Source: Chitinophaga chungangae (lineage in GTDB: Bacteria > Bacteroidota > Bacteroidia > Chitinophagales > Chitinophagaceae). Taken from it: a stretch of 64,000 nucleotides of DNA. The notes beneath the pieces are model-generated. The model was given only the letters and a program-made list of their open reading frames with translations. It was not told where the DNA came from and made no database searches. Positions 1-64,000 of this stretch are shown here, piece by piece. The stretch lies in assembly GCF_017742215.1 (NCBI RefSeq), contig NZ_JAGHKP010000002.1, positions 778,737 to 842,736 on the forward strand, given 5' to 3'. How positions within the stretch are numbered: the stretch's first letter is position 1; each line of letters opens with the position of its first letter. The translations under genes were made by a program, and so were the position numbers.

Positions 1-704
1 GCATGGAGCCGAAGTATTACGCCGCGGGCATCAGGGCGTATTACAAAGGCGTGAAAGGCACGCATGCAGACAGTTTCATCGAGCTGCACTTCCTCAAGAA
101 CCTGCTGCCGGGCTACCTCTGGATCTTCCCGCTGCCCAACGGCGAAGCCAACGTAGGCATGGACATGCTCAGCGACGCCGTGCGCGACCGGAAAGTGAAC
201 CTGAAACAATTGCTTACCGATACGCTCAAACAGGACCCCGTTTTCGCGGAACGTTTCCGCGACGCGGAAATGACCAGTAGCCTCGACGGTTATGGCCTTC
301 CGCTGGGCTCCAAAAAACGCAGGCTTTCCGGCAACCGCTACATGCTCGTGGGAGACGCTGCTTACATCATCGACCCGTTCACGGGAGAAGGCATCGGCAA
401 CGCCATTTACAGCGGCGCCATTGCCGCGAAGCAGGCCGCGGCCTGTCTTGCCGCAGGCAACTTCGGCGAAGAGATCATGATGGCGTACGACGAAAGCGTA
501 TACCGTGTGCTGGGCCCTGAACTGAAACTGAGCTACAAACTGCAGCAGCTCGTGAAATACCCGCGCCTGTTTAACTGGCTCATGAAAATGGGCATGCGCA
601 ACAAGCAGCTCCGCGACGTGATCTCGAGCATGTTTTACGAAGTGGACCTTCGCAAGAAACTGACCAAACCTTCCTTTTACGTCAAACTTTTACTGAACCG
701 GTAA
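1..704 (+). CDS. Geranylgeranyl reductase-like FAD oxidoreductase, 3' part
   Basis: The gene is cut by the left edge, so its N-terminal FAD-binding Rossmann segment is missing. What remains is the C-terminal ~234 residues. The second FAD-contact motif of the p-hydroxybenzoate-hydroxylase fold is clear (YMLVGDAAYIIDPFTGEGI, Gly-Asp about 117-118 residues after the first visible Met). Proteins of this family (geranylgeranyl reductase / FixC-like) reduce or hydroxylate lipids such as isoprenoid chains. The exact substrate cannot be told from this part. The next gene starts 5 bp downstream, which suggests co-transcription. Confidence 0.8.
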   Translation, partial: MEPKYYAAGIRAYYKGVKGTHADSFIELHFLKNLLPGYLWIFPLPNGEANVGMDMLSDAVRDRKVNLKQLLTDTLKQDPVFAERFRDAEMTSSLDGYGLPLGSKKRRLSGNRYMLVGDAAYIIDPFTGEGIGNAIYSGAIAAKQAAACLAAGNFGEEIMMAYDESVYRVLGPELKLSYKLQQLVKYPRLFNWLMKMGMRNKQLRDVISSMFYEVDLRKKLTKPSFYVKLLLNR

Positions 705-709
705 AACTT

Positions 710-1801
710 ATGAGAGGAATATCCCTGCTGCTTTGTTTATTCATTTGCGCGGAAGGTTTCGCGCAGATGCCGCTGTACGAGGAAAAGAACGGGCAGCTGC
801 GGCTCACGACCGAAGGTGCGGCGCATCTTTCCGCTTTGCCGCTGAAATGCATGCAGCATGAATTTCCTTACAAAACCGGCATTGTGTACACCGATTCGTC
901 GATGCTGGGCGCGCCGCGCAGTTACCATCCCGCGTTTTACGGGTGTTACGACTGGCACAGCAGCGTGCACGGCCACTGGATGCTGGTGCGGCTGCTCAAA
1001 ATGTACCCGCAGCTGCCCAATGCCGCCGAGATCAGGCGGAAGCTGGCGGAGAACCTTTCGCAGGAGAATATCCGCACGGAACTGCTGCTTTTCAGCAGCA
1101 AGGAAAACAAGGGATTCGAACGAATTTACGGCTGGAGCTGGCTGCTACAGCTGCAAACGGAGCTGATCACCTGGAACGATCCGCTCGCCGCACAATTGCG
1201 CCGCAACATAGCGCCGCTGGCGTTTTATTTCAGCAACGCCTACCGCGATTTCCTCAAAAAGATCGCTTATCCCATCCGCGTGGGCGAGCATACCAACCTC
1301 GCGTTCGGCCTGCGGCTGGCCTGGGATTACGCCGTTACCGCAAGAGACACCGCCCTGCAATCTTCTATAAAATCCACGGCTATGCGGTTTTACGCGAACG
1401 ACCGCGATTGCCCTGCCAGCTGGGAGCCGGGCGGGTACGACTTCCTGTCGCCGTGCCTTGAAGAGGCCGACCTGATGTCGCGTATTTTGCCGTCGGAAGC
1501 CTATCGGAAATGGGTGAAAAACTTTCTGCCCGGGCTTTTCAAACAAAACTCGGCGATCTTTAACGTGGCTACCGTCAACGACCGTTCAGACGGCAAGCTC
1601 GTTCACCTCGACGGGCTGAATCTCAGCCGCGCATGGTGCCTTTATGGCATCGCCCGCCATTGCGGGGAACAGCAGGAAGCCGTGCGCGCACTGGCCACGC
1701 TTCACCTGAAAACCGCCGTGCCACATGTTGCCAGCGGCGATTATGCGGGAGAGCACTGGCTCGCTACTTTCGCCGTATATGCGTTGACGGTAGAATATTG
1801 A
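710..1801 (+). CDS. DUF2891 family exported protein
   Basis: This is a 363-residue protein with a signal peptide ending near the Gly-Phe-Ala-Gln at residues 16-19, so it is probably periplasmic. The motif HPAFYGCYDWHSSVHGHW (residues 73-90) is the hallmark I associate with DUF2891, a mostly helical family of unknown biochemical role. Further Trp/His/Glu-rich stretches along the chain look like a carbohydrate-type alpha barrel, but that is impression only. It lies 5 bp after the flavoprotein gene and 21 bp before a membrane protein gene on the same strand, so the three may form an operon. Confidence 0.75.
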   Translation: MRGISLLLCLFICAEGFAQMPLYEEKNGQLRLTTEGAAHLSALPLKCMQHEFPYKTGIVYTDSSMLGAPRSYHPAFYGCYDWHSSVHGHWMLVRLLKMYPQLPNAAEIRRKLAENLSQENIRTELLLFSSKENKGFERIYGWSWLLQLQTELITWNDPLAAQLRRNIAPLAFYFSNAYRDFLKKIAYPIRVGEHTNLAFGLRLAWDYAVTARDTALQSSIKSTAMRFYANDRDCPASWEPGGYDFLSPCLEEADLMSRILPSEAYRKWVKNFLPGLFKQNSAIFNVATVNDRSDGKLVHLDGLNLSRAWCLYGIARHCGEQQEAVRALATLHLKTAVPHVASGDYAGEHWLATFAVYALTVEY

Positions 1802-1822
1802 TCCTTCATAAAATATGGCCCT

Positions 1823-2503
1823 ATGCCCATACTCAGCTCCATTCTTGTGCTTGCCGCGGGAATAAACCTGGCTTCCGGCCTTATCGTGCTGGTATCGCTC
1901 GGCATTTTCACCGGCGTGGCCGTTTACGTTAACCGGCTTTCCGTGCCGCCGCGTTATCCTACTTCCGTTCCCTGGAATATCAGCGGAGGACTTATTCTCA
2001 TTGTGCTGGTGCTCATCTTCCGGCAGATCGCCAGCGTCTGGTCGCTGGGCAATATGGAAGTGTGGAGAGCGGATTTCTGGCAGAACATCGACGCGCAGCT
2101 GGAGGGCGGGCAGGCTTTTACGTTAAAACTGGTCATTGTACTGGAGATCGCTTTCAATTCCTTTCTTGTGGTTGCCGCCGCTTTCCTGCTGCTGCTTTTC
2201 TCCAGGACGCGCGACATTTTCCCCCGCACGTTCATGATCGTTCTTATTGCACAGGAATTGTTCATTTTCCTGGATACTGTGCTTGTGAGCTTTCAACTCA
2301 GCGGACTGGAAACGGAAGGGCTGAGGATAACAATGGTAAAGAGTATTCTCCGGTGGCTGATAGCCGGCCTGCTGATCGGTTATGTAACGGGGTCCATAAG
2401 GTCTAAACACACGTTCGTGGTGCCATACCGCAACCATGAGGAAGAAGACGATCCCGGGTTCCTGGCGGATCTTGAAGAAGAGAATAAAAAAAGGGCTTTG
2501 TAG
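1823..2503 (+). CDS. DUF2569-like integral membrane protein
   Basis: A 226-residue protein with about five hydrophobic segments (roughly residues 3-35, 50-75, 105-130, 138-165 and 172-195). The last helix is followed by a basic tail, GSIRSKHTFVVPYR. That end, with the Gly-Gly-Leu-Ile start of the second helix, resembles DUF2569 membrane proteins, whose function is unknown. The C-terminus is acidic, then runs straight into a terminator that overlaps the stop codon. It is the last gene of the left-hand plus-strand group. Confidence 0.6.
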   Translation: MPILSSILVLAAGINLASGLIVLVSLGIFTGVAVYVNRLSVPPRYPTSVPWNISGGLILIVLVLIFRQIASVWSLGNMEVWRADFWQNIDAQLEGGQAFTLKLVIVLEIAFNSFLVVAAAFLLLLFSRTRDIFPRTFMIVLIAQELFIFLDTVLVSFQLSGLETEGLRITMVKSILRWLIAGLLIGYVTGSIRSKHTFVVPYRNHEEEDDPGFLADLEEENKKRAL

Positions 2504-2513
2504 GCCCTTTTTT
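2486..2513. terminator. Bidirectional hairpin terminator
   Basis: An A-run leads into GGGC (2493-2496), a 7-nt loop, GCCC (2504-2507) and a T-run. The stop codon of the membrane protein gene lies in the loop. The symmetric A/T flanks would serve transcripts from both converging genes. Confidence 0.75.
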
Positions 2514-2518
2514 CTTTA

Positions 2519-2842
2519 TTACAGGTCGATGGTTTCTGAATCGAACACCACTACTTTATCCCAGAGCATGTTGCAGTTTTTGATAAACTCCAGGTGCACG
2601 GGATGTTCCTGGTAAACGTCGTGGCCCGCAAGGTCGTTAAAAACGGTGAGCAGGCAGTAGCTGTAACTTTTGTCTATCACGGTGCGGTCTGTATCAGCCG
2701 GCTTGCCTACATTGAACACAATCAGGCTTTCAATTTTGCCGAGAGAGCTTACGCATTCCTCGAATTTTTTCACATCTGAAGCAGACAATCCGGGCTTCAG
2801 GTAGAAATTAACAACGTGCACGAATTTTTTGGATGTGGGCAT
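2519..2842 (-). CDS. Dabb (stress-responsive alpha/beta barrel) family protein
   Basis: A 107-residue single-domain protein. The opening FVHVVNFYLKPGLS, the central Tyr-Ser-Tyr-Cys-Leu-Leu-Thr-Val-Phe strand and the HPVHLEFIKNC segment are typical of the Dabb ferredoxin-like dimeric barrel. Members include plant stress proteins and small bacterial enzymes or ligand binders; the role here is unknown. There is no signal peptide, so it is cytoplasmic. It is transcribed alone, convergent with the preceding gene. Confidence 0.85.
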   Translation of the reverse strand: MPTSKKFVHVVNFYLKPGLSASDVKKFEECVSSLGKIESLIVFNVGKPADTDRTVIDKSYSYCLLTVFNDLAGHDVYQEHPVHLEFIKNCNMLWDKVVVFDSETIDL

Positions 2843-2912
2843 AACCGCTGGTTTTTTACGGATGCCAAATTAGCGGTTCCGTGTTGAAAAATCAAGCCGT
2901 CCTTTACGAAGC

Positions 2913-4103
2913 TCAGGTATGTTCCGCGATATGTTTGCGCACTGCCATCCAGTTGACGGCATACACCAGTACGAGTATCGCCGCCGTGGCCGCCAGGGCT
3001 ATAATGCCCGGCCATTCGGACACGAACATGTTCCTTTCCGCCAGCAGTCCTGACGCCCACCATTGCAGGCCGGTAACCGCCGCGAAGGCGATCACGCCGG
3101 TGATAAGATACATGGGAATGAATTGCCGCAGCAGGTACCGCTGCAGCTGCCCGGGAGACGCGCCCAGCGTGATCAGCAGCCGTATTTCGTTCCGGTACGA
3201 TTCTATCACCAGCTGAATGAACATGCTGAATACCAGCAATGCGAACATCAGCAGTACCAATCCGAAAAAACCGACGGCCGACACGATGATCTGCACGATG
3301 CCCCTGATCTTGCTGTATTTGGTCTTTTCTTCGTCCGTTACGTATTTGTGTTCTTCAAGGTAAGTGGTGAGTTCCGTGCTGCTGGGGTCTTTGGTTTTGA
3401 TGATGATGCGCGAGGGCGCTTTGGCCGCGCCTGTGCCGTAAATACCGTTCGCCCAGTCCATAAAGGTTTGCGGCACGAGCACGGTGGAAATGCGGTCGCT
3501 GAAGCCGACAATGCGGCCGCGGAAACTTGCGGTGCGCATGCCCTGGCTGATCACGATACCGGGGCTGAGGGTTTTGATGGTTTCTTCGGAAAACTGGGGC
3601 ATGTTGTTGCCCAATGCAAAACCGAAATTGAACATGTTGGTGAAATCGCGCGGCACGATGATGGGCACGAGCTGTTCGCCCTCCTGCCACTTCCAGTCGT
3701 CGCTTTTCACGTCTATGAAAGTATCCGGTACGGATTCGAAGAATGCGAGGGTGGAAAAGCCCAGCTGGTCCGCTTCGAGGCGCACGTTGTATTGCGCGGC
3801 GGTGATAATGCTGAAGTCTTCGACGAACGGCTGCGCGGCGATGTCTTTCAGTTCTTCCGGCCTGAAAACCGTCAGTTCCGGCCGGCCCATCATATCGTTG
3901 GTGATCTTTTTGTTCACCACCAGGTAATCCGCCCGCTCGTTCTGGTTCCTGCGGCCATAGAGCAGTTCGTTGAAATTGGTGTGCACCTGCAGCGCCACCA
4001 GTATCAGCAGCATCGCTATTCCCAGCCCGACGGACGCCATCCAGAAGCGGCCCCGGCCCACGCCTGTGTGTATGATCTTCTTTAAAATCTCGTTGAACTG
4101 CAT
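2913..4103 (-). CDS. ABC transporter permease, FtsX/MacB-like
   Basis: A 396-residue protein with one N-terminal membrane helix (about residues 18-40), a large extracytoplasmic domain (about 45-260) and three C-terminal helices (about 265-295, 320-345, 360-385). This is the FtsX/MacB permease layout. Such permeases usually transmit ATPase-driven motion to the periplasm, or extract lipoproteins or peptides, rather than forming a channel. The start codon is 1 bp after the stop of the ATPase gene, so the two clearly form one transporter. The cargo is unknown. Confidence 0.85.
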   Translation of the reverse strand: MQFNEILKKIIHTGVGRGRFWMASVGLGIAMLLILVALQVHTNFNELLYGRRNQNERADYLVVNKKITNDMMGRPELTVFRPEELKDIAAQPFVEDFSIITAAQYNVRLEADQLGFSTLAFFESVPDTFIDVKSDDWKWQEGEQLVPIIVPRDFTNMFNFGFALGNNMPQFSEETIKTLSPGIVISQGMRTASFRGRIVGFSDRISTVLVPQTFMDWANGIYGTGAAKAPSRIIIKTKDPSSTELTTYLEEHKYVTDEEKTKYSKIRGIVQIIVSAVGFFGLVLLMFALLVFSMFIQLVIESYRNEIRLLITLGASPGQLQRYLLRQFIPMYLITGVIAFAAVTGLQWWASGLLAERNMFVSEWPGIIALAATAAILVLVYAVNWMAVRKHIAEHT

Positions 4104-4104
4104 G

Positions 4105-4755
4105 TTATAATAAATAGCTTACGGTGTAGTCAAATCGCTGGTCGTGGTCCAGGTCGGTGAGAATGAAGCCGGCCTTGCGCGCATGGCATTCGTCCGCGAT
4201 CAATCGGGCGGCTTTATCGGCGTTGGCTTCGTCGAGATGGCTGAAGGGCTCGTCCATCATCAGCCATTCGAACGGCTGCATCAGCGCCCTGATGATCGCA
4301 ATACGCTGGCGCTCGCCGTACGAAAGCGTGGCGCCGCTCTGCTGCAGCACATGCGTTACGCCGAGGCGCTCCGCAAATTCCAGCGCTTTTTCGCGGGGGT
4401 AAAACGGCTGCGGCTGCATCACCCTTTTTAATTCGATGTTCTCCAAAGCGGTAAGCTGGTCAAACAGCCGGAGGTCCTGGAACACCACGCTTACCTGCCC
4501 CTGGCGGATGGCGCTGAGCTGGTCGCGGTTGTACGACTGCCAGGGCTTGCCGTTCACGCTCACGGTTCCCGTATAATCATAACGGATATGATAGAGATAA
4601 TGCACCAGCGTGGTTTTGCCGGTGCCCGAAGGCGCTTTTATTTTGACGAATTGTCCTGGTTGGAAAGTAACGTCGCGGTTCCAGATGTCGGACTCCCGCT
4701 GCAATATCCTTTCGCGCAGCGGCACCGGCACCACCGCAGAAAGCTGGATCTGCAT
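4105..4755 (-). CDS. ABC transporter ATP-binding protein
   Basis: A 216-residue ATPase with Walker A APSGTGKTT, Q-loop VFQDLRLF, signature LSYGERQR and Walker B WLMMDEPFSHLD. The reading frame is open up to 4824, but that extension runs through the terminator of the gene before it, so I take the ATG at 4755 (protein start MQIQLSAV). The signature is LSYGE rather than LSGGE. It pairs with the FtsX-like permease immediately downstream and resembles LolD/FtsE/MacB ATPases. Confidence 0.88.
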   Translation of the reverse strand: MQIQLSAVVPVPLRERILQRESDIWNRDVTFQPGQFVKIKAPSGTGKTTLVHYLYHIRYDYTGTVSVNGKPWQSYNRDQLSAIRQGQVSVVFQDLRLFDQLTALENIELKRVMQPQPFYPREKALEFAERLGVTHVLQQSGATLSYGERQRIAIIRALMQPFEWLMMDEPFSHLDEANADKAARLIADECHARKAGFILTDLDHDQRFDYTVSYLL

Positions 4756-4786
4756 ATGTGGCTGTTGTAGAAACTTAAATATAGGC

Positions 4787-4819
4787 AAAAAAAAAGAAGC
4801 TGCCCGTGTGGGCAGCTTC
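4787..4819 (-). terminator. Intrinsic terminator of the DUF4836 gene
   Basis: On the minus strand, a 10-bp perfect stem (GAAGCTGCCC 4796-4805 with GGGCAGCTTC 4810-4819) and 4-nt loop are followed by a run of nine U (A-run at 4787-4795). It separates the lipoprotein gene from the ABC pair. Confidence 0.85.
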
Positions 4820-4845
4820 CGCATTCGTCTTTTGCAGACAAAAAT

Positions 4846-6564
4846 TTATTGTACAGGCACAGCCACTGCAGAATCCACGATAACGTTCGCGTCAACGGTA
4901 GAATCTGTAGCTTGCTGGCTTCTGCTGTCAAATTTATTCGCTTCGTAGTAACCCCACATTTTTTTGGTGAAGTTTACCATCTGCGCCAACGTGTTCTGGC
5001 TTTCATTTTTGAAGTTCAGTTCCAGTACGGATTTCTGCGTGTTGCCGCTGAAAGGCTCGGTGGAAACGGTCAGGTTTTTCAGCAGGCCTTTGATATCGTT
5101 GGAAATGCTGTCGGGCAGTTCTTTCAACGATTCTTCAGGCATGTTGTTCACAATTTTCTCGATATCGAGATATACGCTGAATACGCTGCCTTTTGCGGCG
5201 TTCACTGCTACGTCGTCGAGCTTGGCTTTGGATTTGCCGGCGTCGTAAGTGGTCAGCAGCGCTTCGTCTGACGCCACCAGGATGCGTTTATCGTTGATGG
5301 ACAGCGCGATTTCGCCGAGCGGTTGCTGGGGAACGTAGTTTTCGCCCACTTTGGTAAACATCGGGGCTACCATTTTGCTGCTCATCACTTTTTCGAAAGC
5401 GGCCTTGTCGCCCACTTTCATATTGAACACGAATTTGATGTCGGGTTTCTGGGCGGCGGAAGTTGCGGAAAAGTCCGAGCCTACAATGGCGAGCTCGCCT
5501 TTGAAAGCTTTTAATATGTCGTCGAGCGTGAGCTGCGCTTCAGCGAGGCCCATGTTGGCGAAACCGTCCATGCCGAGGAGTTTCAGGATGTCGCCCAGCA
5601 TGCGCAGGTCGAAGTTCATGATGGCGAAACCGAACACGTTCCCGGAAGGATAGTTCTCGATCATGTCCATGTTCACTTTCTCCATCGGGTATTTCTTCAT
5701 GATGTCCTGCATTTCTTTACCCGCGTAAGATTTGCTGTTCACCTTGATCTTGCCGTTCTCGAAATGGATGGCGGCGGCGGTGTAAGCGCCTTCGGTGAGT
5801 TTTTTGATATTGCCGGTCATCAGCGCGGCCATACCGGAAGGCGTGCCGGGATTAAAGGCGTATACCTGTTCGCTGCTCATCCAGAAAAACGCGTCGCCTT
5901 TTTCTTTCTGTACTTCTTTGAAAGATTCAACGGTCGCGATGGATTCGTCTTTTTTCAGGTGGAACAGTTTGTTGAGCGTTTCGGTGTTGTTGGCGGTTTT
6001 AGCCGGTGCGGGAGCCGCGGCGGCGCTGTCGCCGAAATCGTCCATGGCATACGGGTTATGGCGCTCGAAGTCGGTGGGGTCGAACGCGAATACGCCGATG
6101 ATGGTTTCGTTGCTGAAACCGACGATGGCGTTTTTATCTTCCACGTATTTAAAATCGGTGCCTGCTTTTACTTCTTTTTTTGATTTCTCCTTGATAAAAG
6201 CTTCGAACTTGGCGGCGTCTTTCAGTTTGGCATAAGCGGCCACATAACCTTTGGCGCCGGCTTCGCCGGGAACCATGGCGATGAATACGTCGCCTTTCAT
6301 ATCTACGCCTGAGTTTTCGGCATCTTTCATGGCTTTGGCCAGGGAGCTGGAGGTATCCTGGGATTGCACGGCGTCGAACAGTTTATCGACCGTAAGCCCG
6401 TCTTTCACCAGTTTTTCCTGGATCTGCTCGGAGTTTACGCCCAATACCATGGCCGCGTTTTTGGGAATATGTTTACCCTGTTCCGGGGTTTTGGAACAGG
6501 CGGATAACAATAACACCGCTGCTCCTGATAAAACAAGCAGTGTTCTGGAAATCATTCTTTTCAT
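4846..6564 (-). CDS. DUF4836 family lipoprotein
   Basis: A 572-residue protein with a lipoprotein signal peptide (LLLSAC, lipid-modified Cys23). The mature part opens with HIPKNAAMVLGVNSEQIQEKL, which matches the start of DUF4836 proteins of Bacteroidota as I know them. They are long alpha/beta repeats of unknown role at the cell envelope. The C-terminal third is rich in Lys and Asn and ends in a low-complexity Asp/Val/Ala tail. It has its own terminator and is divergent from the YciI gene, so it is probably monocistronic. Confidence 0.75.
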   Translation of the reverse strand: MKRMISRTLLVLSGAAVLLLSACSKTPEQGKHIPKNAAMVLGVNSEQIQEKLVKDGLTVDKLFDAVQSQDTSSSLAKAMKDAENSGVDMKGDVFIAMVPGEAGAKGYVAAYAKLKDAAKFEAFIKEKSKKEVKAGTDFKYVEDKNAIVGFSNETIIGVFAFDPTDFERHNPYAMDDFGDSAAAAPAPAKTANNTETLNKLFHLKKDESIATVESFKEVQKEKGDAFFWMSSEQVYAFNPGTPSGMAALMTGNIKKLTEGAYTAAAIHFENGKIKVNSKSYAGKEMQDIMKKYPMEKVNMDMIENYPSGNVFGFAIMNFDLRMLGDILKLLGMDGFANMGLAEAQLTLDDILKAFKGELAIVGSDFSATSAAQKPDIKFVFNMKVGDKAAFEKVMSSKMVAPMFTKVGENYVPQQPLGEIALSINDKRILVASDEALLTTYDAGKSKAKLDDVAVNAAKGSVFSVYLDIEKIVNNMPEESLKELPDSISNDIKGLLKNLTVSTEPFSGNTQKSVLELNFKNESQNTLAQMVNFTKKMWGYYEANKFDSRSQQATDSTVDANVIVDSAVAVPVQ

Positions 6565-6680
6565 AAAGAGAAAGATGTTAAATGGATTTGAGAATTACGG
6601 GTAAAAATAACGGGTTTTTTGCTAATACGTTTAAATTTGTTCTTATCTAGGGCAAACCCCGCTACTTTCAACAATTTGTC

Positions 6681-6688
6681 TACCTTTG
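6681..6688 (+). promoter_or_regulatory. Candidate -7 promoter box for the YciI gene
   Basis: TACCTTTG matches the Bacteroidota -7 consensus TAnnTTTG exactly and lies about 43 bp before the ATG at 6732. No clear TTTG -33 element is seen at 19-21 bp upstream. Confidence 0.4.
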
Positions 6689-6731
6689 CATATATCTGAA
6701 TTTTAACCATTTACTGAAGAACCGTTTCATT

Positions 6732-7013
6732 ATGTACCTGATTCTTTTGCAGTACATCCGCCCTGTTGCGGCTATTGAGCATTATATGGCCGCGCACAAC
6801 GCTTTCCTGGAAAAACAGTACCGGGAAGGAAAATTCATCATTTCAGGCCGGAGGAAGCCCCGTACGGGCGCCATCATTTTATGCCGCGCGGGCAGCCGCC
6901 GCGAAGTGGAGGCAATCCTGGCGGAAGACCCGCTGGATAAATTCCAGCTGGCCGTGTACGACATCATCGAATTCGAGCCGAACACCTTCGAAATGGCCGA
7001 TATCAGTTCCTGA
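6732..7013 (+). CDS. YciI family protein
   Basis: A 93-residue cytoplasmic protein of the YCII/dimeric ferredoxin-like family: YLILLQYIRP at the start, the conserved His at about 17 and 22 (EHYMAAHNAFL), and a Gly-Ala-Ile-Ile-Leu strand followed by a DPLDKFQLAVYDIIEFEP end. The family has a conserved His-Asp pair suggesting an enzyme, but for most members the reaction is not established. It stands alone, with a good -7 promoter box upstream. Confidence 0.85.
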   Translation: MYLILLQYIRPVAAIEHYMAAHNAFLEKQYREGKFIISGRRKPRTGAIILCRAGSRREVEAILAEDPLDKFQLAVYDIIEFEPNTFEMADISS

Positions 7014-7403
7014 GCCGTTCCTTTTTATGTTTTTGTTGTTCCCGCTTCCGCCCCCGCGGCCTGCATTGCTCATGCACCGTACCCTTCACGCCTTAATGCT
7101 TCCGCGTCTTTTCCACCGGTATCCCTGAATCAGGTTTAATTCTTCAATTTCAATTCCCTATTAATAAAAATATACACCAGGGCCGCGCCGCAAACCGGCA
7201 TAACGATACGAACGCTTATATGGAACGCGGTTATTAATGATACAGGTAAAAAGGAAAAAGGCCGGCTGTGTGGATCGCCGGCGCTTTCTTTTTCGTTTCC
7301 AGGAAATACTTGTGAATGATTTTACGCATTATGGTTGGCTAAAAACCCAGCTCCGGCCGCAACGGGCGTTGTGCCGTACATACATACAGTCAGGTAGGGT
7401 GTC
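7014..7403. other. Gene-poor stretch between YciI and MsrB genes
   Basis: About 390 bp without a convincing gene. The short open frames here lack a family match and run through the hairpin at 7257-7293. I see no tRNA-like fold or repeat. Apart from that hairpin the stretch holds nothing I can name. Confidence 0.5.
7257..7293 (+). terminator. Possible terminator hairpin
   Basis: AAAG-GCCGGC (7257-7266), a 10-nt loop, then GCCGGC (7277-7282), a bulged G, CTTT and a T-rich tail. It could end the YciI transcript, though it lies about 240 bp past the stop codon. Confidence 0.4.
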
Positions 7404-7955
7404 TTATTCTTTTTCTTTGTACTTCTTTTCGACCTCTTTCGCCTTTTCAAAATCGAGGATCACCGAATTGATGCAATAACGCAAGCCTGTTGGCGGAGGC
7501 CCGTCGTCGAAAACATGTCCCAGGTGAGACTTGCAGCGGCCGCATTGTACTTCGGTACGCTGCATGCCGTGCGAATTGTCCGGCGTATAGATCACGCTGG
7601 TTTTGCTGATGGGCTGGTAAAAGCTCGGCCAGCCACAGCCGCTTTCAAATTTGGTGTCTGACACGAAGAGCGGATTGCCGCATGCTGCGCAATAGTAAGT
7701 GCCTTTATCCTTCGCATTCCAGTACTTACCCGTAAAAGCCCATTCCGTGCCCTTTTCACGGGCAATATCATACACATCTTTGGGCAAAAGGTTTTTCCAT
7801 TCTGCATCTGTTAGGTTTACTTTACCAGTATCCGTGCGGGAGTACACCGGATTCTTTTTTTCTTCCATTGTATTGGTTTTTTTCCCGTTTTGAGAGTATG
7901 TGCAGTGGCTGATCAGTAACGTCAGCCCTAAAATTAGAAGATTCCACAATTTCAT
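7404..7955 (-). CDS. msrB: Peptide-methionine (R)-S-oxide reductase, exported
   Basis: MsrB reduces methionine-R-sulfoxide in proteins. The 183-residue product has both zinc-binding CxxC pairs (Cys89/92 and Cys138/141), the GCGWPSF motif, [10 protein letters not shown], and the catalytic Cys161 in RYCINS. An N-terminal hydrophobic segment (residues 4-22) indicates export. A Cys at 18 could make it a lipoprotein, but the preceding His is unusual for a lipobox, so a periplasmic or anchored form is open. It protects envelope proteins from oxidation. It is divergent from mutL. Confidence 0.93.
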
Positions 7956-8102
7956 ACCAGTAATTTGATTCCGCGTTAACTACGCTTTAACGTCATTGTT
8001 AATAAATAGGGATTCTTGCCTAAGCCTCAGCCTTCTTAAAGGTACGAAACACGCGCCCGAATGGATTGCAAACGGATTGTATTTAACAATATTTTTTATT
8101 CC

Positions 8103-8110
8103 TACCTTTA
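8103..8110 (+). promoter_or_regulatory. Candidate -7 box for mutL
   Basis: TACCTTTA is one base off TAnnTTTG and lies 17 bp before the GTG start at 8128. A TTG at 8077-8079 could be a -33 element, but its 23-bp spacing is long. The box falls inside the longest open frame, which supports the GTG start. Confidence 0.35.
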
Positions 8111-8127
8111 CGCCAAAAGGCAGGCAA

Positions 8128-9984
8128 GTGGCGGATATCATCAATTTATTACCGGATAATTTAGCGAACCAGATTGCAGCAGGCGAAGTGATCCAACGGC
8201 CCGCCTCGGCGGTTAAAGAGCTGCTGGAGAATGCGGTAGACGCAGGAGCGACTGAAATCCAACTGTTCATAAAAGATGCCGGCAAAGAGCTGGTACAGGT
8301 GATCGACAACGGCAGCGGCATGAGCGATACCGATGCCCGCATGTGCTTCGAGCGACACGCCACTTCAAAGATCCGTTCTATCGACGATCTTTTCCATATC
8401 CGCACCATGGGCTTCCGCGGCGAAGCGCTTGCTTCCATCGCCGCCGTAAGCCAGGTGGAACTGAAAACACGCCGTGCCGGCGACGAACTGGGTAGTTTCA
8501 TTGAAATAGACAACAGTGTGATCAAACGGCAGGAACCGTGCCAGGCCCCCTTCGGTACGAGCATTGCCATGAAGAACCTGTTTTTCAACGTGCCCGCACG
8601 CCGCAATTTCCTGAAAAGTAATGCGGCGGAAATGCGGCATATTGTGGATGAATTTATACGGGTGGCCCTCGCCTTCCCGCATCTCCAGTTTTCCCTCAAC
8701 AGCAACGGCCAGCAAATGTTCCACCTCGAAAAAGGTTCCCTCAAACAAAGAGTGGTGAACATCCTCGGCCAGCATTACAACGCCAAACTGGTGACCGTCA
8801 GGGAAACCACCGATTATATGAACATCCACGGGTTTGTGGGTAAACCCGAAACCGCTAAAAAGACCCGCGGCGACCAGTTCTTTTTTGTGAACAATCGTTT
8901 CATCAAAAGCAGCTACCTCAACCATGCCGTGATGAACGCTTTCTCGGAAATGATCCCCGCAGACAGCTACCCGCTTTACGTACTGTTCATCGATCTCGAT
9001 CCCGCACATGTGGACATCAACGTGCACCCTACCAAACAGGAGATCAAGTTCGACGACGAGCGCATCCTGTACGCCTTTGTACAGTCCGCCATCAAACACG
9101 CGCTGGCGCAGTTCAGCGTTACGCCGGCGCTCGATTTCGACCTGGACCCCGGCATCCAGCAGCTGGACGCGCTCACGCAGCCTTTTACCGAACAGAAAAA
9201 GGTACAGTCCGCCAACACTTCCATTTACAAAACCTTCACCCACGCCAACCAGGCGCATGTGATCGACAAAAGCAGCAACAGCAACCTGCAGCACTGGAAA
9301 GAACTCTACGGCGAACCTGCCCGGCCGGACAACGATCATGCGCCTGCGCCGCCGGAAACGCCGCTCAGCACCGCGTCCGTTATCGACGAGCGCTGGCAGG
9401 AAGCGGCCACCGATCATAAAGTGCCCGTGCAGGTACACCAGCAATACATTCTTTCGCAGATCAAATCGGGTTTTATCCTGATAGACCAGCGCGCGGCGCA
9501 CGAGCGCATCCTGTACGAACGTTACCAGAAAGCGCTGGCGGAAAAGCCCATGGCCACGCAGCAAAGCCTGTTCCCGCAAACGCTGGAGTTGTTGCCGGCA
9601 GACGCGCTGATCGTTTCCGAAATGCTGCCCGACCTGCAGGCGCTCGGCTACGACCTGGAACCTTTCGGCCAGCATACTTTCGTGGTACGCGGCACGCCGG
9701 CCGATATCCAGACGGGGAACGAACAGGCCAGCATCGAAGGCCTGCTGGAGCAGTTCAAACATTTCAGCAGCGAGCTGAAGCTCAACCGCCGCGAACGCCT
9801 CGTGCGTTCCATCGCGCGCAACAACGCCATTCCCCCGGGCAAAGTGCTGGGTTCCCGGGAAATGCAGAACATTATCGACGAACTGTTCGCCTGCGCCACG
9901 CCGAATGTTTCGCCGGGCGGGCGTTTCACGTTCATCTCGTTCAAGCTCAACGACCTCGAAAAAATGTTTGAAAGGGGAATGTAA
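8128..9984 (+). CDS. mutL: DNA mismatch repair protein MutL
   Basis: MutL couples MutS mismatch recognition to strand incision. The N-terminal GHKL ATPase has NQIAAGEVIQRPASAVKELLENAVDAGA, the DNGSGM motif and FRGEALASI. The C-terminal domain has DQRAAHERILYE, a variant of the endonuclease motif DQHA(x)2E(x)4E with Arg for His, so it is probably an incising MutL. The frame is open back to 7996, but family members begin (M)ADIINLLPDNLANQIAAGE; that maps to a GTG at 8128 (618 aa), just after a promoter-like box. The earlier 44 codons look non-coding. Confidence 0.95.
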   Translation: MADIINLLPDNLANQIAAGEVIQRPASAVKELLENAVDAGATEIQLFIKDAGKELVQVIDNGSGMSDTDARMCFERHATSKIRSIDDLFHIRTMGFRGEALASIAAVSQVELKTRRAGDELGSFIEIDNSVIKRQEPCQAPFGTSIAMKNLFFNVPARRNFLKSNAAEMRHIVDEFIRVALAFPHLQFSLNSNGQQMFHLEKGSLKQRVVNILGQHYNAKLVTVRETTDYMNIHGFVGKPETAKKTRGDQFFFVNNRFIKSSYLNHAVMNAFSEMIPADSYPLYVLFIDLDPAHVDINVHPTKQEIKFDDERILYAFVQSAIKHALAQFSVTPALDFDLDPGIQQLDALTQPFTEQKKVQSANTSIYKTFTHANQAHVIDKSSNSNLQHWKELYGEPARPDNDHAPAPPETPLSTASVIDERWQEAATDHKVPVQVHQQYILSQIKSGFILIDQRAAHERILYERYQKALAEKPMATQQSLFPQTLELLPADALIVSEMLPDLQALGYDLEPFGQHTFVVRGTPADIQTGNEQASIEGLLEQFKHFSSELKLNRRERLVRSIARNNAIPPGKVLGSREMQNIIDELFACATPNVSPGGRFTFISFKLNDLEKMFERGM

Positions 9985-9988
9985 AATG

Positions 9989-11470
9989 TCAGGTTCTCAA
10001 CGCTTCCATCACTTCTTTCAGCTGGTGGTACAATAACGAATACGCTTTGTAATTTTTTTGGTATACCTGCAGGTGCGTTTCATCCGGCTCGAACACTCTC
10101 GCGGCGGCCGCGGGGCTGAACTGCCAGGCGTCTATCTGTTCGAGCGCATGCCAGCCGAGCAATGCGGCGCCCAGCGCTGAAGCGTCTTCGTCCTGGTGCA
10201 GCAGCATCGGTTTCTGGAAAATGTCCGCCAGAAGCTGTATCCACAGCGGCGAGGCCGTGAAACCGCCGCTCACCGTTATTTCATGCACATCGCCCACTAC
10301 GCTTTCGAGCGCTTCGCCAACGCTGTACAATCCAAAACAAATGCCTTCGATCAATGCCCGCTGAAAATGCGGGGAACCGTGCTGCTGGCGGATGCCGACG
10401 TATGCGCCGGAAGCCCGGCTGTCCCACACCGGCGCGCGTTCGCCGAGCAGGTAAGGCATGCACAACAGCCCGTCCGAGCCGGGAGGCGCGGTGAAAGCGG
10501 TTTTGAGGAAGTCGTTATAATCAGACCAGGGGAGAAAAGATTTGGAGAACCATTGCAAAGCGCCGCCACCGTTGTTCACCGCGCCGCCGCATACGTAATG
10601 TTCGGGCGTGAGCAGGTAGGAAAAAAGCCTTCCCTGTTCGTCGTTCGCGGGTTTGCCGGTCATCATGCGCATGGCGCCGCTGGTGCCGATAGTGAGCGCG
10701 GCATGACCGGGCTGTACGGCGCCGCTGCCCAGCTGGGCGAGGCATCCGTCGCTGCTGCCGGTGAGGATGAGCGTTTCTTTTGGAACGCCGAGGGCTTGCG
10801 CCATGGCGGGGTCCATCCCGATCAGGAGGCGGGTGGTTTCCACGGGAATGGGCAGGCGATCGTCCGTAACGCCGGCCAGTTCCAGCGCTGGCGCATACCA
10901 ATCCAGCGTTCGTACGTCGAACAGGCCGGAGCCGGAAGCCACGGAATAATCGGTCACGAATTCGTGGAAGCAGCGGTAGAGGAACAGTTCCTTGATACCG
11001 GCGAAACAGGCGGCCTGTTCGAATATTTCAGGCTGATGCTCCCGCAGCCATTGCAGCTTGCAAAGCGGGCTCATGGGATGAATGGGGGTGCCGGTGGCCT
11101 GGTATATTTCCCGGCCTTCCGGGGAATTTTTCAGCGCGGTGGCGTATTGTTCGGCCCGGTTGTCTGCCCAGGTCATGAGCGGCGTGAGCGGCTCCCCGTC
11201 CGCATCCACGGCCATAAAGCTGTGCATGGCGCTGCTCAGCGCGATGGCGGCGGGCGGCGCGCCCATCTCTTCAACGGTCTGGCGGATGGTGGCGATTACG
11301 GCGGAAATGATCTGCTCAGGGTCCTGCTCACTGAAGCCGGGCTGCGGGTGAAGCGTCGGGTACGATTGTCTTTTCGATACCGGGATTTGCCCGGAAGGCG
11401 TAACAGCGACCGTTTTGGCGCTGCCGGTCCCGATATCAACGCCCAGGATATATGGTGTCTTCGTTGTCAT
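9989..11470 (-). CDS. Gluconokinase-type FGGY sugar kinase
   Basis: FGGY kinases phosphorylate sugars with ATP. The 493-residue protein begins with the phosphate-binding motif ILGVDIGTGSAKT and contains TGTPIHPMSPLCKLQWL, the stretch I recognise from GntK-type gluconate kinases, plus the ATP-site TIGTSGAMR and the second-domain GGFTASPLWIQLLADI. I chose the ATG at 11470 because the nine codons before it add only a Phe-rich tail. It converges with mutL and is divergent from a GMC oxidoreductase, which fits aldonate or other oxidised-sugar metabolism. Xylulokinase is the alternative. Confidence 0.8.
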   Translation of the reverse strand: MTTKTPYILGVDIGTGSAKTVAVTPSGQIPVSKRQSYPTLHPQPGFSEQDPEQIISAVIATIRQTVEEMGAPPAAIALSSAMHSFMAVDADGEPLTPLMTWADNRAEQYATALKNSPEGREIYQATGTPIHPMSPLCKLQWLREHQPEIFEQAACFAGIKELFLYRCFHEFVTDYSVASGSGLFDVRTLDWYAPALELAGVTDDRLPIPVETTRLLIGMDPAMAQALGVPKETLILTGSSDGCLAQLGSGAVQPGHAALTIGTSGAMRMMTGKPANDEQGRLFSYLLTPEHYVCGGAVNNGGGALQWFSKSFLPWSDYNDFLKTAFTAPPGSDGLLCMPYLLGERAPVWDSRASGAYVGIRQQHGSPHFQRALIEGICFGLYSVGEALESVVGDVHEITVSGGFTASPLWIQLLADIFQKPMLLHQDEDASALGAALLGWHALEQIDAWQFSPAAAARVFEPDETHLQVYQKNYKAYSLLYHQLKEVMEALRT

Positions 11471-11574
11471 AGAATAGAAGCCGAAAGTAAAAAACACCTT
11501 CCATTTTCCACATTTAATTTATAGATTTAAATACTCAGGTCGAATCTTATTAACAAAAATCCACGTTCAAAACC

Positions 11575-13308
11575 ATGGCATTCGAGATTAAAAAACAGGC
11601 GAAGGCGTACGATGTATGCATCATCGGCTCCGGCGCAGGGGGAGGCATGGCTGCCAAAGTACTGTCTGAAGCAGGCTTGAAAGTAGCGCTGCTGGAAGCA
11701 GGCCCGAAATATGACCCGGCAGACCCGGCACAGCAGACGCAGTTGAAATGGCCCTACGAATCACCGCGCAGAGGTGCCAGTACCACCCGCCCGTTCGGCG
11801 ATTTCGACGCGGCATACGGCGGATGGGAAATTGACGGTGAGCCCTATACGAAAAAGAACGGCACGCAGTTCGACTGGTTCCGCTCGCGCATGGTGGGCGG
11901 CCGCACCAACCACTGGGGGCGTATTTCGCTCCGCTTCGGCCCGAACGATTTCAAACACTATAGCATCGACGGGCATGGAGACGACTGGCCCATCGGCTAC
12001 GACGACGTAAAACCCTTTTACGACCGCGTGGATAAAATGATCGGCGTATTCGGCTCCAAAGAAGGCATTTTCAACGAACCGGACGGATATTTCCTTCCGC
12101 CGCCCAAACCGCGCCTGCACGAACTGATGGTGAAAAAGGCCGGCGACAGGCTGGGCATTCCCGTCATCCCTTCAAGGCTTTCCATTCTTACCCGCACCGT
12201 GAACAAAGACCGCGGCGCATGTTTTTATTGCAGCCAATGCAGCAGGGGCTGTACCGTACATGCGGATTTCTCCTCTTCCACCGTGCTGATCAAGCCGCTG
12301 ATGAAGAGCGGGAATGTGGACCTGTACACTAACGCCATGGCCCGCGAAGTGCTCACCGACGCCAGCGGAAAGGCCACCGGCGTGAGCTACGTAGACAAAA
12401 CCGATCAGCAGGAATATGTCGTGAACGCCCGCGTGATCGTACTGGCGGCCAGCGCCTGCGAATCCGCGCGTTTGCTGCTCAATTCCAAATCTTCCGTTCA
12501 TAAAAACGGGCTGGCCAACTCCAGCGGCGTGGTGGGCAAATACCTGCACGACAGCACCGGCGCATCGCGCGGCGCTTACATTCCCGCGCTGATGGACCGC
12601 AAGCGGTACAATGAAGACGGCGTAGGCGGCATGCACATGTACGTTCCCTGGTGGCTGGACAATAAAAAGCTCGACTTTGCGCGCGGTTATCATATCGAAA
12701 TGGGCGGCGGCATGCATTTGCCTTCTTATGGATTCGGTTTCGCGATAGAAAACCTGCAAAGCAAAAATCCCAACATCGGCGACATTACGCCGGGCGGCTA
12801 CGGCGCTTCGCTGAAAAACGAATACCGCCGCTATTACGGTTCCACCGTAGGTTTTGCGGGAAGAGGCGAGGCCATTGCGCGGGAAGACAACTATTGCGAA
12901 ATAGATCCGAACGTGGTGGACAAATGGGGCATTCCCGTGCTGCGTTTCCATTACACCTGGAGCGAGCATGAGATCAAACAGGCGAAACACATGCACGAAA
13001 CGTTCGAGCAGATCATCCACGAAATGGGCGGCATCCCGCTGGGCACGAAGCCCGGGGAAGAAAGCATGTACGGGCTTGAAAACCCCGGCCGCATCATCCA
13101 CGAAGTGGGCACCACCCGCATGGGCGACGATCCGAAACGTTCCGTGCTGAACAAATTCAACCAGGCGCACGACGCGAAAAACGTGTTCGTGGTAGACGGC
13201 GGCGCGTTCGTGTCGCAGGCAGACAAAAACCCGACCTGGACGATCCTCGCGCTGTCGCTTCGCGCATCGGAATACATTGTGGACGAATTGAAAAAACAAA
13301 ACCTGTAA
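11575..13308 (+). CDS. GMC family FAD-dependent sugar oxidoreductase
   Basis: A 577-residue flavoprotein with FAD motif CIIGSGAGGGMAAKVL (15-30) and Glu41 of the Rossmann fold, the family segment MVGGRTNHWGR (106-116), and the C-terminal active-site region HEVGTTRMGDDP plus NPTWTI. Cys216, 219, 222 and 226 form a CxxCxxCxxxC cluster like a ferredoxin half, which suggests electron relay. There is no obvious signal peptide; export could be as a complex with the Tat-type partner encoded 5 bp downstream. Related pairs oxidise sugars, including glycosides at C3. The substrate is not shown by the sequence. Confidence 0.85.
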   Translation: MAFEIKKQAKAYDVCIIGSGAGGGMAAKVLSEAGLKVALLEAGPKYDPADPAQQTQLKWPYESPRRGASTTRPFGDFDAAYGGWEIDGEPYTKKNGTQFDWFRSRMVGGRTNHWGRISLRFGPNDFKHYSIDGHGDDWPIGYDDVKPFYDRVDKMIGVFGSKEGIFNEPDGYFLPPPKPRLHELMVKKAGDRLGIPVIPSRLSILTRTVNKDRGACFYCSQCSRGCTVHADFSSSTVLIKPLMKSGNVDLYTNAMAREVLTDASGKATGVSYVDKTDQQEYVVNARVIVLAASACESARLLLNSKSSVHKNGLANSSGVVGKYLHDSTGASRGAYIPALMDRKRYNEDGVGGMHMYVPWWLDNKKLDFARGYHIEMGGGMHLPSYGFGFAIENLQSKNPNIGDITPGGYGASLKNEYRRYYGSTVGFAGRGEAIAREDNYCEIDPNVVDKWGIPVLRFHYTWSEHEIKQAKHMHETFEQIIHEMGGIPLGTKPGEESMYGLENPGRIIHEVGTTRMGDDPKRSVLNKFNQAHDAKNVFVVDGGAFVSQADKNPTWTILALSLRASEYIVDELKKQNL

Positions 13309-13313
13309 TTATC

Positions 13314-14000
13314 ATGGACAGAAGAGAATCGCTCAAAGCCTTGGTAATAGGCTCTTTGTCTACCGGCGTAATACTCAGCGCCTGCGAAACCAAGCCCGGC
13401 GAAAAGGCCAAAGTTGGCGCCGGGGTGCTCAAAGAATACGGCCGCACGCCAGACGAGGTGCTGCGCGACGAATCACTTTTGAAAGAAACCTTTTTTACCG
13501 CCGCGGAAATGAAGACCATTACCGTGCTGGCTGATATCATTATCCCGAAGGACGAAACGTCCGGCAGCGCTTCCGATGCGAAAGTGCCGGAGTTCATCGA
13601 GTTTATCGTGAAAGACCAGGAGAGGAACAAACTGCCCATGCGCGGCGGCCTCCGGTGGCTGGATATGCATTCGCTGAAGCTGCACAACAAAATCTTCACC
13701 GATCTTTCCAAAGAGCAACAGCTGGCCATCGTGGACCAGATCGCGTATCCCGGGAAAGCCGCGCCGGAGCTCAGTCATGGCGTAAACTTTTTCAGCCTCA
13801 TGCGCAATCTCACGGCCACCGGCTTCTTCACCAGTGAAATGGGCCTGAAAGACCTCGGCTACCAGGGTAACAAACCCAATGTATGGGACGGGGTGCCGGA
13901 AGATGTGCTCAAACAATACAATCTCGCTTACGATGAAAAAATGCTTGCCATCGCCATCAAGCCCGACGACCGCGGCAAAGTGATGACCTGGGAAGATTAA
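13314..14000 (+). CDS. Gluconate 2-dehydrogenase subunit 3-like Tat lipoprotein
   Basis: The small partner of GMC dehydrogenases. The 228-residue protein begins MDRRESLKAL, a twin-arginine-like start, followed by a hydrophobic stretch and lipobox ILSAC (Cys24), so the mature protein is probably lipid-anchored outside the cytoplasm. The region TITVLADIIIPKDETSGSA (about 63-82) is the characteristic subunit-3 motif. It could carry the cofactor-loaded GMC subunit across by Tat hitch-hiking, as in other subunit-3 systems. It lies 5 bp after the GMC gene and is surely co-expressed with it. Confidence 0.85.
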   Translation: MDRRESLKALVIGSLSTGVILSACETKPGEKAKVGAGVLKEYGRTPDEVLRDESLLKETFFTAAEMKTITVLADIIIPKDETSGSASDAKVPEFIEFIVKDQERNKLPMRGGLRWLDMHSLKLHNKIFTDLSKEQQLAIVDQIAYPGKAAPELSHGVNFFSLMRNLTATGFFTSEMGLKDLGYQGNKPNVWDGVPEDVLKQYNLAYDEKMLAIAIKPDDRGKVMTWED

Positions 14001-14022
14001 CACGGAGGCGTGTAACCTTATG

Positions 14023-14069
14023 CATAGCGGCACGTTATAGGAATAATCACCCTATAATTTGCCGCTATG
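14023..14069. repeat. Large inverted repeat ending on a start codon
   Basis: The 19-nt arms CATAGCGGCACGTTATAGG (14023-14041) and CCTATAATTTGCCGCTATG (14051-14069) pair at 17 of 19 positions plus one G-T, around a 9-nt loop. The right arm ends exactly on the ATG of the first outer-membrane-protein gene and contains TATAATTTG, a -7-like box. No T-run follows, so it is not a standard terminator. It could be an operator or an RNA hairpin hiding the start codon. Confidence 0.8.
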
Positions 14070-14747
14070 AAATTTCTGACAACCTGCCTGTTACTCCTTG
14101 CCTGTACTGTCGCCCATGCGCAGCAGACGGTCAACGACCGGATATTCGACAAACACCACCAGCTGAAACTCTCCGTGATGGCTCAGCTCGACCCTGTTAA
14201 CCCCGGGTGGGACCTCAGCTATGAATTTCAATATGCCAAAAGATGGGCCTCACAGGTCAATTATACCTGGCTGACCGACCACATATTGGCATATGCGACT
14301 AACCGGGGAGAACCTCCGTATATCAGTTTGGAAGGCCGGCGGATCGGTATTGAACAGAAGTTTTTTTACCCGGAAAAACGCTCTGTACGCGTGCGGGAAT
14401 ATTTTGGCCTCAACCTCAATTATCTCGAAACACGTACCGTAAGCAAGCCCGATCTGAAAAGCAAGCTTGAACCGGGCGTTTTTATCCCCCCGGCCGGAAC
14501 AAGAAGCACGGACCGCTATGTGTTTTCCACCAATTTCAAATTCGGTTTCGAAATACCGCTATGGCGCGGTTTTTTGCTCGACATGAGCGGAGGCCCGGGC
14601 ATCAAGTACCGCGAAGTGACCAATACCTACAGCAATCCGGATATCACAGAAGCGCTCGTTGAATGGGATATCCTGAACCGGTATAACCCAACGAAAGAAT
14701 GGACGGGTACTTTCACGTTCGATATCAAGATCGGGTACATGTTTTAA
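14067..14747 (+). CDS. Outer-membrane-type beta protein, copy 1 of 3
   Basis: A 226-residue protein with a signal peptide ending AHAQ. The mature part has alternating hydrophobic/polar strands, many aromatics and a C-terminal GYMF, all typical of a small outer-membrane beta-barrel. I do not recognise a named family. It shares with the next two genes the signatures HHQLK, DPVNPG, ELSYEFQYA-RWASQ, GRRI--EQK-FYP, DR--FS-N-KFGFEIP and GPG-KYR-V-N. The start codon is the end of a large inverted repeat. Confidence 0.75.
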   Translation: MKFLTTCLLLLACTVAHAQQTVNDRIFDKHHQLKLSVMAQLDPVNPGWDLSYEFQYAKRWASQVNYTWLTDHILAYATNRGEPPYISLEGRRIGIEQKFFYPEKRSVRVREYFGLNLNYLETRTVSKPDLKSKLEPGVFIPPAGTRSTDRYVFSTNFKFGFEIPLWRGFLLDMSGGPGIKYREVTNTYSNPDITEALVEWDILNRYNPTKEWTGTFTFDIKIGYMF

Positions 14748-14765
14748 ACGGTTAACGCCATGCTT

Positions 14766-15443
14766 ATGAAGCTTTTTACATTCTTAATCCTGCTTTTTTC
14801 CGCCTGCAATGCCGCGCATGCGCAAAAAGCGCCCAATAACCTCATATTCCCTTATCACCACCAGCTGAAATTTTCTTTGTTTCCTACGCACGACCCTGTT
14901 AACCCGGGTTTTGAGCTCAGTTATGAATTTCAATACGCAAGAAGGTGGGCTTCACAAATCGGGTATACGGTTCTTTCCAACGGTATTCACGAATTGTTCG
15001 ACGATAACGATGAATTTTACGACTTCAGCGGCAGGCGCATCAGCTTCGAGCAGAAATATTTCTACCCGGCCAAACATAATTATCCGTTCCGCAAATATTT
15101 TGCGCTGGACCTGAACCACCTCAAAGCCCACACTACCAGCGTGATCTTGTACGAAATCACCATGCACCCCAATGATCCGGTTGTGCTACCGGACAGGATG
15201 AATATCGAACGCAGTACGTTTTCCATCAACCTGAAATTCGGCTTCGAGATCCCGATCCCGAAACACTGGATGATGGATATTTCCTTTGGGCCGGGCTTCA
15301 AATACCGCAAGGTATCCAACGACTTTGCCCCGCGTTATAGTTCCTATATCCACGGTGGCAATTGGTTTACGGACCGCTATACGCCGATGGAGGACTGGGT
15401 GCCGAATATTGCGTTTAATGTCAAGATCGGGTATATGTTTTGA
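14766..15443 (+). CDS. Outer-membrane-type beta protein, copy 2 of 3
   Basis: A paralogue of the gene before it, 225 residues, same signal-peptide pattern (ending AAHAQ) and same GYMF end. I chose the second ATG (14766) because it lines up with the short signal peptides of the other two copies; the ATG at 14760 is also possible. It lies 18 bp after copy 1, so the genes are probably one transcript. The central loop carries a run Asp-Asp-Asn-Asp-Glu not seen in copy 1, so the exposed loops seem to be where the copies differ. Confidence 0.75.
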   Translation: MKLFTFLILLFSACNAAHAQKAPNNLIFPYHHQLKFSLFPTHDPVNPGFELSYEFQYARRWASQIGYTVLSNGIHELFDDNDEFYDFSGRRISFEQKYFYPAKHNYPFRKYFALDLNHLKAHTTSVILYEITMHPNDPVVLPDRMNIERSTFSINLKFGFEIPIPKHWMMDISFGPGFKYRKVSNDFAPRYSSYIHGGNWFTDRYTPMEDWVPNIAFNVKIGYMF

Positions 15444-15470
15444 AACAAATGACCGCAACAATCCGTCACC

Positions 15471-16124
15471 ATGAAATATATCGTCCCTGTATTGTTACTC
15501 TTTGCCTGTACCGTCGCACACGCTCAAAACGTCAGTAAAAACACCATTTTCCCACATCGCAACCAGTTGAAATTTTCTTTGTTTCCCCTGCACGACCCGA
15601 TCAATTCCGGCCTGGAATTCAGCTACGAGCGCCAGTATAGCGAGCGATGGGCCACACAGCTTGCTTTCACCGTATTGTCTAACGGCCTGCATGAATTATT
15701 CGATACGGAAAAGGAATACCATGGCTTTAAAGGCCACCGCATCAGCATCGAGCAGAAATGGTTCTATCCCGGGCGCCGCGAACGGCAGATCAGGAGATAT
15801 TTTTCCCTGGATGTCAATCGCCTCGAAGCCCACACTATCCGTACCACGTACAGCGACACTGCGCCGGTGAATCCCGTGGACCGTATGAACATCGATCGCA
15901 CGACGGTTTCGGTGAATTTTAAATATGGCCTTGAAATCCCCGTGAAGAAGCGGTTCCTGCTCGACCTGAGCGCCGGGCCGGGCGTGAAGTTCCGCAAGGT
16001 GTTCAACGACAAAAACTATGTCGGCGGCTGGCGGTCTGATTGGGATGTGGACAAGATCTTTGCACCGGGGAAGGAATCGACGGGCAATTTTGTAGTGAGC
16101 GTGAAGATCGGGTATATGTTCTGA
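15471..16124 (+). CDS. Outer-membrane-type beta protein, copy 3 of 3
   Basis: The third tandem paralogue, 217 residues, signal peptide ending in AHAQ. It keeps the shared barrel signatures (HRNQLKFSLFPLHDPINSG, RQYSERWATQ, EQKWFYPG, DLSAGPGVKFRKV, KIGYMF). It looks closer to copy 2 than to copy 1 in the N-terminal half (FSLFP, VLSNG.HELFD). The function is unknown; binding or uptake at the outer membrane is a guess. It is followed 54 bp later by an AraC-type regulator gene on the same strand. Confidence 0.75.
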   Translation: MKYIVPVLLLFACTVAHAQNVSKNTIFPHRNQLKFSLFPLHDPINSGLEFSYERQYSERWATQLAFTVLSNGLHELFDTEKEYHGFKGHRISIEQKWFYPGRRERQIRRYFSLDVNRLEAHTIRTTYSDTAPVNPVDRMNIDRTTVSVNFKYGLEIPVKKRFLLDLSAGPGVKFRKVFNDKNYVGGWRSDWDVDKIFAPGKESTGNFVVSVKIGYMF

Positions 16125-16178
16125 CGGCGGGAAATTCGAATAAATGCCACATATTGCAGCTGCAGTAATTTACCCGGC

Positions 16179-17039
16179 ATGAACTTCAGTTACAAAAACA
16201 ATAAAAAAGGATCGGAACTAAGGCTGGTTCTCGAAGAAGCGCATTTTGACAGGATCTTTTACGGGAAAGACCTGAAGGATAAACTGCTGACCATCGCCTG
16301 GAACCGCGGCCCCGCACAGCAGGTCACCATCGACGGCGTGGCGTATACCTTCGGGGAACATACCATACTGCCGCTTATGGTGAACCAGAGCTTCGAGTTC
16401 GCTTCCCCGGCGGACATTACCGCCTGGCAATTTAACCGCGAGTTTTATTGCATCGTCGATCACGACAAGGAAGTGAGCTGCGCCGGCTTTCTTTTTTACG
16501 GCTCCGCCGAACAGCTTTTTATTGCGCTGGATCAAAAGGACGAAGAGAAGCTGGCTTTGCTGCTGCGGGTATTCCTGGATGAGTTCGAAACGGACGATAA
16601 TATCCAGGGAGACATGCTGCAGATGCTGCTCAAGCGGCTGATCATCATCCTTACCCGCCTTGCGCGCGGGCAATTCGTTACCGGTCAGCCGCTTACGGAA
16701 GACAAGATGGACATTGTGCGCAAATACAACATGCTGGTGGAAAATCATTATAAAAAGGAGCACCGCGTGAGTTTTTACGCGGAAAAGCTGCACCGTTCGC
16801 CCAAAACGCTTGCTAACCTGTTCGCTATTTACAATCGTAAATCCCCGCTGATGGTGATCCGGGAAAGAGTGCTGCTGGAAAGCAAGCGCCTGCTGATGTA
16901 TACGGACAAATCCGCCAAGGAAATCGCCTACGAGCTTGGGTTTGAGGACGCAGCTTATTTCAGCAAGTTCTTCAAACAAAACGCCGGCCAGTCCCCTTCC
17001 GATTTCAGAAATTCAAAAGACCCGTTAACCCGCAACTAA
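16179..17039 (+). CDS. AraC-family transcriptional regulator
   Basis: A 286-residue regulator. Residues ~1-160 form a ligand- or partner-binding domain without clear family match, and the C-terminal ~100 residues are the AraC double helix-turn-helix (KLHRSPKTLANLF, then SAKEIAYELGFEDAAYFSKFFKQNAGQSPSDFR). The second motif is nearly textbook. The N-terminal domain, with REFYCIVDHDKEVSCAGFLFYG, is the type found in Bacteroidota AraC regulators that sit next to AhpD-like genes. It probably controls the AhpD-like gene 136 bp downstream; this is inferred from position only. Confidence 0.92.
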   Translation: MNFSYKNNKKGSELRLVLEEAHFDRIFYGKDLKDKLLTIAWNRGPAQQVTIDGVAYTFGEHTILPLMVNQSFEFASPADITAWQFNREFYCIVDHDKEVSCAGFLFYGSAEQLFIALDQKDEEKLALLLRVFLDEFETDDNIQGDMLQMLLKRLIIILTRLARGQFVTGQPLTEDKMDIVRKYNMLVENHYKKEHRVSFYAEKLHRSPKTLANLFAIYNRKSPLMVIRERVLLESKRLLMYTDKSAKEIAYELGFEDAAYFSKFFKQNAGQSPSDFRNSKDPLTRN

Positions 17040-17175
17040 ATCCCGAAAATTCCCGGCCGGGAAAAAACAGCAAGTTTTCAGGAAGTCCTTCCATTTTCCA
17101 CCCTCCGGGAATGGATGACCTTTGTTACGTCAACAAACACAAAAAACGAATTCAAAAATCGTAAAACATAACAAC

Positions 17176-17724
17176 ATGAAAACTTTCAACGTCCCCGCCA
17201 GAGAACAGGTATCCCTCAATAACCAGGCTATTTTCGACAACCTCAAAAAAGTGGTAGGTTTTGTACCGAACCTCTATGCTACTTTCGCGCATTCTGAAAA
17301 TGCGCTGGCCAATTACATGGCATTGCAGAGCGGCAAAACGTCGCTGAAAGCGAAAGAAAAAGAAGTGGTGAACCTGGTAGTGAGCGAAGTGAACCAATGT
17401 GTTTATTGCCTGAGCGCTCACACTGCCATCGCTAAACTGAACGGTTTTACGGAAGACCAGATCCTGGAGATCCGCGCGGGTGAGATCACTTTCGACCCGA
17501 AGCTGGACGCGCTGGCTAAACTGGCGAAAGGCATCGTGGAAAACCGCGGTCATGCCAGCGATGAAACGATCGGCAATTTTTATGCGGCAGGTTACAACGA
17601 AGGCAGCCTGGTGGACGTGGTAGTGCTGGTGGGAGATAAGATCATCACCAATTACCTGCACGCGCTTACCAATATCCCTGTAGACTGGCCGCTGGCGGCA
17701 AAACTGGAAACCGCAGTTCAATAA
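17176..17724 (+). CDS. Carboxymuconolactone decarboxylase / AhpD-like protein
   Basis: A 182-residue helical protein with the AhpD thiol motif: Glu71, Cys75-x-x-Cys78, His82 in SEVNQCVYCLSAHTA. AhpD-like proteins use this pair to reduce peroxides or partner thiols. I chose the ATG at 17176 because the 18 codons before it are Lys/Gln/Asn-rich and lie in the leader. There is no signal peptide. It is downstream of an AraC regulator and converges with the TIR-like gene at only 12 bp distance. Confidence 0.9.
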   Translation: MKTFNVPAREQVSLNNQAIFDNLKKVVGFVPNLYATFAHSENALANYMALQSGKTSLKAKEKEVVNLVVSEVNQCVYCLSAHTAIAKLNGFTEDQILEIRAGEITFDPKLDALAKLAKGIVENRGHASDETIGNFYAAGYNEGSLVDVVVLVGDKIITNYLHALTNIPVDWPLAAKLETAVQ

Positions 17725-17736
17725 GTTTCGTAAGCA

Positions 17737-18408
17737 TCAGGAACCAACATAAGAGCCGGCCTGGTTTTCCTCCCGGAAAGCCGGGCCTGGTTTTGTCGAT
17801 TCGTAGATCGTACCTTCAACGATCATGCAAAAATCGTTAAACGTCATATTGCCTTCTTCCAGCCCAAGCTTTTTTAACGCCCTTGGCAAACTCCTTTCGA
17901 ACTCACGGTATTCCCGTTTTAACGTCCCGGTACCGGGAATCGCCGCTCTTCGCGATGCTGTTTTTAACCAGTCACGCACTTTTTCAATGATCTTGTCGTG
18001 ATCGTTGTCATGCGCTTTTGTATCGATGCCGCTAAGATCTGAAATGTATTGCTGGTAGAGATACTTCGTCCGTTCGAATACAAGTCCGGATTTTGTTTTC
18101 TGTTCCCTGTTCCCAAAATGTTTTGCCGCAAGGAACAATCCTGCTTCAAACGGCATATTGAACCTGGGCAGGCCCCTGCTGTTCACTTCGATCCGAGAAA
18201 TATCATGAATCCCGTACCGGCAATCCGCAATGCACCGCAAAATTTTATGCAACCGGTTATCTGTTCCGTCATCCTCGTTTAATGCCGTGATAGGACTAAA
18301 ACCGCACCTGTAAATAACGAATACCATGGCGTACAGCAATGGCCTGTATCCGTCGTCGAAGGGGCAGTTTATAAAGACTTTGTCGTCGTACGCATGGGTT
18401 AACTGCAT
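17737..18408 (-). CDS. TIR-like / nucleotide-binding Rossmann-type protein, function unknown
   Basis: A 223-residue cytoplasmic protein that I recognise only as a widespread hypothetical. It opens with a strand KVFINCPFDDGYRPLLYAMVF (from residue 10), followed by CGFSPITALNEDDG, CRYGIHDISR (63-72) and LPRFNMPFEAGLFLAAKHFG (80-99). The order strand, short acidic turn, later Asn-x-x-x-Glu-x-Gly-x-x-x-(G/A) helix parallels TIR-like and nucleoside-deoxyribosyltransferase-like folds; Glu88 would be the catalytic residue. A basic, helical C-terminal half follows. A role in signalling or defence is inference. Confidence 0.5.
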   Translation of the reverse strand: MQLTHAYDDKVFINCPFDDGYRPLLYAMVFVIYRCGFSPITALNEDDGTDNRLHKILRCIADCRYGIHDISRIEVNSRGLPRFNMPFEAGLFLAAKHFGNREQKTKSGLVFERTKYLYQQYISDLSGIDTKAHDNDHDKIIEKVRDWLKTASRRAAIPGTGTLKREYREFERSLPRALKKLGLEEGNMTFNDFCMIVEGTIYESTKPGPAFREENQAGSYVGS

Positions 18409-18443
18409 AAATTTCCTGTAAAATGGCTGGTTAAATCCGGCGG

Positions 18444-18570
18444 TTATTCCGGCTTAATATGCTTGTCTCCGTCGGCCTTCTTCGCCGCTTCGACACGCAT
18501 CTCCCAAAAAACCGCTTTTACCGCCGCCTTTATCTTTGCAGCGGGTATCGAGGTCTTTCTTTTTACTCAT
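18444..18570 (-). pseudogene. Small basic protein gene with one-base frameshift near its start
   Basis: From the stop at 18444, one frame reads back 40 codons as a coherent small charged helical protein ending VFWEMRVEAAKKADGDKHIKPE-like (shown in part: EAAKKADGDKHIKPE). Its only good ATG (18570, start Met-Ser-Lys) is in another frame. Removing one base from the five-base A-run of the mRNA (five T at 18560-18564) joins them into a 41-residue protein. It is either a sequencing error, a real mutation or, less likely, ribosomal slippage on the Lys codons. It lies 35 bp upstream of the TIR-like gene on the same strand. Confidence 0.5.
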
Positions 18571-18643
18571 TTTAATTTTATTTGTTTCATATTCCGAAGT
18601 TACCAAAATCTCTTTTTCAACTTCGAAAATTGCGCGCGTTTTT

Positions 18644-20284
18644 TTAATGCACATTTTCCCTGAACACCCTGTTCAGCCAGCGCAGCATTACGAAAATGAG
18701 CCCCGCTGCAAATCCCAGTAGCACAAAGTTCACCAGGAAATAATTTATCTTGTTGTCGTAAGTATCCCACATCGCGGCAAGCACGCCGGATAATTTATTA
18801 CCGATCGAAGTGGCCAGGAACCAGCCGCCCATCATCAGCGAAGTGAAACGCGGCGGGCTGAGCTTCGATACAAGAGAAAGCCCCATCGGGCTAAGCAGCA
18901 GCTCTCCCGCGGTGATCACGCCGTAACAGCCGAACAACCACCACATCGACGCTTTTTCCGCGCCGTTGTTACAAAAATATACCGCGGCCACCATCATAAA
19001 AGTGGACAACGACGATATCAGCAGGCCCCACGCAATTTTCGTGGGCGTGCTCGGCTCCCGGTTGCGCCTGCGCAGGAACGCAAAAAAGGCCACCACCAGC
19101 GGCGTAAGAATGATCACGAAAAACGGGTTCACCGACTGGAACAGTTCCGTATTCACCACGCTGATGCTGCTGCCTTCTGCAGGCATATGCTCCGGCGCCA
19201 CATTCTTCAGATATACCGGCACGCCGATTTCTTTTACAGGCTGGCCGCTTGCATCTTTTATCACCCTGAACTCATGATCGTACGCCACTACCGAATCGGT
19301 TTTATTGGTCACCGTTTCGGCGAGGAACAGCGACTGCGCGGGCCTTTCAATCGCCGGCGACAACTCGCGGTCTGTATAGAACTGCGCCCAGGTGGTTAGC
19401 GCGGTGCCGTTTTGTTTGAACACGGCCCAGAACATGACGGACACTGCAAAGATCGCCAGCAGCGCTTTTACGGGCTGTTTATCGCCGGCGCTGGCTTTAC
19501 GCAGCAGGTTGGCAAAGAAATAAATGATGGGAAGACAGGCGAATATAAATGCGTCCGTAGAATCGGAACCGAAAATGCTGCCGGGTATCACCCAGCCGAT
19601 GTACCCCGCCACCAGCACGGGCAGGAACACCTGCGCGAAAATGCTTCCCAGCGGCATATCATCCGGCTGCGCGGGTTTCGGCACATCCGCGTGTTTATAA
19701 TGTTTCAGTCCCGCGATAAAAATGATCACGCCGAGGAACATGCCGATGCCGGCGGCAATAAAGGCCGCGCCCCAGTTGATGCTGTTGCGCAGGTAGGCGG
19801 CAAAAAAGGTGCAGATGAACGCCCCGATGTTAATGCCCATGTAAAAGATATTGTACCCCGTGTCTTTCTGCGGTTTGTACTGCGGGTCGTTGTACACGTT
19901 GCCCAGCAGGGTGGAAATGTTGGGCTTGAAAAAGCCGTTCCCCACGCAAATGAGCGCGAGCGAAAGGTAAAATACCGTCAGATTTTGAACGGACAGCCCG
20001 ATGTAGCCGATGCCCATAAGCACGCCGCCGATGATGATCGATTTAGAATAACCCAGTTTGCGGTCGGCCAGCAGGCCGCCCACGAAAGGGGTGAGATAGA
20101 CGAAGGCGATGAAGGTGCCGAAAATGTCCACGGCCTTTTTCCGGTCCATGGCCCAACCGCCGCTTTCCGCATCCGTCAGGTATAACTGGAGAATGGCCAG
20201 CAGCAGGTAAAAGCCGAACCTTTCCCACATTTCGGAAAAGAATAAAAAGGGTAACGCAACGGGATGCTTGCGGTTAGACGACAT
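18644..20284 (-). CDS. POT family proton-coupled peptide transporter
   Basis: This major-facilitator protein imports di- and tripeptides with protons. The 546-residue product has the proton-coupling ExxER motif in FFSEMWERFGFYLLLAIL, the GGLLADRKLGYSK loop, and the FYMGINIGAFICTF segment of the POT signature, with 12-14 membrane helices. I chose the ATG at 20284 (MSSNRKHP), as the earlier frame overlaps a promoter-like region. A periplasmic insert of about 80 residues (near 300-380) is longer than in many family members. It would take up products of the exported peptidases in this window. Confidence 0.92.
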   Translation of the reverse strand: MSSNRKHPVALPFLFFSEMWERFGFYLLLAILQLYLTDAESGGWAMDRKKAVDIFGTFIAFVYLTPFVGGLLADRKLGYSKSIIIGGVLMGIGYIGLSVQNLTVFYLSLALICVGNGFFKPNISTLLGNVYNDPQYKPQKDTGYNIFYMGINIGAFICTFFAAYLRNSINWGAAFIAAGIGMFLGVIIFIAGLKHYKHADVPKPAQPDDMPLGSIFAQVFLPVLVAGYIGWVIPGSIFGSDSTDAFIFACLPIIYFFANLLRKASAGDKQPVKALLAIFAVSVMFWAVFKQNGTALTTWAQFYTDRELSPAIERPAQSLFLAETVTNKTDSVVAYDHEFRVIKDASGQPVKEIGVPVYLKNVAPEHMPAEGSSISVVNTELFQSVNPFFVIILTPLVVAFFAFLRRRNREPSTPTKIAWGLLISSLSTFMMVAAVYFCNNGAEKASMWWLFGCYGVITAGELLLSPMGLSLVSKLSPPRFTSLMMGGWFLATSIGNKLSGVLAAMWDTYDNKINYFLVNFVLLGFAAGLIFVMLRWLNRVFRENVH

Positions 20285-20308
20285 TGTTGTAACTGTTTTG
20301 GTTGCGGC

Positions 20309-20343
20309 TAAAAATAACATTAAAACGGCAATCCGGCCAAAAT
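20309..20343 (-). promoter_or_regulatory. Candidate promoter of the POT transporter gene
   Basis: On the minus strand, TTTTG (20339-20343) and TATTTTTA (20309-20316) resemble the -33 TTTG and -7 TAnnTTTG elements with about 22 bp between them. The box is about 25 bp before the ATG at 20284. Confidence 0.35.
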
Positions 20344-20505
20344 TAATGGGAACATAACGGCGGGGTTTATTAACTTGTAATTCTTACCAGCAGGGCATCT
20401 CCCCTGTTCCCTTTATAAAATCGATTTAGCACGGTACGCCACTCATAGAGTAATTTGGAAATTCTAAGATTTTTTCTATTATATTGAACGAAAATTTATC
20501 AAATC

Positions 20506-21954
20506 ATGGTTCAGGAAAAAAATAACGAAGGAAACCAGATTTCACGTAGATCATTTCTAACTACCGGCGCTACCGCCGCGGCAGGGTTCATGATCGTTCC
20601 ACGTCACGTATTAGGAGGAAAGACGAAAGGTTTTACAGCGCCCAGCGACAGGCTGCGCGTTGCGGGCATCGGCGTTGGCGGTAAAGGCGAAAGCGATATC
20701 GCCGAATTTGCCAAAGGCCCCGCAGATATCGTGGTGTTGTGCGATGTGGACGACAACCGCGCGGCCAATTCGGTGAAACGTTTCCCGAAAGCCAAGTATT
20801 ACAAGGATTTCCGCGAAATGCTGGACAAAGAGCACAAAAACATCGATGCCGTGTCTGTATCCACGCCGGACCACACCCACGCCGTAGCCGCCATGGCAGC
20901 CATGCAGCTCGGCAAACACGTATACGTGCAAAAACCGCTTACGCACGACATTTACGAAGCGCGTATGCTCACCGAAGCAGCCAAAAAATACAAAGTAGTT
21001 ACCCAGATGGGCAACCAGGGCGCTTCCGGCGACGGCGTGCGCCAGCTCATGGAATGGTATAACGCCGGCCTCATCGGCGACGTGCATACCGTTTACTGCT
21101 GGACCAACCGCCCAGTTTGGCCGCAGGGCCTTCCCTGGCCCACGGCTTCCGCCGAAATTCCCAAAGGCCTCGACTGGGACCTCTGGCTGGGCACCGCTCC
21201 CAAAAAAGATTTCGTTAATAAACTCGTGCCGTTCAACTGGCGCGGCTGGTGGGATTACGGTACCGGCGCCCTCGGCGACATGGGCTGCCACATCGTGGAA
21301 CCTCCCTTCCGCGTGCTCGGCCTCGGCTACCCTACTTCCGCTGAAGCCAGCGTTGGCAGCGTGTATGTAGACGAGTTCAAACAAGGATATTTCCCGGACA
21401 GCTGTCCTCCCTCTTCCCACGTGATCATGAACTTCAAAGGCAAAGCCGGCGATATCAAACTTCACTGGATGGACGGCGGCATTCAGCCCGCACGCCCCGA
21501 AGAACTGGGCCCGAACGAAAGAATGGGCGACGGCGGCAACGGCGCGCTGTTCATCGGCACCAAAGGCAAAATGATGTGCGGTACCTACGGCATGTACCCT
21601 TCCCTGCTGCCTACCAGCCGCAACGCACAGGCTAACGTGCCTAAAACCATCGCGCGCGTGCCGGAAGGCCACTATCAGCAATGGGTGAACGCATGTATCG
21701 CAGGTTATGGCAAAAAAGAGCTCAGCGCTCCTTTCGAAATCGCCGGCCCCCTCACGGAAACCATCCTGATGGGCAACCTCGCCATCCGCAGCTACGATGT
21801 TCGCAAACCGAAAGCAGACGGCAAAGGCTTCGATTACCCCGGCCGTTATATCAAACTGCTGTGGGACGGCCCGAACATGAAGATCACCAATTTCGACGAC
21901 GCCAACCAGTTCGTAAAACGCACTTACCGCGACGGCTGGGCGCTCGGAAAATAA
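20506..21954 (+). CDS. Tat-exported Gfo/Idh/MocA oxidoreductase
   Basis: A 482-residue NAD(P)-dependent dehydrogenase of the Gfo/Idh/MocA type. A twin-arginine signal (SRRSFLTTGATAAAGF) is followed by the dinucleotide fold (LRVAGIGVGGKGESDIAEF), CDVDDNRA, STPDHTHAVAAMAAMQLGKHVYVQKPL (the usual EKP is QKP) and the substrate-domain sequence WWDYGTGALGDMGCHIVEPPF. Export by Tat means it folds with its cofactor first and acts in the periplasm, as in cofactor-recycling sugar oxidoreductases. Probable substrate: an oxidised or keto sugar. It is monocistronic, with a terminator behind it. Confidence 0.9.
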   Translation: MVQEKNNEGNQISRRSFLTTGATAAAGFMIVPRHVLGGKTKGFTAPSDRLRVAGIGVGGKGESDIAEFAKGPADIVVLCDVDDNRAANSVKRFPKAKYYKDFREMLDKEHKNIDAVSVSTPDHTHAVAAMAAMQLGKHVYVQKPLTHDIYEARMLTEAAKKYKVVTQMGNQGASGDGVRQLMEWYNAGLIGDVHTVYCWTNRPVWPQGLPWPTASAEIPKGLDWDLWLGTAPKKDFVNKLVPFNWRGWWDYGTGALGDMGCHIVEPPFRVLGLGYPTSAEASVGSVYVDEFKQGYFPDSCPPSSHVIMNFKGKAGDIKLHWMDGGIQPARPEELGPNERMGDGGNGALFIGTKGKMMCGTYGMYPSLLPTSRNAQANVPKTIARVPEGHYQQWVNACIAGYGKKELSAPFEIAGPLTETILMGNLAIRSYDVRKPKADGKGFDYPGRYIKLLWDGPNMKITNFDDANQFVKRTYRDGWALGK

Positions 21955-21977
21955 GCAGCTTCCATACCAATGGACAT

Positions 21978-22008
21978 AAAAAAGCCGGGGCCTGTGCCCC
22001 GGCTTTTT
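21978..22008. terminator. Bidirectional hairpin terminator
   Basis: A perfect stem AAAAAGCCGGGG / CCCCGGCTTTTT with 6-nt loop CCTGTG, between convergent genes. Confidence 0.9.
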
Positions 22009-22026
22009 GTATTTTCCACAAAGAGG

Positions 22027-22467
22027 TTAGCGGAACAATTCCTTAAAATCCCTTTTAAACTCTTGCCATTCCGCATCGGCCTTTTTCATGGACTTATCCA
22101 GGTTTGCTTTGGTTTTGTCCCAGGCTTCGGCGGTGCTGTTGCGCACATCCTCCAGGCGAAGGGCGAGGTCGTCCCGCACTTCCTGCAGGTCTTTACGGGC
22201 TTTTTCGCTTTTTTTGCTGCCGTCTTTTTTCAGTTCCTCAATGCGTGCGTCGAGGCTGTCCATTTTTTCTTTGATGGCCGCGGCGGCTTTGTCTTTCTGT
22301 TCTTTCAGGTACGCGCCGGCAGTGTCGGCCTTCATTTCCATGCCTTCTTCCATTTCTTCGGCGCCCTGCTCCATTTTATTGGCCGCGGAATCGCTGCCGG
22401 AACCGGTTTGGCTGTTCTGGCACGCCATCATGGCGGCCGCTGCCAGTACAAGGATATATTTTTGCAT
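22027..22467 (-). CDS. Small coiled-coil lipoprotein
   Basis: A 146-residue lipoprotein: short signal with lipobox AMMAC (Cys16), then a Ser/Gly/Asp-rich linker and a long, highly charged helix (Glu/Lys/Ala/Asp heptads from about residue 30 to the end) predicted to form a coiled coil. The ATG at 22467 is chosen because the frame before it overlaps the META-domain gene and lacks coding character. It shares no recognised family; it resembles small envelope spacer proteins. It lies 40 bp downstream of the META-domain gene and may be co-transcribed with it. Confidence 0.75.
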   Translation of the reverse strand: MQKYILVLAAAAMMACQNSQTGSGSDSAANKMEQGAEEMEEGMEMKADTAGAYLKEQKDKAAAAIKEKMDSLDARIEELKKDGSKKSEKARKDLQEVRDDLALRLEDVRNSTAEAWDKTKANLDKSMKKADAEWQEFKRDFKELFR

Positions 22468-22507
22468 ACGATCTGTTTTAAAAGAATACGCAAACGGTAT
22501 TCCAAAT

Positions 22508-22984
22508 TTATTCCTGGATGGCCGTGAAGGTCGCCAGTACGGAATCTCCTTTCTGCAGGCGCAGCAGGTCTTTTTCGATGGTATACCTGCTGGTGGCCTG
22601 GAGGGCTTTGGAGAAGGCGTTTTCCACATCCAGCGCCGGGCAGGCCATCTGGGTGGATATCACGTCGGATACGGAAAGGTCGCCCCCGGGCGTGGCCACG
22701 TATTTGGCCCCGAAGCCGTTACAGCCCAGGAAACCCTGCACCTGCGAAGAGGTGTCGATCAGTTGCATAAAAATGGGTTTTCCACTGTCCGGGATTGCCT
22801 GCGGGCCGCCGGGCAGTTCTTTCAGTTTCCAGCGGGTGCCTTCCAGTTTCCAGGCGGTTTCCGCGCCGGCGGGCTGGATGGCGGCGGATGCTGCCGTGTC
22901 CTGCGTTCCTTGTTTGGACGTGCCCTGGCAGGCGCAGGCGAAAATAGCGCCGACCGCAAGGGCGCATAGAATGATCTGTTTCAT
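22508..22984 (-). CDS. META domain-containing lipoprotein
   Basis: A 158-residue protein with a lipoprotein signal (Cys17/19 in FACACQG; which Cys is modified is uncertain). The META domain covers about 45-158: EGTRWKLKELPGG, QVQGFLGCNGFGAKY and ISTQMACPALDVENAF, as in HslJ-like proteins. META proteins are small beta-rich envelope domains tied to stress tolerance or export in some species. The GCNGF and TQMACP Cys residues are both present. It is divergent from the S46 peptidase gene. Confidence 0.85.
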   Translation of the reverse strand: MKQIILCALAVGAIFACACQGTSKQGTQDTAASAAIQPAGAETAWKLEGTRWKLKELPGGPQAIPDSGKPIFMQLIDTSSQVQGFLGCNGFGAKYVATPGGDLSVSDVISTQMACPALDVENAFSKALQATSRYTIEKDLLRLQKGDSVLATFTAIQE

Positions 22985-23131
22985 ACGTCGGGTTTTATGG
23001 TAAAATCACATATTATCAATCTTCAAGCCATTTTAACACATACAAAGCGGAATTGTTCCGGATTTCACGGCCGGTAATCGCGGATATTGAAAAATTCGCT
23101 AGGTTTGGGCCTCTTTTACAAAATCTGAACT

Positions 23132-25273
23132 ATGAAGAAAAATCTATTCCTGCTGCTGCTTTTGCTTTCGGTAAAACTGGTAAGGGCAGACGAAGGCATG
23201 TGGCTGCCGTATCTCCTCGGCCAGCAGACCTATGCAGACATGGTGAAAAAAGGGCTGAAGCTTTCCAAAGAGCAACTCTACAGCATCAATAAGGCTTCCA
23301 TGAAAGACGCCATCGTTATCTTCGGCGGCGGCTGCACCGGCGAGATCGTGAGCAACCAGGGCCTCATCTTCACCAACCACCACTGCGGCTACGGCGCCAT
23401 TGCCGGCGCCAGCAGCGTAGAGCACAACTATCTCCGCGATGGTTTTTACGCTAAAAGCCAGAAAGAAGAAATCCCCTCCAAAACCCTCTCCGTTCAATTC
23501 CTCGTGCGCGTCGAAGACGTGAGCGCGAAGGTGGAAGAAGCCATCAAAGGCGCCTCCCTCAACGAACGCGGGGCAAAACTGCAGGGCGTTTACGGCGAGA
23601 TCATCACCGCCGCCACTTCCGGCAACGGCTACGAAGCCAAAGTGATCCCCATGTTCAAAGGCAACCAGTACATCCTTTTTGTGTACGAACGTTATAAAGA
23701 TATCCGCCTCGTAGGCACTCCCCCCGAAAACGTAGGCAAGTTCGGCGGCGATACCGACAACTGGGAATGGCCCCGCCATACCGGCGACTTCTCCGTGTTC
23801 CGCGTGTACGCCGGTAAAGACGGCAAACCCGCGGAATATTCAGCGGACAATGTGCCGCTCAAGCCCAAGTATTTCCTGCCCGTTTCCATCAAAGGCGTGA
23901 AGGAAAACGATTACGCCATGATCTTCGGTTATCCCGGCGGCACCAACCGTTACGAAACTTCCCTCGGCGTAAAACTGAAAACCGAAGTGGAAAACCCTTC
24001 CATCGTGAACCTGCGCGACATCCGCCTGAAGTACATGTTCGAGGAAATGAAAAAAGACCCGGCCGTGAAACTGCAACTCGCATCTTCTTACGCCGGCATT
24101 GCCAACTACTGGAAATTTTTCGACGGCGAAAGCAAACAGCTGCTGAAATATCACGTGTACGAGGAAAAACAAAAACAGGAAGCCGCTTTCCAGCAATGGG
24201 CAAAAGGCAAACCTGAGTTTGAGAACGTATTCCCGCAGTACGAAAAGGCCTACACAGCCTGGGCGCCTTACACCAAGGAACGCATTTACCTGATGGAAGG
24301 CATTCTTGGCTCTCCCCTCGCGGCTTACGCCAGCACGCTCGGCCAGGTTGAAAACGCCATTCTCCAGAAAGGCAACGTGAAAGCCGCCGTGGCCGCCGCA
24401 GACGCCGCACGCGCCAACTTTCTGAAAGACGAGAACAAACCCAGCGACCAGAAGATCCTGGCGATCACCGCGCAGATGTATTACAATGACATCCCGAAAG
24501 ACCAGCACCCGATCGGGTTTTACGAAAGCCTCAAATCCTTCGGCGATCTGAACGACGAAAAAACCTATCGTACCTGGGCCGCGAACGTGTTCGCCAACAC
24601 CATGATATTCGACGACGCGAAATGGAAAAAATTCACGGAAAACCCCGACGCTACCGTGCTGCAAGACGATCCGGCCTATGCTTACGCATCCGCTTTCGTG
24701 AAAAATTACGTGGGCAAATACCTGCCGCTGTACAACCAGTTTGTTGCTGAAAATAATGAGCTGGGCCGTTTGTACCTGAAAGGCGAAATGCAGCGCCAGC
24801 CCAAGGCCAACCGTTACCCCGACGCGAATTTCACCATGCGCCTTTCCTACGGCCAGGTGAAACCTTACAAACCCCGCGATGCCGTGGCTTACGATTATGT
24901 AACCACCATCGACGGCGTCATGGAAAAATACAAGCCGGGCGATTACGAGTTCGACCTGCATCAGCATTTCATCGATCTCGTGAAGAAAAAAGACTTCGGC
25001 CAATACATCGACGCAAAACGTAAAACGCTCGTAGTCGGGTTCATCACCACAAACGATATTACCGGCGGCAACTCCGGCTCTCCCGTGATCAACGGCAACG
25101 GCGAGCTGATCGGCCTTGCGTTCGACGGCAACTACGAAGCGTTGAGCCACAAGATCCAGTTCGACAAAAACCTGAACCGTACCATCAACGTGGATATCCG
25201 TTATGTACTCTGGTGCATCGACAAACTGGGCGGCGCGAAAAATATCATCAACGAGCTGAAGATCGTGAAATAA
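23132..25273 (+). CDS. S46 family dipeptidyl-peptidase, DPP7-like
   Basis: S46 peptidases remove dipeptides from N-termini of exported-substrate peptides. The 713-residue protein has a signal peptide, then mature start DEGMWLP as usual. The catalytic His is in IFTNHHCGYG (His84), the Asp in WPRHTGDFSVFR, and Ser648 in GGNSGSPV. Residue 666 (LAFDGN) is Gly, as in DPP7, which prefers hydrophobic P1; DPP11 has Arg there and takes Asp/Glu. The dipeptides could be taken up by the POT transporter encoded 3 kb away. A TAGGTTTG box at 23100-23107 may be its -7 element. Confidence 0.95.
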   Translation: MKKNLFLLLLLLSVKLVRADEGMWLPYLLGQQTYADMVKKGLKLSKEQLYSINKASMKDAIVIFGGGCTGEIVSNQGLIFTNHHCGYGAIAGASSVEHNYLRDGFYAKSQKEEIPSKTLSVQFLVRVEDVSAKVEEAIKGASLNERGAKLQGVYGEIITAATSGNGYEAKVIPMFKGNQYILFVYERYKDIRLVGTPPENVGKFGGDTDNWEWPRHTGDFSVFRVYAGKDGKPAEYSADNVPLKPKYFLPVSIKGVKENDYAMIFGYPGGTNRYETSLGVKLKTEVENPSIVNLRDIRLKYMFEEMKKDPAVKLQLASSYAGIANYWKFFDGESKQLLKYHVYEEKQKQEAAFQQWAKGKPEFENVFPQYEKAYTAWAPYTKERIYLMEGILGSPLAAYASTLGQVENAILQKGNVKAAVAAADAARANFLKDENKPSDQKILAITAQMYYNDIPKDQHPIGFYESLKSFGDLNDEKTYRTWAANVFANTMIFDDAKWKKFTENPDATVLQDDPAYAYASAFVKNYVGKYLPLYNQFVAENNELGRLYLKGEMQRQPKANRYPDANFTMRLSYGQVKPYKPRDAVAYDYVTTIDGVMEKYKPGDYEFDLHQHFIDLVKKKDFGQYIDAKRKTLVVGFITTNDITGGNSGSPVINGNGELIGLAFDGNYEALSHKIQFDKNLNRTINVDIRYVLWCIDKLGGAKNIINELKIVK

Positions 25274-25293
25274 TTACGCTTCAGCCCGAAATG

Positions 25294-25328
25294 AAAAAGC
25301 TGCTTCCGAACGGAGGCAGCTTTTTTTT
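25294..25328. terminator. Bidirectional hairpin terminator
   Basis: AAAAAGCTGCTTCCG pairs with CGGAGGCAGCTTTTT around a 2-nt loop (one G-T pair), with A- and T-runs on both sides, between the S46 gene and the convergent PBP4 gene. Confidence 0.85.
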
Positions 25329-25346
25329 ATGTTTGATCTCTTTTGT

Positions 25347-26642
25347 TTACCCCGCATTCGCCACGCGCAAAAGGAATTTTTCCACCGCCCTTCTCACCAC
25401 GGTGGACGTGGAATTGTGATTGTTCACCAGTACGCTGAAGATGAGCGTTTTCCCCGTTTTTGTTACCATATAACCGCTGAGCGCCACACAGCCGCTGAGC
25501 GTGCCTGTTTTGGCATATAATCTTCCCGGCAATGCCTGGTAATAGTTGCGCAGCGTGCCTTTGCCGCCGGAAGGAAACAAAGGCCAGAGGCGTTCTTTCG
25601 GGTATTTTTTTAATAGTTTGTCCAGCACGGTTACGAAGTCGCGCGGCGTGAAAAGGTTGTAGCGCGAAAGCCCGGAGCCATCTACCCAGTTGGGCGGGTG
25701 CGGCAGGTCGTGCAGCGTGCTGTCGAGCATGAACCGGATGATCTTCCGGCTGTCGATGGTATCGAATTTTTCCGCGGAGCACATCATAAGGATCTGTTCC
25801 GCAAAGAAGTTATCGCTGCGGTGCATCATCGGCTGAAACAACGTGTCTGCGGGAATGCTTTTCAGCAGCATATTTTCCGTTACCAGCGGCGATGCCAAAA
25901 CGCCTACGGGCTTGCGCAGCGTGTCTTGCAGGCGGCGGGCCAGCTGCTGGCGGTTGCCGGTAATAAAAGGCACTTCGAATGCATGCGTGGTTCTTTCGTC
26001 GGCGCGAAGATGAAGGATAAAAAGGTTTTCGCGTTCTTCCCTGTCTGCCAGCGCTTCGGCGGGCGCCCGTTCGTACACCAGTTCTGTGGGGAATTCGGGC
26101 GTCATGGTATAACCGGCGCCGGTGAGCTTTACCCAGGCCACGTTGCCGTACATCGGCCATTCGTTCAGTTCAGGCTGGTAATAATCGGCGTAATCGCTCC
26201 AGCCCCAGCCCGGCCCGAAACGTTTGTTTTTGATGGTGGCGGGCTGCAGCCAGATATTTTTATCCGTATGCGCAAGCAGGTCCATCACCGGCTGGTATTG
26301 AAAATCCGGGTGCAGGAACGAAGGATCGGCCGTGCCGCGGATGAACAATGCGGTATCGTTTTCCGCATACCGCATGCCGGGCAATGAATCGCCGAGCAAT
26401 TGCAGGCCGGTGAAAAGCGTGAATATTTTTGTGTTGGACGCGGGGGTGAAAAATTTATCGTCCTGGTGCCGGTACCAGTATTTACCGGTAGCTGGGTCGT
26501 AAATGCTGATGCCGATGTGCGCTTCGCGGAGGTCTTTTGCCTGGAGCACGTCCTGCTGCGCCCACTGGCGGAGGTTTTTAGGCTGGGAATACGCCGTGGC
26601 GCTCATAAGCAGGGCAGCAAAGGCGAGGTAGATGGATCTCAT
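25347..26642 (-). CDS. dacB: D-Ala-D-Ala carboxypeptidase/endopeptidase (PBP4, S13)
   Basis: The class C penicillin-binding protein that trims peptidoglycan stems or cuts 4-3 cross-links in the periplasm. The 431-residue protein has a signal peptide ending YSQ, and the three active-site motifs: Ser69-x-x-Lys72 (TPASNTKIF), SDN in MHRSDNFFAEQ and KTG in YAKTGTLSG. The longest frame starts with a TTG three codons before; the ATG at 26642 gives the better signal peptide. The gene is divergent from a lipoprotein hydrolase gene. Confidence 0.93.
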   Translation of the reverse strand: MRSIYLAFAALLMSATAYSQPKNLRQWAQQDVLQAKDLREAHIGISIYDPATGKYWYRHQDDKFFTPASNTKIFTLFTGLQLLGDSLPGMRYAENDTALFIRGTADPSFLHPDFQYQPVMDLLAHTDKNIWLQPATIKNKRFGPGWGWSDYADYYQPELNEWPMYGNVAWVKLTGAGYTMTPEFPTELVYERAPAEALADREERENLFILHLRADERTTHAFEVPFITGNRQQLARRLQDTLRKPVGVLASPLVTENMLLKSIPADTLFQPMMHRSDNFFAEQILMMCSAEKFDTIDSRKIIRFMLDSTLHDLPHPPNWVDGSGLSRYNLFTPRDFVTVLDKLLKKYPKERLWPLFPSGGKGTLRNYYQALPGRLYAKTGTLSGCVALSGYMVTKTGKTLIFSVLVNNHNSTSTVVRRAVEKFLLRVANAG

Positions 26643-26758
26643 GTTTATCAAGATAAAAAATTTCCGGCTCAGTTGCCAATCCTTTGTTAAAACGTTTCAA
26701 TGCCGGTAGTACGGCCCGCAGGGATCGATATATTTGTCCGTACCTACAATCCTCCACC

Positions 26759-27763
26759 ATGCTAAAAATATCCGCTATCCCCCTGGTATTGGGCCTTTTG
26801 CTCTTTTCCGCGTCCTGCAGAAAAAAGGATGCGCTGGCCGGCATCGATAAAAACGCCCTTTTCGCCGCGCCTTCGCAAAACGAACTGGATGCCGTGCAGG
26901 CAGCCTGGGCGCAGCGGGACCTCATTCCGCAGGAAGTCAGCATAGAAGAAACGCATGTTATCAACGACAAACTTAATTATCACCTTATTTCTTTCCGTTT
27001 GAACGGCCTTAAACAATATGCCGGCGCACTGGTGCCCGTTACTTCCAGTCCCTTGCCCGTTCATTTATTTGTTTACGGTTTTGCTTTGAATGATCCGGTA
27101 AGCATACAAAACATCGGAACTTCCAATTCAGGCACGCTGCCGTTCGTCTATGTTATCCCGGCTTTAAGCGGGCAATCGCTGGCAGTGAAGATCAACGGCA
27201 CGGAATATAAAAGCCCGCAGTCTGAAGGAACCCGCAACAACGCTTTTGACGGGGCAACCGACGATGCGATCGCTTGTCTGAACGCCGTGGCCGCTACTTT
27301 CAGCGAGGCGGACGGGTCGAAGGCGATCATACGCGGGGGAAGCCGGGGAGGCACCGTGGCTTTGCTCGCCGCCATCCGCGACACCCGCATAAAACTCGCC
27401 GCGGGCGTGGCTTTCCCGTCAGACCTCATTGAACTGACCGCTTCGCATCAGAACGATGACACCTACAAATTCCAGTTCCTCGATGCGTTGATCAATAAAA
27501 CCGCCACGCTGGAAGAAACGCGTTTGAAAATGATCGCCAGTTCGCCGTTGTATTTCTGCAAAAACCTTCCCAAAACACAGATCCACTTTGGCGCGAAAGA
27601 CGTTATCACGCCCGCGCGGCAGGGGGAAAAACTGCTGAATGCCATGAAGGCATTGGGTTTAGAAGACCACCTCGAACTTTTCATCTATCCAAACTACTCG
27701 CATGAAATGGGCAATAATCCTGAAATGGAAGCCCGCATTAAAACTTTCTTCAGCCAGCTTTGA
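26759..27763 (+). CDS. Alpha/beta-hydrolase lipoprotein
   Basis: A 335-residue lipoprotein (lipobox FSASC, Cys about 20) with an alpha/beta-hydrolase core: nucleophile elbow IRGGSRGGTVALL, acid in GAKDVITPARQG and catalytic His in YPNYSHEMGN. It belongs to the prolyl-oligopeptidase-like or acyl esterase group; the substrate is not clear. The frame is open from 26684 (TTG), but the signal peptide starts at the ATG 26759, which I use. It has its own terminator shared with the convergent dehydrogenase gene. Confidence 0.8.
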   Translation: MLKISAIPLVLGLLLFSASCRKKDALAGIDKNALFAAPSQNELDAVQAAWAQRDLIPQEVSIEETHVINDKLNYHLISFRLNGLKQYAGALVPVTSSPLPVHLFVYGFALNDPVSIQNIGTSNSGTLPFVYVIPALSGQSLAVKINGTEYKSPQSEGTRNNAFDGATDDAIACLNAVAATFSEADGSKAIIRGGSRGGTVALLAAIRDTRIKLAAGVAFPSDLIELTASHQNDDTYKFQFLDALINKTATLEETRLKMIASSPLYFCKNLPKTQIHFGAKDVITPARQGEKLLNAMKALGLEDHLELFIYPNYSHEMGNNPEMEARIKTFFSQL

Positions 27764-27769
27764 CATAAA

Positions 27770-27795
27770 AAAGCCGGCCATTAACGGCCGGCTTT
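27770..27795. terminator. Bidirectional hairpin terminator
   Basis: A perfect 10-bp stem AAAGCCGGCC / GGCCGGCTTT with 6-nt loop ATTAAC, seven bp after the hydrolase stop codon and upstream of the convergent gene's end. Confidence 0.88.
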
Positions 27796-27817
27796 GCGTG
27801 TCAGTTATGTCATTGAA

Positions 27818-29164
27818 TCAAGAGAAATATTTGGTGATGCCGGGTTTGGCATACGCATAGTTGCCGTTTGCATCGGGCAGTACCGGCGGCGGCGCATCGA
27901 ACGCGTATTTCGCGGGCTGCAGGTTGATGCCGGATGCCAGCGCTTTGTCCCAGGCTATGGACTGGCCGGAATATGTAGCCATACGGCCGATGATGGCAGA
28001 CAGCGTAGCTTCGGCACCGCGTTGCGCATCCTGGAACTTAAATTCGCCTTTAGCGATGGCTTCGAACAGTTCGTCGTGCTCGGCCTGGTAAGGGCGGTTT
28101 TCTTTTTTGCGATCGAACTGGTAAAGCACTTTGCCTTTATGGTCGAGAATGGTGCCTTTGTCGCAGATGATGCGGCCTTTGGTGCCCACGATCTCTTCGT
28201 CCACACGGCTCACGGAATCTTTCCAGTGGCGGCATTGTGCGTTCATCACCACGCCGTTGTCGTAACGGTATTCCACGTAGTGGTGGTCGAAGATCTCACC
28301 GAACTCAGGACCTGTGCGGATCGCACGGCCACCCATGCCAACGGCGGTTACGGGAGTTTTGCCCATGAACCAGTTGCCCACGTCGATATTGTGAATATGT
28401 TGTTCTACGATATGATCGCCGCAGAGCCAGTTGAAGTAATACCAGTTACGCATCTGGTATTCCATTTCAGTGTACTCCTGTTTGCGGGGCCGCACCCACA
28501 GCGCGCCCTGGTTCCACCAAACCTGCATGGAGGTGATGTCTCCGATGATGCCGTCCTGCAGGCGTTTGTGAAGCTCGCGGTAAGAGGTCTGGTAATGGCG
28601 TTGAAGGCCTACCACCACGTTGAGTTTCTGGGCTTTCGCTTTTTCGGCGGCGGCCAGCACTTTGGCGATGCCCGCGGGATCGGTGGCCACGGGTTTTTCC
28701 ATGAACACGTGTTTTTTCTGGTTGATCGCCTCTTCGAAATGGATCGGGCGGAAACCCGGAGGGGTGGCGAGGATCACCACGTCCGCTTTGGCCATGGCCT
28801 GTTTGTAGGCGTCGAAGCCGGTGAATTTATCTGCATCCGTTACTTTAACGCGCTCGGGCGTTTTTTTCATGGATTCGAGAATGTTGTTGTAGCTGTCTTC
28901 CAGCCTGTCTTTGAAAGCATCCGCCATCGCGACCAGCTGTATGTTCTGTTTGGTGCTGAGCGCCTGAACGGCGGCCCCGGTACCGCGCCCGCCGCAGCCT
29001 ATCAGGGCTACTTTGATCACGTCGGCTGCACCCGAAAAGAAATTGGTTTGACTTGCATGAGATAAAATAGGGGCGGCCATCAAACCTCCCGCGAGTAACG
29101 AGGATTGTTTTACAAAGTCTCTGCGGCTTTGACCGTGGAATGATTGTGCTTTTTCGTTTTCCAT
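27818..29164 (-). CDS. Tat-exported Gfo/Idh/MocA oxidoreductase
   Basis: A 448-residue enzyme with twin-arginine signal (QSRRDFVKQSSLLAGGL), the NAD(P) fold IKVALIGCGGRGTGAAVQAL, the EKP motif in FMEKPVATDPAG and a substrate domain with HIVEQHIHNIDVGNWFMGKTP. This is a different subgroup from the enzyme at 20.5 kb, with a shorter C-terminus. A periplasmic sugar or polyol dehydrogenase is likely. It lies 129 bp downstream of the SUMF1-like gene on the same strand; together with the TIM-barrel gene they look like one functional cluster. Confidence 0.9.
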   Translation of the reverse strand: MENEKAQSFHGQSRRDFVKQSSLLAGGLMAAPILSHASQTNFFSGAADVIKVALIGCGGRGTGAAVQALSTKQNIQLVAMADAFKDRLEDSYNNILESMKKTPERVKVTDADKFTGFDAYKQAMAKADVVILATPPGFRPIHFEEAINQKKHVFMEKPVATDPAGIAKVLAAAEKAKAQKLNVVVGLQRHYQTSYRELHKRLQDGIIGDITSMQVWWNQGALWVRPRKQEYTEMEYQMRNWYYFNWLCGDHIVEQHIHNIDVGNWFMGKTPVTAVGMGGRAIRTGPEFGEIFDHHYVEYRYDNGVVMNAQCRHWKDSVSRVDEEIVGTKGRIICDKGTILDHKGKVLYQFDRKKENRPYQAEHDELFEAIAKGEFKFQDAQRGAEATLSAIIGRMATYSGQSIAWDKALASGINLQPAKYAFDAPPPVLPDANGNYAYAKPGITKYFS

Positions 29165-29293
29165 GATGGGTATTTTACCGGGACTATTTTTCGGTAGTAC
29201 CGTTGGTGATTATAATAGAACATTAGCTCTCGGAGAAATTACTAAACCTTTTCCGTAAATCCATGCTGTGACAGCTTTTTGACGGACCCGGGC

Positions 29294-30259
29294 TTAACGG
29301 GCGCCTACGAACTGGTCGATCGCGTCGGCGAAGAATTTCTCCGCTTCGGCTTTGGTAGGCTGTTTCAGCGGCCTCACGATCCTGAAACCTACAAACGGCG
29401 CATCGGCGTTCCACCATTTGCTTTTCGGGATCTGCGGATCGCGGTCGTTCCAGGCGATGTCAGACATCAGGCGGGAAGCGCACCTGGCGGCCGCGGCCTC
29501 GTCCAGGTAATTGCCGCCGCGCACGGTGCGTGGTGTTTTGTCCGTCGGTTTGTTCCAGGGATTGACCGCTTCGGCTTTTTTATAGGCTTCTTCGTCGTAT
29601 TGGTCCATGGTCCATTCCGCAACGTTGCCCAGCATGTCGTAAAGCCCCCAGGCATTGGGTTTCAGCTCGCCGACCTTGTGGTAAACCTCGGTGCTGTTAT
29701 CTTTCGTCCAGCCGTACTCTTTCAGCTGCGCGGCGTCGTTACCGAAGGGATATGCTGTAATGCTGCCCGCGCGGCAGGCGTATTCCCATTCCGCTTCGGT
29801 GGGGAGGCGGAAAAACACGCCCGTTTTGTTGTACAGCCAGCGGCAATACATCAATGCCCCGTACTGGCTCATGCTGTTGGCCGGGAAACCGCCGCTTTTG
29901 CCCATACCGAGTGTAAGGTCGATGTAGGGCGGGCTGGGGCGCGTCATGCCGTCGGGCAAGGGCGTCTGGTCTTTATCTCTATCTGCGTACAGGTCGTATT
30001 GATCGAACGTGATCTCGTAAGCGCCCATCCAAAAGGCGTCTACCGTCACTTTTTTCTGCGGGCCTTCGTCTGCATCACGCCCTGCCTCTTTCTCCGGGCT
30101 CCCGAGCAGGAACTCTCCCGCTTTAACGGGTACCATTTTGATAGTAACGTCGCTACCTGCGATCTTTTGTTCGTATGGCGCAAACGGGGTTTCTGTCTGG
30201 GCGTAAGCCGTGCCGGCTATCATTCCTCCCAGCAACATGATCACTGTTTTCTTTGTCAT
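29294..30259 (-). CDS. SUMF1/EgtB-PvdO-type exported protein
   Basis: A 321-residue protein with a signal peptide (ending AYAQ) and a formylglycine-generating-enzyme-like domain: VKAGEFLLGSPEKEAGRDADEGP, AYEITFDQYDLY, RLPTEAEWEYACRAG, GLYDMLGNVAEWTMDQYD, RTVRGGNYLDEAAAARCASR and FVGFRIVRP. True sulfatase activation is doubtful as I see no sulfatase gene here; the domain is also used as a C-type-lectin-like or iron-dependent module. It is divergent from the TIM-barrel gene (214 bp between them). Confidence 0.85.
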   Translation of the reverse strand: MTKKTVIMLLGGMIAGTAYAQTETPFAPYEQKIAGSDVTIKMVPVKAGEFLLGSPEKEAGRDADEGPQKKVTVDAFWMGAYEITFDQYDLYADRDKDQTPLPDGMTRPSPPYIDLTLGMGKSGGFPANSMSQYGALMYCRWLYNKTGVFFRLPTEAEWEYACRAGSITAYPFGNDAAQLKEYGWTKDNSTEVYHKVGELKPNAWGLYDMLGNVAEWTMDQYDEEAYKKAEAVNPWNKPTDKTPRTVRGGNYLDEAAAARCASRLMSDIAWNDRDPQIPKSKWWNADAPFVGFRIVRPLKQPTKAEAEKFFADAIDQFVGAR

Positions 30260-30473
30260 CGGCGAAAAGTGCTAAAATAGTTGAGCCCGTGAATTTATTA
30301 AATCCCGGCGTTGAAAGCAATATTAATTTTATAAACGTTAAATAAGGTCTACGAATGTTGCAAATTCTATCAATTTCCTCCTAAATCCCCCTTTTTTGTC
30401 AAATCATTCGGATTTCCATTGAAAAGCTATTAATTTCCGTCCTCGCACAGCTCATTTTAAACAAAATCACGCT

Positions 30474-31397
30474 ATGGAAAGAAGAACCTTCCTCCAACAA
30501 GGCGCCCTGGCCGGCATTTCGGCCCTCGCCCTCGGCGGCTCCAGCGCAGCCAAAGCCGCTGAATCAGCCCCCGGAAAGGCTGAAAAAACCTTCAACCTCG
30601 ACTATGCCCCTCATGCAGGGATGTTCAAAAACAGCGCGGGAGACGATTTCCTGGACCAGATCCGCTTCATGCACGACCAGGGCTTCCGCTCCATTGAAGA
30701 CAATGGCATGTTGGGAAGGGACACCGCCATGCAGAACAAGATCGGCGACCTTCTGGCTAAAAACAATATGCGCATGGGCGTATTTGTGATAGACGGCGGC
30801 GAGAACTGGAAGATCTCTCTCACTACCGGCAAAAAAGAACACCTCGACCTGTTCCTCAAAACCTGCGAGCGCTCTGTTGAGCTGGCCAAACGCGTGAACG
30901 CCAAATGGGCCACCGTGGTTCCGGGCTTCTTCGAGCGTAAACTGCCTATCGGCGTACAGACCGGTAACGTGATCGACGCGCTGCGCCGCGGCTCCGAAAT
31001 ACTCGAAAAAGGCGGCCTCACCATGGTACTGGAGCCGCTCAGCGATACGCCCGAGCTGTTCCTCCGCACATCAGACCAGACGTATATGATCTGCCGCGCG
31101 GTGAACAGCCCTTCCTGCAAAATCCTCTACGACATTTACCACATGCAGAAAAACGAAGGCATGCTGATCCCCAACATCGACCTGTGCTGGAGCGAGATCG
31201 CCTACATCCAGATCGGCGACAATCCCGGCCGTAAAGAGCCCGGCACCGGCGAGATCAACTATAAAAACATTTTCAAACACCTGCACGAAAAAGGCTACAA
31301 GGGCGTGATGGGCATGGAGCACGGCAACGCCAAACCCGGCAAGGAAGGCGAAGCCGCCCTCATCAAAGCGTACCGCGATGCAGATAATTTCCTTTAA
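30474..31397 (+). CDS. Tat-exported TIM-barrel sugar isomerase-like protein
   Basis: A 307-residue protein with a twin-arginine signal (MERRTFLQQGALAGISALAL) and an AP-endonuclease-2-type TIM barrel of the hydroxypyruvate isomerase group: FKNSAGDDFLDQIRFMHDQGF, VPGFFER, VLEPLSDTPE (metal ligand Glu), ILYDIYHMQKNEGM, IQIGDNPGRKEPGTGEINY. These are metal-dependent sugar isomerases or epimerases. Tat export suggests the folded metalloenzyme works in the periplasm. It is followed 12 bp later by an SGNH hydrolase gene, an apparent two-gene operon. Confidence 0.88.
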   Translation: MERRTFLQQGALAGISALALGGSSAAKAAESAPGKAEKTFNLDYAPHAGMFKNSAGDDFLDQIRFMHDQGFRSIEDNGMLGRDTAMQNKIGDLLAKNNMRMGVFVIDGGENWKISLTTGKKEHLDLFLKTCERSVELAKRVNAKWATVVPGFFERKLPIGVQTGNVIDALRRGSEILEKGGLTMVLEPLSDTPELFLRTSDQTYMICRAVNSPSCKILYDIYHMQKNEGMLIPNIDLCWSEIAYIQIGDNPGRKEPGTGEINYKNIFKHLHEKGYKGVMGMEHGNAKPGKEGEAALIKAYRDADNFL

Positions 31398-31409
31398 TCG
31401 GTTCCAAAC

Positions 31410-32060
31410 ATGAAGAAAGTATTTTTACTGGCCTCGCTGGTCCTGTTTTGCACGGCCATTTACGCTCAGAAAATAAAAGTAGCCTGCGTGGGCAACAGCA
31501 TTACGTTTGGACGCGGGCTGGGAGACAGCACTTATCCCAAACACCTGCAACGCCTCATCGGCGACGGCTACGAAGTGCGCAACCTGGGCATCAGCGGCAG
31601 AACGCTGCTGAAGAAAGGCGACAAACCATACTGGATAGAACCGCTGTTCGCCGAAGGCAAAGCCTGGGCGCCGGATATCGTGATCATCAAACTCGGCACG
31701 AACGATTCCAAGCCGCAGAACTGGGACGCGAACAAAAACGATTTTATCGCGGATTACAAGGCTTTTGTTGAAGAATGGAAAAATCTCCCTTCGAAACCGA
31801 AGGTTTACATCTGTTATCCCGTGCCGGTTTACCCGGAATATCAGAAAGGAACGAACAACAAATTCCGCATCCGCGGAGAGGTAGTGAAAGAGGAGATCCT
31901 TCCGGCGATTAAAAAGATCGCGAAGGCGGAGAAAGTAAAGATCATCAACCTGTACAAAGCATTGTCCGGCCATGGAGAGTTTTTCGCGGACGGCGTGCAT
32001 CCCAACAAGCTGGGCGCGGTGCTGATAGCGGAAACGATTGCGAAGGCGATCAAAAAATAA
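31410..32060 (+). CDS. SGNH/GDSL-type esterase, exported
   Basis: A 216-residue esterase or lipase with signal peptide (ending AIYAQ). SGNH blocks: catalytic Ser30 in ACVGNSITFGRG, Gly in NLGISGRTLL, Asn in KLGTNDSKPQNW, and Asp/His in FFADGVHPNKLGA. Such enzymes deacetylate or de-esterify polysaccharides such as xylan or rhamnogalacturonan. It is downstream of the TIM-barrel gene in the same transcript and opposite an acetyl-xylan-esterase-like gene, fitting a carbohydrate-processing set. Confidence 0.9.
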   Translation: MKKVFLLASLVLFCTAIYAQKIKVACVGNSITFGRGLGDSTYPKHLQRLIGDGYEVRNLGISGRTLLKKGDKPYWIEPLFAEGKAWAPDIVIIKLGTNDSKPQNWDANKNDFIADYKAFVEEWKNLPSKPKVYICYPVPVYPEYQKGTNNKFRIRGEVVKEEILPAIKKIAKAEKVKIINLYKALSGHGEFFADGVHPNKLGAVLIAETIAKAIKK

Positions 32061-32078
32061 CGAACGCGCATAAAAAGG

Positions 32079-32105
32079 AAAGGGACACTGTTGCAGTGTC
32101 CCTTT
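32079..32105. terminator. Bidirectional hairpin terminator
   Basis: A perfect 12-bp stem AAAGGGACACTG / CAGTGTCCCTTT with loop TTG; A- and T-rich flanks. It ends both convergent esterase genes. Confidence 0.9.
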
Positions 32106-32107
32106 TT

Positions 32108-32998
32108 CTATTTCTTCAACTGCTCCTGCAGCCATGCAATGCACAGGCCGGGCCAGCTGTTCAGCACCGGGTCTTTCGGCGCCATGCCGTAGCCGTGGCC
32201 GCCGTGGTCGTACACATGCAGCGTGGCGGATATTTTATTTTTTACGAGCGCCTGGTAAAACAGCAGGCTGTTTTCCACCGGCACCACTTTATCATCCGTA
32301 GAATGTATCAGCATCACGGGCGGGGTTTGCGGGGTGATGCGGAGGTTGGTGCTGAGCGAATCTTTCATGGCCGCAGTGGCGTTGGGGCCGAGAAGATTGT
32401 TCATGCTGCCTTTATGGGTGAACTCGCTGTTCATCAAGATCACGGGATACACAAGCACGGAGAACGCCGGCCGGGTGCTCCATTTCTCCAGTTCGTCCGT
32501 GGCCTGCGGATTGCCGGGGATGATCATCGTGGTGAGCGTGGACGCAAGATGGCCTCCGGCTGAAAAGCCCATCACGCCTATCTTTTCGGGGTTCAGTCCC
32601 CAGGATTTCGCTTTGCTTTTCACAAGGCGCATGGCCTTGGTCACGTCGTTGTACTGCGCGGGAAAACGCGAGCCGCTTTGCTGCGCGTCGTTCAAACGGT
32701 AATGCAGCACGATGGCGTCGTAACCCTGCGCGGTGAAAAACGCGGCAATGTCTTTCCCCTCGTGTTCTATGGCGAGGTGGGTATATCCGCCGCCGGGGCA
32801 GATCAGCACGGCCGCGCCGTTCTTTTTATCGCCTGCGGCGGTGTAATGGTCGATATGCGGCACATCGTCTACCTTGCGGCCGCCGGCAATACGGAGCTCC
32901 GGCTGACCGGGATACAAATCGATCCGTTCGACTTTTTCCTGTGCTGAAACGGTAATAGTTGTTAGCATAAGCAATGCAGCGGCAAGGCTGTTTTTCAT
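32108..32998 (-). CDS. Alpha/beta-hydrolase, acetyl-xylan-esterase-like, exported
   Basis: A 296-residue esterase with a short signal peptide. The oxyanion-hole region ICPGGGYTHLAIEHEGKD is typical of the BD-FAE / acetyl esterase group, with Ser in IGVMGFSAGGHLAS, Asp in STDDKVVPVENS and His in VYDHGGHGYGM. It likely removes acetyl or similar esters from plant polysaccharide fragments, next to an SGNH esterase. The gene is 19 bp downstream of yitT-like on the same strand, though the two functions seem unrelated. Confidence 0.88.
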   Translation of the reverse strand: MKNSLAAALLMLTTITVSAQEKVERIDLYPGQPELRIAGGRKVDDVPHIDHYTAAGDKKNGAAVLICPGGGYTHLAIEHEGKDIAAFFTAQGYDAIVLHYRLNDAQQSGSRFPAQYNDVTKAMRLVKSKAKSWGLNPEKIGVMGFSAGGHLASTLTTMIIPGNPQATDELEKWSTRPAFSVLVYPVILMNSEFTHKGSMNNLLGPNATAAMKDSLSTNLRITPQTPPVMLIHSTDDKVVPVENSLLFYQALVKNKISATLHVYDHGGHGYGMAPKDPVLNSWPGLCIAWLQEQLKK

Positions 32999-33017
32999 AC
33001 GGTCTGAATTATGTGGA

Positions 33018-33911
33018 TTAATGAGGCGCAGCGCGGCGCTTGATCATGCCTCCGCGCGTATCGTTGATATTCGTTTGCACAATAAACGCTTTTTCATCGA
33101 TTTTTTCAATCTCATCTATAATCTTGTGCACCTCGAGGCGCGTAACAACCGTATAAACGATATCAATATCATCATCCACTTCTCCCCGTTTCCCAAAACC
33201 ACTTTTGCCTTTGAATACGGTGACACCTTTTTTCAGTTTCAGCGTCAGCGTTTTCCGGATCAGCTCGCTTTTCGGGGAAATGACCGTCAGTGCAATATAT
33301 TCTTCAAAACCCTGTATCACGAAATCCACCGTTTTGGAGGCGGAAAGATATGTAAGCATGGCGTACAGCGCGGTTTCCACGTTGATGAGCACGGCGGCCA
33401 CGCCAAATATCAGCACGTTGAAATACATGATGACCTCGCCGATGGACAGCACCGTTTTGCGGTTGATGTACAGGGCCAGCACCTCCGTACCGTCCAGCAC
33501 GGCGCCGCCGCGGATAGACATGCCGATGCCCGCGCCGAGGAAAAAACCGCCGAATATCGCGATCAGCAGTTTGTCCTGCGTGATCACCGGCACTTTGATG
33601 AGGGCGAGCGCGGCTGCGAGGCCCACGATGGCAACGATGGTTTTGACAGTGAAAGTTTTCGACAGCTGCCGGTACGCCAGCAAAATGAACGGCGTGTTGA
33701 TCACGACGATCAGCACGGAAATAGACCAGCCGGACAGGCGGTTGGCGAGCAGCGAAATACCGGTCACTCCGCCGTCGAGGAAACCGTTGGGGAGCAAAAA
33801 CGCTTTGAGGCCCAACGCGGCCAATAGTACACCGATGCCGATCAGGACGGCGTCCTGGGCATTCTGGATAATGTTCAGCCGCGCTAACCGGGCTCTGCGG
33901 GATCGACTCAA
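33018..33911 (-). CDS. YitT family membrane protein
   Basis: A 297-residue protein with five or six membrane helices (about residues 17-205) followed by a cytoplasmic DUF2179 domain (about 210-297: KKGVTVFKGKSGFGKRGEVDDDIDIVYTVVTRLEVHKIIDEIEKID). The helix part has the glycine-rich YitT signature FLLPNGFLDGGVTGISLLANRLSG. The transported molecule is not known for the family. Its start is 53 bp from the end of the arginase-fold gene on the same strand. Confidence 0.92.
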   Translation of the reverse strand: MSRSRRARLARLNIIQNAQDAVLIGIGVLLAALGLKAFLLPNGFLDGGVTGISLLANRLSGWSISVLIVVINTPFILLAYRQLSKTFTVKTIVAIVGLAAALALIKVPVITQDKLLIAIFGGFFLGAGIGMSIRGGAVLDGTEVLALYINRKTVLSIGEVIMYFNVLIFGVAAVLINVETALYAMLTYLSASKTVDFVIQGFEEYIALTVISPKSELIRKTLTLKLKKGVTVFKGKSGFGKRGEVDDDIDIVYTVVTRLEVHKIIDEIEKIDEKAFIVQTNINDTRGGMIKRRAAPH

Positions 33912-33964
33912 AGGAAAGAAATGATTTTCAGTTCCAAATTACGAAAAGCAAACGTTAAAAAACC

Positions 33965-35107
33965 CTACAACCGTTCCTGGTTGCGGAGCCAGCGCTCGGG
34001 GATCTCGTTGTTGCTGGCCAGCAGGTAATCGGTATACGCGCAGGGCACGAAATTTTTATCGGGCAGCTGCATCCACCAGCGGCCGGTTTTTTTGCTTTTG
34101 AGGAAGATGGTGTCGATATCAGTGAAGGCTATATGAAATTCGAGGAAAGATTCTCTTTCGGCGAGCTGCGCTTCCTTGTTCTTTACCGAACGGCCGTCCA
34201 TAAAATACCAGAGCATCTGGGAAATTTGTTTGGCGGTAAGCTGGTCGCGGTCTTTTTCGGGAAGGTAGCCGTAAATGCCGTAGGTGCTCAGCTGCGAGCT
34301 CATGCCGGCGTAACGGGAAAGGGCGCAGGCTTCTTCGCCGCTGAAACCGTTGGGGGAAAGGGAATTGGCCGGCGCGTCCGTATGTTTGATCATACTGATA
34401 TCTACGCTGAACAGGTCCGTATTGCGCAGCACCGGTTCGATCTCTTCGAGGTTTTCGCGCACTTTGCCGAGGCGGTAACAGTCGAAGCGGAGCTTGTCCA
34501 GCGTTTCGAGCATGCGCGGCTGCACGAAGTAGCTCTGGAAGCCGATGTGGTTGTAATGGCGGAGATAGTTAGGCTGTTCCATGAACATTTCCAGCAGGAA
34601 ACGTTTGCTGCGCAGCGGCGACGTTTCGTGGAGGTCCATCAGCGCATCGGCAACCGTGGCTTCGATGATATATTTTTTGCTGGCGTAGGCCTGGTATTGC
34701 GCGTAGGTGAGGTCGTGCGATCCGCCGAGGATGATCACGGTTTTGCCGGCGTCGATCAGTTCGGTCACGACGGTTTTCAAAGCGGCATAAGTATCGGCGA
34801 GGGTGCGGCCGGTGAGGACGTTGCCGGCGTCTGCGAGGCGAACGTCTTTATGCCAGTGATAAAGCTGGTAAAACTCGCGGCGGATAACATCCGGGGCGGA
34901 GTGGCCATTGTTGGGCGTGCCGTTGCCGCGTTCTTCGCCGGCGCCGAGGAGGATAATATCCGCGCTGTCGAGGTCGGGCGTATGGTCTTCGTCGTACAGG
35001 TCGATCAGGCTACCGATCTGCAGATCGTCATACGGTTCATCATCATTCAATCGGGCTTTGGACACCGGAGCAAGGTAATCCTGCAAGTGTGGAAAGTCTA
35101 TCATCAC
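33965..35107 (-). CDS. Arginase-fold protein (formimidoylglutamase-like), partly degenerate
   Basis: A 380-residue ureohydrolase-fold protein. The core GKTVIILGGSHDLTYAQYQAY (from 121), DALMD (154-158) and FSVDISMIKHTDAP (233-246) line up with the arginase motifs GGxH, DAHxD and SxDxDxxDP. One metal-binding His (DAHxD) is Leu156 and one Asp (DxD) is Ser238, so the Mn2 site looks incomplete. Bacteroidota paralogues are commonly labelled formimidoylglutamase or arginase; a non-catalytic or altered role is possible. The Met-Met start gives 35107 or 35104. Confidence 0.7.
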   Translation of the reverse strand: MMIDFPHLQDYLAPVSKARLNDDEPYDDLQIGSLIDLYDEDHTPDLDSADIILLGAGEERGNGTPNNGHSAPDVIRREFYQLYHWHKDVRLADAGNVLTGRTLADTYAALKTVVTELIDAGKTVIILGGSHDLTYAQYQAYASKKYIIEATVADALMDLHETSPLRSKRFLLEMFMEQPNYLRHYNHIGFQSYFVQPRMLETLDKLRFDCYRLGKVRENLEEIEPVLRNTDLFSVDISMIKHTDAPANSLSPNGFSGEEACALSRYAGMSSQLSTYGIYGYLPEKDRDQLTAKQISQMLWYFMDGRSVKNKEAQLAERESFLEFHIAFTDIDTIFLKSKKTGRWWMQLPDKNFVPCAYTDYLLASNNEIPERWLRNQERL

Positions 35108-35412
35108 AACGGATATTATTTGCCCGCAAACCTACAACAAGAATTTTGAAATTCATGCGAGGGCCTTGTTGTTCATTATAAAATGAACAGCGGTGGTATC
35201 AGGGAGGATGGTTTGGGTGAAGATGGCCCGTTGGCTTTGGCGTCCGGGCTTTCCGCTGTGCGTGGCGCATCAGCTCAATAACGTGTGGATAGTTACCAGA
35301 AACAGTTTGCGGCGATTTGCGGCGATGGTCTGTTCTTTTGATCAACCTGAAAAAATGCGCAGTAAGATCGTGGCAGGTCTGATGCTACCGGATACGTACG
35401 CTGGTTGCTGGT
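35108..35412. other. Gap between arginase-fold and small-protein genes
   Basis: About 305 bp. A plus-strand frame at 35193-35432 is Trp/Cys/Arg-rich, matches nothing I know and overlaps the next gene, so I do not call it. No hairpin with a T-run is evident. Confidence 0.4.
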
Positions 35413-35700
35413 TTAATTTTTGTGGACGATGAACTCAAATGCTTTCGGTTCCTTACGGAAGAAGGCGCGCTCCAGGATACGGCGTTTACTGCTCACACGA
35501 TGTTTGTTGCAATCCGCAACTTCCGTGGCAGCGGCCAGGTAATCCATGGTTTCAACAACGCTCAGCATATCGCTGATCTGTTTAACCTCGTGCTGGATCT
35601 CCTGCTCGTTGTAGCGGTCTTCATGTAACAAAATGAGTAAATCCCTCTCTACAGGCTTCATGCTGATTACGTTTGATTGTTTTTCTCTTATTGTTGACAT
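35413..35700 (-). CDS. Hypothetical small helical protein
   Basis: A ~95-residue, highly charged protein (KPVERDLLILLHEDRYNEQEIQHEVKQISDML then Tyr-Leu-Ala-Ala-Ala-Thr-Glu). It seems all-helical, without membrane segment or signal peptide; I do not recognise a family. Start at 35700 or 35712. It lies 80 bp downstream of a small lipoprotein gene on the same strand. Confidence 0.5.
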   Translation of the reverse strand: MSTIREKQSNVISMKPVERDLLILLHEDRYNEQEIQHEVKQISDMLSVVETMDYLAAATEVADCNKHRVSSKRRILERAFFRKEPKAFEFIVHKN

Positions 35701-35780
35701 CAAATTTTTCAATAACGCGGTCCATTTCCTGCAATACAGGTAATCAAGGAATGGAGAGGTATAGCGATTAAATTATCCGA

Positions 35781-35906
35781 TTAGTGTTTCATCCGCCCCG
35801 TTGGATTGGGAGGGCATCCGCAATCGTTTTTCTTCAGCACACTGCAACCTGACCACGCTAAACTTCCCATTACTAAGAAAACTAAAATCCATGTATACTT
35901 TTTCAT
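35781..35906 (-). CDS. Small lipoprotein, 41 residues
   Basis: A short gene. The product starts MKKYTWILVFLVMGS, has a lipobox-like SGC (Cys21), and a mature part of 21 residues containing KKNDCGCPP. The Asp-Cys-Gly-Cys-Pro pattern resembles small cysteine-containing lipoproteins that I have seen in Bacteroidota, but I cannot name a function. A clean start, signal and stop support it as a real gene. Confidence 0.6.
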   Translation of the reverse strand: MKKYTWILVFLVMGSLAWSGCSVLKKNDCGCPPNPTGRMKH

Positions 35907-36021
35907 ACTTCTGTATATAGTTCGCCCCTTTTATTTGCTAGTCAGTCTCCGTGGGTGTTTACCTTTTCTTAACAATGATCATTTCTAAATTAAGCTATTT
36001 TCGCAAAAAAATTTTATTTAT

Positions 36022-37122
36022 TTGTCCACAAGCTTCCCGGCCAGAAAAAAAGTGCTGATCGTTCCGCTCGATTGGGGCCTTGGCCACGCCACGCGCGACA
36101 TTCCGCTGATTCACGAACTACTAAACGCTGGTTGTGAGGTAGTTATTGCCGCGGAGGGCAAACATGCCGCCCTGCTCTCCCGGGAATTCCCGGAGCTTAC
36201 CATTCTTCCTCTTCCCGGATACCACATCACCTACTCGCAAAAAGGCCTCTTTTTCGGGCTGAAGATCCTCCAGCAGGTACCCAAAATATGGAAAGCCGTG
36301 CAGTATGAACAGGCCTGGCTCCGCAAAACCGCGGCTGAGCACAATATCAGCGCTGTGATTTCAGACAACCGTTTCGGTCTCTACCATTCATCCATCCCCA
36401 CCGTGTTCATTTCCCACCAGCTGCTCATCAAAACGCCCTTCGGCGGCCTTACCGAGCGCCTGCTGCAAAAAATGAACTACCGCTTCATCAACCGTTATTC
36501 CGCCTGCTGGATACCTGATTTCGCCGGCGAGCCCAACCTCAGCGGCGAGCTCGCTCATCCTTCCAGCCTGCCTGACAATACCTCGTATCTCGGCTGCCTC
36601 AGCCGCTTTGAGCCGAAAGACGGCGTGGAAAAAAAATATGACCTCCTCGCCCTCATTTCCGGCCCCGAACCACAACGCACCAATCTCGAAGAACTGCTGC
36701 TGGCGCAGATCAAACAAATGCCCGGCCTCAAAGTGCTGATCGTGAGCGGCCGGCCCGACGAGGCCTCCGAAAAAGAGATCATCCCCGGCGTTACGCAGGT
36801 GAGCCACCTCGACGCCAAAGCGCTGAACGAAGCCATGCTGGCGGCAGATATGGTGCTCAGCCGCTCCGGTTACACCACCCTCATGGACCTTGCCAAACTA
36901 GATAAGAAAGCCATTCTCATTCCCACGCCCGGCCAGTCTGAACAGGAATACCTCGGCAAATACCTGATGCAAAAAGGTTATTTCTACAGCGTGCCGCAGT
37001 TGCGGTTCAACCTGCGGGAAGCGCTGAACGCCACCCGCACGTTCCCGTTCACGCCGTTCCGGCAAGGGCAGAACATGGATGCCTATAAAAAAGTAGTGCG
37101 GGATTTTGTAAAAACGCTTTAA
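36022..37122 (+). CDS. MurG-like (GT28) glycosyltransferase family protein
   Basis: A 366-residue GT-B protein. The N-terminal KKVLIVPLDWGLGHATRDIPLIHELLNAG contains the Gly-rich donor-domain entry with GHATR. The C-terminal half has LALISGPEPQRTNLEELLL, the MurG-type HLDAKALNEAMLAADMVLSRSGYTTLMDLAKLDKKAILIPTPGQSEQEYLGKYL. The closest recognisable group is UDP-N-acetylglucosamine transferase-like proteins. The only start near the domain is TTG at 36022 (Met-Ser-Thr-Ser-Phe), following an in-frame stop 36 bp upstream. Acceptor unknown. Confidence 0.8.
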   Translation: MSTSFPARKKVLIVPLDWGLGHATRDIPLIHELLNAGCEVVIAAEGKHAALLSREFPELTILPLPGYHITYSQKGLFFGLKILQQVPKIWKAVQYEQAWLRKTAAEHNISAVISDNRFGLYHSSIPTVFISHQLLIKTPFGGLTERLLQKMNYRFINRYSACWIPDFAGEPNLSGELAHPSSLPDNTSYLGCLSRFEPKDGVEKKYDLLALISGPEPQRTNLEELLLAQIKQMPGLKVLIVSGRPDEASEKEIIPGVTQVSHLDAKALNEAMLAADMVLSRSGYTTLMDLAKLDKKAILIPTPGQSEQEYLGKYLMQKGYFYSVPQLRFNLREALNATRTFPFTPFRQGQNMDAYKKVVRDFVKTL

Positions 37123-37144
37123 TTTTTTTCTTTCCGCCATAAAA

Positions 37145-37184
37145 AACCCGTTCCAGGTCGCCCTGGAACGGGTTACGTTTTTTT
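37145..37184. terminator. Bidirectional hairpin terminator
   Basis: A perfect 13-bp stem AACCCGTTCCAGG / CCTGGAACGGGTT with 4-nt loop, A-run before and T-run after, between convergent genes. Confidence 0.9.
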
Positions 37185-37214
37185 ATCATTTACGAACCAT
37201 TAACGAAAACCCGC

Positions 37215-37565
37215 TCAGAGCGCGTTTTTCAGCGCTTCCACCGTCTTTTTGTCGTTGCCAATGAAGATCTGTTTGCCGATGATGGCCACCGGCCGTTTCA
37301 GGAACGTGTATTCTTCGAGGATAAGATCGCGGTAATCTTTTTCGGTCAACTCTTTGCCGGCCAGGCCGCGTGCTTTGTACTGCAGCGAACGGCGGCTGAA
37401 CAGCGCTTCGTAGCTGCCCGCCATTTTTTTCATTTCGTCCAGCTGCGCGGGCGTTATTTTTTCCGTTTTGATGTCTTGCAGCGTTGCGCCTTTTTCCACG
37501 GCCTCCACTTCTTTGAGTATCTTCCTGCAGGTGTCGCAGGTAGCCAGGTGATAAATCTTATTCAT
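37215..37565 (-). CDS. ArsC/Spx-family thioredoxin-fold protein
   Basis: A 116-residue protein with the ArsC/Spx family start IYHLATCDTCRKIL (CxxC at Cys9/Cys12) and RSLQYKARGL and LKRPVAIIGKQIFIG later. Members act as arsenate reductases or as RNA-polymerase-binding redox regulators (Spx). I see no other arsenic genes near, so a general redox role is as likely. Convergent with the glycosyltransferase gene and divergent from polA, with only 43 bp between start codons. Confidence 0.88.
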   Translation of the reverse strand: MNKIYHLATCDTCRKILKEVEAVEKGATLQDIKTEKITPAQLDEMKKMAGSYEALFSRRSLQYKARGLAGKELTEKDYRDLILEEYTFLKRPVAIIGKQIFIGNDKKTVEALKNAL

Positions 37566-37596
37566 CCGGTAAAATTATGAATTATGGGTAATTCAT

Positions 37597-37604
37597 TACT
37601 TTTA
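37597..37604 (+). promoter_or_regulatory. Candidate -7 box immediately before polA
   Basis: TACTTTTA (one base from TAnnTTTG) ends 4 bp before the ATG at 37609, which would give a leaderless polA transcript. No strong -33 element is seen. Confidence 0.35.
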
Positions 37605-37608
37605 CCGC

Positions 37609-40440
37609 ATGCACAAGAAACTCTTTTTATTAGATGCCCTGGCGCTCATTTATCGCGCTTATTATGCATTGATTCGCAACCCGAGGCTCACCAGCAAAGG
37701 CAAAAATACCAACGCGCAGTTCGGTTTTACCTCCACCCTGCTGGACCTTCTCAATAAAGAAAAGCCCACGCACATCGCCGTGGCATTTGATACGCACGCC
37801 CCTACCGAAAGGCATACGGACTTCGCCGATTACAAAGCCAACCGCGAAGACGCGCCCGAAGATCTGCTGGCCGCCCTGCCGGACATCAAACGCATCATCG
37901 AAGGATTTAATATTCCCGTGCTGGAAGTGGACGGTTACGAGGCGGACGATATAATCGGCACCGTAGCCTGGCAGGCCGCCGCGCAGGGTTATTCCGTATA
38001 CATGGTTACGCCAGACAAAGATTACGGCCAGCTGGTGAAAGAAAACGTGTTCATCTGGAAACCGCCGGCCCTTGGCAATAAAGAAGAGATCATGGGGCCG
38101 AAGGAAGTGTGCGAGCGCTGGCAGATCAAAAATGTAGACCAGGTGGTCGACATCCTGGGCCTAATGGGCGACGCGGTAGACAACATTCCCGGCATTCCCG
38201 GCGTTGGCGAAAAAACGGCTATGAAACTGCTGGCCGAATGGGGCACGCTCGAAAACGTGATCGCCAATGCGGACAAGATCAGCGGTAAAATGGGCGAAAA
38301 GATCCGCGCTGGCGCTGAAAGCGCGCTGCTTTCGAAAAAACTCGCCACCATCATCACCAACGTTCCCGTTGAATTTCATGAAGAAGATTTCTGCTGCACC
38401 GAAGTGAACAAAGAAAAACTCAGCGAAATTTTCACCGAACTGGAATTTAAAACCCTCGGCAAACGCATACTGGGAGACACTTTCAACGCCATCGGCGGCG
38501 AAACCTCCGGGAAGCCCGTGCAGCAAGACCTCTTCGGTCAGCCCGTGGAAACGCCCGCAGCGGCCGACAATCTCGTGCAGCAGGCGGAAGCCATCGAAAC
38601 CGTAGGGCTGGTGGCGGACAAAAACATCGACAATACGCCGCATACCTATCACCTCGCCGATACGCCGGAAAAACACGCCGAGCTGATAGCCACATTAATG
38701 AAAGAGCCCGCCATCAGCTTCGATACCGAAACCACCGGCACAGACGCCAACGCGGTGGAGATCGTGGGCATGAGCTTTTCCATCAAACCCGGCGAAGGCT
38801 GGTACATTCCCCTGCCGGCAGACCAGGCGGCCGCAAAAGCCATCCTGGAAACATTCCGCCCGCTGTTTGAACGGGAAGACGCGCTGTTTATCGGTCAGAA
38901 CGCCAAATACGATATGATCGTGCTGAAATGGTACGGCATCGAAGTGAAAGGCAAACTGTTCGACACCATGCTCGCGCATTACCTCATCGAGCCGGAAGGT
39001 CGCCGCAGCATGGACCTGCTGAGCGCCCAATACCTGCAATACGCGCCGGTTTCCATCGAAACGCTGATCGGCAAAAAAGGCAAAGGCCAGGGCACCATGC
39101 GCGATGTGGAAATCGAAAAGATCAAGGAATATGCTGCGGAAGATGCGGACATCACGCTGCAGCTGAAATCCAAATTCGAGCCTTTGCTGAAAGAACGGAC
39201 GGTGGAAAATGTGTTTTACGATATTGAGAGTCCGCTCGTGAAAGTGCTCACCGATATGGAATACGAAGGCATCGCCGTAGACCGGCAGGCGCTTTCGGAC
39301 TATTCCCGCGAACTGGAATCGGAGATCAAAAAAGCGGAGGAAAGCGTGTATCAGCAGGCCGGCGTGCGGTTCAACCTCGCTTCGCCCAAACAGCTCGGCG
39401 AAGTGCTGTTCGAAAAACTCCAGCTGGACCCGAAAGCTAAAAAAACCCGCACCGGGCAATATGCAACGGGTGAAGACGTGCTCGCCAAACTCGCCAGCAA
39501 ACATCCCATCGTGGAAAACATCCTCGTGTTCCGCGAAATGAGCAAACTCAAATCCACCTACGTGGATGCGTTGCCGCTGATGATCAACACGCGCACCAAC
39601 CGCGTGCACACCTCGTACAACCAGGCCGTGGCCGTTACCGGCCGTCTCAGCTCCAACAATCCGAACCTTCAGAATATTCCCATCCGTACGGAAAGGGGCC
39701 GCGAAGTGCGCAAAGCCTTCGTGCCGCGCAGCGAAGAATTTACGCTGCTTTCCGCGGACTATTCCCAGATCGAGCTGCGCATCATCGCCGCTATTTCCGA
39801 AGATGCCAACATGCTGGAAGCGTTCCGCAGCAACCAGGACATTCACACTGCCACCGCGGCAAAGGTCTACGGAGTTGACCTTTCTGAGGTGACCTCGGAT
39901 ATGCGCCGCAACGCGAAAAGCGTAAACTTCGGCATTATCTACGGCCAGAGCGCGTTTGGCCTCAGCGAAAACCTGGGCATCCCGCGCAGCGAGGCAAAAA
40001 GCCTGATCGATAATTATTTTGCGCAGTACCCTTCCATCAAAAGTTACATGGAAAACCAGGTGAGCTTCGCCAAACAGTCCGGCTACGTGCAAACCCTGAT
40101 GGGGCGTAAACGCTGGCTGAAAGACATCAATTCTTCCAACGCCGTGGTGCGTGGTTTTGCGGAGCGGAACGCCATCAACATGCCCATCCAGGGAACGGCG
40201 GCGGACCTGATCAAACTCGCCATGATAGCGCTTCACAAGACTTTCAAACAACATAATTTCCGCTCGCGCATGATTCTCCAGGTGCATGACGAGTTGGTGT
40301 TCGACGCGCACCTGGACGAGGTGGAAACCATCAAACCCCTGATCATCGAAGGCATGCGCAACGCCATGCCGAAGCTGGCCGAAAAACTGCCCATCGAAGC
40401 GGAGATCGGCACTGGTAAAAACTGGCTGGAAGCACATTGA
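37609..40440 (+). CDS. polA: DNA polymerase I
   Basis: A 943-residue polymerase with all three parts. The 5'-3' exonuclease (about 1-290) has FLLDALALIYRAYYAL, VDGYEADDIIGT and GVGEKTAMKLL. The 3'-5' proofreading domain (about 355-560) has SFDTETTGTDAN, QNAKYDM and YAAEDAD, so the exonuclease residues appear intact. The polymerase (about 600-943) has SADYSQIELRI, RRNAKSVNFGIIYGQS and the C-terminal QVHDELVF. It fills gaps in repair and removes RNA primers. Slightly longer than E. coli Pol I (928). Confidence 0.97.
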   Translation: MHKKLFLLDALALIYRAYYALIRNPRLTSKGKNTNAQFGFTSTLLDLLNKEKPTHIAVAFDTHAPTERHTDFADYKANREDAPEDLLAALPDIKRIIEGFNIPVLEVDGYEADDIIGTVAWQAAAQGYSVYMVTPDKDYGQLVKENVFIWKPPALGNKEEIMGPKEVCERWQIKNVDQVVDILGLMGDAVDNIPGIPGVGEKTAMKLLAEWGTLENVIANADKISGKMGEKIRAGAESALLSKKLATIITNVPVEFHEEDFCCTEVNKEKLSEIFTELEFKTLGKRILGDTFNAIGGETSGKPVQQDLFGQPVETPAAADNLVQQAEAIETVGLVADKNIDNTPHTYHLADTPEKHAELIATLMKEPAISFDTETTGTDANAVEIVGMSFSIKPGEGWYIPLPADQAAAKAILETFRPLFEREDALFIGQNAKYDMIVLKWYGIEVKGKLFDTMLAHYLIEPEGRRSMDLLSAQYLQYAPVSIETLIGKKGKGQGTMRDVEIEKIKEYAAEDADITLQLKSKFEPLLKERTVENVFYDIESPLVKVLTDMEYEGIAVDRQALSDYSRELESEIKKAEESVYQQAGVRFNLASPKQLGEVLFEKLQLDPKAKKTRTGQYATGEDVLAKLASKHPIVENILVFREMSKLKSTYVDALPLMINTRTNRVHTSYNQAVAVTGRLSSNNPNLQNIPIRTERGREVRKAFVPRSEEFTLLSADYSQIELRIIAAISEDANMLEAFRSNQDIHTATAAKVYGVDLSEVTSDMRRNAKSVNFGIIYGQSAFGLSENLGIPRSEAKSLIDNYFAQYPSIKSYMENQVSFAKQSGYVQTLMGRKRWLKDINSSNAVVRGFAERNAINMPIQGTAADLIKLAMIALHKTFKQHNFRSRMILQVHDELVFDAHLDEVETIKPLIIEGMRNAMPKLAEKLPIEAEIGTGKNWLEAH

Positions 40441-40455
40441 TCTCACTTGAAATAA

Positions 40456-40485
40456 TGGCAGGGGACATCGTTAGTACCCCTGCCA
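40456..40485 (+). other. Hairpin downstream of polA without a U-tract
   Basis: TGGCAGGGG (40456-40464) pairs perfectly with CCCCTGCCA (40477-40485) around a 12-nt loop, beginning 15 bp after the polA stop codon. No T-run follows, so termination is uncertain; it may protect the 3' end. Confidence 0.5.
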
Positions 40486-40562
40486 ATATGCCCCCAAAAA
40501 ACTGTCAATTCTTTCCTGGCATACCCCTTGCATTTCCGGAAATCGTTTACTAGTTTTCGTAT

Positions 40563-41123
40563 ATGATCCAAACCACGAGGTTACAATTGTTGCCCTGCAC
40601 GTTAAAATATTTCGAAGCGGTTTTGCATGGGAATGAAGCATTAGCGCAATTACTGGGGGCAGATGTGCCTGAAGACTGGACGGAATTTCCTGAGATGGTG
40701 CTGGTAGCGTATGATAAAATGCGCAATGATCCGACTTTGTTGGGATGGTTCTTTTACCTGGCCGTTCACCGGGCAGACAACCGGTTGATCGGTACCGCCA
40801 GTTTTAAAGGACGGCCGGATGCCAACGGCGCGGTAGAGATCGGTTATGAAGTTTCTTCCGCATACCGGGAACAGGGTTATGCCACCGAAATTGCACAAAC
40901 GCTTATCCGTTTTGCCTTCAGCCATCCGCAGGTAACGAAGGTGATCGCCCATACGCTCGAAGAATATAACGCTGCGGTGAAAGTGCTGCAAAAAGCAGGC
41001 ATGCATTTCGCCGGCACGGTGAATAGCACCGATGCGGACGAGCTGTGGCGCTGGGAGATCGCGCGCGAACAATACGAAACCAGTAACGATAATACCGCTC
41101 ATCAATCCGCCGGAGGCCAGTAA
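40563..41123 (+). CDS. GNAT family N-acetyltransferase
   Basis: A 186-residue acetyltransferase of the RimJ/RimL type: TTRLQLLPCTLKYFEAVL at the start, LIGTASFKGRPDANGAVEIGYEVSSAYREQGYATEIAQTLI (acetyl-CoA site) and HTLEEYNAAVKVLQKAGM with the usual Asn-x-x-Ala-x-x-Val-Leu-x-Lys-x-Gly. The target is unknown. A TAGTTTTC box lies just upstream of the ATG. Confidence 0.93.
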   Translation: MIQTTRLQLLPCTLKYFEAVLHGNEALAQLLGADVPEDWTEFPEMVLVAYDKMRNDPTLLGWFFYLAVHRADNRLIGTASFKGRPDANGAVEIGYEVSSAYREQGYATEIAQTLIRFAFSHPQVTKVIAHTLEEYNAAVKVLQKAGMHFAGTVNSTDADELWRWEIAREQYETSNDNTAHQSAGGQ

Positions 41124-41135
41124 ACACCCGCTTCT

Positions 41136-41143
41136 TACATTTG
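41136..41143 (+). promoter_or_regulatory. Candidate -7 box of the C1 peptidase gene
   Basis: TACATTTG is a perfect match to TAnnTTTG, 27 bp before the ATG at 41171. No TTTG is seen at the -33 spacing. Confidence 0.4.
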
Positions 41144-41170
41144 CTTTTCTAAACCAACTAAAGCAAGCGC

Positions 41171-42319
41171 ATGAAGAAATTGTTGATGAGCGCAGCAGTA
41201 TTATGGAGCATTACTGCCGCAGCGCAAACCACCCTTCCGCAAACCAACCGGGAAGGCAGCCAATACCAGTTCACCGTTCTGAAAAATATCGACGCCTATG
41301 CCGTGCAGAACCAGGGCCACACCGGCACCTGCTGGTCTTTCTCCGGACTTTCATTTTTTGAATCAGAGCTGCTCCGCAACGGGAAAGGCAATAATCTTAA
41401 TCTCAGCGAAATGTTCGTGGTACGTAAGATGTACCCGCTCAAAGCCGCCAACTACGTGCGTATGCACGGCAAAGCCAATTTCGGCGAAGGCGGCGGCTTC
41501 CCGGACGACCTGCTGTGCCTCCGCAAATACGGCCTCGTACCGCAGGACGTGTACGACGGCAACCGTGAGAAAACTTATAACCACTCCGAAATGCTCGGCC
41601 TCCTGGAACCGATGCTGAAAAAGATCGGCGAGGCGCAAACCATAAATCCCAGCTGGCAAAAAGCCCTGGACGGCGTGCTGGACGCATATATCGGCGCTAC
41701 ACCCGAAAACTTCCAGTACAACGGCAAAGCTTACACCCCGCAGTCTTTCGCCAAAGAGCTCGGCCTGAATGCAGATGATTACGTGATCGTTTCTTCCTTC
41801 ACCCACCACCCTTTTTATCAGCAGTTCGTGCTCGAAGTACCGGATAACTGGAACTGGGAAAAAGTATACAACGTGCCGCTGAACGAATTCACCAACATCG
41901 CGGAGCAGGCCGTCATGAACGGCTACACCATTGCGTGGGCGGCAGACGTGAGCGAAAAAGGATTTTCTTTTAAAGACGGCCTCGCTATCGTTCCTGAAAA
42001 AGACTGGGCGGACATTTCGCCGAAAGAACGCGAAACGCTGTTCACCCAGCCCGCGAAAGAAAAAACCATCACGCAGGAAAACCGGCAGCTGGCTTTCGAC
42101 AACTACGAAACGCAGGACGATCATGGCATGCACATCACCGGCCTGGCAAAAGACCAGCAGGGCAATAAGTTCTTTATCGTGAAAAATTCATGGGGAACCG
42201 CCAATTCCTGCGGCGGTTACTTCTATGCTTCCGTTCCGTATTTCGCCTACAAAACCACCTGTTACATGGTGAACAAAAAAGCGATCCCGGCAGCGCTGGC
42301 GAAGAAAATGGGGATCTGA
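41171..42319 (+). CDS. C1B aminopeptidase, bleomycin-hydrolase-like, exported
   Basis: A papain-fold cysteine aminopeptidase, 382 residues, with a signal peptide (ending AAAQ). Active-site Gln and Cys in VQNQGHTGTCWSFSGLSFFESEL, His in DDHGMHITGLAKD and Asn in FFIVKNSWG. The pattern matches PepC/bleomycin hydrolase more than endopeptidases; family members are usually cytosolic hexamers, whereas this one is exported. It probably trims peptides in the periplasm. It is followed by a strong terminator. Confidence 0.9.
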   Translation: MKKLLMSAAVLWSITAAAQTTLPQTNREGSQYQFTVLKNIDAYAVQNQGHTGTCWSFSGLSFFESELLRNGKGNNLNLSEMFVVRKMYPLKAANYVRMHGKANFGEGGGFPDDLLCLRKYGLVPQDVYDGNREKTYNHSEMLGLLEPMLKKIGEAQTINPSWQKALDGVLDAYIGATPENFQYNGKAYTPQSFAKELGLNADDYVIVSSFTHHPFYQQFVLEVPDNWNWEKVYNVPLNEFTNIAEQAVMNGYTIAWAADVSEKGFSFKDGLAIVPEKDWADISPKERETLFTQPAKEKTITQENRQLAFDNYETQDDHGMHITGLAKDQQGNKFFIVKNSWGTANSCGGYFYASVPYFAYKTTCYMVNKKAIPAALAKKMGI

Positions 42320-42344
42320 TCCTCCGGAGAAGAAATTTTGAAAG

Positions 42345-42371
42345 TCCCGGCGCAGTGCCGGGATTTTTTTT
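42345..42371 (+). terminator. Intrinsic terminator after the C1 peptidase gene
   Basis: TCCCGGC (42345-42351), 5-nt loop, GCCGGGA (42357-42363), then eight T. It overlaps the end of the convergent TsaC-like gene. Confidence 0.85.
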
Positions 42372-42987
42372 ATGCGATGGCTTCCCAGCTGCCCGCGCCT
42401 TCCCTGATCAGTTCGGGCTCGGGGCCGGTGCAGTCTATTACCGTGGAAAACACCATTCCGCCGGGGCCGCCGTCTACCACGATATCTACCAGGTTGCCAA
42501 ATTTGTCGTGAATGATCTCCGGGTCGGTGTATTCTTCCACGTATTCGTCTACCGGCAATGAAGTGCTCATGATCGGGTTGCCCAGTTCTTTCACGAGCGT
42601 GCGGCAAATAAGATTATCGGGCACGCGGATGCCCACGGTATCGCGTTTGGTCTTGAGCATTTTCGGCACCTGCCTGCTGGCGGGCAAAATGAAAGTGTAT
42701 GGCCCGGGAAGGGCTTTTTTCAGAAGGCGGAACAGCGGTGTGTCCACGCTTTTGGTGTAATCGGTGAGATGGCTGAGGTCGTAGCAGATAAAAGAAAAAT
42801 GCGATTTTTTCGGATCGATGCCTTTGATGCGCGCGATCTTTTCCACGGCTTCGTGTTTGAAGATGTCGCAGCCCATGCCGTACACGGTGTCTGTCGGGTA
42901 AATCACCACGCCGCCGTCGCGCAGGCATTCGATGATGATCTTCAGATTTCTTGGGTTCGGATTTTGCGGATGCAGTTCTAGTCTCAT
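42370..42987 (-). CDS. L-threonylcarbamoyladenylate synthase (Sua5/YciO/YrdC)
   Basis: Makes threonylcarbamoyl-AMP for the t6A37 modification of ANN-reading tRNAs. The 205-residue YrdC fold has GVVIYPTDTVYGMGCD, the KGIDPKK loop, ALPGPYTFILPAS, GIRVPDN and NPIMSTSLPV. It looks closer to the short YciO/TsaC form (no C-terminal Sua5 domain). If a second homologue exists elsewhere in the genome, this one may be the YciO type with less clear function. Divergent from mtgA. Confidence 0.9.
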   Translation of the reverse strand: MRLELHPQNPNPRNLKIIIECLRDGGVVIYPTDTVYGMGCDIFKHEAVEKIARIKGIDPKKSHFSFICYDLSHLTDYTKSVDTPLFRLLKKALPGPYTFILPASRQVPKMLKTKRDTVGIRVPDNLICRTLVKELGNPIMSTSLPVDEYVEEYTDPEIIHDKFGNLVDIVVDGGPGGMVFSTVIDCTGPEPELIREGAGSWEAIA

Positions 42988-43116
42988 GAGCCTTGGTTTG
43001 TATTATAATAACAAATTACTGCGTTGTTATGTTGCCGGTGGAAATTACGCATTCGCGCGCAAAGATAAAATCCAATAATCTTGTTAACTTTCCGCCCGGT
43101 TACAGAAAACTACCCG

Positions 43117-43824
43117 ATGAAATTAAAAGGTATCGTCCCCAGAACCTGGCGGCTGTTTAAAAAAATCTTCCTCATACTGTTCGTTGCGCAACTGTTGTAC
43201 ATTATCCTGCTACGCTGGGTGAACCCGCCCGTTACCGTTACCATGATCAGCAGCTGGTTCAGCCTTTGGGGTACCGATAAAAGTTTCAAAAGGGATTATG
43301 TGAACCTCGAAGAAATGAGCCAGCATGTAAAACTGGCGGTTATCGCGAGCGAAGACCAGCTGTTTCCCGACCACGACGGGTTTGATTTCAAATCTATCGA
43401 AAAGGCGATGAAACACAACCAGAAAAGCAAAAAGATCCGCGGGGCCAGCACGATCAGCCAGCAGGTGGCGAAAAACGTGTTTCTCTGGCAGGGCCGCAGT
43501 TATATCCGGAAAGGGCTGGAAGTATATTTCACTTTTATGATCGAAAAAATCTGGGGGAAAAAACGAATTCTTGAAATGTACCTGAACGTGGCGGAAATGG
43601 GGGAAGGCGTATTTGGCGTGGAAGCCGCTGCACAGGCGAACTATCATAAACCCGCATCGAACCTCAACCGGGAAGAATCCGCCATGATCGCGGCCTGCCT
43701 GCCCAACCCGGTAAAATATACCGTAAACCCACCGGCACGCATTACGGCCGCGCGCCAGCGGAAAATACTGGTGCAGATGCGCAACCTCGCGCCTGATCCG
43801 GATGTGGCGGCTTTAGTTGAATGA
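43117..43824 (+). CDS. mtgA: Monofunctional peptidoglycan glycosyltransferase
   Basis: Polymerises lipid II into glycan strands outside the cytoplasmic membrane. The 235-residue protein has one membrane anchor (residues ~15-32) and a GT51 domain: catalytic Glu in AVIASEDQLFPDHDGFD, GASTISQQVAKNVFLW, and the RKGLEVYFTFMIEKIWGKKRILEMYLNVAEMGEGVFGVEAAAQ helix set. The frame extends to a TTG at 43081, but the ATG at 43117 gives a better N-terminus. It stands alone. Confidence 0.95.
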   Translation: MKLKGIVPRTWRLFKKIFLILFVAQLLYIILLRWVNPPVTVTMISSWFSLWGTDKSFKRDYVNLEEMSQHVKLAVIASEDQLFPDHDGFDFKSIEKAMKHNQKSKKIRGASTISQQVAKNVFLWQGRSYIRKGLEVYFTFMIEKIWGKKRILEMYLNVAEMGEGVFGVEAAAQANYHKPASNLNREESAMIAACLPNPVKYTVNPPARITAARQRKILVQMRNLAPDPDVAALVE

Positions 43825-43870
43825 TCCTTCTTCCGTGTTTTGTAATTTTTCGATCGTGTCCCTGTAAAAG

Positions 43871-44386
43871 CTAGCGTATCTGGTTTGCAGCTTCCACCGC
43901 AATTTCCAACCGCTGTTCATAATCCCCGCGAACGTCCGCCCAGGGAATGCCGGAGTTGATCACAAGGTCGCGGTAAATGTTGTAAAAATATTCCCTTTCA
44001 GACGGCAGCGGATGTTCGCGCAGCGGGTCATCCGTCCAGGGGATGTCGATATAGGTGAGCAGGTAAAGATCGTATTTCCGCTCCGCGATCATTTGCAGGA
44101 TGCGGGCATCGCATTCGCCGTATTTCGCTTCGCTCCACACTTTGATCACGTACAGGTCGGTATCGCAAACGATGAGCTCCTTTGCGCGGGAAGCGGTTTC
44201 GTCTTCCGATTGCAGCTGCCCTTTCGCGATCTGGAGCAGGTCGTGCTGTTCATACGGCCTGCCGAGACTTTCGAGGTATTCACGCGCGTATTCCCGCACC
44301 CATTCGGTTTTGAAATGCGCGGCGAGCTGTTCGCTCAGTGTGCTTTTGCCGGTAGATTCCGGACCTATGACTACGATCCGCTTCAC
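43871..44386 (-). CDS. NadR-type ribosylnicotinamide kinase domain protein
   Basis: A 171-residue P-loop kinase: GPESTGKSTLSEQLAAHF (8-25), WVREYAREYLESLGRPYE, and IVCDTDLYVIKVWSEAKYG. This matches the C-terminal kinase domain of NadR, which phosphorylates nicotinamide riboside to NMN; the N-terminal adenylyltransferase and HTH domains of full NadR are absent. Start overlaps the pnuC stop by 4 bp (ATGA type), so the two are translationally coupled. Together they give uptake and phosphorylation of NAD precursors. Confidence 0.88.
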   Translation of the reverse strand: MKRIVVIGPESTGKSTLSEQLAAHFKTEWVREYAREYLESLGRPYEQHDLLQIAKGQLQSEDETASRAKELIVCDTDLYVIKVWSEAKYGECDARILQMIAERKYDLYLLTYIDIPWTDDPLREHPLPSEREYFYNIYRDLVINSGIPWADVRGDYEQRLEIAVEAANQIR

Positions 44387-45006
44387 GCTTTATTTTCGTT
44401 TAGCTGTTGACGGTAGAGCTTTTTCCAGTGGAAATAACCGTTCACCGCAACAATAAAAAGGAATATCGTTAAAAGCGCCGTCAGCGCATAATGTTTGTAA
44501 AATAACAGCGGCACGGCCACGAAGTTGGAAATGTTGAGCAATATCCAGTTTTCAATTTTTCTTTTGGCCAGCAGCCACATGCCGCTCCATGCGGCGGCAG
44601 ACACGAACGCGTCCATCACCGGCACGTCAGAATCAGAAAACTGGCTCAGCAGCAGGTAAATTATTCCCCACCCGATAACCACAATGCCCACCGCAATGCC
44701 AAGCTCACGGCGGGTTACCGGCGATATGCCCAGGTGGTCGCCGGCGGCGTTCCTCGCTCGGCTCCAGTTGTACCATCCATAAACGCTCATGATAAAATAA
44801 TATACGTTCAGCCCGGATTCCGCGTACAATTTCCCCTGCGCCATCACGTAAATGTAAATGCCGGTGCTGACGATCCCCGTCGGGTACACCCACACGCTGT
44901 TCTGCCGCGAGCACAAAACGCTGATCACGCCGAAGAGCACCGCGATGCCTTCGAGCCACGTCATCTGCTGAAATCCTTTGATTATTTCCTGGTAGATCTG
45001 TTCCAT
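44383..45006 (-). CDS. pnuC: Nicotinamide riboside/mononucleotide transporter PnuC
   Basis: A 207-residue membrane protein, seven hydrophobic segments. The core VYPTGIVSTGIYIYVMAQGKLYAESGLNVYYF...YGWYNW is the PnuC signature (facilitated uptake of nicotinamide riboside). It starts 3 bp after the stop of a PNGase-like gene and overlaps the kinase gene downstream, forming one operon. There is no riboswitch candidate that I can identify upstream. Confidence 0.93.
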   Translation of the reverse strand: MEQIYQEIIKGFQQMTWLEGIAVLFGVISVLCSRQNSVWVYPTGIVSTGIYIYVMAQGKLYAESGLNVYYFIMSVYGWYNWSRARNAAGDHLGISPVTRRELGIAVGIVVIGWGIIYLLLSQFSDSDVPVMDAFVSAAAWSGMWLLAKRKIENWILLNISNFVAVPLLFYKHYALTALLTIFLFIVAVNGYFHWKKLYRQQLNENKA

Positions 45007-45009
45007 ATG

Positions 45010-46686
45010 TTATTCCTTATCGCCGATCAGCACGCCCGAAACGTTCCAGAAACTGAAGCTGCCGCCCTCCGGCTTGCCCAGTGGAATGGCCACCTGCAGC
45101 GTATGTTTACCCGGCGTAAGCTCCGGCAGCGGAATGTCTACCGGCAGCGTAAGCGTGCCGGGGCACCAGTTGCTCCTGCTCAGGTCCGACGAAGAAAGCC
45201 CGTTGCCGAAGTTGCCCGACGCGGGATTGAGCAAACGGTATGTCGCACAGTCTTCCCGCCATGGGAAAAAATGATATGTTCTTTTACCGTCCGCGAATAT
45301 TTCGTTGAGTTTGGGATTAAATTCATCGCCGCCGCCCCAGCCGCCGTGGCCGGTGGTGATGTAACGCAGCTTCAGGTTTTTAACGCCCTGCGGAACGTCT
45401 ACCGTTACGGTCAGCGAATCCAGGTCGAACAGCGTGGCGTATTCCTGGCCGGCCATTTCCATGAGATTAGTGGAATTAAAAACGGGCATCACCCATTTTT
45501 TGTTTTCCGTTGCGGCTTCGTCGCCATTGTAACCGGGGTAATATTTGAAGCTGAGACTGGCTGTATGGCCGCCTTTGTCGTAGTTGCCGATGTACACGCC
45601 GATCCATACTTCGCCCTGCAGTCGCGGCGAAAGATCGGTGATGTCTTGTTTATACACGGCGGAATCCGCCCAGTCGTAACCTTTGATGCGGGCCTGTGCG
45701 TTGAAATGCCTTACGCCGAAGGGCGTGAAAAAGCGCATCAGTTCGAGCGGCGCCACGTAGTTGTCCGTCGTAATGTAACCCTGGTATTTTTTCCCGTTGC
45801 GGCCGGTGAAGACGGGCAGCACGGACGCGTTTTGCCGCAGGCCGTTGAGGAAGGAAATTTCTTTGTCTGTGGGGATCATAAAAACAGAGCCGGTGCGGTC
45901 GTAGGCGTCGCCGTTGGAATATTGCACGAGCTCGGCGAACAGGCGCTGGCCGGGCTTTACGGCCGGCAGTTTTACTTTTTTGAGGATCACCGTGCCGCCC
46001 GCGAATTTGTAAGTGGCGTTCAGCGTTTCGCCGTCGGGGTTTTTAATGTCATTGCCCCAGCTGATCTGTTCCCGTTCGAAAACAGGCAGCGTTACATAAC
46101 GGCTTTCGATCACCTGGCGCTGGTAGGCAGGTTCGTCTACGATCTTTCCTTTATTGGCGGGCCATTTCAGCTCGTCCGCCGTTATGGTTCTATATTCGAT
46201 CTTTTTGGCGTAGGTTTCCGAGTTGCCGTTACGGATGGTTTTGAGCACGAGGCCCAGGCCCGGCGCAATGGAAATGGACGGCGTGCCTTTTATTTTGAGA
46301 TCGTTGGTGTACCAGATCTCGATGGTGTTGGAGCGGATGATCGCTTTGGCTTTTTTGCAGGGAATGCCGGCAATGGTGTCTATACCGGGGATCAGTTCCG
46401 GTTTGATGTATTCGGAAAAGGGTTTCTTCAGCGTAAACACTTCCCCTTTGCTGTCGAGCACCTGGTAGCTGGCTTTTTCGCCGTAATGAAGGAATTGCTG
46501 TTCGGTTTGCCTGCCCATGGGGGCCAGCCTCACCTGGTTGCCTTTGATGTACAGCTGCTGTTCCCCGCGGGATTCTTTCCCGTTGTTTTTGAAGCCGTAG
46601 GTAATTACCGCTTCAGACTGCTGCGCAAACAAAGACGCACTGGTCATTACCAATGCGCATCCCAATAAAATCCCTCTCATAAACAT
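45010..46686 (-). CDS. PNGase F-like N-glycanase, two-domain type with extra N-terminal region
   Basis: Peptide-N-glycosidase F removes N-glycans from Asn. The 558-residue protein has a signal peptide (ending SLFAQ). Residues ~25-205 are a beta-rich region with GLPGLI-like features (IWYTNDLKI, IAPGLGLVLKTI), followed by two jelly-roll halves; the C-terminal one has YITTGHGGWGGGDEFNPK, PWREDCATYR and DLSRSNWCPG, typical of PNGase F. The longer frame up to 46767 runs through a terminator, so the start is ATG 46686 or 46680. It resembles the PNGase F-II layout (N-terminal domain plus catalytic part), by memory of the family. Substrate side is not testable here. Confidence 0.85.
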   Translation of the reverse strand: MFMRGILLGCALVMTSASLFAQQSEAVITYGFKNNGKESRGEQQLYIKGNQVRLAPMGRQTEQQFLHYGEKASYQVLDSKGEVFTLKKPFSEYIKPELIPGIDTIAGIPCKKAKAIIRSNTIEIWYTNDLKIKGTPSISIAPGLGLVLKTIRNGNSETYAKKIEYRTITADELKWPANKGKIVDEPAYQRQVIESRYVTLPVFEREQISWGNDIKNPDGETLNATYKFAGGTVILKKVKLPAVKPGQRLFAELVQYSNGDAYDRTGSVFMIPTDKEISFLNGLRQNASVLPVFTGRNGKKYQGYITTDNYVAPLELMRFFTPFGVRHFNAQARIKGYDWADSAVYKQDITDLSPRLQGEVWIGVYIGNYDKGGHTASLSFKYYPGYNGDEAATENKKWVMPVFNSTNLMEMAGQEYATLFDLDSLTVTVDVPQGVKNLKLRYITTGHGGWGGGDEFNPKLNEIFADGKRTYHFFPWREDCATYRLLNPASGNFGNGLSSSDLSRSNWCPGTLTLPVDIPLPELTPGKHTLQVAIPLGKPEGGSFSFWNVSGVLIGDKE

Positions 46687-46720
46687 TTTTTGATGATTGC
46701 AGGCTGTAAAGCTAAGGATC

Positions 46721-46754
46721 AAAAACGAAAAAGCGCAGCCTGAGGCTGCGCTTT
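46721..46754 (-). terminator. Intrinsic terminator of the NifU-like gene
   Basis: A perfect 11-bp stem AAAGCGCAGCC / GGCTGCGCTTT (46730-46754) with loop TGA and a U-rich tail on the minus strand. It separates the NifU-like gene from the PNGase operon. Confidence 0.88.
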
Positions 46755-46782
46755 CTAACACTATCATTCACTCAACTATGGC

Positions 46783-47364
46783 TTATTCTGCTTCGGCCAC
46801 TACCTCTTTTACTTCCGGGATCATGCGTTTCATCATGCCTTCGATGCCGGCTTTGAGCGTGATCATGGAAGAGGGGCAGCCTGAACATGAGCCCTGCAGC
46901 ATAACGGTCACCACGCCTTCGTGGTAATCTTTGAACTGGATGGCGCCGCCGTCCATTTCCACTGCGGGTTTCACGTAGTTTTCGAGTAATTCCTTGATCC
47001 TTTGTACAACGTCGCTTTCGTCGCCGCTGAACACGGGAGTGGTCACAATTTCTTCTTCGTTGATAACTGCGCGGTTGTCTTCCAGGTATTCCTTGAGGAA
47101 TTGTTTGATGGTGGGGATCACGTCCGCCCAGTCTGTATCGTTGGTTTTAGTAAGCGTTACAAAGTTGCTGCAGATAAATACGCCCCTGATGAAGGGGAAA
47201 GTAAACAGTTCTGCGGCCAGGGGAGACGGGGTGGTGCTGGCAGCATCGGGGAAATCGATAGATTTATTCGGATACAGGAGCTTGTTCACCACAAACTTCA
47301 TCGTTTCCGGGTTCGGCGTCATTTCCGTATAGATACTGATAATGGGATTTCCTGTTTTAATCAT
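46783..47364 (-). CDS. NifU-family Fe-S scaffold/carrier (Nfu)
   Basis: A 193-residue protein with an Nfu N-terminal domain (EMTPNPETMKFVVNKLLYP) and a C-terminal NifU domain with EMDGGAIQFKDYHEGVVTVMLQGSCSGCPSSMITLKAGIE; the CSGC pair (CxxC) binds a [4Fe-4S] cluster that it hands to target proteins. The ATG at 47364 is used rather than the TTG three codons earlier. Cytoplasmic. It is divergent from mgsA. Confidence 0.93.
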   Translation of the reverse strand: MIKTGNPIISIYTEMTPNPETMKFVVNKLLYPNKSIDFPDAASTTPSPLAAELFTFPFIRGVFICSNFVTLTKTNDTDWADVIPTIKQFLKEYLEDNRAVINEEEIVTTPVFSGDESDVVQRIKELLENYVKPAVEMDGGAIQFKDYHEGVVTVMLQGSCSGCPSSMITLKAGIEGMMKRMIPEVKEVVAEAE

Positions 47365-47421
47365 TATATACAATTTTCTCCTGCAAAATTAACAAAAAAT
47401 GGCGAGATCGGCCGGTTAATC

Positions 47422-47451
47422 TTGCAGTGTTGGGAAAGGCGTCTATTTTTG
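47422..47451 (+). promoter_or_regulatory. Promoter of mgsA (best -33/-7 match in the window)
   Basis: TTG (47422-47424) and TATTTTTG (47444-47451) are separated by 19 bp, matching the Bacteroidota consensus (TTTG, 19-21 bp, TAnnTTTG). The -7 box ends 4 bp before the ATG at 47456, so the mRNA would be leaderless or nearly so. Confidence 0.6.
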
Positions 47452-47455
47452 CACC

Positions 47456-47908
47456 ATGGTACACACTAAATCCCTTCATGCCCGCAAAAGGATTGCGCTG
47501 ATCGCTCACGATCATAAAAAAGCGGAATTGCTGGAGTGGGCGATTTACAACAAAACGGTGCTCACCCGGCATGAGCTGTATGCCACGGGCACTACGGGCA
47601 AACTGCTGGAGGAATCGCTGGACGTTTCCGTGCGGAAACTGCTGAGCGGCCCGCTGGGCGGCGACCAGCAGATCGGCGCCGCGGTTGCGGAAGGGCGTAT
47701 TGATGTGATCATCTTTTTCTGGGACCCGATGGAGGCCCTGCCCCACGACCCGGACATCAAAGCCCTGCTGCGGCTGGGTGTGGTCTGGAACATCCCCATG
47801 GCCAGCAACCGGGCTTCAGCCGATTTCCTGATGACCTCGCCGCTGATGCACCAGGAGTACACCGTGATACTACCGGATTACAGCCAATACCTTGGCCGCA
47901 AGGTATAA
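47456..47908 (+). CDS. mgsA: Methylglyoxal synthase
   Basis: Converts dihydroxyacetone phosphate to methylglyoxal and phosphate, a bypass of lower glycolysis. The 150-residue protein has the whole family pattern: RIALIAHDHKKAELLEW, ATGTTGKLL, SGPLGGDQQIGAAVAEGRIDVIIFFWDPMEALPHDPDIKALLRL and MASNRASADFL; the catalytic Asp is in one of the GGDQQ and FFWDP motifs. A clean promoter precedes it directly. Confidence 0.96.
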   Translation: MVHTKSLHARKRIALIAHDHKKAELLEWAIYNKTVLTRHELYATGTTGKLLEESLDVSVRKLLSGPLGGDQQIGAAVAEGRIDVIIFFWDPMEALPHDPDIKALLRLGVVWNIPMASNRASADFLMTSPLMHQEYTVILPDYSQYLGRKV

Positions 47909-48067
47909 CCGGCGTGCATTTTCTGTCAATAATTCCACATACGGCCTGTGAAAATACGGCTGCGGAAAAAGACCTCCGCCGGCCTGGAATCGTTTTTTCT
48001 TGTATTATTTTAGGATAGATATAGAATAGGTATAGGAGAAGCGAAATAGAACAATGGTAAAATACCA

Positions 48068-49081
48068 TCAGTTTTTAGCGCTGTGTGCGCTTTCATAATG
48101 TTCTTTCAGCAAATCTTCCCCAAAATCGTTCTTTAAATCGCGGAAGGTAGTATGCACATGGTTGCCGTTGTTCTGTGTATTGTCGTATTCGATAATAAAC
48201 GATGGCCCCTGGATGCGGTAATAATGACCGGTTCCCCAACTGTTGCCGCCCGCCCAGGCGAAATGCACGTTTTCCCAGCCTCCGTCCGCAATTTCTTTCC
48301 AGAGGATGTCCGCCATCAGTTTGGTGTAACGGTCTACATACACCGCCACCAGCATTTTCAACTGCTTTTGCTGCGCCGCGCTGAATTGGGGGAAACCGAG
48401 GCCGGGAGGTTCCTGCAGCCATGCTTTTCTTTTATTGCCGGTGATGATGTCTGCCGGGGCTTTTTCAGCCACCACGGCCTCTTTCCGCTGCTGTTCGTTC
48501 AGCCCGCGGAGCAATTCGAACGCCATCGCCGTTTCTTCCTTCAATATTTGCTGCCCTTTTTTCGGCCCATCCGGCACAATGCCGGGGTTGGAACCGAGGA
48601 ACATCGGGCTGCCGGTCATCCACTTGTTTTCCACGGCGGTAAAGTTAAGCGACAAATGATGCCCTTCCACCCGCCAGCCCCAGGGTTTTCCCGCCACGGG
48701 CTCGCCGAATACGGAGAAATAATACTTGCCCGGGTCGCGGTAATCGTCGTTTTCGCCACGGCCTTCCAGCGCCCGCAGCACGTATTCCATTTGCACGATG
48801 GCCGTGGCTTTGGCGTAACCGCCGTTGCTCATGCAGCGTTTGAGCAGGGCATAAGCGGCCGAGCGCTGGGCCTCGTTCATTTCCTTCAGCGGCAGGCCTT
48901 TGCGGGCGCGGGGCACAAAGTGCCAGTTGAAACGTTCGGCATCGTCCCAGGAAAATAATGTTTTGGAACGCTGCGCGGTGTCGAGCGAGCGAAGGAACTG
49001 CTGCGCGGTTTTTTCGGCGGTTTGCGCCGGGGCCTCGCAACAAAGGGCGGCGAAGACGATCGTGAGGAAAAATCTGTGCAT
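48068..49081 (-). CDS. DUF3500 family exported protein
   Basis: A 337-residue protein with a signal peptide (ending APAQ). The family part is DDAERFNWHFVPRARKGLPLKEMNEAQRSAAYALLKRCMSNGGYAKATAIVQMEYVLRAL, then VEGHHLSLNFTAVENKWMTGSPMFLGSNPG and SFIIEYDNTQNNGNHVHTTFRDLKNDFGEDLL, which I know as DUF3500. Several His and Asp pairs suggest a metal-dependent role, not established. The ATG at 49081 is chosen over an earlier frame because it yields the signal peptide. Divergent from the GH10-like gene. Confidence 0.85.
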   Translation of the reverse strand: MHRFFLTIVFAALCCEAPAQTAEKTAQQFLRSLDTAQRSKTLFSWDDAERFNWHFVPRARKGLPLKEMNEAQRSAAYALLKRCMSNGGYAKATAIVQMEYVLRALEGRGENDDYRDPGKYYFSVFGEPVAGKPWGWRVEGHHLSLNFTAVENKWMTGSPMFLGSNPGIVPDGPKKGQQILKEETAMAFELLRGLNEQQRKEAVVAEKAPADIITGNKRKAWLQEPPGLGFPQFSAAQQKQLKMLVAVYVDRYTKLMADILWKEIADGGWENVHFAWAGGNSWGTGHYYRIQGPSFIIEYDNTQNNGNHVHTTFRDLKNDFGEDLLKEHYESAHSAKN

Positions 49082-49271
49082 ATCCGTGGAATCTGTTCCG
49101 TTAAAGTACAAATCTTTTACGGTGGTTTTATTCGTTACTCCATGTGCGGTTTGTTCCCGGGAAAATTTGTTTTGCAACTGGCCTTACTTTTGAACATAAG
49201 CTGTTCATCCCATTGGGGATTTCGCTTTGGAATTCTATTTTCGCAGTTTACGGTTTTTAAAGTATCAGGAA

Positions 49272-50810
49272 ATGGTGAAGTACTTACTGGCAGGATTACT
49301 CTTTTTCAGCCTCGTTCAGCAGTCGTACGCACAGCTGCCGCCCAAGCGGGAACTGCGCGCCGTGTGGGTCGCGACGATCGAAAACATAGACTGGCCTTCG
49401 CGCAAAGGGCTTAGCCCGGATGAACAGCGGCGGGAATTTATCGCCCTGCTGGACCAGCATCAGCGCAATGGCATGAACGCGGTCGTGTTCCAGGTAAGGC
49501 CTGCGGCCGATGCTTTTTACCCGTCGCCATACGAGCCCTGGAGCGAATACCTCACGGGCAAACAGGGCCAGCCGCCCATTCCGTACTACGATCCGCTGGA
49601 ATTCATGATCACGGAAACGCATAAACGGGGCATGGAATTTCACGCCTGGTTCAACCCCTACCGCGCCGTGGCCAACACCCGCTCCAGCAGCGTAGCCGCC
49701 AATCACATCACCCGCACGCGGCCGCAGTGGTTCGTTACCTACGGCACTATAAAATATTTCGACCCGGGCATTCCCGAAGTGCGCAGCTTTCTTACGGACG
49801 TGATCCGCGATGTAGTGAAACGCTACGACATCGACGCCGTTCATTTCGACGATTATTTTTACCCGTACCGCATTCCAGGCCGCAATTTCCCCGATAACAA
49901 TTCTTACCGGCTCTACGGCAATGGCCGTTACCTCGACGAATGGCGCCGTTTTAACGTAGACACCATTATCCAGATGCTGAGCACCGCCATTAAAGCGGAG
50001 AAACCCTGGGTGAAATTCGGGATCAGCCCCTTCGGCGTTTGGCGCAACCGCGACCAGGACCCGGATGGCTCGGCCACCCGCGCGGGCGTTACCAATTACG
50101 ACGATCTTTATGCGGACGTTACCAAATGGCAGCGCCTGGGCTGGATCGATTACCTGACCCCTCAGCTTTACTGGGAGTTCGGCCACCGGCTGGCGCCTTA
50201 CGAAACGTTGGTAACCTGGTGGTCGGCGCACGCATACGGCCGCCACATCTACATCGGCCACGCGCCTTACCGCATCGGCAGTACGGCCGGCTGGAAAGAC
50301 CCGCGGGAAATGGGCCGCCAGATCACCGCAGCCCGTTCGCTGGCCAATGTGCAGGGCAGCGTGTTTTTCAGTTCCAAATCTTTCAACGGCAACCCGCTGG
50401 GGTTTGAAGACACTTTGCGGAACAACCTGTACCATTACCCGGCTTTGCGGCCCACCATGCCATGGATAGACAACTCCGCCCCCGCCGCCCCTTATTTCAT
50501 CGACGCTTTCGAAAAGCCCGAAGGGCTTGAAGTTCGTTGGGCAGACAATGATACTTCCCACGAAACCAAACAATACGTGCTGTACCGTTTTAAGGAGGGG
50601 GAAGTGGTCAATGTGAACGACCCGACGAAGATCATCGCCATAGTTCCGCAGATGCCGGACCCGGTGCATATGGACAGAACATACATTAAAGGACAGGCAT
50701 ATATTTATCTCGTTACTTCACTTGACCGTATGCAAAACGAAAGCATGATCAGCGATCCGTTGCGGGTAGAAATCGTGAATGGCAGGACCCGGTTCGAGTT
50801 CGAGCCCTGA
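49272..50810 (+). CDS. Family 10-like (GHL10/DUF187) glycoside hydrolase, exported
   Basis: A 512-residue protein with a signal peptide (ending QSYAQ). It opens PKRELRAVWVATIENIDWPSRKGL, then NGMNAVVFQVRPAADAFYPSPYEPWSEYLTGKQG, GMEFHAWFNPYRA, FDPGIPEVRSFLTDVIRDVVKRYDIDAVHFDDYFYPY and YLTPQLYWEF: the YngK/GHL10 barrel (PF02638). The C-terminal ~110 residues form a fibronectin-like module. Related proteins have been linked to cell-wall sugar hydrolysis; the true substrate is unknown. The frame starts earlier with TTG, but ATG 49272 makes the signal peptide. Confidence 0.9.
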   Translation: MVKYLLAGLLFFSLVQQSYAQLPPKRELRAVWVATIENIDWPSRKGLSPDEQRREFIALLDQHQRNGMNAVVFQVRPAADAFYPSPYEPWSEYLTGKQGQPPIPYYDPLEFMITETHKRGMEFHAWFNPYRAVANTRSSSVAANHITRTRPQWFVTYGTIKYFDPGIPEVRSFLTDVIRDVVKRYDIDAVHFDDYFYPYRIPGRNFPDNNSYRLYGNGRYLDEWRRFNVDTIIQMLSTAIKAEKPWVKFGISPFGVWRNRDQDPDGSATRAGVTNYDDLYADVTKWQRLGWIDYLTPQLYWEFGHRLAPYETLVTWWSAHAYGRHIYIGHAPYRIGSTAGWKDPREMGRQITAARSLANVQGSVFFSSKSFNGNPLGFEDTLRNNLYHYPALRPTMPWIDNSAPAAPYFIDAFEKPEGLEVRWADNDTSHETKQYVLYRFKEGEVVNVNDPTKIIAIVPQMPDPVHMDRTYIKGQAYIYLVTSLDRMQNESMISDPLRVEIVNGRTRFEFEP

Positions 50811-50841
50811 GCCTGAGAGTTTTACACAATTTATTACCACG

Positions 50842-50866
50842 GCCGGGAATTGCTCCCGGCTTTTTT
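50842..50866 (+). terminator. Intrinsic terminator after the GH10-like gene
   Basis: GCCGGGA (50842-50848), loop ATTGC, TCCCGGC (50854-50860), then six T. Confidence 0.88.
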
Positions 50867-50994
50867 CGTCCCGAGGGGGCTTCGGGCGGGGTTCAATTTT
50901 TGTTTTTTTCAAATGAAAGAACGGCCATTTTTAAATTTTTCTAAATTTTGGCCCTTTAATAGAACTTTCTGTAAAAAATACCGCATTCTCTTAG

Positions 50995-51002
50995 TATCTT
51001 TA
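50995..51002 (+). promoter_or_regulatory. Candidate -7 box of the gltBD operon
   Basis: TATCTTTA (one base from TAnnTTTG) about 93 bp before the gltB ATG, leaving a leader of about 85 nt. No recognised riboswitch in the leader. Confidence 0.3.
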
Positions 51003-51094
51003 AACCGTTCCCAAAGCAATTACGGTACCTAAGCCTGGGGCATAAACGCCTGCGGGAGGAGTGTATCTGATAAAAAGGAAAAATTAGAAAGCCA

Positions 51095-54000
51095 ATGGAA
51101 AAAGTGAGCCAAGAGTTGGGTTTGTATCGTGCGGAGTTTGAACATGATGCGTGCGGTACGGGCTTTACCGCCCATATTAAAGGTAGGAAGTCGCACCAGA
51201 TTATCCGTGACGCGCTGACCATGTTGGAAAACATGGAGCACCGCGGTGCGTGCGGCTGTGAACGTACTACCGGTGATGGGGCCGGCATTCTCATCCAGAT
51301 GCCGCATGAATTTCTGTATGCGGAATGTCTGAAATTAGGTATCCGCCTTCCCGAAACCGGTAAATACGGCGTGGGAATGGTGTTCTTCCCGAAAGAGCCC
51401 CGCTGGCGCGAAGAGTGCCGCGAGATCATACAACGCTGCGCGGAAAAACTGGGCCTCGAAATTCTCGGTTACCGTAAAGTGCCCGTTCGCCCGGATGGCA
51501 TCGGCGAAACCGCTTTGTCCGTAGAGCCGGAAATCGAACAGCTGTTCATCGCTTGTCCTTACCAGATCTCCGATCCGGAAGAGTTCGAGCGCAAATTGTT
51601 CGTACTGCGTAATTATATTACCAAAACCGTTCGCAATTCCATCCCGAAAGATAAAGCCGAAATTTATTTCGCATCGCTGTCCAGCAAAACGATCGTTTAT
51701 AAAGGACAGCTCACCACTTACCAGGTAGGTCATTATTATACCGACCTCCGCGACGAGCGCATGGTATCCGCCTTCGGTCTTATCCACAGCCGTTTCGCCA
51801 CCAACACCTTCCCCAGCTGGAAGCTCGCGCATCCGTTCCGTTACATCGCCCACAACGGCGAGATCAACACGCTGAAAGGCAACCTGAACTGGCTGCGCGC
51901 AGGCGAAACCAGCTTCGTGACCAAATATTTCACGCCCGAGGAAATGGAAATGCTGTCGCCGATCGTAGACGAAGGCCAGTCTGATTCCGCCTGCCTCGAC
52001 AACGTGATCGAACTGCTGAACCTCACCGGCCGTTCCCTCCCGCATGTAATGATGATGCTGATCCCCGAAGCATGGGATGGCAACGATGCGATGGACCCCG
52101 TGAAAAAAGCATTCTACGAATACCACGCTTCCCTCATGGAGCCCTGGGACGGCCCCGCTTCCATCTCTTTCACGGATGGTAAGCTGATCGGCGCTACGCT
52201 GGACAGGAACGGCCTTCGCCCTTCCCGCTTCGTGGTAACGAAAGACGACCGGGTGATCATGGCTTCCGAAGCCGGCGTATTGCCCATCGATCCTAAAAAT
52301 GTAAAAGAAAAAGGCCGTCTCCAGCCGGGCAAAATGTTCGTGGTGGATATGGAACAGGGCCGCATTATCGGCGACGAAGAGCTGAAGCAGGGCATTTGCT
52401 CCCAGCAGCCTTACGCCGAGTGGCTGAATAAATATAAGATCCGTCTCGACGAACTGCCCGAGCCGCGTGTGACTTTCACGCACCTCGAGCAGGAGCAGAT
52501 CTTTAAATACCAGCGCGCTTTCGGTTATTCCACCGAAGACCTGGAAACGATCATCGCGCCGATGGCGATAGATGGTAAAGAGCCGATCGGTTCCATGGGC
52601 ACAGACGTTCCCCTGGCCATTCTCAGCGATCAGCCGCAACACCTGGGCAACTATTTCAAACAACTGTTCGCGCAGGTAACCAATCCGCCGATCGACCCGA
52701 TCAGGGAAAGACTGGTGATGAGCCTGGCCACTTTCCTGGGCAACAACGGCAACCTGCTCGACGAAGATCCGCTGCACTGCCACAGCGTGGCACTGCCGCA
52801 CCCGATCCTGACCAATTACGAGCTGGAAAAGATCCGCAGCATCGATACCGGCATCTTCCAGGCTAAAACTTTACATACTTATTTCAAGGCAGACGGTAAG
52901 CCCGGCTCTCTCGAAAAAGGCCTCGCGCGCCTTTGCCGTTACGCGGTAGACGCAGTGGAAGACGGTTTCGAGGTGATCATCCTGTCAGACAGGGCGATCG
53001 ATTCCGAGCACGCCGCTATTCCTTCCCTGCTGGCGCTTTCAGCCGTACACCACCACCTCATCCGCAAGGGTTACCGCGGGCAGGTTGGCCTGGTAGTGGA
53101 AGCGGGCGATGTTTTGGAAGTGCATCACTTCGCGTGCCTGCTGGGTTTCGGCGCCACCGCCATCAACCCGTACCTGGCGCTCAGCACCATCCGCGACATG
53201 CGCCTGAGAGGCAAGCTGCAAACGGACCTGGACGTAGACAAACTGAAAAAGAACTATATCAAAGCCATCTGCGAAGGGCTCTTTAAAGTGTTCTCCAAGA
53301 TGGGCATCTCCACCCTGCAATCTTACCAGGGCGCGCAGATCTTTGAAATACTCGGCATCAACAAATCCGTGGTAGACAAATATTTCACCGGCGCCGTTTC
53401 CCGCATACAGGGCATGGGCCTCGATGAGATCGCACAGGAAACGCTCGCCAAACACTGGACAGGTTATGGCCGGAAAGAAACGCCGGTACAGCGCCTCAGC
53501 ACTGGCGGCGTATACCAGTGGAAACGCAAAGGTGAATTCCACCTTTTCAACCCCACTACCATTCACCTGCTGCAGTATTCCACCCGCATGAACGATTACG
53601 GCATTTTCAAAAAATATTCAAAAGCCGTAAACGACCAGAGCGAAAAAGCAGCCACGCTGCGCAGCCAGTTCACCTTCAAACGCAACCGCAACCCGGTGCC
53701 GATCGAAGAAGTGGAATCCGCTGAAAGCATCCTGAAACGTTTCGCCACCGGCGCGATGAGCTTCGGCTCCATCAGCCACGAAGCCCACTCCACGCTGGCC
53801 GTAGCCATGAACCGCATCGGCGCGAAAAGCAATACCGGCGAGGGCGGCGAAGACGAAATGCGGTATGAGTTATTGTCCAACGGCGATTCCATGCGCTCCG
53901 CCATCAAACAGGTAGCATCCGCCCGCTTCGGGGTAACCAGCTACTACCTGACCAATGCGGACGAGCTGCAGATTAAAATGGCGCAGGGCGCCAAACCCGG

Positions 54001-55624
54001 CGAGGGCGGCCAGCTGCCCGGCCACAAGGTAGACGATTGGATCGGCAAGGTTCGTCATGCTACGCCCGGCGTAGGTTTGATATCGCCGCCGCCGCACCAC
54101 GATATTTATTCCATCGAAGATCTGGCCCAGCTGATCTTTGACCTGAAAAACGCCAACCGCGCCGCGCGCATCAGCGTGAAGCTGGTATCGAAAGCCGGCG
54201 TGGGCACCATTGCCGCGGGCGTTGCCAAAGCGCATGCCGATGTGATCCTGGTTTCAGGGCACGACGGCGGTACGGGCGCATCTCCCATCAGCTCCATCAA
54301 ACACGCTGGTTTGCCCTGGGAGCTTGGCCTGGCTGAAACGCACCAAACGCTCGTTCGAAACAAACTCCGCAGCCGCGTAACGCTGCAAACCGACGGTCAG
54401 CTGAAAACCGGCCGCGACATTGCGATCGCCACGCTGCTGGGCGCCGAAGAATGGGGCGTAGCCACTGCCGCTCTCGTAGTGGAAGGCTGCATCATGATGC
54501 GCAAATGTCACCTCAACACCTGCCCCGTGGGCGTTGCCACGCAAGATCCCGATCTGCGCAAACGCTTCAACGGTTCGGCCGATGCCGTAGTGAACTTCTT
54601 CCGCTTCCTGGTCGCCGAGTTCCGCGAGATCATGGCCGAACTGGGCTTCCGCACCGTGGAAGAAATGGTGGGACAGGTAGACGTGCTGAAAGTACGCGAG
54701 AACATTACTCACTGGAAATACAAACGCCTCGACCTTTCTCCCGTACTGTACCGCGAACCGGCTTCTGACGAAACCGGCCTGTACAAACAGGAAGAACAGG
54801 ACCATGGCCTGGCGGAAGTGCTCGACTGGCAGCTGCTGAAAGCCGCTAAACCCGCGCTGGACAATAAAACCCGCGTGTATGGTACTTACAAGGTGAAAAA
54901 TACGGACCGTACCATTGGCACCATTCTTTCCAACGAAATTTCCAAACGTTACAAAAGCGAAGGGTTACCGGAAGACACCATTCACAATAAATTCACCGGT
55001 TCCGCCGGCCAGAGCTTCGGCGCGTTCAACACCAAAGGCGTAACGCTCGAGCTGGAAGGCGAAGCGAACGACTACTTCGGCAAGGGCCTTTCCGGCGCCA
55101 AGCTGATCCTTTACCCGTCTACCGAAGCGGGCTTCAAAGCGGAAGAGAACATCATCGCGGGCAATGTGGCGCTGTACGGCGCAACATCCGGCGAGGCGTA
55201 CATCCGCGGTAAAGCCGGCGAACGCTTCTGCGTACGCAACTCCGGCGCAACGGTGGTAGTGGAAGGCACCGGCGACCACGGCTGCGAATACATGACCGGC
55301 GGCAAAGCCGTGATCCTCGGCGAAACGGGCCGCAACTTCGGTGCGGGCATGAGCGGCGGTATCGCTTTCGTGTACGATGTGAAAAATACCTTTGCGGCGC
55401 AGTGCAACCTGGATATGATCGACCTGGACCCTGTGGGCGAAGAAGACGCGGCCATTCTCCAGGACCTGATCACCAAACACCACGCTTATACCAACAGTAC
55501 GGTGGCCAAGTTCATCCTGAAAGACTGGGAGAACCAGCTGCGCCACTTCGTGAAAGTGTTCCCGAAAGAATACAAGGCGGCCCTCAAGGCAGCGGCCACG
55601 AAAAGCGTGAAGAGCAAAGCGTAA
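51095..55624 (+). CDS. gltB: Glutamate synthase large subunit
   Basis: With GltD, makes two glutamate from glutamine and 2-oxoglutarate. The 1509-residue chain has the class II glutaminase domain with nucleophile Cys21 in HDACGTGF, so a 20-residue propeptide is probably removed. Then a central domain, the FMN synthase domain (SNTGEGGEDEMRY, KPGEGGQLPGHKV, SGHDGGTGASP), the 3Fe-4S cysteines in CIMMRKCHLNTCPVGVA, and the C-terminal GxGxG barrel (GSAGQSFGAF to GGIAFVYD). Followed 36 bp later by gltD. Confidence 0.97.
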   Translation: MEKVSQELGLYRAEFEHDACGTGFTAHIKGRKSHQIIRDALTMLENMEHRGACGCERTTGDGAGILIQMPHEFLYAECLKLGIRLPETGKYGVGMVFFPKEPRWREECREIIQRCAEKLGLEILGYRKVPVRPDGIGETALSVEPEIEQLFIACPYQISDPEEFERKLFVLRNYITKTVRNSIPKDKAEIYFASLSSKTIVYKGQLTTYQVGHYYTDLRDERMVSAFGLIHSRFATNTFPSWKLAHPFRYIAHNGEINTLKGNLNWLRAGETSFVTKYFTPEEMEMLSPIVDEGQSDSACLDNVIELLNLTGRSLPHVMMMLIPEAWDGNDAMDPVKKAFYEYHASLMEPWDGPASISFTDGKLIGATLDRNGLRPSRFVVTKDDRVIMASEAGVLPIDPKNVKEKGRLQPGKMFVVDMEQGRIIGDEELKQGICSQQPYAEWLNKYKIRLDELPEPRVTFTHLEQEQIFKYQRAFGYSTEDLETIIAPMAIDGKEPIGSMGTDVPLAILSDQPQHLGNYFKQLFAQVTNPPIDPIRERLVMSLATFLGNNGNLLDEDPLHCHSVALPHPILTNYELEKIRSIDTGIFQAKTLHTYFKADGKPGSLEKGLARLCRYAVDAVEDGFEVIILSDRAIDSEHAAIPSLLALSAVHHHLIRKGYRGQVGLVVEAGDVLEVHHFACLLGFGATAINPYLALSTIRDMRLRGKLQTDLDVDKLKKNYIKAICEGLFKVFSKMGISTLQSYQGAQIFEILGINKSVVDKYFTGAVSRIQGMGLDEIAQETLAKHWTGYGRKETPVQRLSTGGVYQWKRKGEFHLFNPTTIHLLQYSTRMNDYGIFKKYSKAVNDQSEKAATLRSQFTFKRNRNPVPIEEVESAESILKRFATGAMSFGSISHEAHSTLAVAMNRIGAKSNTGEGGEDEMRYELLSNGDSMRSAIKQVASARFGVTSYYLTNADELQIKMAQGAKPGEGGQLPGHKVDDWIGKVRHATPGVGLISPPPHHDIYSIEDLAQLIFDLKNANRAARISVKLVSKAGVGTIAAGVAKAHADVILVSGHDGGTGASPISSIKHAGLPWELGLAETHQTLVRNKLRSRVTLQTDGQLKTGRDIAIATLLGAEEWGVATAALVVEGCIMMRKCHLNTCPVGVATQDPDLRKRFNGSADAVVNFFRFLVAEFREIMAELGFRTVEEMVGQVDVLKVRENITHWKYKRLDLSPVLYREPASDETGLYKQEEQDHGLAEVLDWQLLKAAKPALDNKTRVYGTYKVKNTDRTIGTILSNEISKRYKSEGLPEDTIHNKFTGSAGQSFGAFNTKGVTLELEGEANDYFGKGLSGAKLILYPSTEAGFKAEENIIAGNVALYGATSGEAYIRGKAGERFCVRNSGATVVVEGTGDHGCEYMTGGKAVILGETGRNFGAGMSGGIAFVYDVKNTFAAQCNLDMIDLDPVGEEDAAILQDLITKHHAYTNSTVAKFILKDWENQLRHFVKVFPKEYKAALKAAATKSVKSKA

Positions 55625-55660
55625 CAAACAAATTTTAAAAGCGGACAAGCAGAGACAGAT

Positions 55661-57136
55661 ATGGGTAAACCAACAGGATTTCTGGAATTTACAAGGGAGC
55701 TTCCCGGCAAAGCTGATCCCAAACAAAGGGTGAAGCACTACAATGAATTTGTGGAGCGGTTCAGCGAACCGAAGCTCAACGAACAGGCGGCGCGTTGCAT
55801 GAACTGCGGCGTTCCCTTCTGCCACAGCGGTTGCCCGCTGGGCAACGTGATCCCGGAATTTAACGATGCCGTTTACAGGAAAGACTGGCAGGAAGCATAC
55901 GACGTGCTTACTTCCACCAACAACTTCCCCGAATTCACCGGTCGTATTTGCCCGGCTCCCTGCGAAAGCGCCTGCGTACTGGGCATCAACCAGCCGCCGG
56001 TAGCCATCGAGGAGATCGAAAAACATATTATTGAAGTTGCTTTCGATAAAGGACTGGTAAAAGCCAAAACACCGCGCGTGCGCACCGGCAAAAAAGTAGC
56101 CGTGATCGGTTCCGGCCCCGCTGGGCTGGCCGCCGCCGCACAGCTGAACTATGCCGGCCACAACGTAACCGTGTTTGAAAGAGACGATAAGCCCGGCGGC
56201 CTTCTCCGCTATGGCATCCCGGATTTCAAGCTGGAAAAATGGGTGATCGAGCGCAGGATATCGCTGCTGGAAGAAGAAGGCATCGAGTTCCGCTGCAACG
56301 CCAACGTAGGCGTAAACGTGAGCGTGAACGACCTGCTGCGCGAATACAATGCCGTAGTGCTGGCGGGCGGTTCCACCATTCCCCGCGACCTTAACATTCC
56401 GGGCCGCGAACTGAAAGGCGTGCATTTCGCCATGGACTTCCTGAAACAACAGAATAAAAGGGTAAGTAACATAAAAGTAGACGGTGAAGACATTCTTGCA
56501 AAAGGAAAGAATGTAGTGGTGATCGGCGGTGGAGACACCGGTTCGGATTGCGTAGGCACTTCCAACCGCCATGGCGCGGTCAGCGTCACGCAGCTGGAAC
56601 TGTTGCCGAAACCTCCGGGCGAAAGAACGGAGCTGATGCCCTGGCCTACTTACCCGATGGTGCTGAAAACCTCTTCTTCCCACGAAGAAGGCGCGGACCG
56701 CAAATGGGCCATTGCAACGAAAAAATTCGTGGGCGACGACAAAGGCAACCTGAAAGGGCTGCTGCTGGTAGACCTGCAATGGTCGCTCGGCGAAAACGGC
56801 GCACCGGCAAGGTTCACCGAAGTGCCTGGCTCGGAAAGAGAAGTTCCCTGCGAACTGGCTTTCCTGGCAATGGGTTTCTTACACCCGCAATATAAAGGAC
56901 TGCTGGAAGACCTCGGCGTTGAAACAGACGACCGCGGCAATGTGAAAGCGACTGAAAAAGCTTATCAAACCTCCATCCCCAAGGTATTTGCAGCGGGCGA
57001 CATGCGTCGCGGGCAATCCCTGGTGGTATGGGCGATCAGTGAGGGGCGCGAATGTGCGAGAAAGGTAGATGAGTTTCTGATGGGCAGTTCCCAATTGGAA
57101 AGCAAGGACCATTCGTTGATGTTCTTGTCTATGTAA
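55661..57136 (+). CDS. gltD: Glutamate synthase small subunit
   Basis: Supplies electrons from NADPH to GltB. The 491-residue protein has the N-terminal iron-sulfur cysteines ([19 protein letters not shown] and [17 protein letters not shown]), the FAD motif [17 protein letters not shown], and the NADPH motif [12 protein letters not shown]. The C-terminal part [25 protein letters not shown] closes the FAD site. A terminator-like hairpin follows about 55 bp after its stop. Confidence 0.97.
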
Positions 57137-57192
57137 CCCGATTTTTAAGTCTTCTCATAAGCAGGTTTAGATTTTGTTGTAACCTTCAGCCG

Positions 57193-57221
57193 GGCCGGGT
57201 TTTTACCCGGCCTTTATTTTT
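57193..57221 (+). terminator. Intrinsic terminator of the gltBD operon
   Basis: GGCCGGGT (57193-57200), 4-nt loop, ACCCGGCC (57205-57212), followed by a T-rich tail. Confidence 0.8.
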
Positions 57222-57299
57222 CCCTGAACCTTCGGCCGGCCATGAATTTGATATTGTTTTTATTTGTTAAATTTATATTCCTAACCAAATTGAAACTCT

Positions 57300-58148
57300 A
57301 TGCGTTGGCAAGGACGCCGCCAAAGCGGTAACGTTGAAGACCGTCGCGGTTCATCGCGCGGGGGCCTGGTGGCAGGCGGTGGCATCGGCGCCATCGTGAT
57401 CGCCGTGATCATTTATTTCCTCGGCGGCGATCCCTCACAGGTGCTCGACATGCAACAACAGCAAGCCGGCCCGCAACAACAACTTTCGCCGGAACAGCAG
57501 GCTGCCGAAGCGGAAGCCGATTCACTGGTGCGCGTAGTGCTGAAAGAAACAGAGGATGTCTGGAACAAAGAGTTCGCGCAGATGAACCAGCAATACGTGG
57601 AACCAAAACTGATCCTGTTCTCCGGGATGGTGCAATCCGCCTGCGGCGGCGCATCCGCGGCATCCGGCCCGTTCTACTGCCCGGCAGATCAGCAGGTGTA
57701 CATCGACCTTTCTTTTTACAACGAGCTGGAAAACCAGCTCAACGCCCCTGGAGATTTTGCCATGGCATACGTGGTAGCGCATGAAGTAGGTCACCATGTG
57801 CAGAACCTTCTCGGCATCTCCGAAAAAGTACAAGCACAGCGCGGCCGCCTCAGCGAAGCGGAGTACAATAAACTCTCCGTGAAACTCGAACTGCAGGCCG
57901 ATTTTCTCGCCGGCCTCTGGGCCCATCATACCGCGAAACTGCAAAACGTGATCGAGCCGGGCGACATCGAAGAAGCGCTGAACGCCGCCAACGCCATCGG
58001 CGACGACCGCCTGCAGAAACAGTCGCGCGGATACGTGGTGCCCGACGCATTCACACACGGAACTTCCGCCCAAAGGATGTACTGGTTCAAGAAAGGTTTT
58101 GAGACCGGCGACATCCGCCAGGGCGATACCTTCAATAACGAACGATGA
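57300..58148 (+). CDS. YpfJ-type neutral zinc metallopeptidase
   Basis: A 282-residue membrane-anchored protein: basic N-terminus, one helix (about 22-43, GGLVAGGGIGAIVIAVIIYFLGG), then the domain of PF04228 with VQSACGGASAASGPFYCPADQQVYIDLSFY and His161-Glu162-x-x-His165 in VVAHEVGHHVQNLLG, the zinc site, and the C-terminal DAFTHGTSAQRMYWFKKGFETGDIRQGDTF. Gln-rich linker at 50-70. The substrate is unknown. Its end overlaps the next gene by 4 bp. Confidence 0.93.
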   Translation: MRWQGRRQSGNVEDRRGSSRGGLVAGGGIGAIVIAVIIYFLGGDPSQVLDMQQQQAGPQQQLSPEQQAAEAEADSLVRVVLKETEDVWNKEFAQMNQQYVEPKLILFSGMVQSACGGASAASGPFYCPADQQVYIDLSFYNELENQLNAPGDFAMAYVVAHEVGHHVQNLLGISEKVQAQRGRLSEAEYNKLSVKLELQADFLAGLWAHHTAKLQNVIEPGDIEEALNAANAIGDDRLQKQSRGYVVPDAFTHGTSAQRMYWFKKGFETGDIRQGDTFNNER

Positions 58149-58699
58149 AAAAACAGATCGTCTGGAAAGCGCTCCATTACGAAATGATGGAGTATTGCAA
58201 CGTGGAGATCACGGAAACGGATATACGGATCGACGGGTCCATTGTCGGGTTTGGAGACGACACGCCTTTTTCCGTTACCTACGATATTATTACAGACCGC
58301 AACTGGGAAATAACCGCCCTCGAAATGGCCGTGGAGCGCTCGGGCGATTGCACCTGGATCTCCATCCAGCGCGATCCTGACGGTAAGTGGACCCAAAGCG
58401 GCCACCCGCGCCCCGAATGGTTCGAATGCACCGACATCGATATTTCCCTCACCCCTTTCACCAACACCCTGCCCATCCGCCGCCTCAACCTGCCGCTGAA
58501 CGAAAAACGCGAACTGCAGGTGCTTTACATCAACGTTTTCGACAACGAGATCAAACCGCTTTCGCAATGTTATACCCGTCTTTCAGAAAATAAATATCTC
58601 TTCGATGGCGTGGCGAAAGATTTTAAAGCGGAGATCACTGTAGACGAAGATGGCCTGGTAACGGACTATCCCGGGCTTTTCACCCGCGTGAATCCTTAA
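58145..58699 (+). CDS. Putative glycolipid-binding protein (PF06475)
   Basis: A 184-residue beta-rich protein without a signal peptide. IVWKALHYEMMEYCNVEITETDIRIDGSIVGFGDDTPFSVTYDIITDRNWEI and FTNTLPIRRLNLPLNEKRELQVLYINVFDNEIKPLSQCYTRLSENKYLFD match the COG3554 putative glycolipid-binding family, whose biochemical role is unproven. It overlaps the metallopeptidase gene (ATGA, 4 bp), so it is translationally coupled to it. Its stop codon overlaps the stop of the convergent lipase gene (4 bp). Confidence 0.85.
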   Translation: MKKQIVWKALHYEMMEYCNVEITETDIRIDGSIVGFGDDTPFSVTYDIITDRNWEITALEMAVERSGDCTWISIQRDPDGKWTQSGHPRPEWFECTDIDISLTPFTNTLPIRRLNLPLNEKRELQVLYINVFDNEIKPLSQCYTRLSENKYLFDGVAKDFKAEITVDEDGLVTDYPGLFTRVNP

Positions 58700-59768
58700 T
58701 ATTTGTAATGTTTTTTCAGCAAAAAAAGATAGGCTTCCGGCGCATGATGCACAAAAACATTTTTGCCGTCGAAAGGAAAATGCTGATGATAATCTGCATC
58801 CGCCAGCAACACGACGGGCGTGCCGCAAGTCATGTAATTATTGCTGAAAGCGTACGCCGGCTGTTGCATTTCTTTCAGATGCCGGTGTGAGATCTTGTAC
58901 ATAAATCTTCCCAGGTACTTCTGAAACCTGCGCACAGAGCGGTTGGTAGTCCGCTGCATTTTGTTGTACACGCCCCGCGCATACCACCGCACGATCAGGT
59001 TTTGCTGTTTGATCTGTTTGTCCGCATTCAGAAAAGGATTGATCCTGTTAAAGTCTCCTTTGGTTTGCAGGGAGAGCGGCGTTTCCGGCACCCAGTCGTC
59101 GCTGTTCACGATGCGGAACGCCCAGCCGTTGGCGGTGATGCTTTCAAAATCGTACGCATAATACAGGTTGCCGGGTTTGGGCGCGGCGCTGCAATAGGTT
59201 TTGTATCGAATGTCTGAAGGCATGCCGGGCAAATATTGCAGGTACGAGCGCGTGAGAAAAGCAATCGCGCCGCCCTGGCTGTGGCCGACGATGATAAATT
59301 CTTTCACGCCTCCGGCATACATGGCTTTGATTTGTTTTACGATATCAGGTGCCATAAAACCGAGCGCGACCGTCCAACCCACATGCACATACGCGGTGCT
59401 GTCGTTGGCCGCCAGTTTGTAATCCCAGTGGGTGGAATCGTTCAGCTGCAGCGTGCCGTTGGCGGGGATCATGGCGGCGTAGAAATTAGCGAGCCAGCTC
59501 ACGTCTTTCGGAATAGTGCCGCGGATGCGGATCACGCCCACGCCGTCGTTTCTTTTCCACACCGCGAACCGGTTAAAAAATCCTACTTCCGGGGAAAGGT
59601 ATACGAGCGAAAATTTTTCAGGGTGTTTTTTACTGAAGCTGGCGCTGTCTCCCCGTTCGGGAAGGCTCATCACATCAACATATTCCTGGGGATCGAAACC
59701 GGGTTTCAGTTGCTGTGCCTGGATGGGGAGGAAATGCAGCACAGGAGAACCCACAAAACAGGGCGCAT
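58696..59768 (-). CDS. Class 3 lipase-like exported protein with a frameshift in its signal peptide
   Basis: The body is a lipase: VGHSQGGAIAF has the Ser nucleophile, with YCSAAPKPGNLYYAYDFE and IVNSDDWVPETP later. In its own frame there is no ATG between the divergent GNAT gene and the mature part (QLKPGFDPQE). Another frame, starting with ATG at 59768, gives the signal-peptide-like MRPVLWVLLCCI; one extra base in the three-A run at 59732-59734 would join it to FLPIQAQ-QLKPG, making a normal signal peptide and a 357-residue protein. Frameshift, sequencing error or an alternative GTG start are the options. Substrate unknown. Confidence 0.75.
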
Positions 59769-59853
59769 GCGTTTTTTTGTAAACATAACAAAAAAGATGT
59801 TCTATTGTTGATATCGCGTAAATTGCAAATCTCGTACCCTTATCCGAAACTAT

Positions 59854-60351
59854 ATGCTTACGATTTCCATGGCAACGCCGGAACAAACCCACATCATCCG
59901 CGGGATCGCGCAAATTACGTGGCCGGTTACGTTTGGCGATATTCTCACCAAAGACCAGCTGGATTACATGATGAACATGATGTACAGCGAAACATCGCTG
60001 CACGACCAGATGCGCAACAAAGGCCATGTGTTCCTGCTGGCGCAGGCTGACGGCGAGTTTGGCGGTTATGCTTCTTACGAATTGAATTACCGGGGCAAAC
60101 CGGTATCAAAGTTGCATAAAATATACGTGCTGCCGCATATGCAGGGCAAAAACATGGGCCGGGCGCTTGTGAGCGAAGTGGCCGCCATTGCGAGGAAAGC
60201 CGGGATGGAATACCTTTCATTGAACGTGAACCGCCAGAATAACGCAGTCGGTTTTTACGAACGGTACGGTTTCACGAAAGTGGGGGAAGAAGATATCGAT
60301 ATCGGGAATGGTTATTTTATGAACGACGCGGTGATGCAAATGAAGTTATAA
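59854..60351 (+). CDS. GNAT family N-acetyltransferase
   Basis: A 165-residue acetyltransferase of the GNAT fold: [47 protein letters not shown] contains the acetyl-CoA motif QGKNMGRAL, and [39 protein letters not shown] is the usual C-terminal part. The substrate is unknown. RlpA gene follows after 7 bp, so both are likely on one transcript. Divergent from the lipase gene. Confidence 0.93.
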
Positions 60352-60358
60352 ACAGGCT

Positions 60359-60727
60359 ATGATACCAACAAAAAACCTGATGCCAATTCTGGCGGTGATG
60401 CTGCTGCTCACCGCTTCCTGTTCACGCAAAGTGACGCAGAGCGGAAAAGCGTCTTATTACGCAGACAAGTTCCAGGGCCGGAAAACCGCCAGCGGCGAGA
60501 CTTTCAAACAAAACCGGATGACAGCCGCGCATCAAACCCTTCCTTTCGGCACCAAAGTAAAAGTAACCAACCTCGACAACGGCAAAACCATAAAAGTTCG
60601 TGTAAACGACCGCGGGCCCTTCGTTTCCGGGCGCATCATCGACCTGTCCAAAAAAGCGGCGCGCAAGCTCGGCATGGTGCAGGCGGGCGTTGCGAACGTA
60701 AAGATCAAATACAAAAAGAAACGGTAA
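60359..60727 (+). CDS. rlpA: RlpA-family septal ring lytic transglycosylase-like lipoprotein
   Basis: A 122-residue lipoprotein (lipobox TASC, about residue 21) with a double-psi beta-barrel: [78 protein letters not shown] (shown in its family order, in parts). The Asp and His residues of the RlpA active site (RVNDRGPF and [10 protein letters not shown]) are present. It has no C-terminal SPOR domain, unlike classical RlpA, so septal targeting is uncertain. It would cleave glycan strands lacking stem peptides. Confidence 0.9.
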
Positions 60728-60826
60728 AACCTTTCCGCGCTTGTTAATTCTCCTTTAAAAACAGTGCCCTCCGCTTTCTTTTAACAAAATTTCGTCATAT
60801 ATTCGGGTAAAGTGATGTGTTCACCC

Positions 60827-61357
60827 ATGGATAGCTGGTTTTATCTTCCCACCGTTTCCGATGAACGCCCTCCGATGACCAACTTGCCCACTTACCCGGA
60901 TTTTACCCTTACCCTTTCCGGCAACGATTGGCGGCAGGCAGAATTTATCAACATCAGCAAACTGTGTGCAGTTGGCGAGGAGGTGGATGAGATCAAGGAA
61001 GTATGGATCAATCACAGCCGCGAATTTACCGACGGCGTCCGTTCCTTTCATCGGCTTCATATCCGCCGCCACATTGGCGCAGCGGAACTTTTTATTCCTT
61101 TGTTCGAACTGAAGGCCCTTCTTAAAACCCACACCCTTGGCAGCATTGCGCTCGACGACCGGCCGGGTTTCGTTAAACACGGTTTTGCCCTCAACACGCC
61201 CACCGGCTACTTTTACGGTCTTGAAGAAAACGGCGTCGTAAAATCTCTCGGCGTACATACGGCCACCGGCCTGGCAGACCGCGAGATCGCCCGCCTCGTT
61301 AAAAACTTCTCCCTCATTTACGTTCACTGGTGCAACTGCAACATCCTCACCCCATGA
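60827..61357 (+). CDS. Hypothetical protein, no recognised family
   Basis: A ~176-residue protein, no signal peptide or membrane helix; mixed alpha/beta composition, with FHRLHIRRHIGAAELFIPLFELKALLKT in the middle and a Cys-rich end (VHWCNCNILTP). The start may be ATG 60827 or ATG 60875 (MTNLPTYP). A GTG at 60812 also exists. The coding frame is clear, but I cannot relate it to a family. Confidence 0.5.
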   Translation: MDSWFYLPTVSDERPPMTNLPTYPDFTLTLSGNDWRQAEFINISKLCAVGEEVDEIKEVWINHSREFTDGVRSFHRLHIRRHIGAAELFIPLFELKALLKTHTLGSIALDDRPGFVKHGFALNTPTGYFYGLEENGVVKSLGVHTATGLADREIARLVKNFSLIYVHWCNCNILTP

Positions 61358-61433
61358 ACCGATGTCTCAGCCAATTGTCACTTTTTACCCGCCGCGCTTG
61401 CATCTGCGGTAACTCTCGATTTTATTTGTAATC

Positions 61434-62705
61434 ATGAATAAGATAAGCTACTCTTTCCTGCTGCTGGCGGCGCTGGCAACAGGCCATACCCTGCGGGCCC
61501 AATCCCCTGCCGCTTCTTCGGAAGTTGTGCTGCCCGGCTTCACCGCGTACGCCGTTCCCGAACAGGAAGGCGTAGATATCTCCGGCCGGCGCGGCGTTAC
61601 CAATTGGAAAGACAGTTCCAATGCCGTTAATTTTTATTTCCATGCCGCCAGCACCGGTTCGCTTAAGATCGGCCTGCAAGCCAAAAGCGACGCCCCGGCT
61701 AAAGTGCGTGTAAGCATAAACGGCACGGAAAAGATCGTGAACATCCCCGCGGGTGCAGACTTTGCGGCTATTCCCGCATTGCAGACCAAACTGAAACAAC
61801 CCGGATTTTACACCATTTCGCTGAAAGGCGTGGAAAAACAGGGCGGCGTGTATGCAGATATCAAAGGCGTAACGCTCGAAGGCGCGGCCACAAAAGATAT
61901 CCAGTTCAACCCCAAACCCTGGCGGCGCTCCGCTTCCGTGCACCTCAACTACACCGCGCCCGAAGGCGCCGAAGTGGAATGGTTTTACGGCGAGATCAAA
62001 GTGCCGGAAGGGCAGGACAAACTCGGCACTTATTTTATGTCCTGCGGCTGGCACCGCGGTTATTTCGGTATGCAGGTAAACAGCCCCACCGAAAGAAGGA
62101 TCATTTTTTCCGTATGGGATTCCGGCAAAGAGCCGGACGACCGTTCGAAAGTACGCTACGAAGACCAGGTAACGCTGCTGGGTAAAGGAGACAGCGTGGT
62201 GGCGCAGGGTTTCGGCGGCGAAGGCACCGGCGGCCACAGTCACTGGGTGTACAACTGGAAGGCGGGCGAAACCTACCGTTTCCTCATGCATGCGGTTCCC
62301 GTGGGCACTACCACGCAATACACGGCGTATTTTTATGTGCCCGAGCATAAGGAATGGAAAATGATCGCGAGTTTCCGCGCGCCAAAAGACGGCAAATACA
62401 TGGGCCATCTGTATTCTTTCCTCGAAAACTTCAGCTTTGAGAACGGCTATCAATACCGCAAAGGATATTACGGCAATCACTGGGTAAAAACCAGTAAAGG
62501 CGAATGGATCGAGCTCACGAAAGCGCGTTTCAGCAACGATGCAACGGCCCGCGCCAAAGACCGTCTCGATTTCGGCGGCGGCTCCGAAAACGGCATGTTT
62601 TATCTTTGGACGGCCGGTTTTGTGCCTGCCGACGCCAAAATGAACGATGTTTTCGAACGCGCGCCGCTCGGGAAAGCCCCGGAGATTGAGCTGCCTAAAT
62701 TCTGA
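61434..62705 (+). CDS. DUF3472 protein with N-terminal DUF5077 domain, exported
   Basis: A 423-residue protein with a signal peptide (ending LRAQ). The first part (about 30-150) is a beta-sandwich like DUF5077 (GVTNWKDSSNAVNFYFHAASTGSLKIGLQAKS), the second (about 155-400) is DUF3472 (ASVHLNYTAPEGAEVEWFYGEIKVPEGQ, TYFMSCGWHRGYFGMQVNSPTERRIIFSVWDSG, GHSHWVYNWKAGETYRF). The family is a beta-rich, probably carbohydrate-associated module of unknown function. Strong terminator follows. Confidence 0.88.
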   Translation: MNKISYSFLLLAALATGHTLRAQSPAASSEVVLPGFTAYAVPEQEGVDISGRRGVTNWKDSSNAVNFYFHAASTGSLKIGLQAKSDAPAKVRVSINGTEKIVNIPAGADFAAIPALQTKLKQPGFYTISLKGVEKQGGVYADIKGVTLEGAATKDIQFNPKPWRRSASVHLNYTAPEGAEVEWFYGEIKVPEGQDKLGTYFMSCGWHRGYFGMQVNSPTERRIIFSVWDSGKEPDDRSKVRYEDQVTLLGKGDSVVAQGFGGEGTGGHSHWVYNWKAGETYRFLMHAVPVGTTTQYTAYFYVPEHKEWKMIASFRAPKDGKYMGHLYSFLENFSFENGYQYRKGYYGNHWVKTSKGEWIELTKARFSNDATARAKDRLDFGGGSENGMFYLWTAGFVPADAKMNDVFERAPLGKAPEIELPKF

Positions 62706-62726
62706 TCTTCATCTTTTTATAATAGG

Positions 62727-62754
62727 AAATCCCGCCAAATGGCGGGATTTTTTT
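62727..62754 (+). terminator. Intrinsic terminator after the DUF3472 gene
   Basis: A perfect 10-bp stem AAATCCCGCC / GGCGGGATTT with loop AAAT, then four T. Confidence 0.88.
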
Positions 62755-62773
62755 GTCAAATAAACACGTCATG

Positions 62774-62804
62774 ATGTAAAAAATATTTTACATTTTGTAA
62801 AATA
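62774..62804 (+). promoter_or_regulatory. Overlapping palindromes before the membrane-protein/HTH pair, operator candidate
   Basis: ATGTAAAA (62774-62781) and TTTTACAT (62786-62793) form a perfect 8-bp inverted repeat with a 4-bp gap. TATTTTACA (62784-62792) and TGTAAAATA (62796-62804) form a second, overlapping one with a 3-bp gap. Three TGTAAAA-type half-sites thus lie just upstream of TATCTTTA (62809-62816) and the start codon. Likely binding site of the HTH regulator encoded downstream; this is inferred. Confidence 0.55.
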
Positions 62805-62815
62805 AACCTATCTTT

Positions 62816-63265
62816 ATGAAAACCGATTACATGAAACCAAAATATCTCTTGCCTCACCTTTACAAAAAGATCGGCTGGGCGCTTACCGTCCCGTTTTTAA
62901 CGTACGCCGTATATGCGTACATTCTCGGCGATATTTTCAACCTGCCGTTCAAGGCAGAGAACCTTGAAAACAAATTCCCCTGGCTGGGCACGATCGTGCT
63001 GATCGGCTTGCTGGGCGGATTGCTGCTGGTATCTTTCAGCAAAGAAAAAACGGAAGATGAATACATCAGCCGGCTGCGGCTGGAATCGCTGCAAGTGGCC
63101 GTGATCGTGAATTACGTGCTGCTGATCCTCGCAGCGCTGTCATTTTTCGGGCTGGATTTTTTATCCGTAATGGTGTACAACATGTTCACCGTACTGCTCA
63201 TTTTCATTATCCGTTTTCATTTTTTACTTTACCGCAACAAGTCCGCATATGAAAAACAGCATTAA
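62816..63265 (+). CDS. Four-helix membrane protein, partner of HTH regulator
   Basis: A ~149-residue protein with four membrane helices (about 21-38, 56-75, 90-118 and 120-142), polar N-terminus and a short basic tail. I do not recognise a function. It is followed by an overlapping HTH gene (17 bp overlap), a pairing seen in many bacteria for small membrane protein/HTH cassettes. If the TATCTTTA box at 62809 is the -7 element, the transcript would start past this ATG and the Met at 62831 (MKPKYLLP) would be used. Confidence 0.65.
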   Translation: MKTDYMKPKYLLPHLYKKIGWALTVPFLTYAVYAYILGDIFNLPFKAENLENKFPWLGTIVLIGLLGGLLLVSFSKEKTEDEYISRLRLESLQVAVIVNYVLLILAALSFFGLDFLSVMVYNMFTVLLIFIIRFHFLLYRNKSAYEKQH

Positions 63266-63449
63266 GGTGGAACGTGCCCGCAAAAACCTGACGCAAGACG
63301 AGCTGGCGCGGCTGACGGGCGTTTCACGGCAAACCATCAATACCATCGAATCCAATAAATATGTGCCTTCCACCATTCTGGCCCTGAAAATTTCGCGGGT
63401 ATTCGGGAAGCCGCTGGAAGAGATCTTCGAGCTTGAAGAAGGGGATTGA
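63249..63449 (+). CDS. XRE-family HTH transcriptional regulator
   Basis: A 66-residue minimal Cro/CI-type DNA-binding protein: VERARKNLTQDELARLTGVSRQTINTIESNKYVPSTILALKISRVFGKPLEEIFELEEGD. Such proteins are often YozG/XRE regulators that act on their own operon. It overlaps the 3' end of the membrane-protein gene by 17 bp, so the two are co-expressed. The AT-rich palindromes at 62774-62804 could be its target. Confidence 0.95.
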   Translation: MKNSIKVERARKNLTQDELARLTGVSRQTINTIESNKYVPSTILALKISRVFGKPLEEIFELEEGD

Positions 63450-63473
63450 TTTTACCGGCTTCTTTTCGCTGCC

Positions 63474-63516
63474 CGGCCGCCGTTGTGTCACTCACTTCAG
63501 CGGCCGATCTTTTTTC
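63474..63516 (+). terminator. Probable terminator of the HTH operon
   Basis: CGGCCGC (63474-63480) pairs with GCGGCCG (63500-63506) across a 19-nt loop, then ATCTTTTTTC. The loop is long, so this is moderate evidence. Confidence 0.5.
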
Positions 63517-63555
63517 ATCCCCTGTAAAATCATACTTTAGCATAAAATCCCCGGT

Positions 63556-64000
63556 ATGGCTAAACACGCACTGCTGCCGATCCCAGACGCGATCAATCCT
63601 TTCAGGGTACGCAAGCAACGGCTGATGAACTTTAACCCGGTAACGGCCACCACTTCCCGGAAACCCGTAGATCATGTGCGCATCACCGTTTTCGAATATT
63701 CGGCGGAAACCGTGAAAGAAGAAGTGATGGAAAAAGTTTCCGACTGTTTTCGTTTCCGCGAATCGGATTCCATCAAATGGATCAATGTAGACGGCATCAG
63801 GCGTGAAGAAGTGGAAGCCATCTGTAAAAATTACCACGTTCATTTCCTGCTGATGGAAGATATTCTCAGCGAAGGCCAGCGCGCCAAGATGGACGAGATC
63901 GGCGACAATCTTTTTTGCCTGTTGCCCATGATGTATTTCCAGCCGCAAAGCTCCACCGTCAACGAGGAACAGGTCAGCATCGTGTTGGGGAAAAACGTGG
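63556..64000 (+). CDS. corA: CorA-type magnesium/cobalt transporter, 5' part
   Basis: The gene runs off the right edge. The first ~148 residues (start MAKHALLPIPDAINPF) have the cytoplasmic CorA domain: FRESDSIKWINVDGI, HVHFLLMEDILSEGQRAKMDEIGDNLFCLLPMMYF and NEEQVSIVLGKN. These match the CorA N-terminal pattern. The membrane part with the GMN motif lies beyond the window. ATG at 63556 is the only good start. Confidence 0.85.
   Translation, partial: MAKHALLPIPDAINPFRVRKQRLMNFNPVTATTSRKPVDHVRITVFEYSAETVKEEVMEKVSDCFRFRESDSIKWINVDGIRREEVEAICKNYHVHFLLMEDILSEGQRAKMDEIGDNLFCLLPMMYFQPQSSTVNEEQVSIVLGKNV

Follow-up and report, generated by a model that had tools for sequence, protein, structure and literature searches.

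A TIR-like protein and a small basic partner as a candidate two-gene abortive-infection module, probably decayed in Chitinophaga chungangae

The locus analyzed here lies in a stretch of 64,000 nucleotides of the Chitinophaga chungangae genome (contig NZ_JAGHKP010000002.1, positions 778,737 to 842,736 of the forward strand), hereafter the window, and centers on an intact minus-strand open reading frame (ORF) for a TIR-like protein, hereafter the effector (Table 1). The plus-strand reading of the same interval in the same frame contains stops and is not open. Between the effector gene and a transporter gene, we identified the remnant of a small partner gene, and both belong to a larger accessory segment together with two further genes, which we take to encode an AraC-type regulator and a carboxymuconolactone-decarboxylase-like protein. 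The effector is a single-copy gene in its own genome (6.04 Mb, 14 contigs). Its surroundings in the window do not have the appearance of a defence island. The view of the original prediction that nothing in the neighbours proves a function holds for the window itself. The plus strand of the window also carries, at 14067-16124, three tandem paralogous genes for proteins of approximately 220 amino acids with signal-peptide-like starts and ends of the form KIGYMF; genes akin to these adjoin the transporter gene in two other genomes, G003 (L177) and G012 (L180).

Table 1. Coordinates of the features discussed in the text; numbers without a locus prefix are window positions, and L followed by a number denotes a locus in another genome, plasmid or contig.
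Feature	Location	Strand	Remarks
Effector ORF, TIR-like	17737..18408	minus	ATG at 18408, 223 aa, stop 17739-17737
Effector architecture	core to about residue 152; helices 160-180 and 190-205		predicted model: TIR-like core followed by two C-terminal helices
Partner remnant	18444..18590	minus	48 codons and stop; reads MKQIKLK, stop, VKRKTSIPAAKIKAAVKAVF...
In-frame TGA, codon 8 of the partner remnant	18567..18569	minus	from frame reading and comparison
Accessory segment	16125..18640		effector, partner remnant and two further genes; unmatched next to the transporter gene of G003
Diversity-generating retroelement cassette	L085:2823-12705		reverse transcriptase 6439-7752 (by motif), template repeat near 6386-6510
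DUF2188 followed directly by a gene for a patatin, KAP NTPase, AAA_13 protein or pPIWI-associating nuclease	L156:1686-2714, L157:1679-2746, L154:1-1449, L149:1-1449, L153:1726-3180, L147:1758-2603		

The motifs and residue numbering given for the effector in the original prediction are correct, namely K10-VFINCPFDDGY-21, C63-RYGIHDISR-72 and P81-RFNMPFEAGLFLAAKHFG-99. Across 23 diverse homologues picked by hand, 18 columns are invariant (F12, N14, P16, D18, G36, R52, H68, D69, S71, R82, N84, M85, P86, E88, G90, D124, G127 and D129). Four residues had been singled out for a test of conservation, and three of these, Asn84, Asp69 and Glu88, are identical in all 23 rows, whereas Cys63 varies, being Cys, Ser or Ala among the aligned homologues. 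For the pair formed by the window protein and its closest homologue (locus L002), pN is 0.22 and pS is 0.83. The presence of homologues in several phyla, the invariant columns and the excess of pS over pN confirm that the effector ORF is a real gene beyond chance.

The effector family is spread sporadically. Among the relatives, 9 of 148 genomes have a homologue, and so do 34 of 395 genomes sampled from the window's phylum (the own genome included in both counts) and 8 of 398 genomes from the phylum of Bordetella ansorpii (G148, locus L016; this genome included). In genome contigs, 11 homologue loci come from Bacteroidota, Betaproteobacteria and metagenome-assembled genomes named Gemmatimonadetes and Deltaproteobacteria, and 17 plasmid records with homologues, 8 of which are typed as conjugative, all belong to alphaproteobacterial genera. 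A profile scan yielded 11 further homologue loci in contigs of a viral collection; a scan of the viral contigs with the single effector sequence gave none, and none were found in phage records. Several copies are truncated or carry stops. The genome nearest by the transporter gene (G003; 96% identity, the best of 60 genomes searched after the own one) lacks a match to the stretch at about 16125-18640 in the 1.5 kb downstream of that gene, and a 68% identical effector is encoded on a different contig of G003. The sporadic spread, the truncated copies and the absence beside the G003 transporter gene are the pattern of an accessory gene.

The AlphaFold model of the effector is confident (pLDDT 87.3, pTM 0.84) and contains a Rossmann-like core of alternating beta strands and alpha helices of approximately 140 residues. 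Its catalytic-type helix bears E88, which is present in every one of the 23 rows and is matched to the glutamate of CAP12-type TIR domains. Such a core and such a glutamate are the two hallmarks of the superfamily that unites TIR domains and nucleoside transferases. Structural alignment of this model with VIA-align gave Z scores of 11.9 for the TIR protein of SPARTA (rmsd 2.8, 137 residues aligned), 11.8 for DNPH1, 11.6 for AbTir and 10.9 for MilB, of which the first three are ties. In a Foldseek search of the PDB, the top rows are SPARTA TIR-APAZ, TIR-STING (20-22% identity) and plant TIR domains, followed lower down by nucleoside deoxyribosyltransferases and response regulators; none of these PDB matches falls under an E-value of 1e-3 (best 1.2e-3, with a probability of 1.00). 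Because TIR domains and DNPH1-type hydrolases tie within one Z unit, the substrate cannot be told from the fold alone. The assignment of a TIR-like or Rossmann fold made from the sequence is thus borne out by a confident model that matches TIR and nucleoside-hydrolase structures, and the two results that would have spoken against it, an unrelated fold and a lack of conservation of Glu88, were both looked for and not seen.

Sequence searches relate the effector to a specific branch of TIR domains. The protein has no convincing family in Pfam, NCBIfam, PADLOC-DB or PHROGs, nor a convincing match to any natural protein among the PDB sequences. Weak hits to DUF5975 (E 0.19), phrog_13827 (E 0.099) and phrog_8657 (E 0.16) were dismissed as chance. 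With phmmer, residues 133-201 matched Top7, a designed protein, and relatives of it at E-values down to 0.0052, which we attribute to a charged helical stretch and disregard; a search of the PDB with the effector profile returned a single row at E 0.93. By contrast with these, hhalign aligned the effector family with a profile of CAP12/Pycsar-type TIR domains (10 domains, from 10 of the 15 places found) with a probability of 94% and an E-value of 9.8e-8 over 69 columns. In this alignment, RFNMPFEAG of the effector lies on RDNVVFELG and, downstream, SDLSGI lies on TDLLGL, so that the invariant R82-N84-E88-G90 corresponds to the R-D-N...E-x-G signature of the CAP12/Pycsar domains. When the comparison was rerun with controls, the score was 48.2, whereas none of 100 column shuffles exceeded 20.3 and the reversed alignment reached 11.7. 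The proposed parallel between the Asn-x-x-x-Glu-x-Gly helix and the catalytic-glutamate helix of TIR domains therefore stands, with Asn84 and Glu88 placed on that helix in CAP12/Pycsar proteins. Since the corresponding glutamate is catalytic in TIR NADases, Glu88 is the putative catalytic residue of the effector.

Other profiles delimit this relationship. A TIR_2 profile built from 9 sequences does not match the effector family (P 0.1%), although the CAP12-type profile itself does match TIR_2 (P 86%), and the effector profile matches neither of the two deoxyribosyltransferase sequences with which it was compared. Among the Pfam families detected in 22 effector members, PF05014 (nucleoside 2-deoxyribosyltransferase) is absent, CAP12-PCTIR_TIR (PF10137) is found weakly in 7 (best E 0.0043), and, of the canonical TIR families PF01582 and PF13676, PF01582 appears in just one (E 0.0045); the window protein is not matched by PF10137 at E-values up to 1. 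Given the strong profile relation and the weak Pfam matches, the effector family adjoins the CAP12/Pycsar TIR branch without scoring as a member of PF10137. We consider the TIR-like fold and the catalytic-type residues of the effector to be highly probable.

Examination of the regions upstream of the homologues revealed a small co-directional ORF directly preceding the effector gene. We counted as a partner any ATG-initiated ORF of 40-140 amino acids whose product has a pI of at least 9.3 and whose stop lies between 130 nt upstream of the effector start and 15 nt inside it. Such an ORF is present at 61 of 65 effector loci (all but L036, L053, L074 and L075), a count that slightly exceeds the true partner frequency because L054, L055 and L057 are included with an upstream ORF of another kind. 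The same definition is satisfied by 60 of 212 control genes at far loci of the same contigs and by 46 of 207 other genes near the effector, when the first start codon of each control ORF is used (for effectors, the start nearest the motif was taken); a more generous control that admits any start within 50 codons gives 65 of 193 and 51 of 181, respectively, and leads to the same conclusion. At L074 and L075, a TIR-like ORF takes the place of the partner (at L074, only its end is covered). A TIR-domain-like ORF of 239 amino acids (by motif) lies upstream of the homologue at L075, and at L042 and L060 such an ORF is found one gene further upstream. Thus, the statement that the neighbours prove nothing does not extend to the homologues, in which the upstream gene is near-constant and informative, and the linkage between effector and partner is, in our judgement, very probable.

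The 62 partners, which were picked by eye and include a few near-duplicate loci, are proteins of 47-138 amino acids with a pI of 9.3-12. At Pfam E-values up to 0.001, 23 of the 62 belong to DUF2188 and 2 to SWIB/MDM2; the remaining partners are grouped as a residual short, basic class, and a helix motif of the approximate form (S/T)xxx(I/V)xxAVxxh recurs in many of them. With leave-one-out profiles, the short-class partner ranks first among the surrounding ORFs in 27 of 38 cases. Among the 11 misses, the partner at L002 is beaten by an ORF taken as its tandem copy, and those at L042 and L072 are DUF2188-type proteins that had been placed in the short class; with 8 real failures left, the short class cannot be taken as a single proven family. 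At L034, a DUF2188 domain and the short-class helix motif are joined in one protein. The closest homologue of the window effector is preceded by two tandem partner copies (L002:1101-1490). In all 12 partner pairs compared, pN is lower than pS, which shows that the partners are evolving as proteins. On an effector tree of 66 rows, labelled by eye with everything other than DUF2188, SWIB, fusion or TIR scored as short, the partner class changes 5 times, compared with a minimum of 4 and a mean of 25.7 for shuffled labels; the partner class follows the effector phylogeny. A model of DUF2188 gave nothing convincing against the PDB (best Foldseek E 0.12, best VIA Z 5.5), and we do not claim AcrIF5 as a structural relative at a Z score of only 5.5. 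Because this model matches nothing solved, the suggestion that the partners bind nucleic acid comes from their charge and the SWIB name; in the mechanism proposed below, the partner would probably contact nucleic acid or a phage product.

In the window, the partner appears to be interrupted. The remnant is collinear with MSNIVLKSAKRKTTVSRSKVRAAVSAAF in L003 and with the partners of L002, L004 and L007, and from its sequence it seems to resemble the short class. The partner profile, run against the own genome at E-values up to 1, hit a single place (G000:C7:797204-797380, equivalent to window 18468-18644), with a weak E-value of 0.033 and with TGA and TAA codons within the span. An initial reading of the remnant as a frameshift in an A-run was dropped because the comparison with L002, L003, L004 and L007 gives one collinear frame across the in-frame TGA. 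Read in this way, the partner frame is broken by the TGA, at which a sequencing error or recoding is possible. The effector frame beside it is open, an arrangement seen in this one genome. Given the TGA in the partner frame and the absence of the segment at the same place in G003, the nearest relative, the copy in C. chungangae is probably a decaying, recently gained module in which the effector frame is still open.

In one family group of homologues (L053, L054, L055 and L057), the TIR-like domain continues into a formylglycine-generating enzyme (FGE)-type domain of the C-lectin kind. The same fusion gene as at L055 is seen in a wider context at L085:8220-9608 (Pfam FGE-sulfatase, E 9.5e-42), within a diversity-generating retroelement cassette (Table 1) and between two large NTPase-FGE genes named by motif. 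For both NTPase-FGE genes, every mismatch between the gene end and the template repeat falls on a template adenine (11 of 11 and 18 of 18). For the fusion gene, only 15 of 35 mismatches are at template adenines, and we do not classify it as a variable protein of the retroelement. Reverse transcriptase motifs are present at a second fusion locus, L086; a motif search found none at L087 and L088, the latter of which has an apparent reverse transcriptase fragment. In conflict systems, retroelements have been described as targeting C-lectin proteins that carry NTPase, TIR or peptidase domains (PMC10907252, PMC7159879).

Two defence candidates of PADLOC recognize the partners: PDC-S16 matches 23 of 62 (best E 2e-36) and PDC-S38 matches 2 of 62 (best E 4.7e-20), and because these tallies equal those of DUF2188 and SWIB, we take the matched proteins to be the DUF2188 and SWIB partners, respectively. 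Such candidates are presented as unvalidated, often single-gene and found by guilt-by-embedding (PMC12988326). None of 20 effector members matches a PDC model, and one of the 20 matches the generic TIR effector model (E 0.01). Around 20 effector loci, PADLOC families number 16, against 6 at far loci, with 138 ORFs in each set; at two of the near loci (L113 and L121), the effector frame was not recognized, so that some ORFs there may be in the wrong frame. These numbers are too few for a claim of defence-island enrichment. On plasmids, the annotated neighbours of homologues include a restriction endonuclease, a RES-family NAD+ phosphorylase with its companion gene, AbiEii-type genes and a RecB-like nuclease (L028:8114-8989, L027:1011-2413, L029:8734-12141).

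Searched for by itself, DUF2188 was detected in 37 of the 198 genomes examined from the phylum. We fetched 30 of its loci and located the ORF by motif in 20. In these, an uncontrolled list, the gene after DUF2188 encodes a member of the TIR-like family in 2 cases, a patatin in 2, an AAA_13 protein in 2, and a KAP NTPase, a pPIWI-associating nuclease, an RNase H, a HAD family protein and a sub-threshold UDG in 1 case each; in the other nine, it is housekeeping-like, short or without a name. DUF2188 may thus be a general companion of conflict effectors.

We propose, with a probability of roughly 0.6, that the effector is a TIR-like N-glycosidase of a two-gene, TIR-type abortive-infection module that has probably decayed in C. 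chungangae; a role of such modules against phages is somewhat more probable than its converse. In the intact modules, a small, strongly basic protein (DUF2188, SWIB/MDM2 or short and lysine-rich) would be encoded first and the TIR-like enzyme immediately after it. The partner, made first, would serve as the sensing and regulating half that either keeps the enzyme inactive or licenses it. A phage cue would then relieve or trigger the enzyme, which would assemble upon infection and, through Glu88, might break the N-glycosidic bond of NAD+ or a related nucleotide, and this cleavage would lead to arrest of the cell.

The tight co-directional gene pair, with the small gene first, abutting the larger one on the same strand, also has the layout of type II toxin-antitoxin systems, and the partner is basic. 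The partner could then be an antitoxin that directly neutralizes a TIR-like toxin, the pair being an addiction element carried by plasmids and mobile islands for which phage defence is only a by-product. The difference in partner class between deep clades of the effector and the presence on 17 plasmid records (8 typed as conjugative) fit such an element. We nevertheless regard this explanation as unlikely. In the window, the effector is open and the partner is interrupted, the opposite of the order expected of a strict toxin, which speaks mildly against a strict antitoxin, bearing in mind that this is one genome in which a sequencing error is possible; furthermore, the genes that follow DUF2188 include RNase H, HAD and UDG-like ones, which are not obvious toxins.

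The near-equal structural scores of TIR proteins, DNPH1 and MilB (Z 11.9, 11.8 and 10.9) raise the alternative of a metabolic enzyme, that is, a nucleoside or nucleotide N-glycosidase of the DNPH1, MilB or deoxyribosyltransferase kind that sanitizes modified nucleotides, the more so as DNPH1 and MilB employ a glutamate on the corresponding helix. A housekeeping enzyme is a poor fit to the sporadic presence of the family (9 of 148 relatives, 34 of 395 genomes in the phylum), its truncated copies and plasmid carriage, the near-constant basic partner and the lectin fusions beside a retroelement, and the profiles find CAP12-type TIR domains, not the two deoxyribosyltransferase sequences tried, all of which makes this alternative improbable. 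Less probable still is that the TIR-like protein makes a messenger of the cyclic-ADPR type for an effector encoded elsewhere, with the partner regulating expression only. Stand-alone TIR proteins do make such messengers in Thoeris, where ThsB has this role, but the seven annotated plasmid neighbourhoods contain no constant downstream effector gene, and the near-constant neighbour is instead the small upstream gene.

Beyond the two-gene abortive-infection module itself, we tentatively suggest, as an idea that has somewhat less than an even chance, that DUF2188, SWIB and the short lysine-rich proteins serve as exchangeable front-ends in an immune architecture of the plug-in type, in which one sensor or adaptor gene lies directly upstream of one of several killers, such as the TIR-like NADase, patatin phospholipases, KAP and AAA ATPases and pPIWI-associated nucleases; one lineage would join the TIR-like enzyme instead to a lectin domain of the type mutated by diversity-generating retroelements. 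PDC-S16 and PDC-S38 are so far untested database candidates that lack a mechanism. Should the small protein be only half of a system, the other half would often be an unannotated TIR-like enzyme, which would turn these candidates into two-gene modules with a named putative catalytic residue, and DUF2188 would gain its first functional setting, as a swappable companion of several effector types.

Among open-licence full texts, searches for DUF2188 together with a TIR domain, for SWIB together with a TIR domain in an anti-phage context, and for PDC-S16 and PDC-S38 returned nothing, and no work on the function of DUF2188 was found, as judged by titles; in this literature, we found no description of the effector family or of its association with DUF2188, SWIB or other short basic partners. 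TIR effectors in two-gene systems are a known kind. The present family can be compared with several known systems. The models of PDC-S16 and PDC-S38 match upstream partners of the homologues (23 and 2 of 62), and the proposed module includes a TIR-like enzyme that fits no PDC model (0 of 20 members). The effector is of the same fold class as DNPH1, MilB and the nucleoside 2'-deoxyribosyltransferases, with tied or near Z scores, and differs from them in genomic context and in the lack of a profile relation to the two sequences compared. With SPARTA, in which a TIR effector acts with a separate nucleic-acid-sensing protein, the family shares a core that is among the best structural matches (TIR-APAZ of the short prokaryotic Argonaute system, Z 11.9); it differs in the size of the effector (223 amino acids), its C-terminal part and a basic partner of 47-138 amino acids, and none of the seven annotated plasmid neighbourhoods names an Argonaute. 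Like the CAP12/Pycsar TIR domains (PF10137), the effector has a TIR-like fold with R-x-N-x-x-x-E-x-G on the catalytic-type helix followed by (S/T)D(L/I)xG; unlike them, it lacks a Pfam match, is a stand-alone domain with two C-terminal helices, carries its own NCPFD, R52, HD(L/I)SR and GxDxxxH signatures, and has a separate small basic partner.
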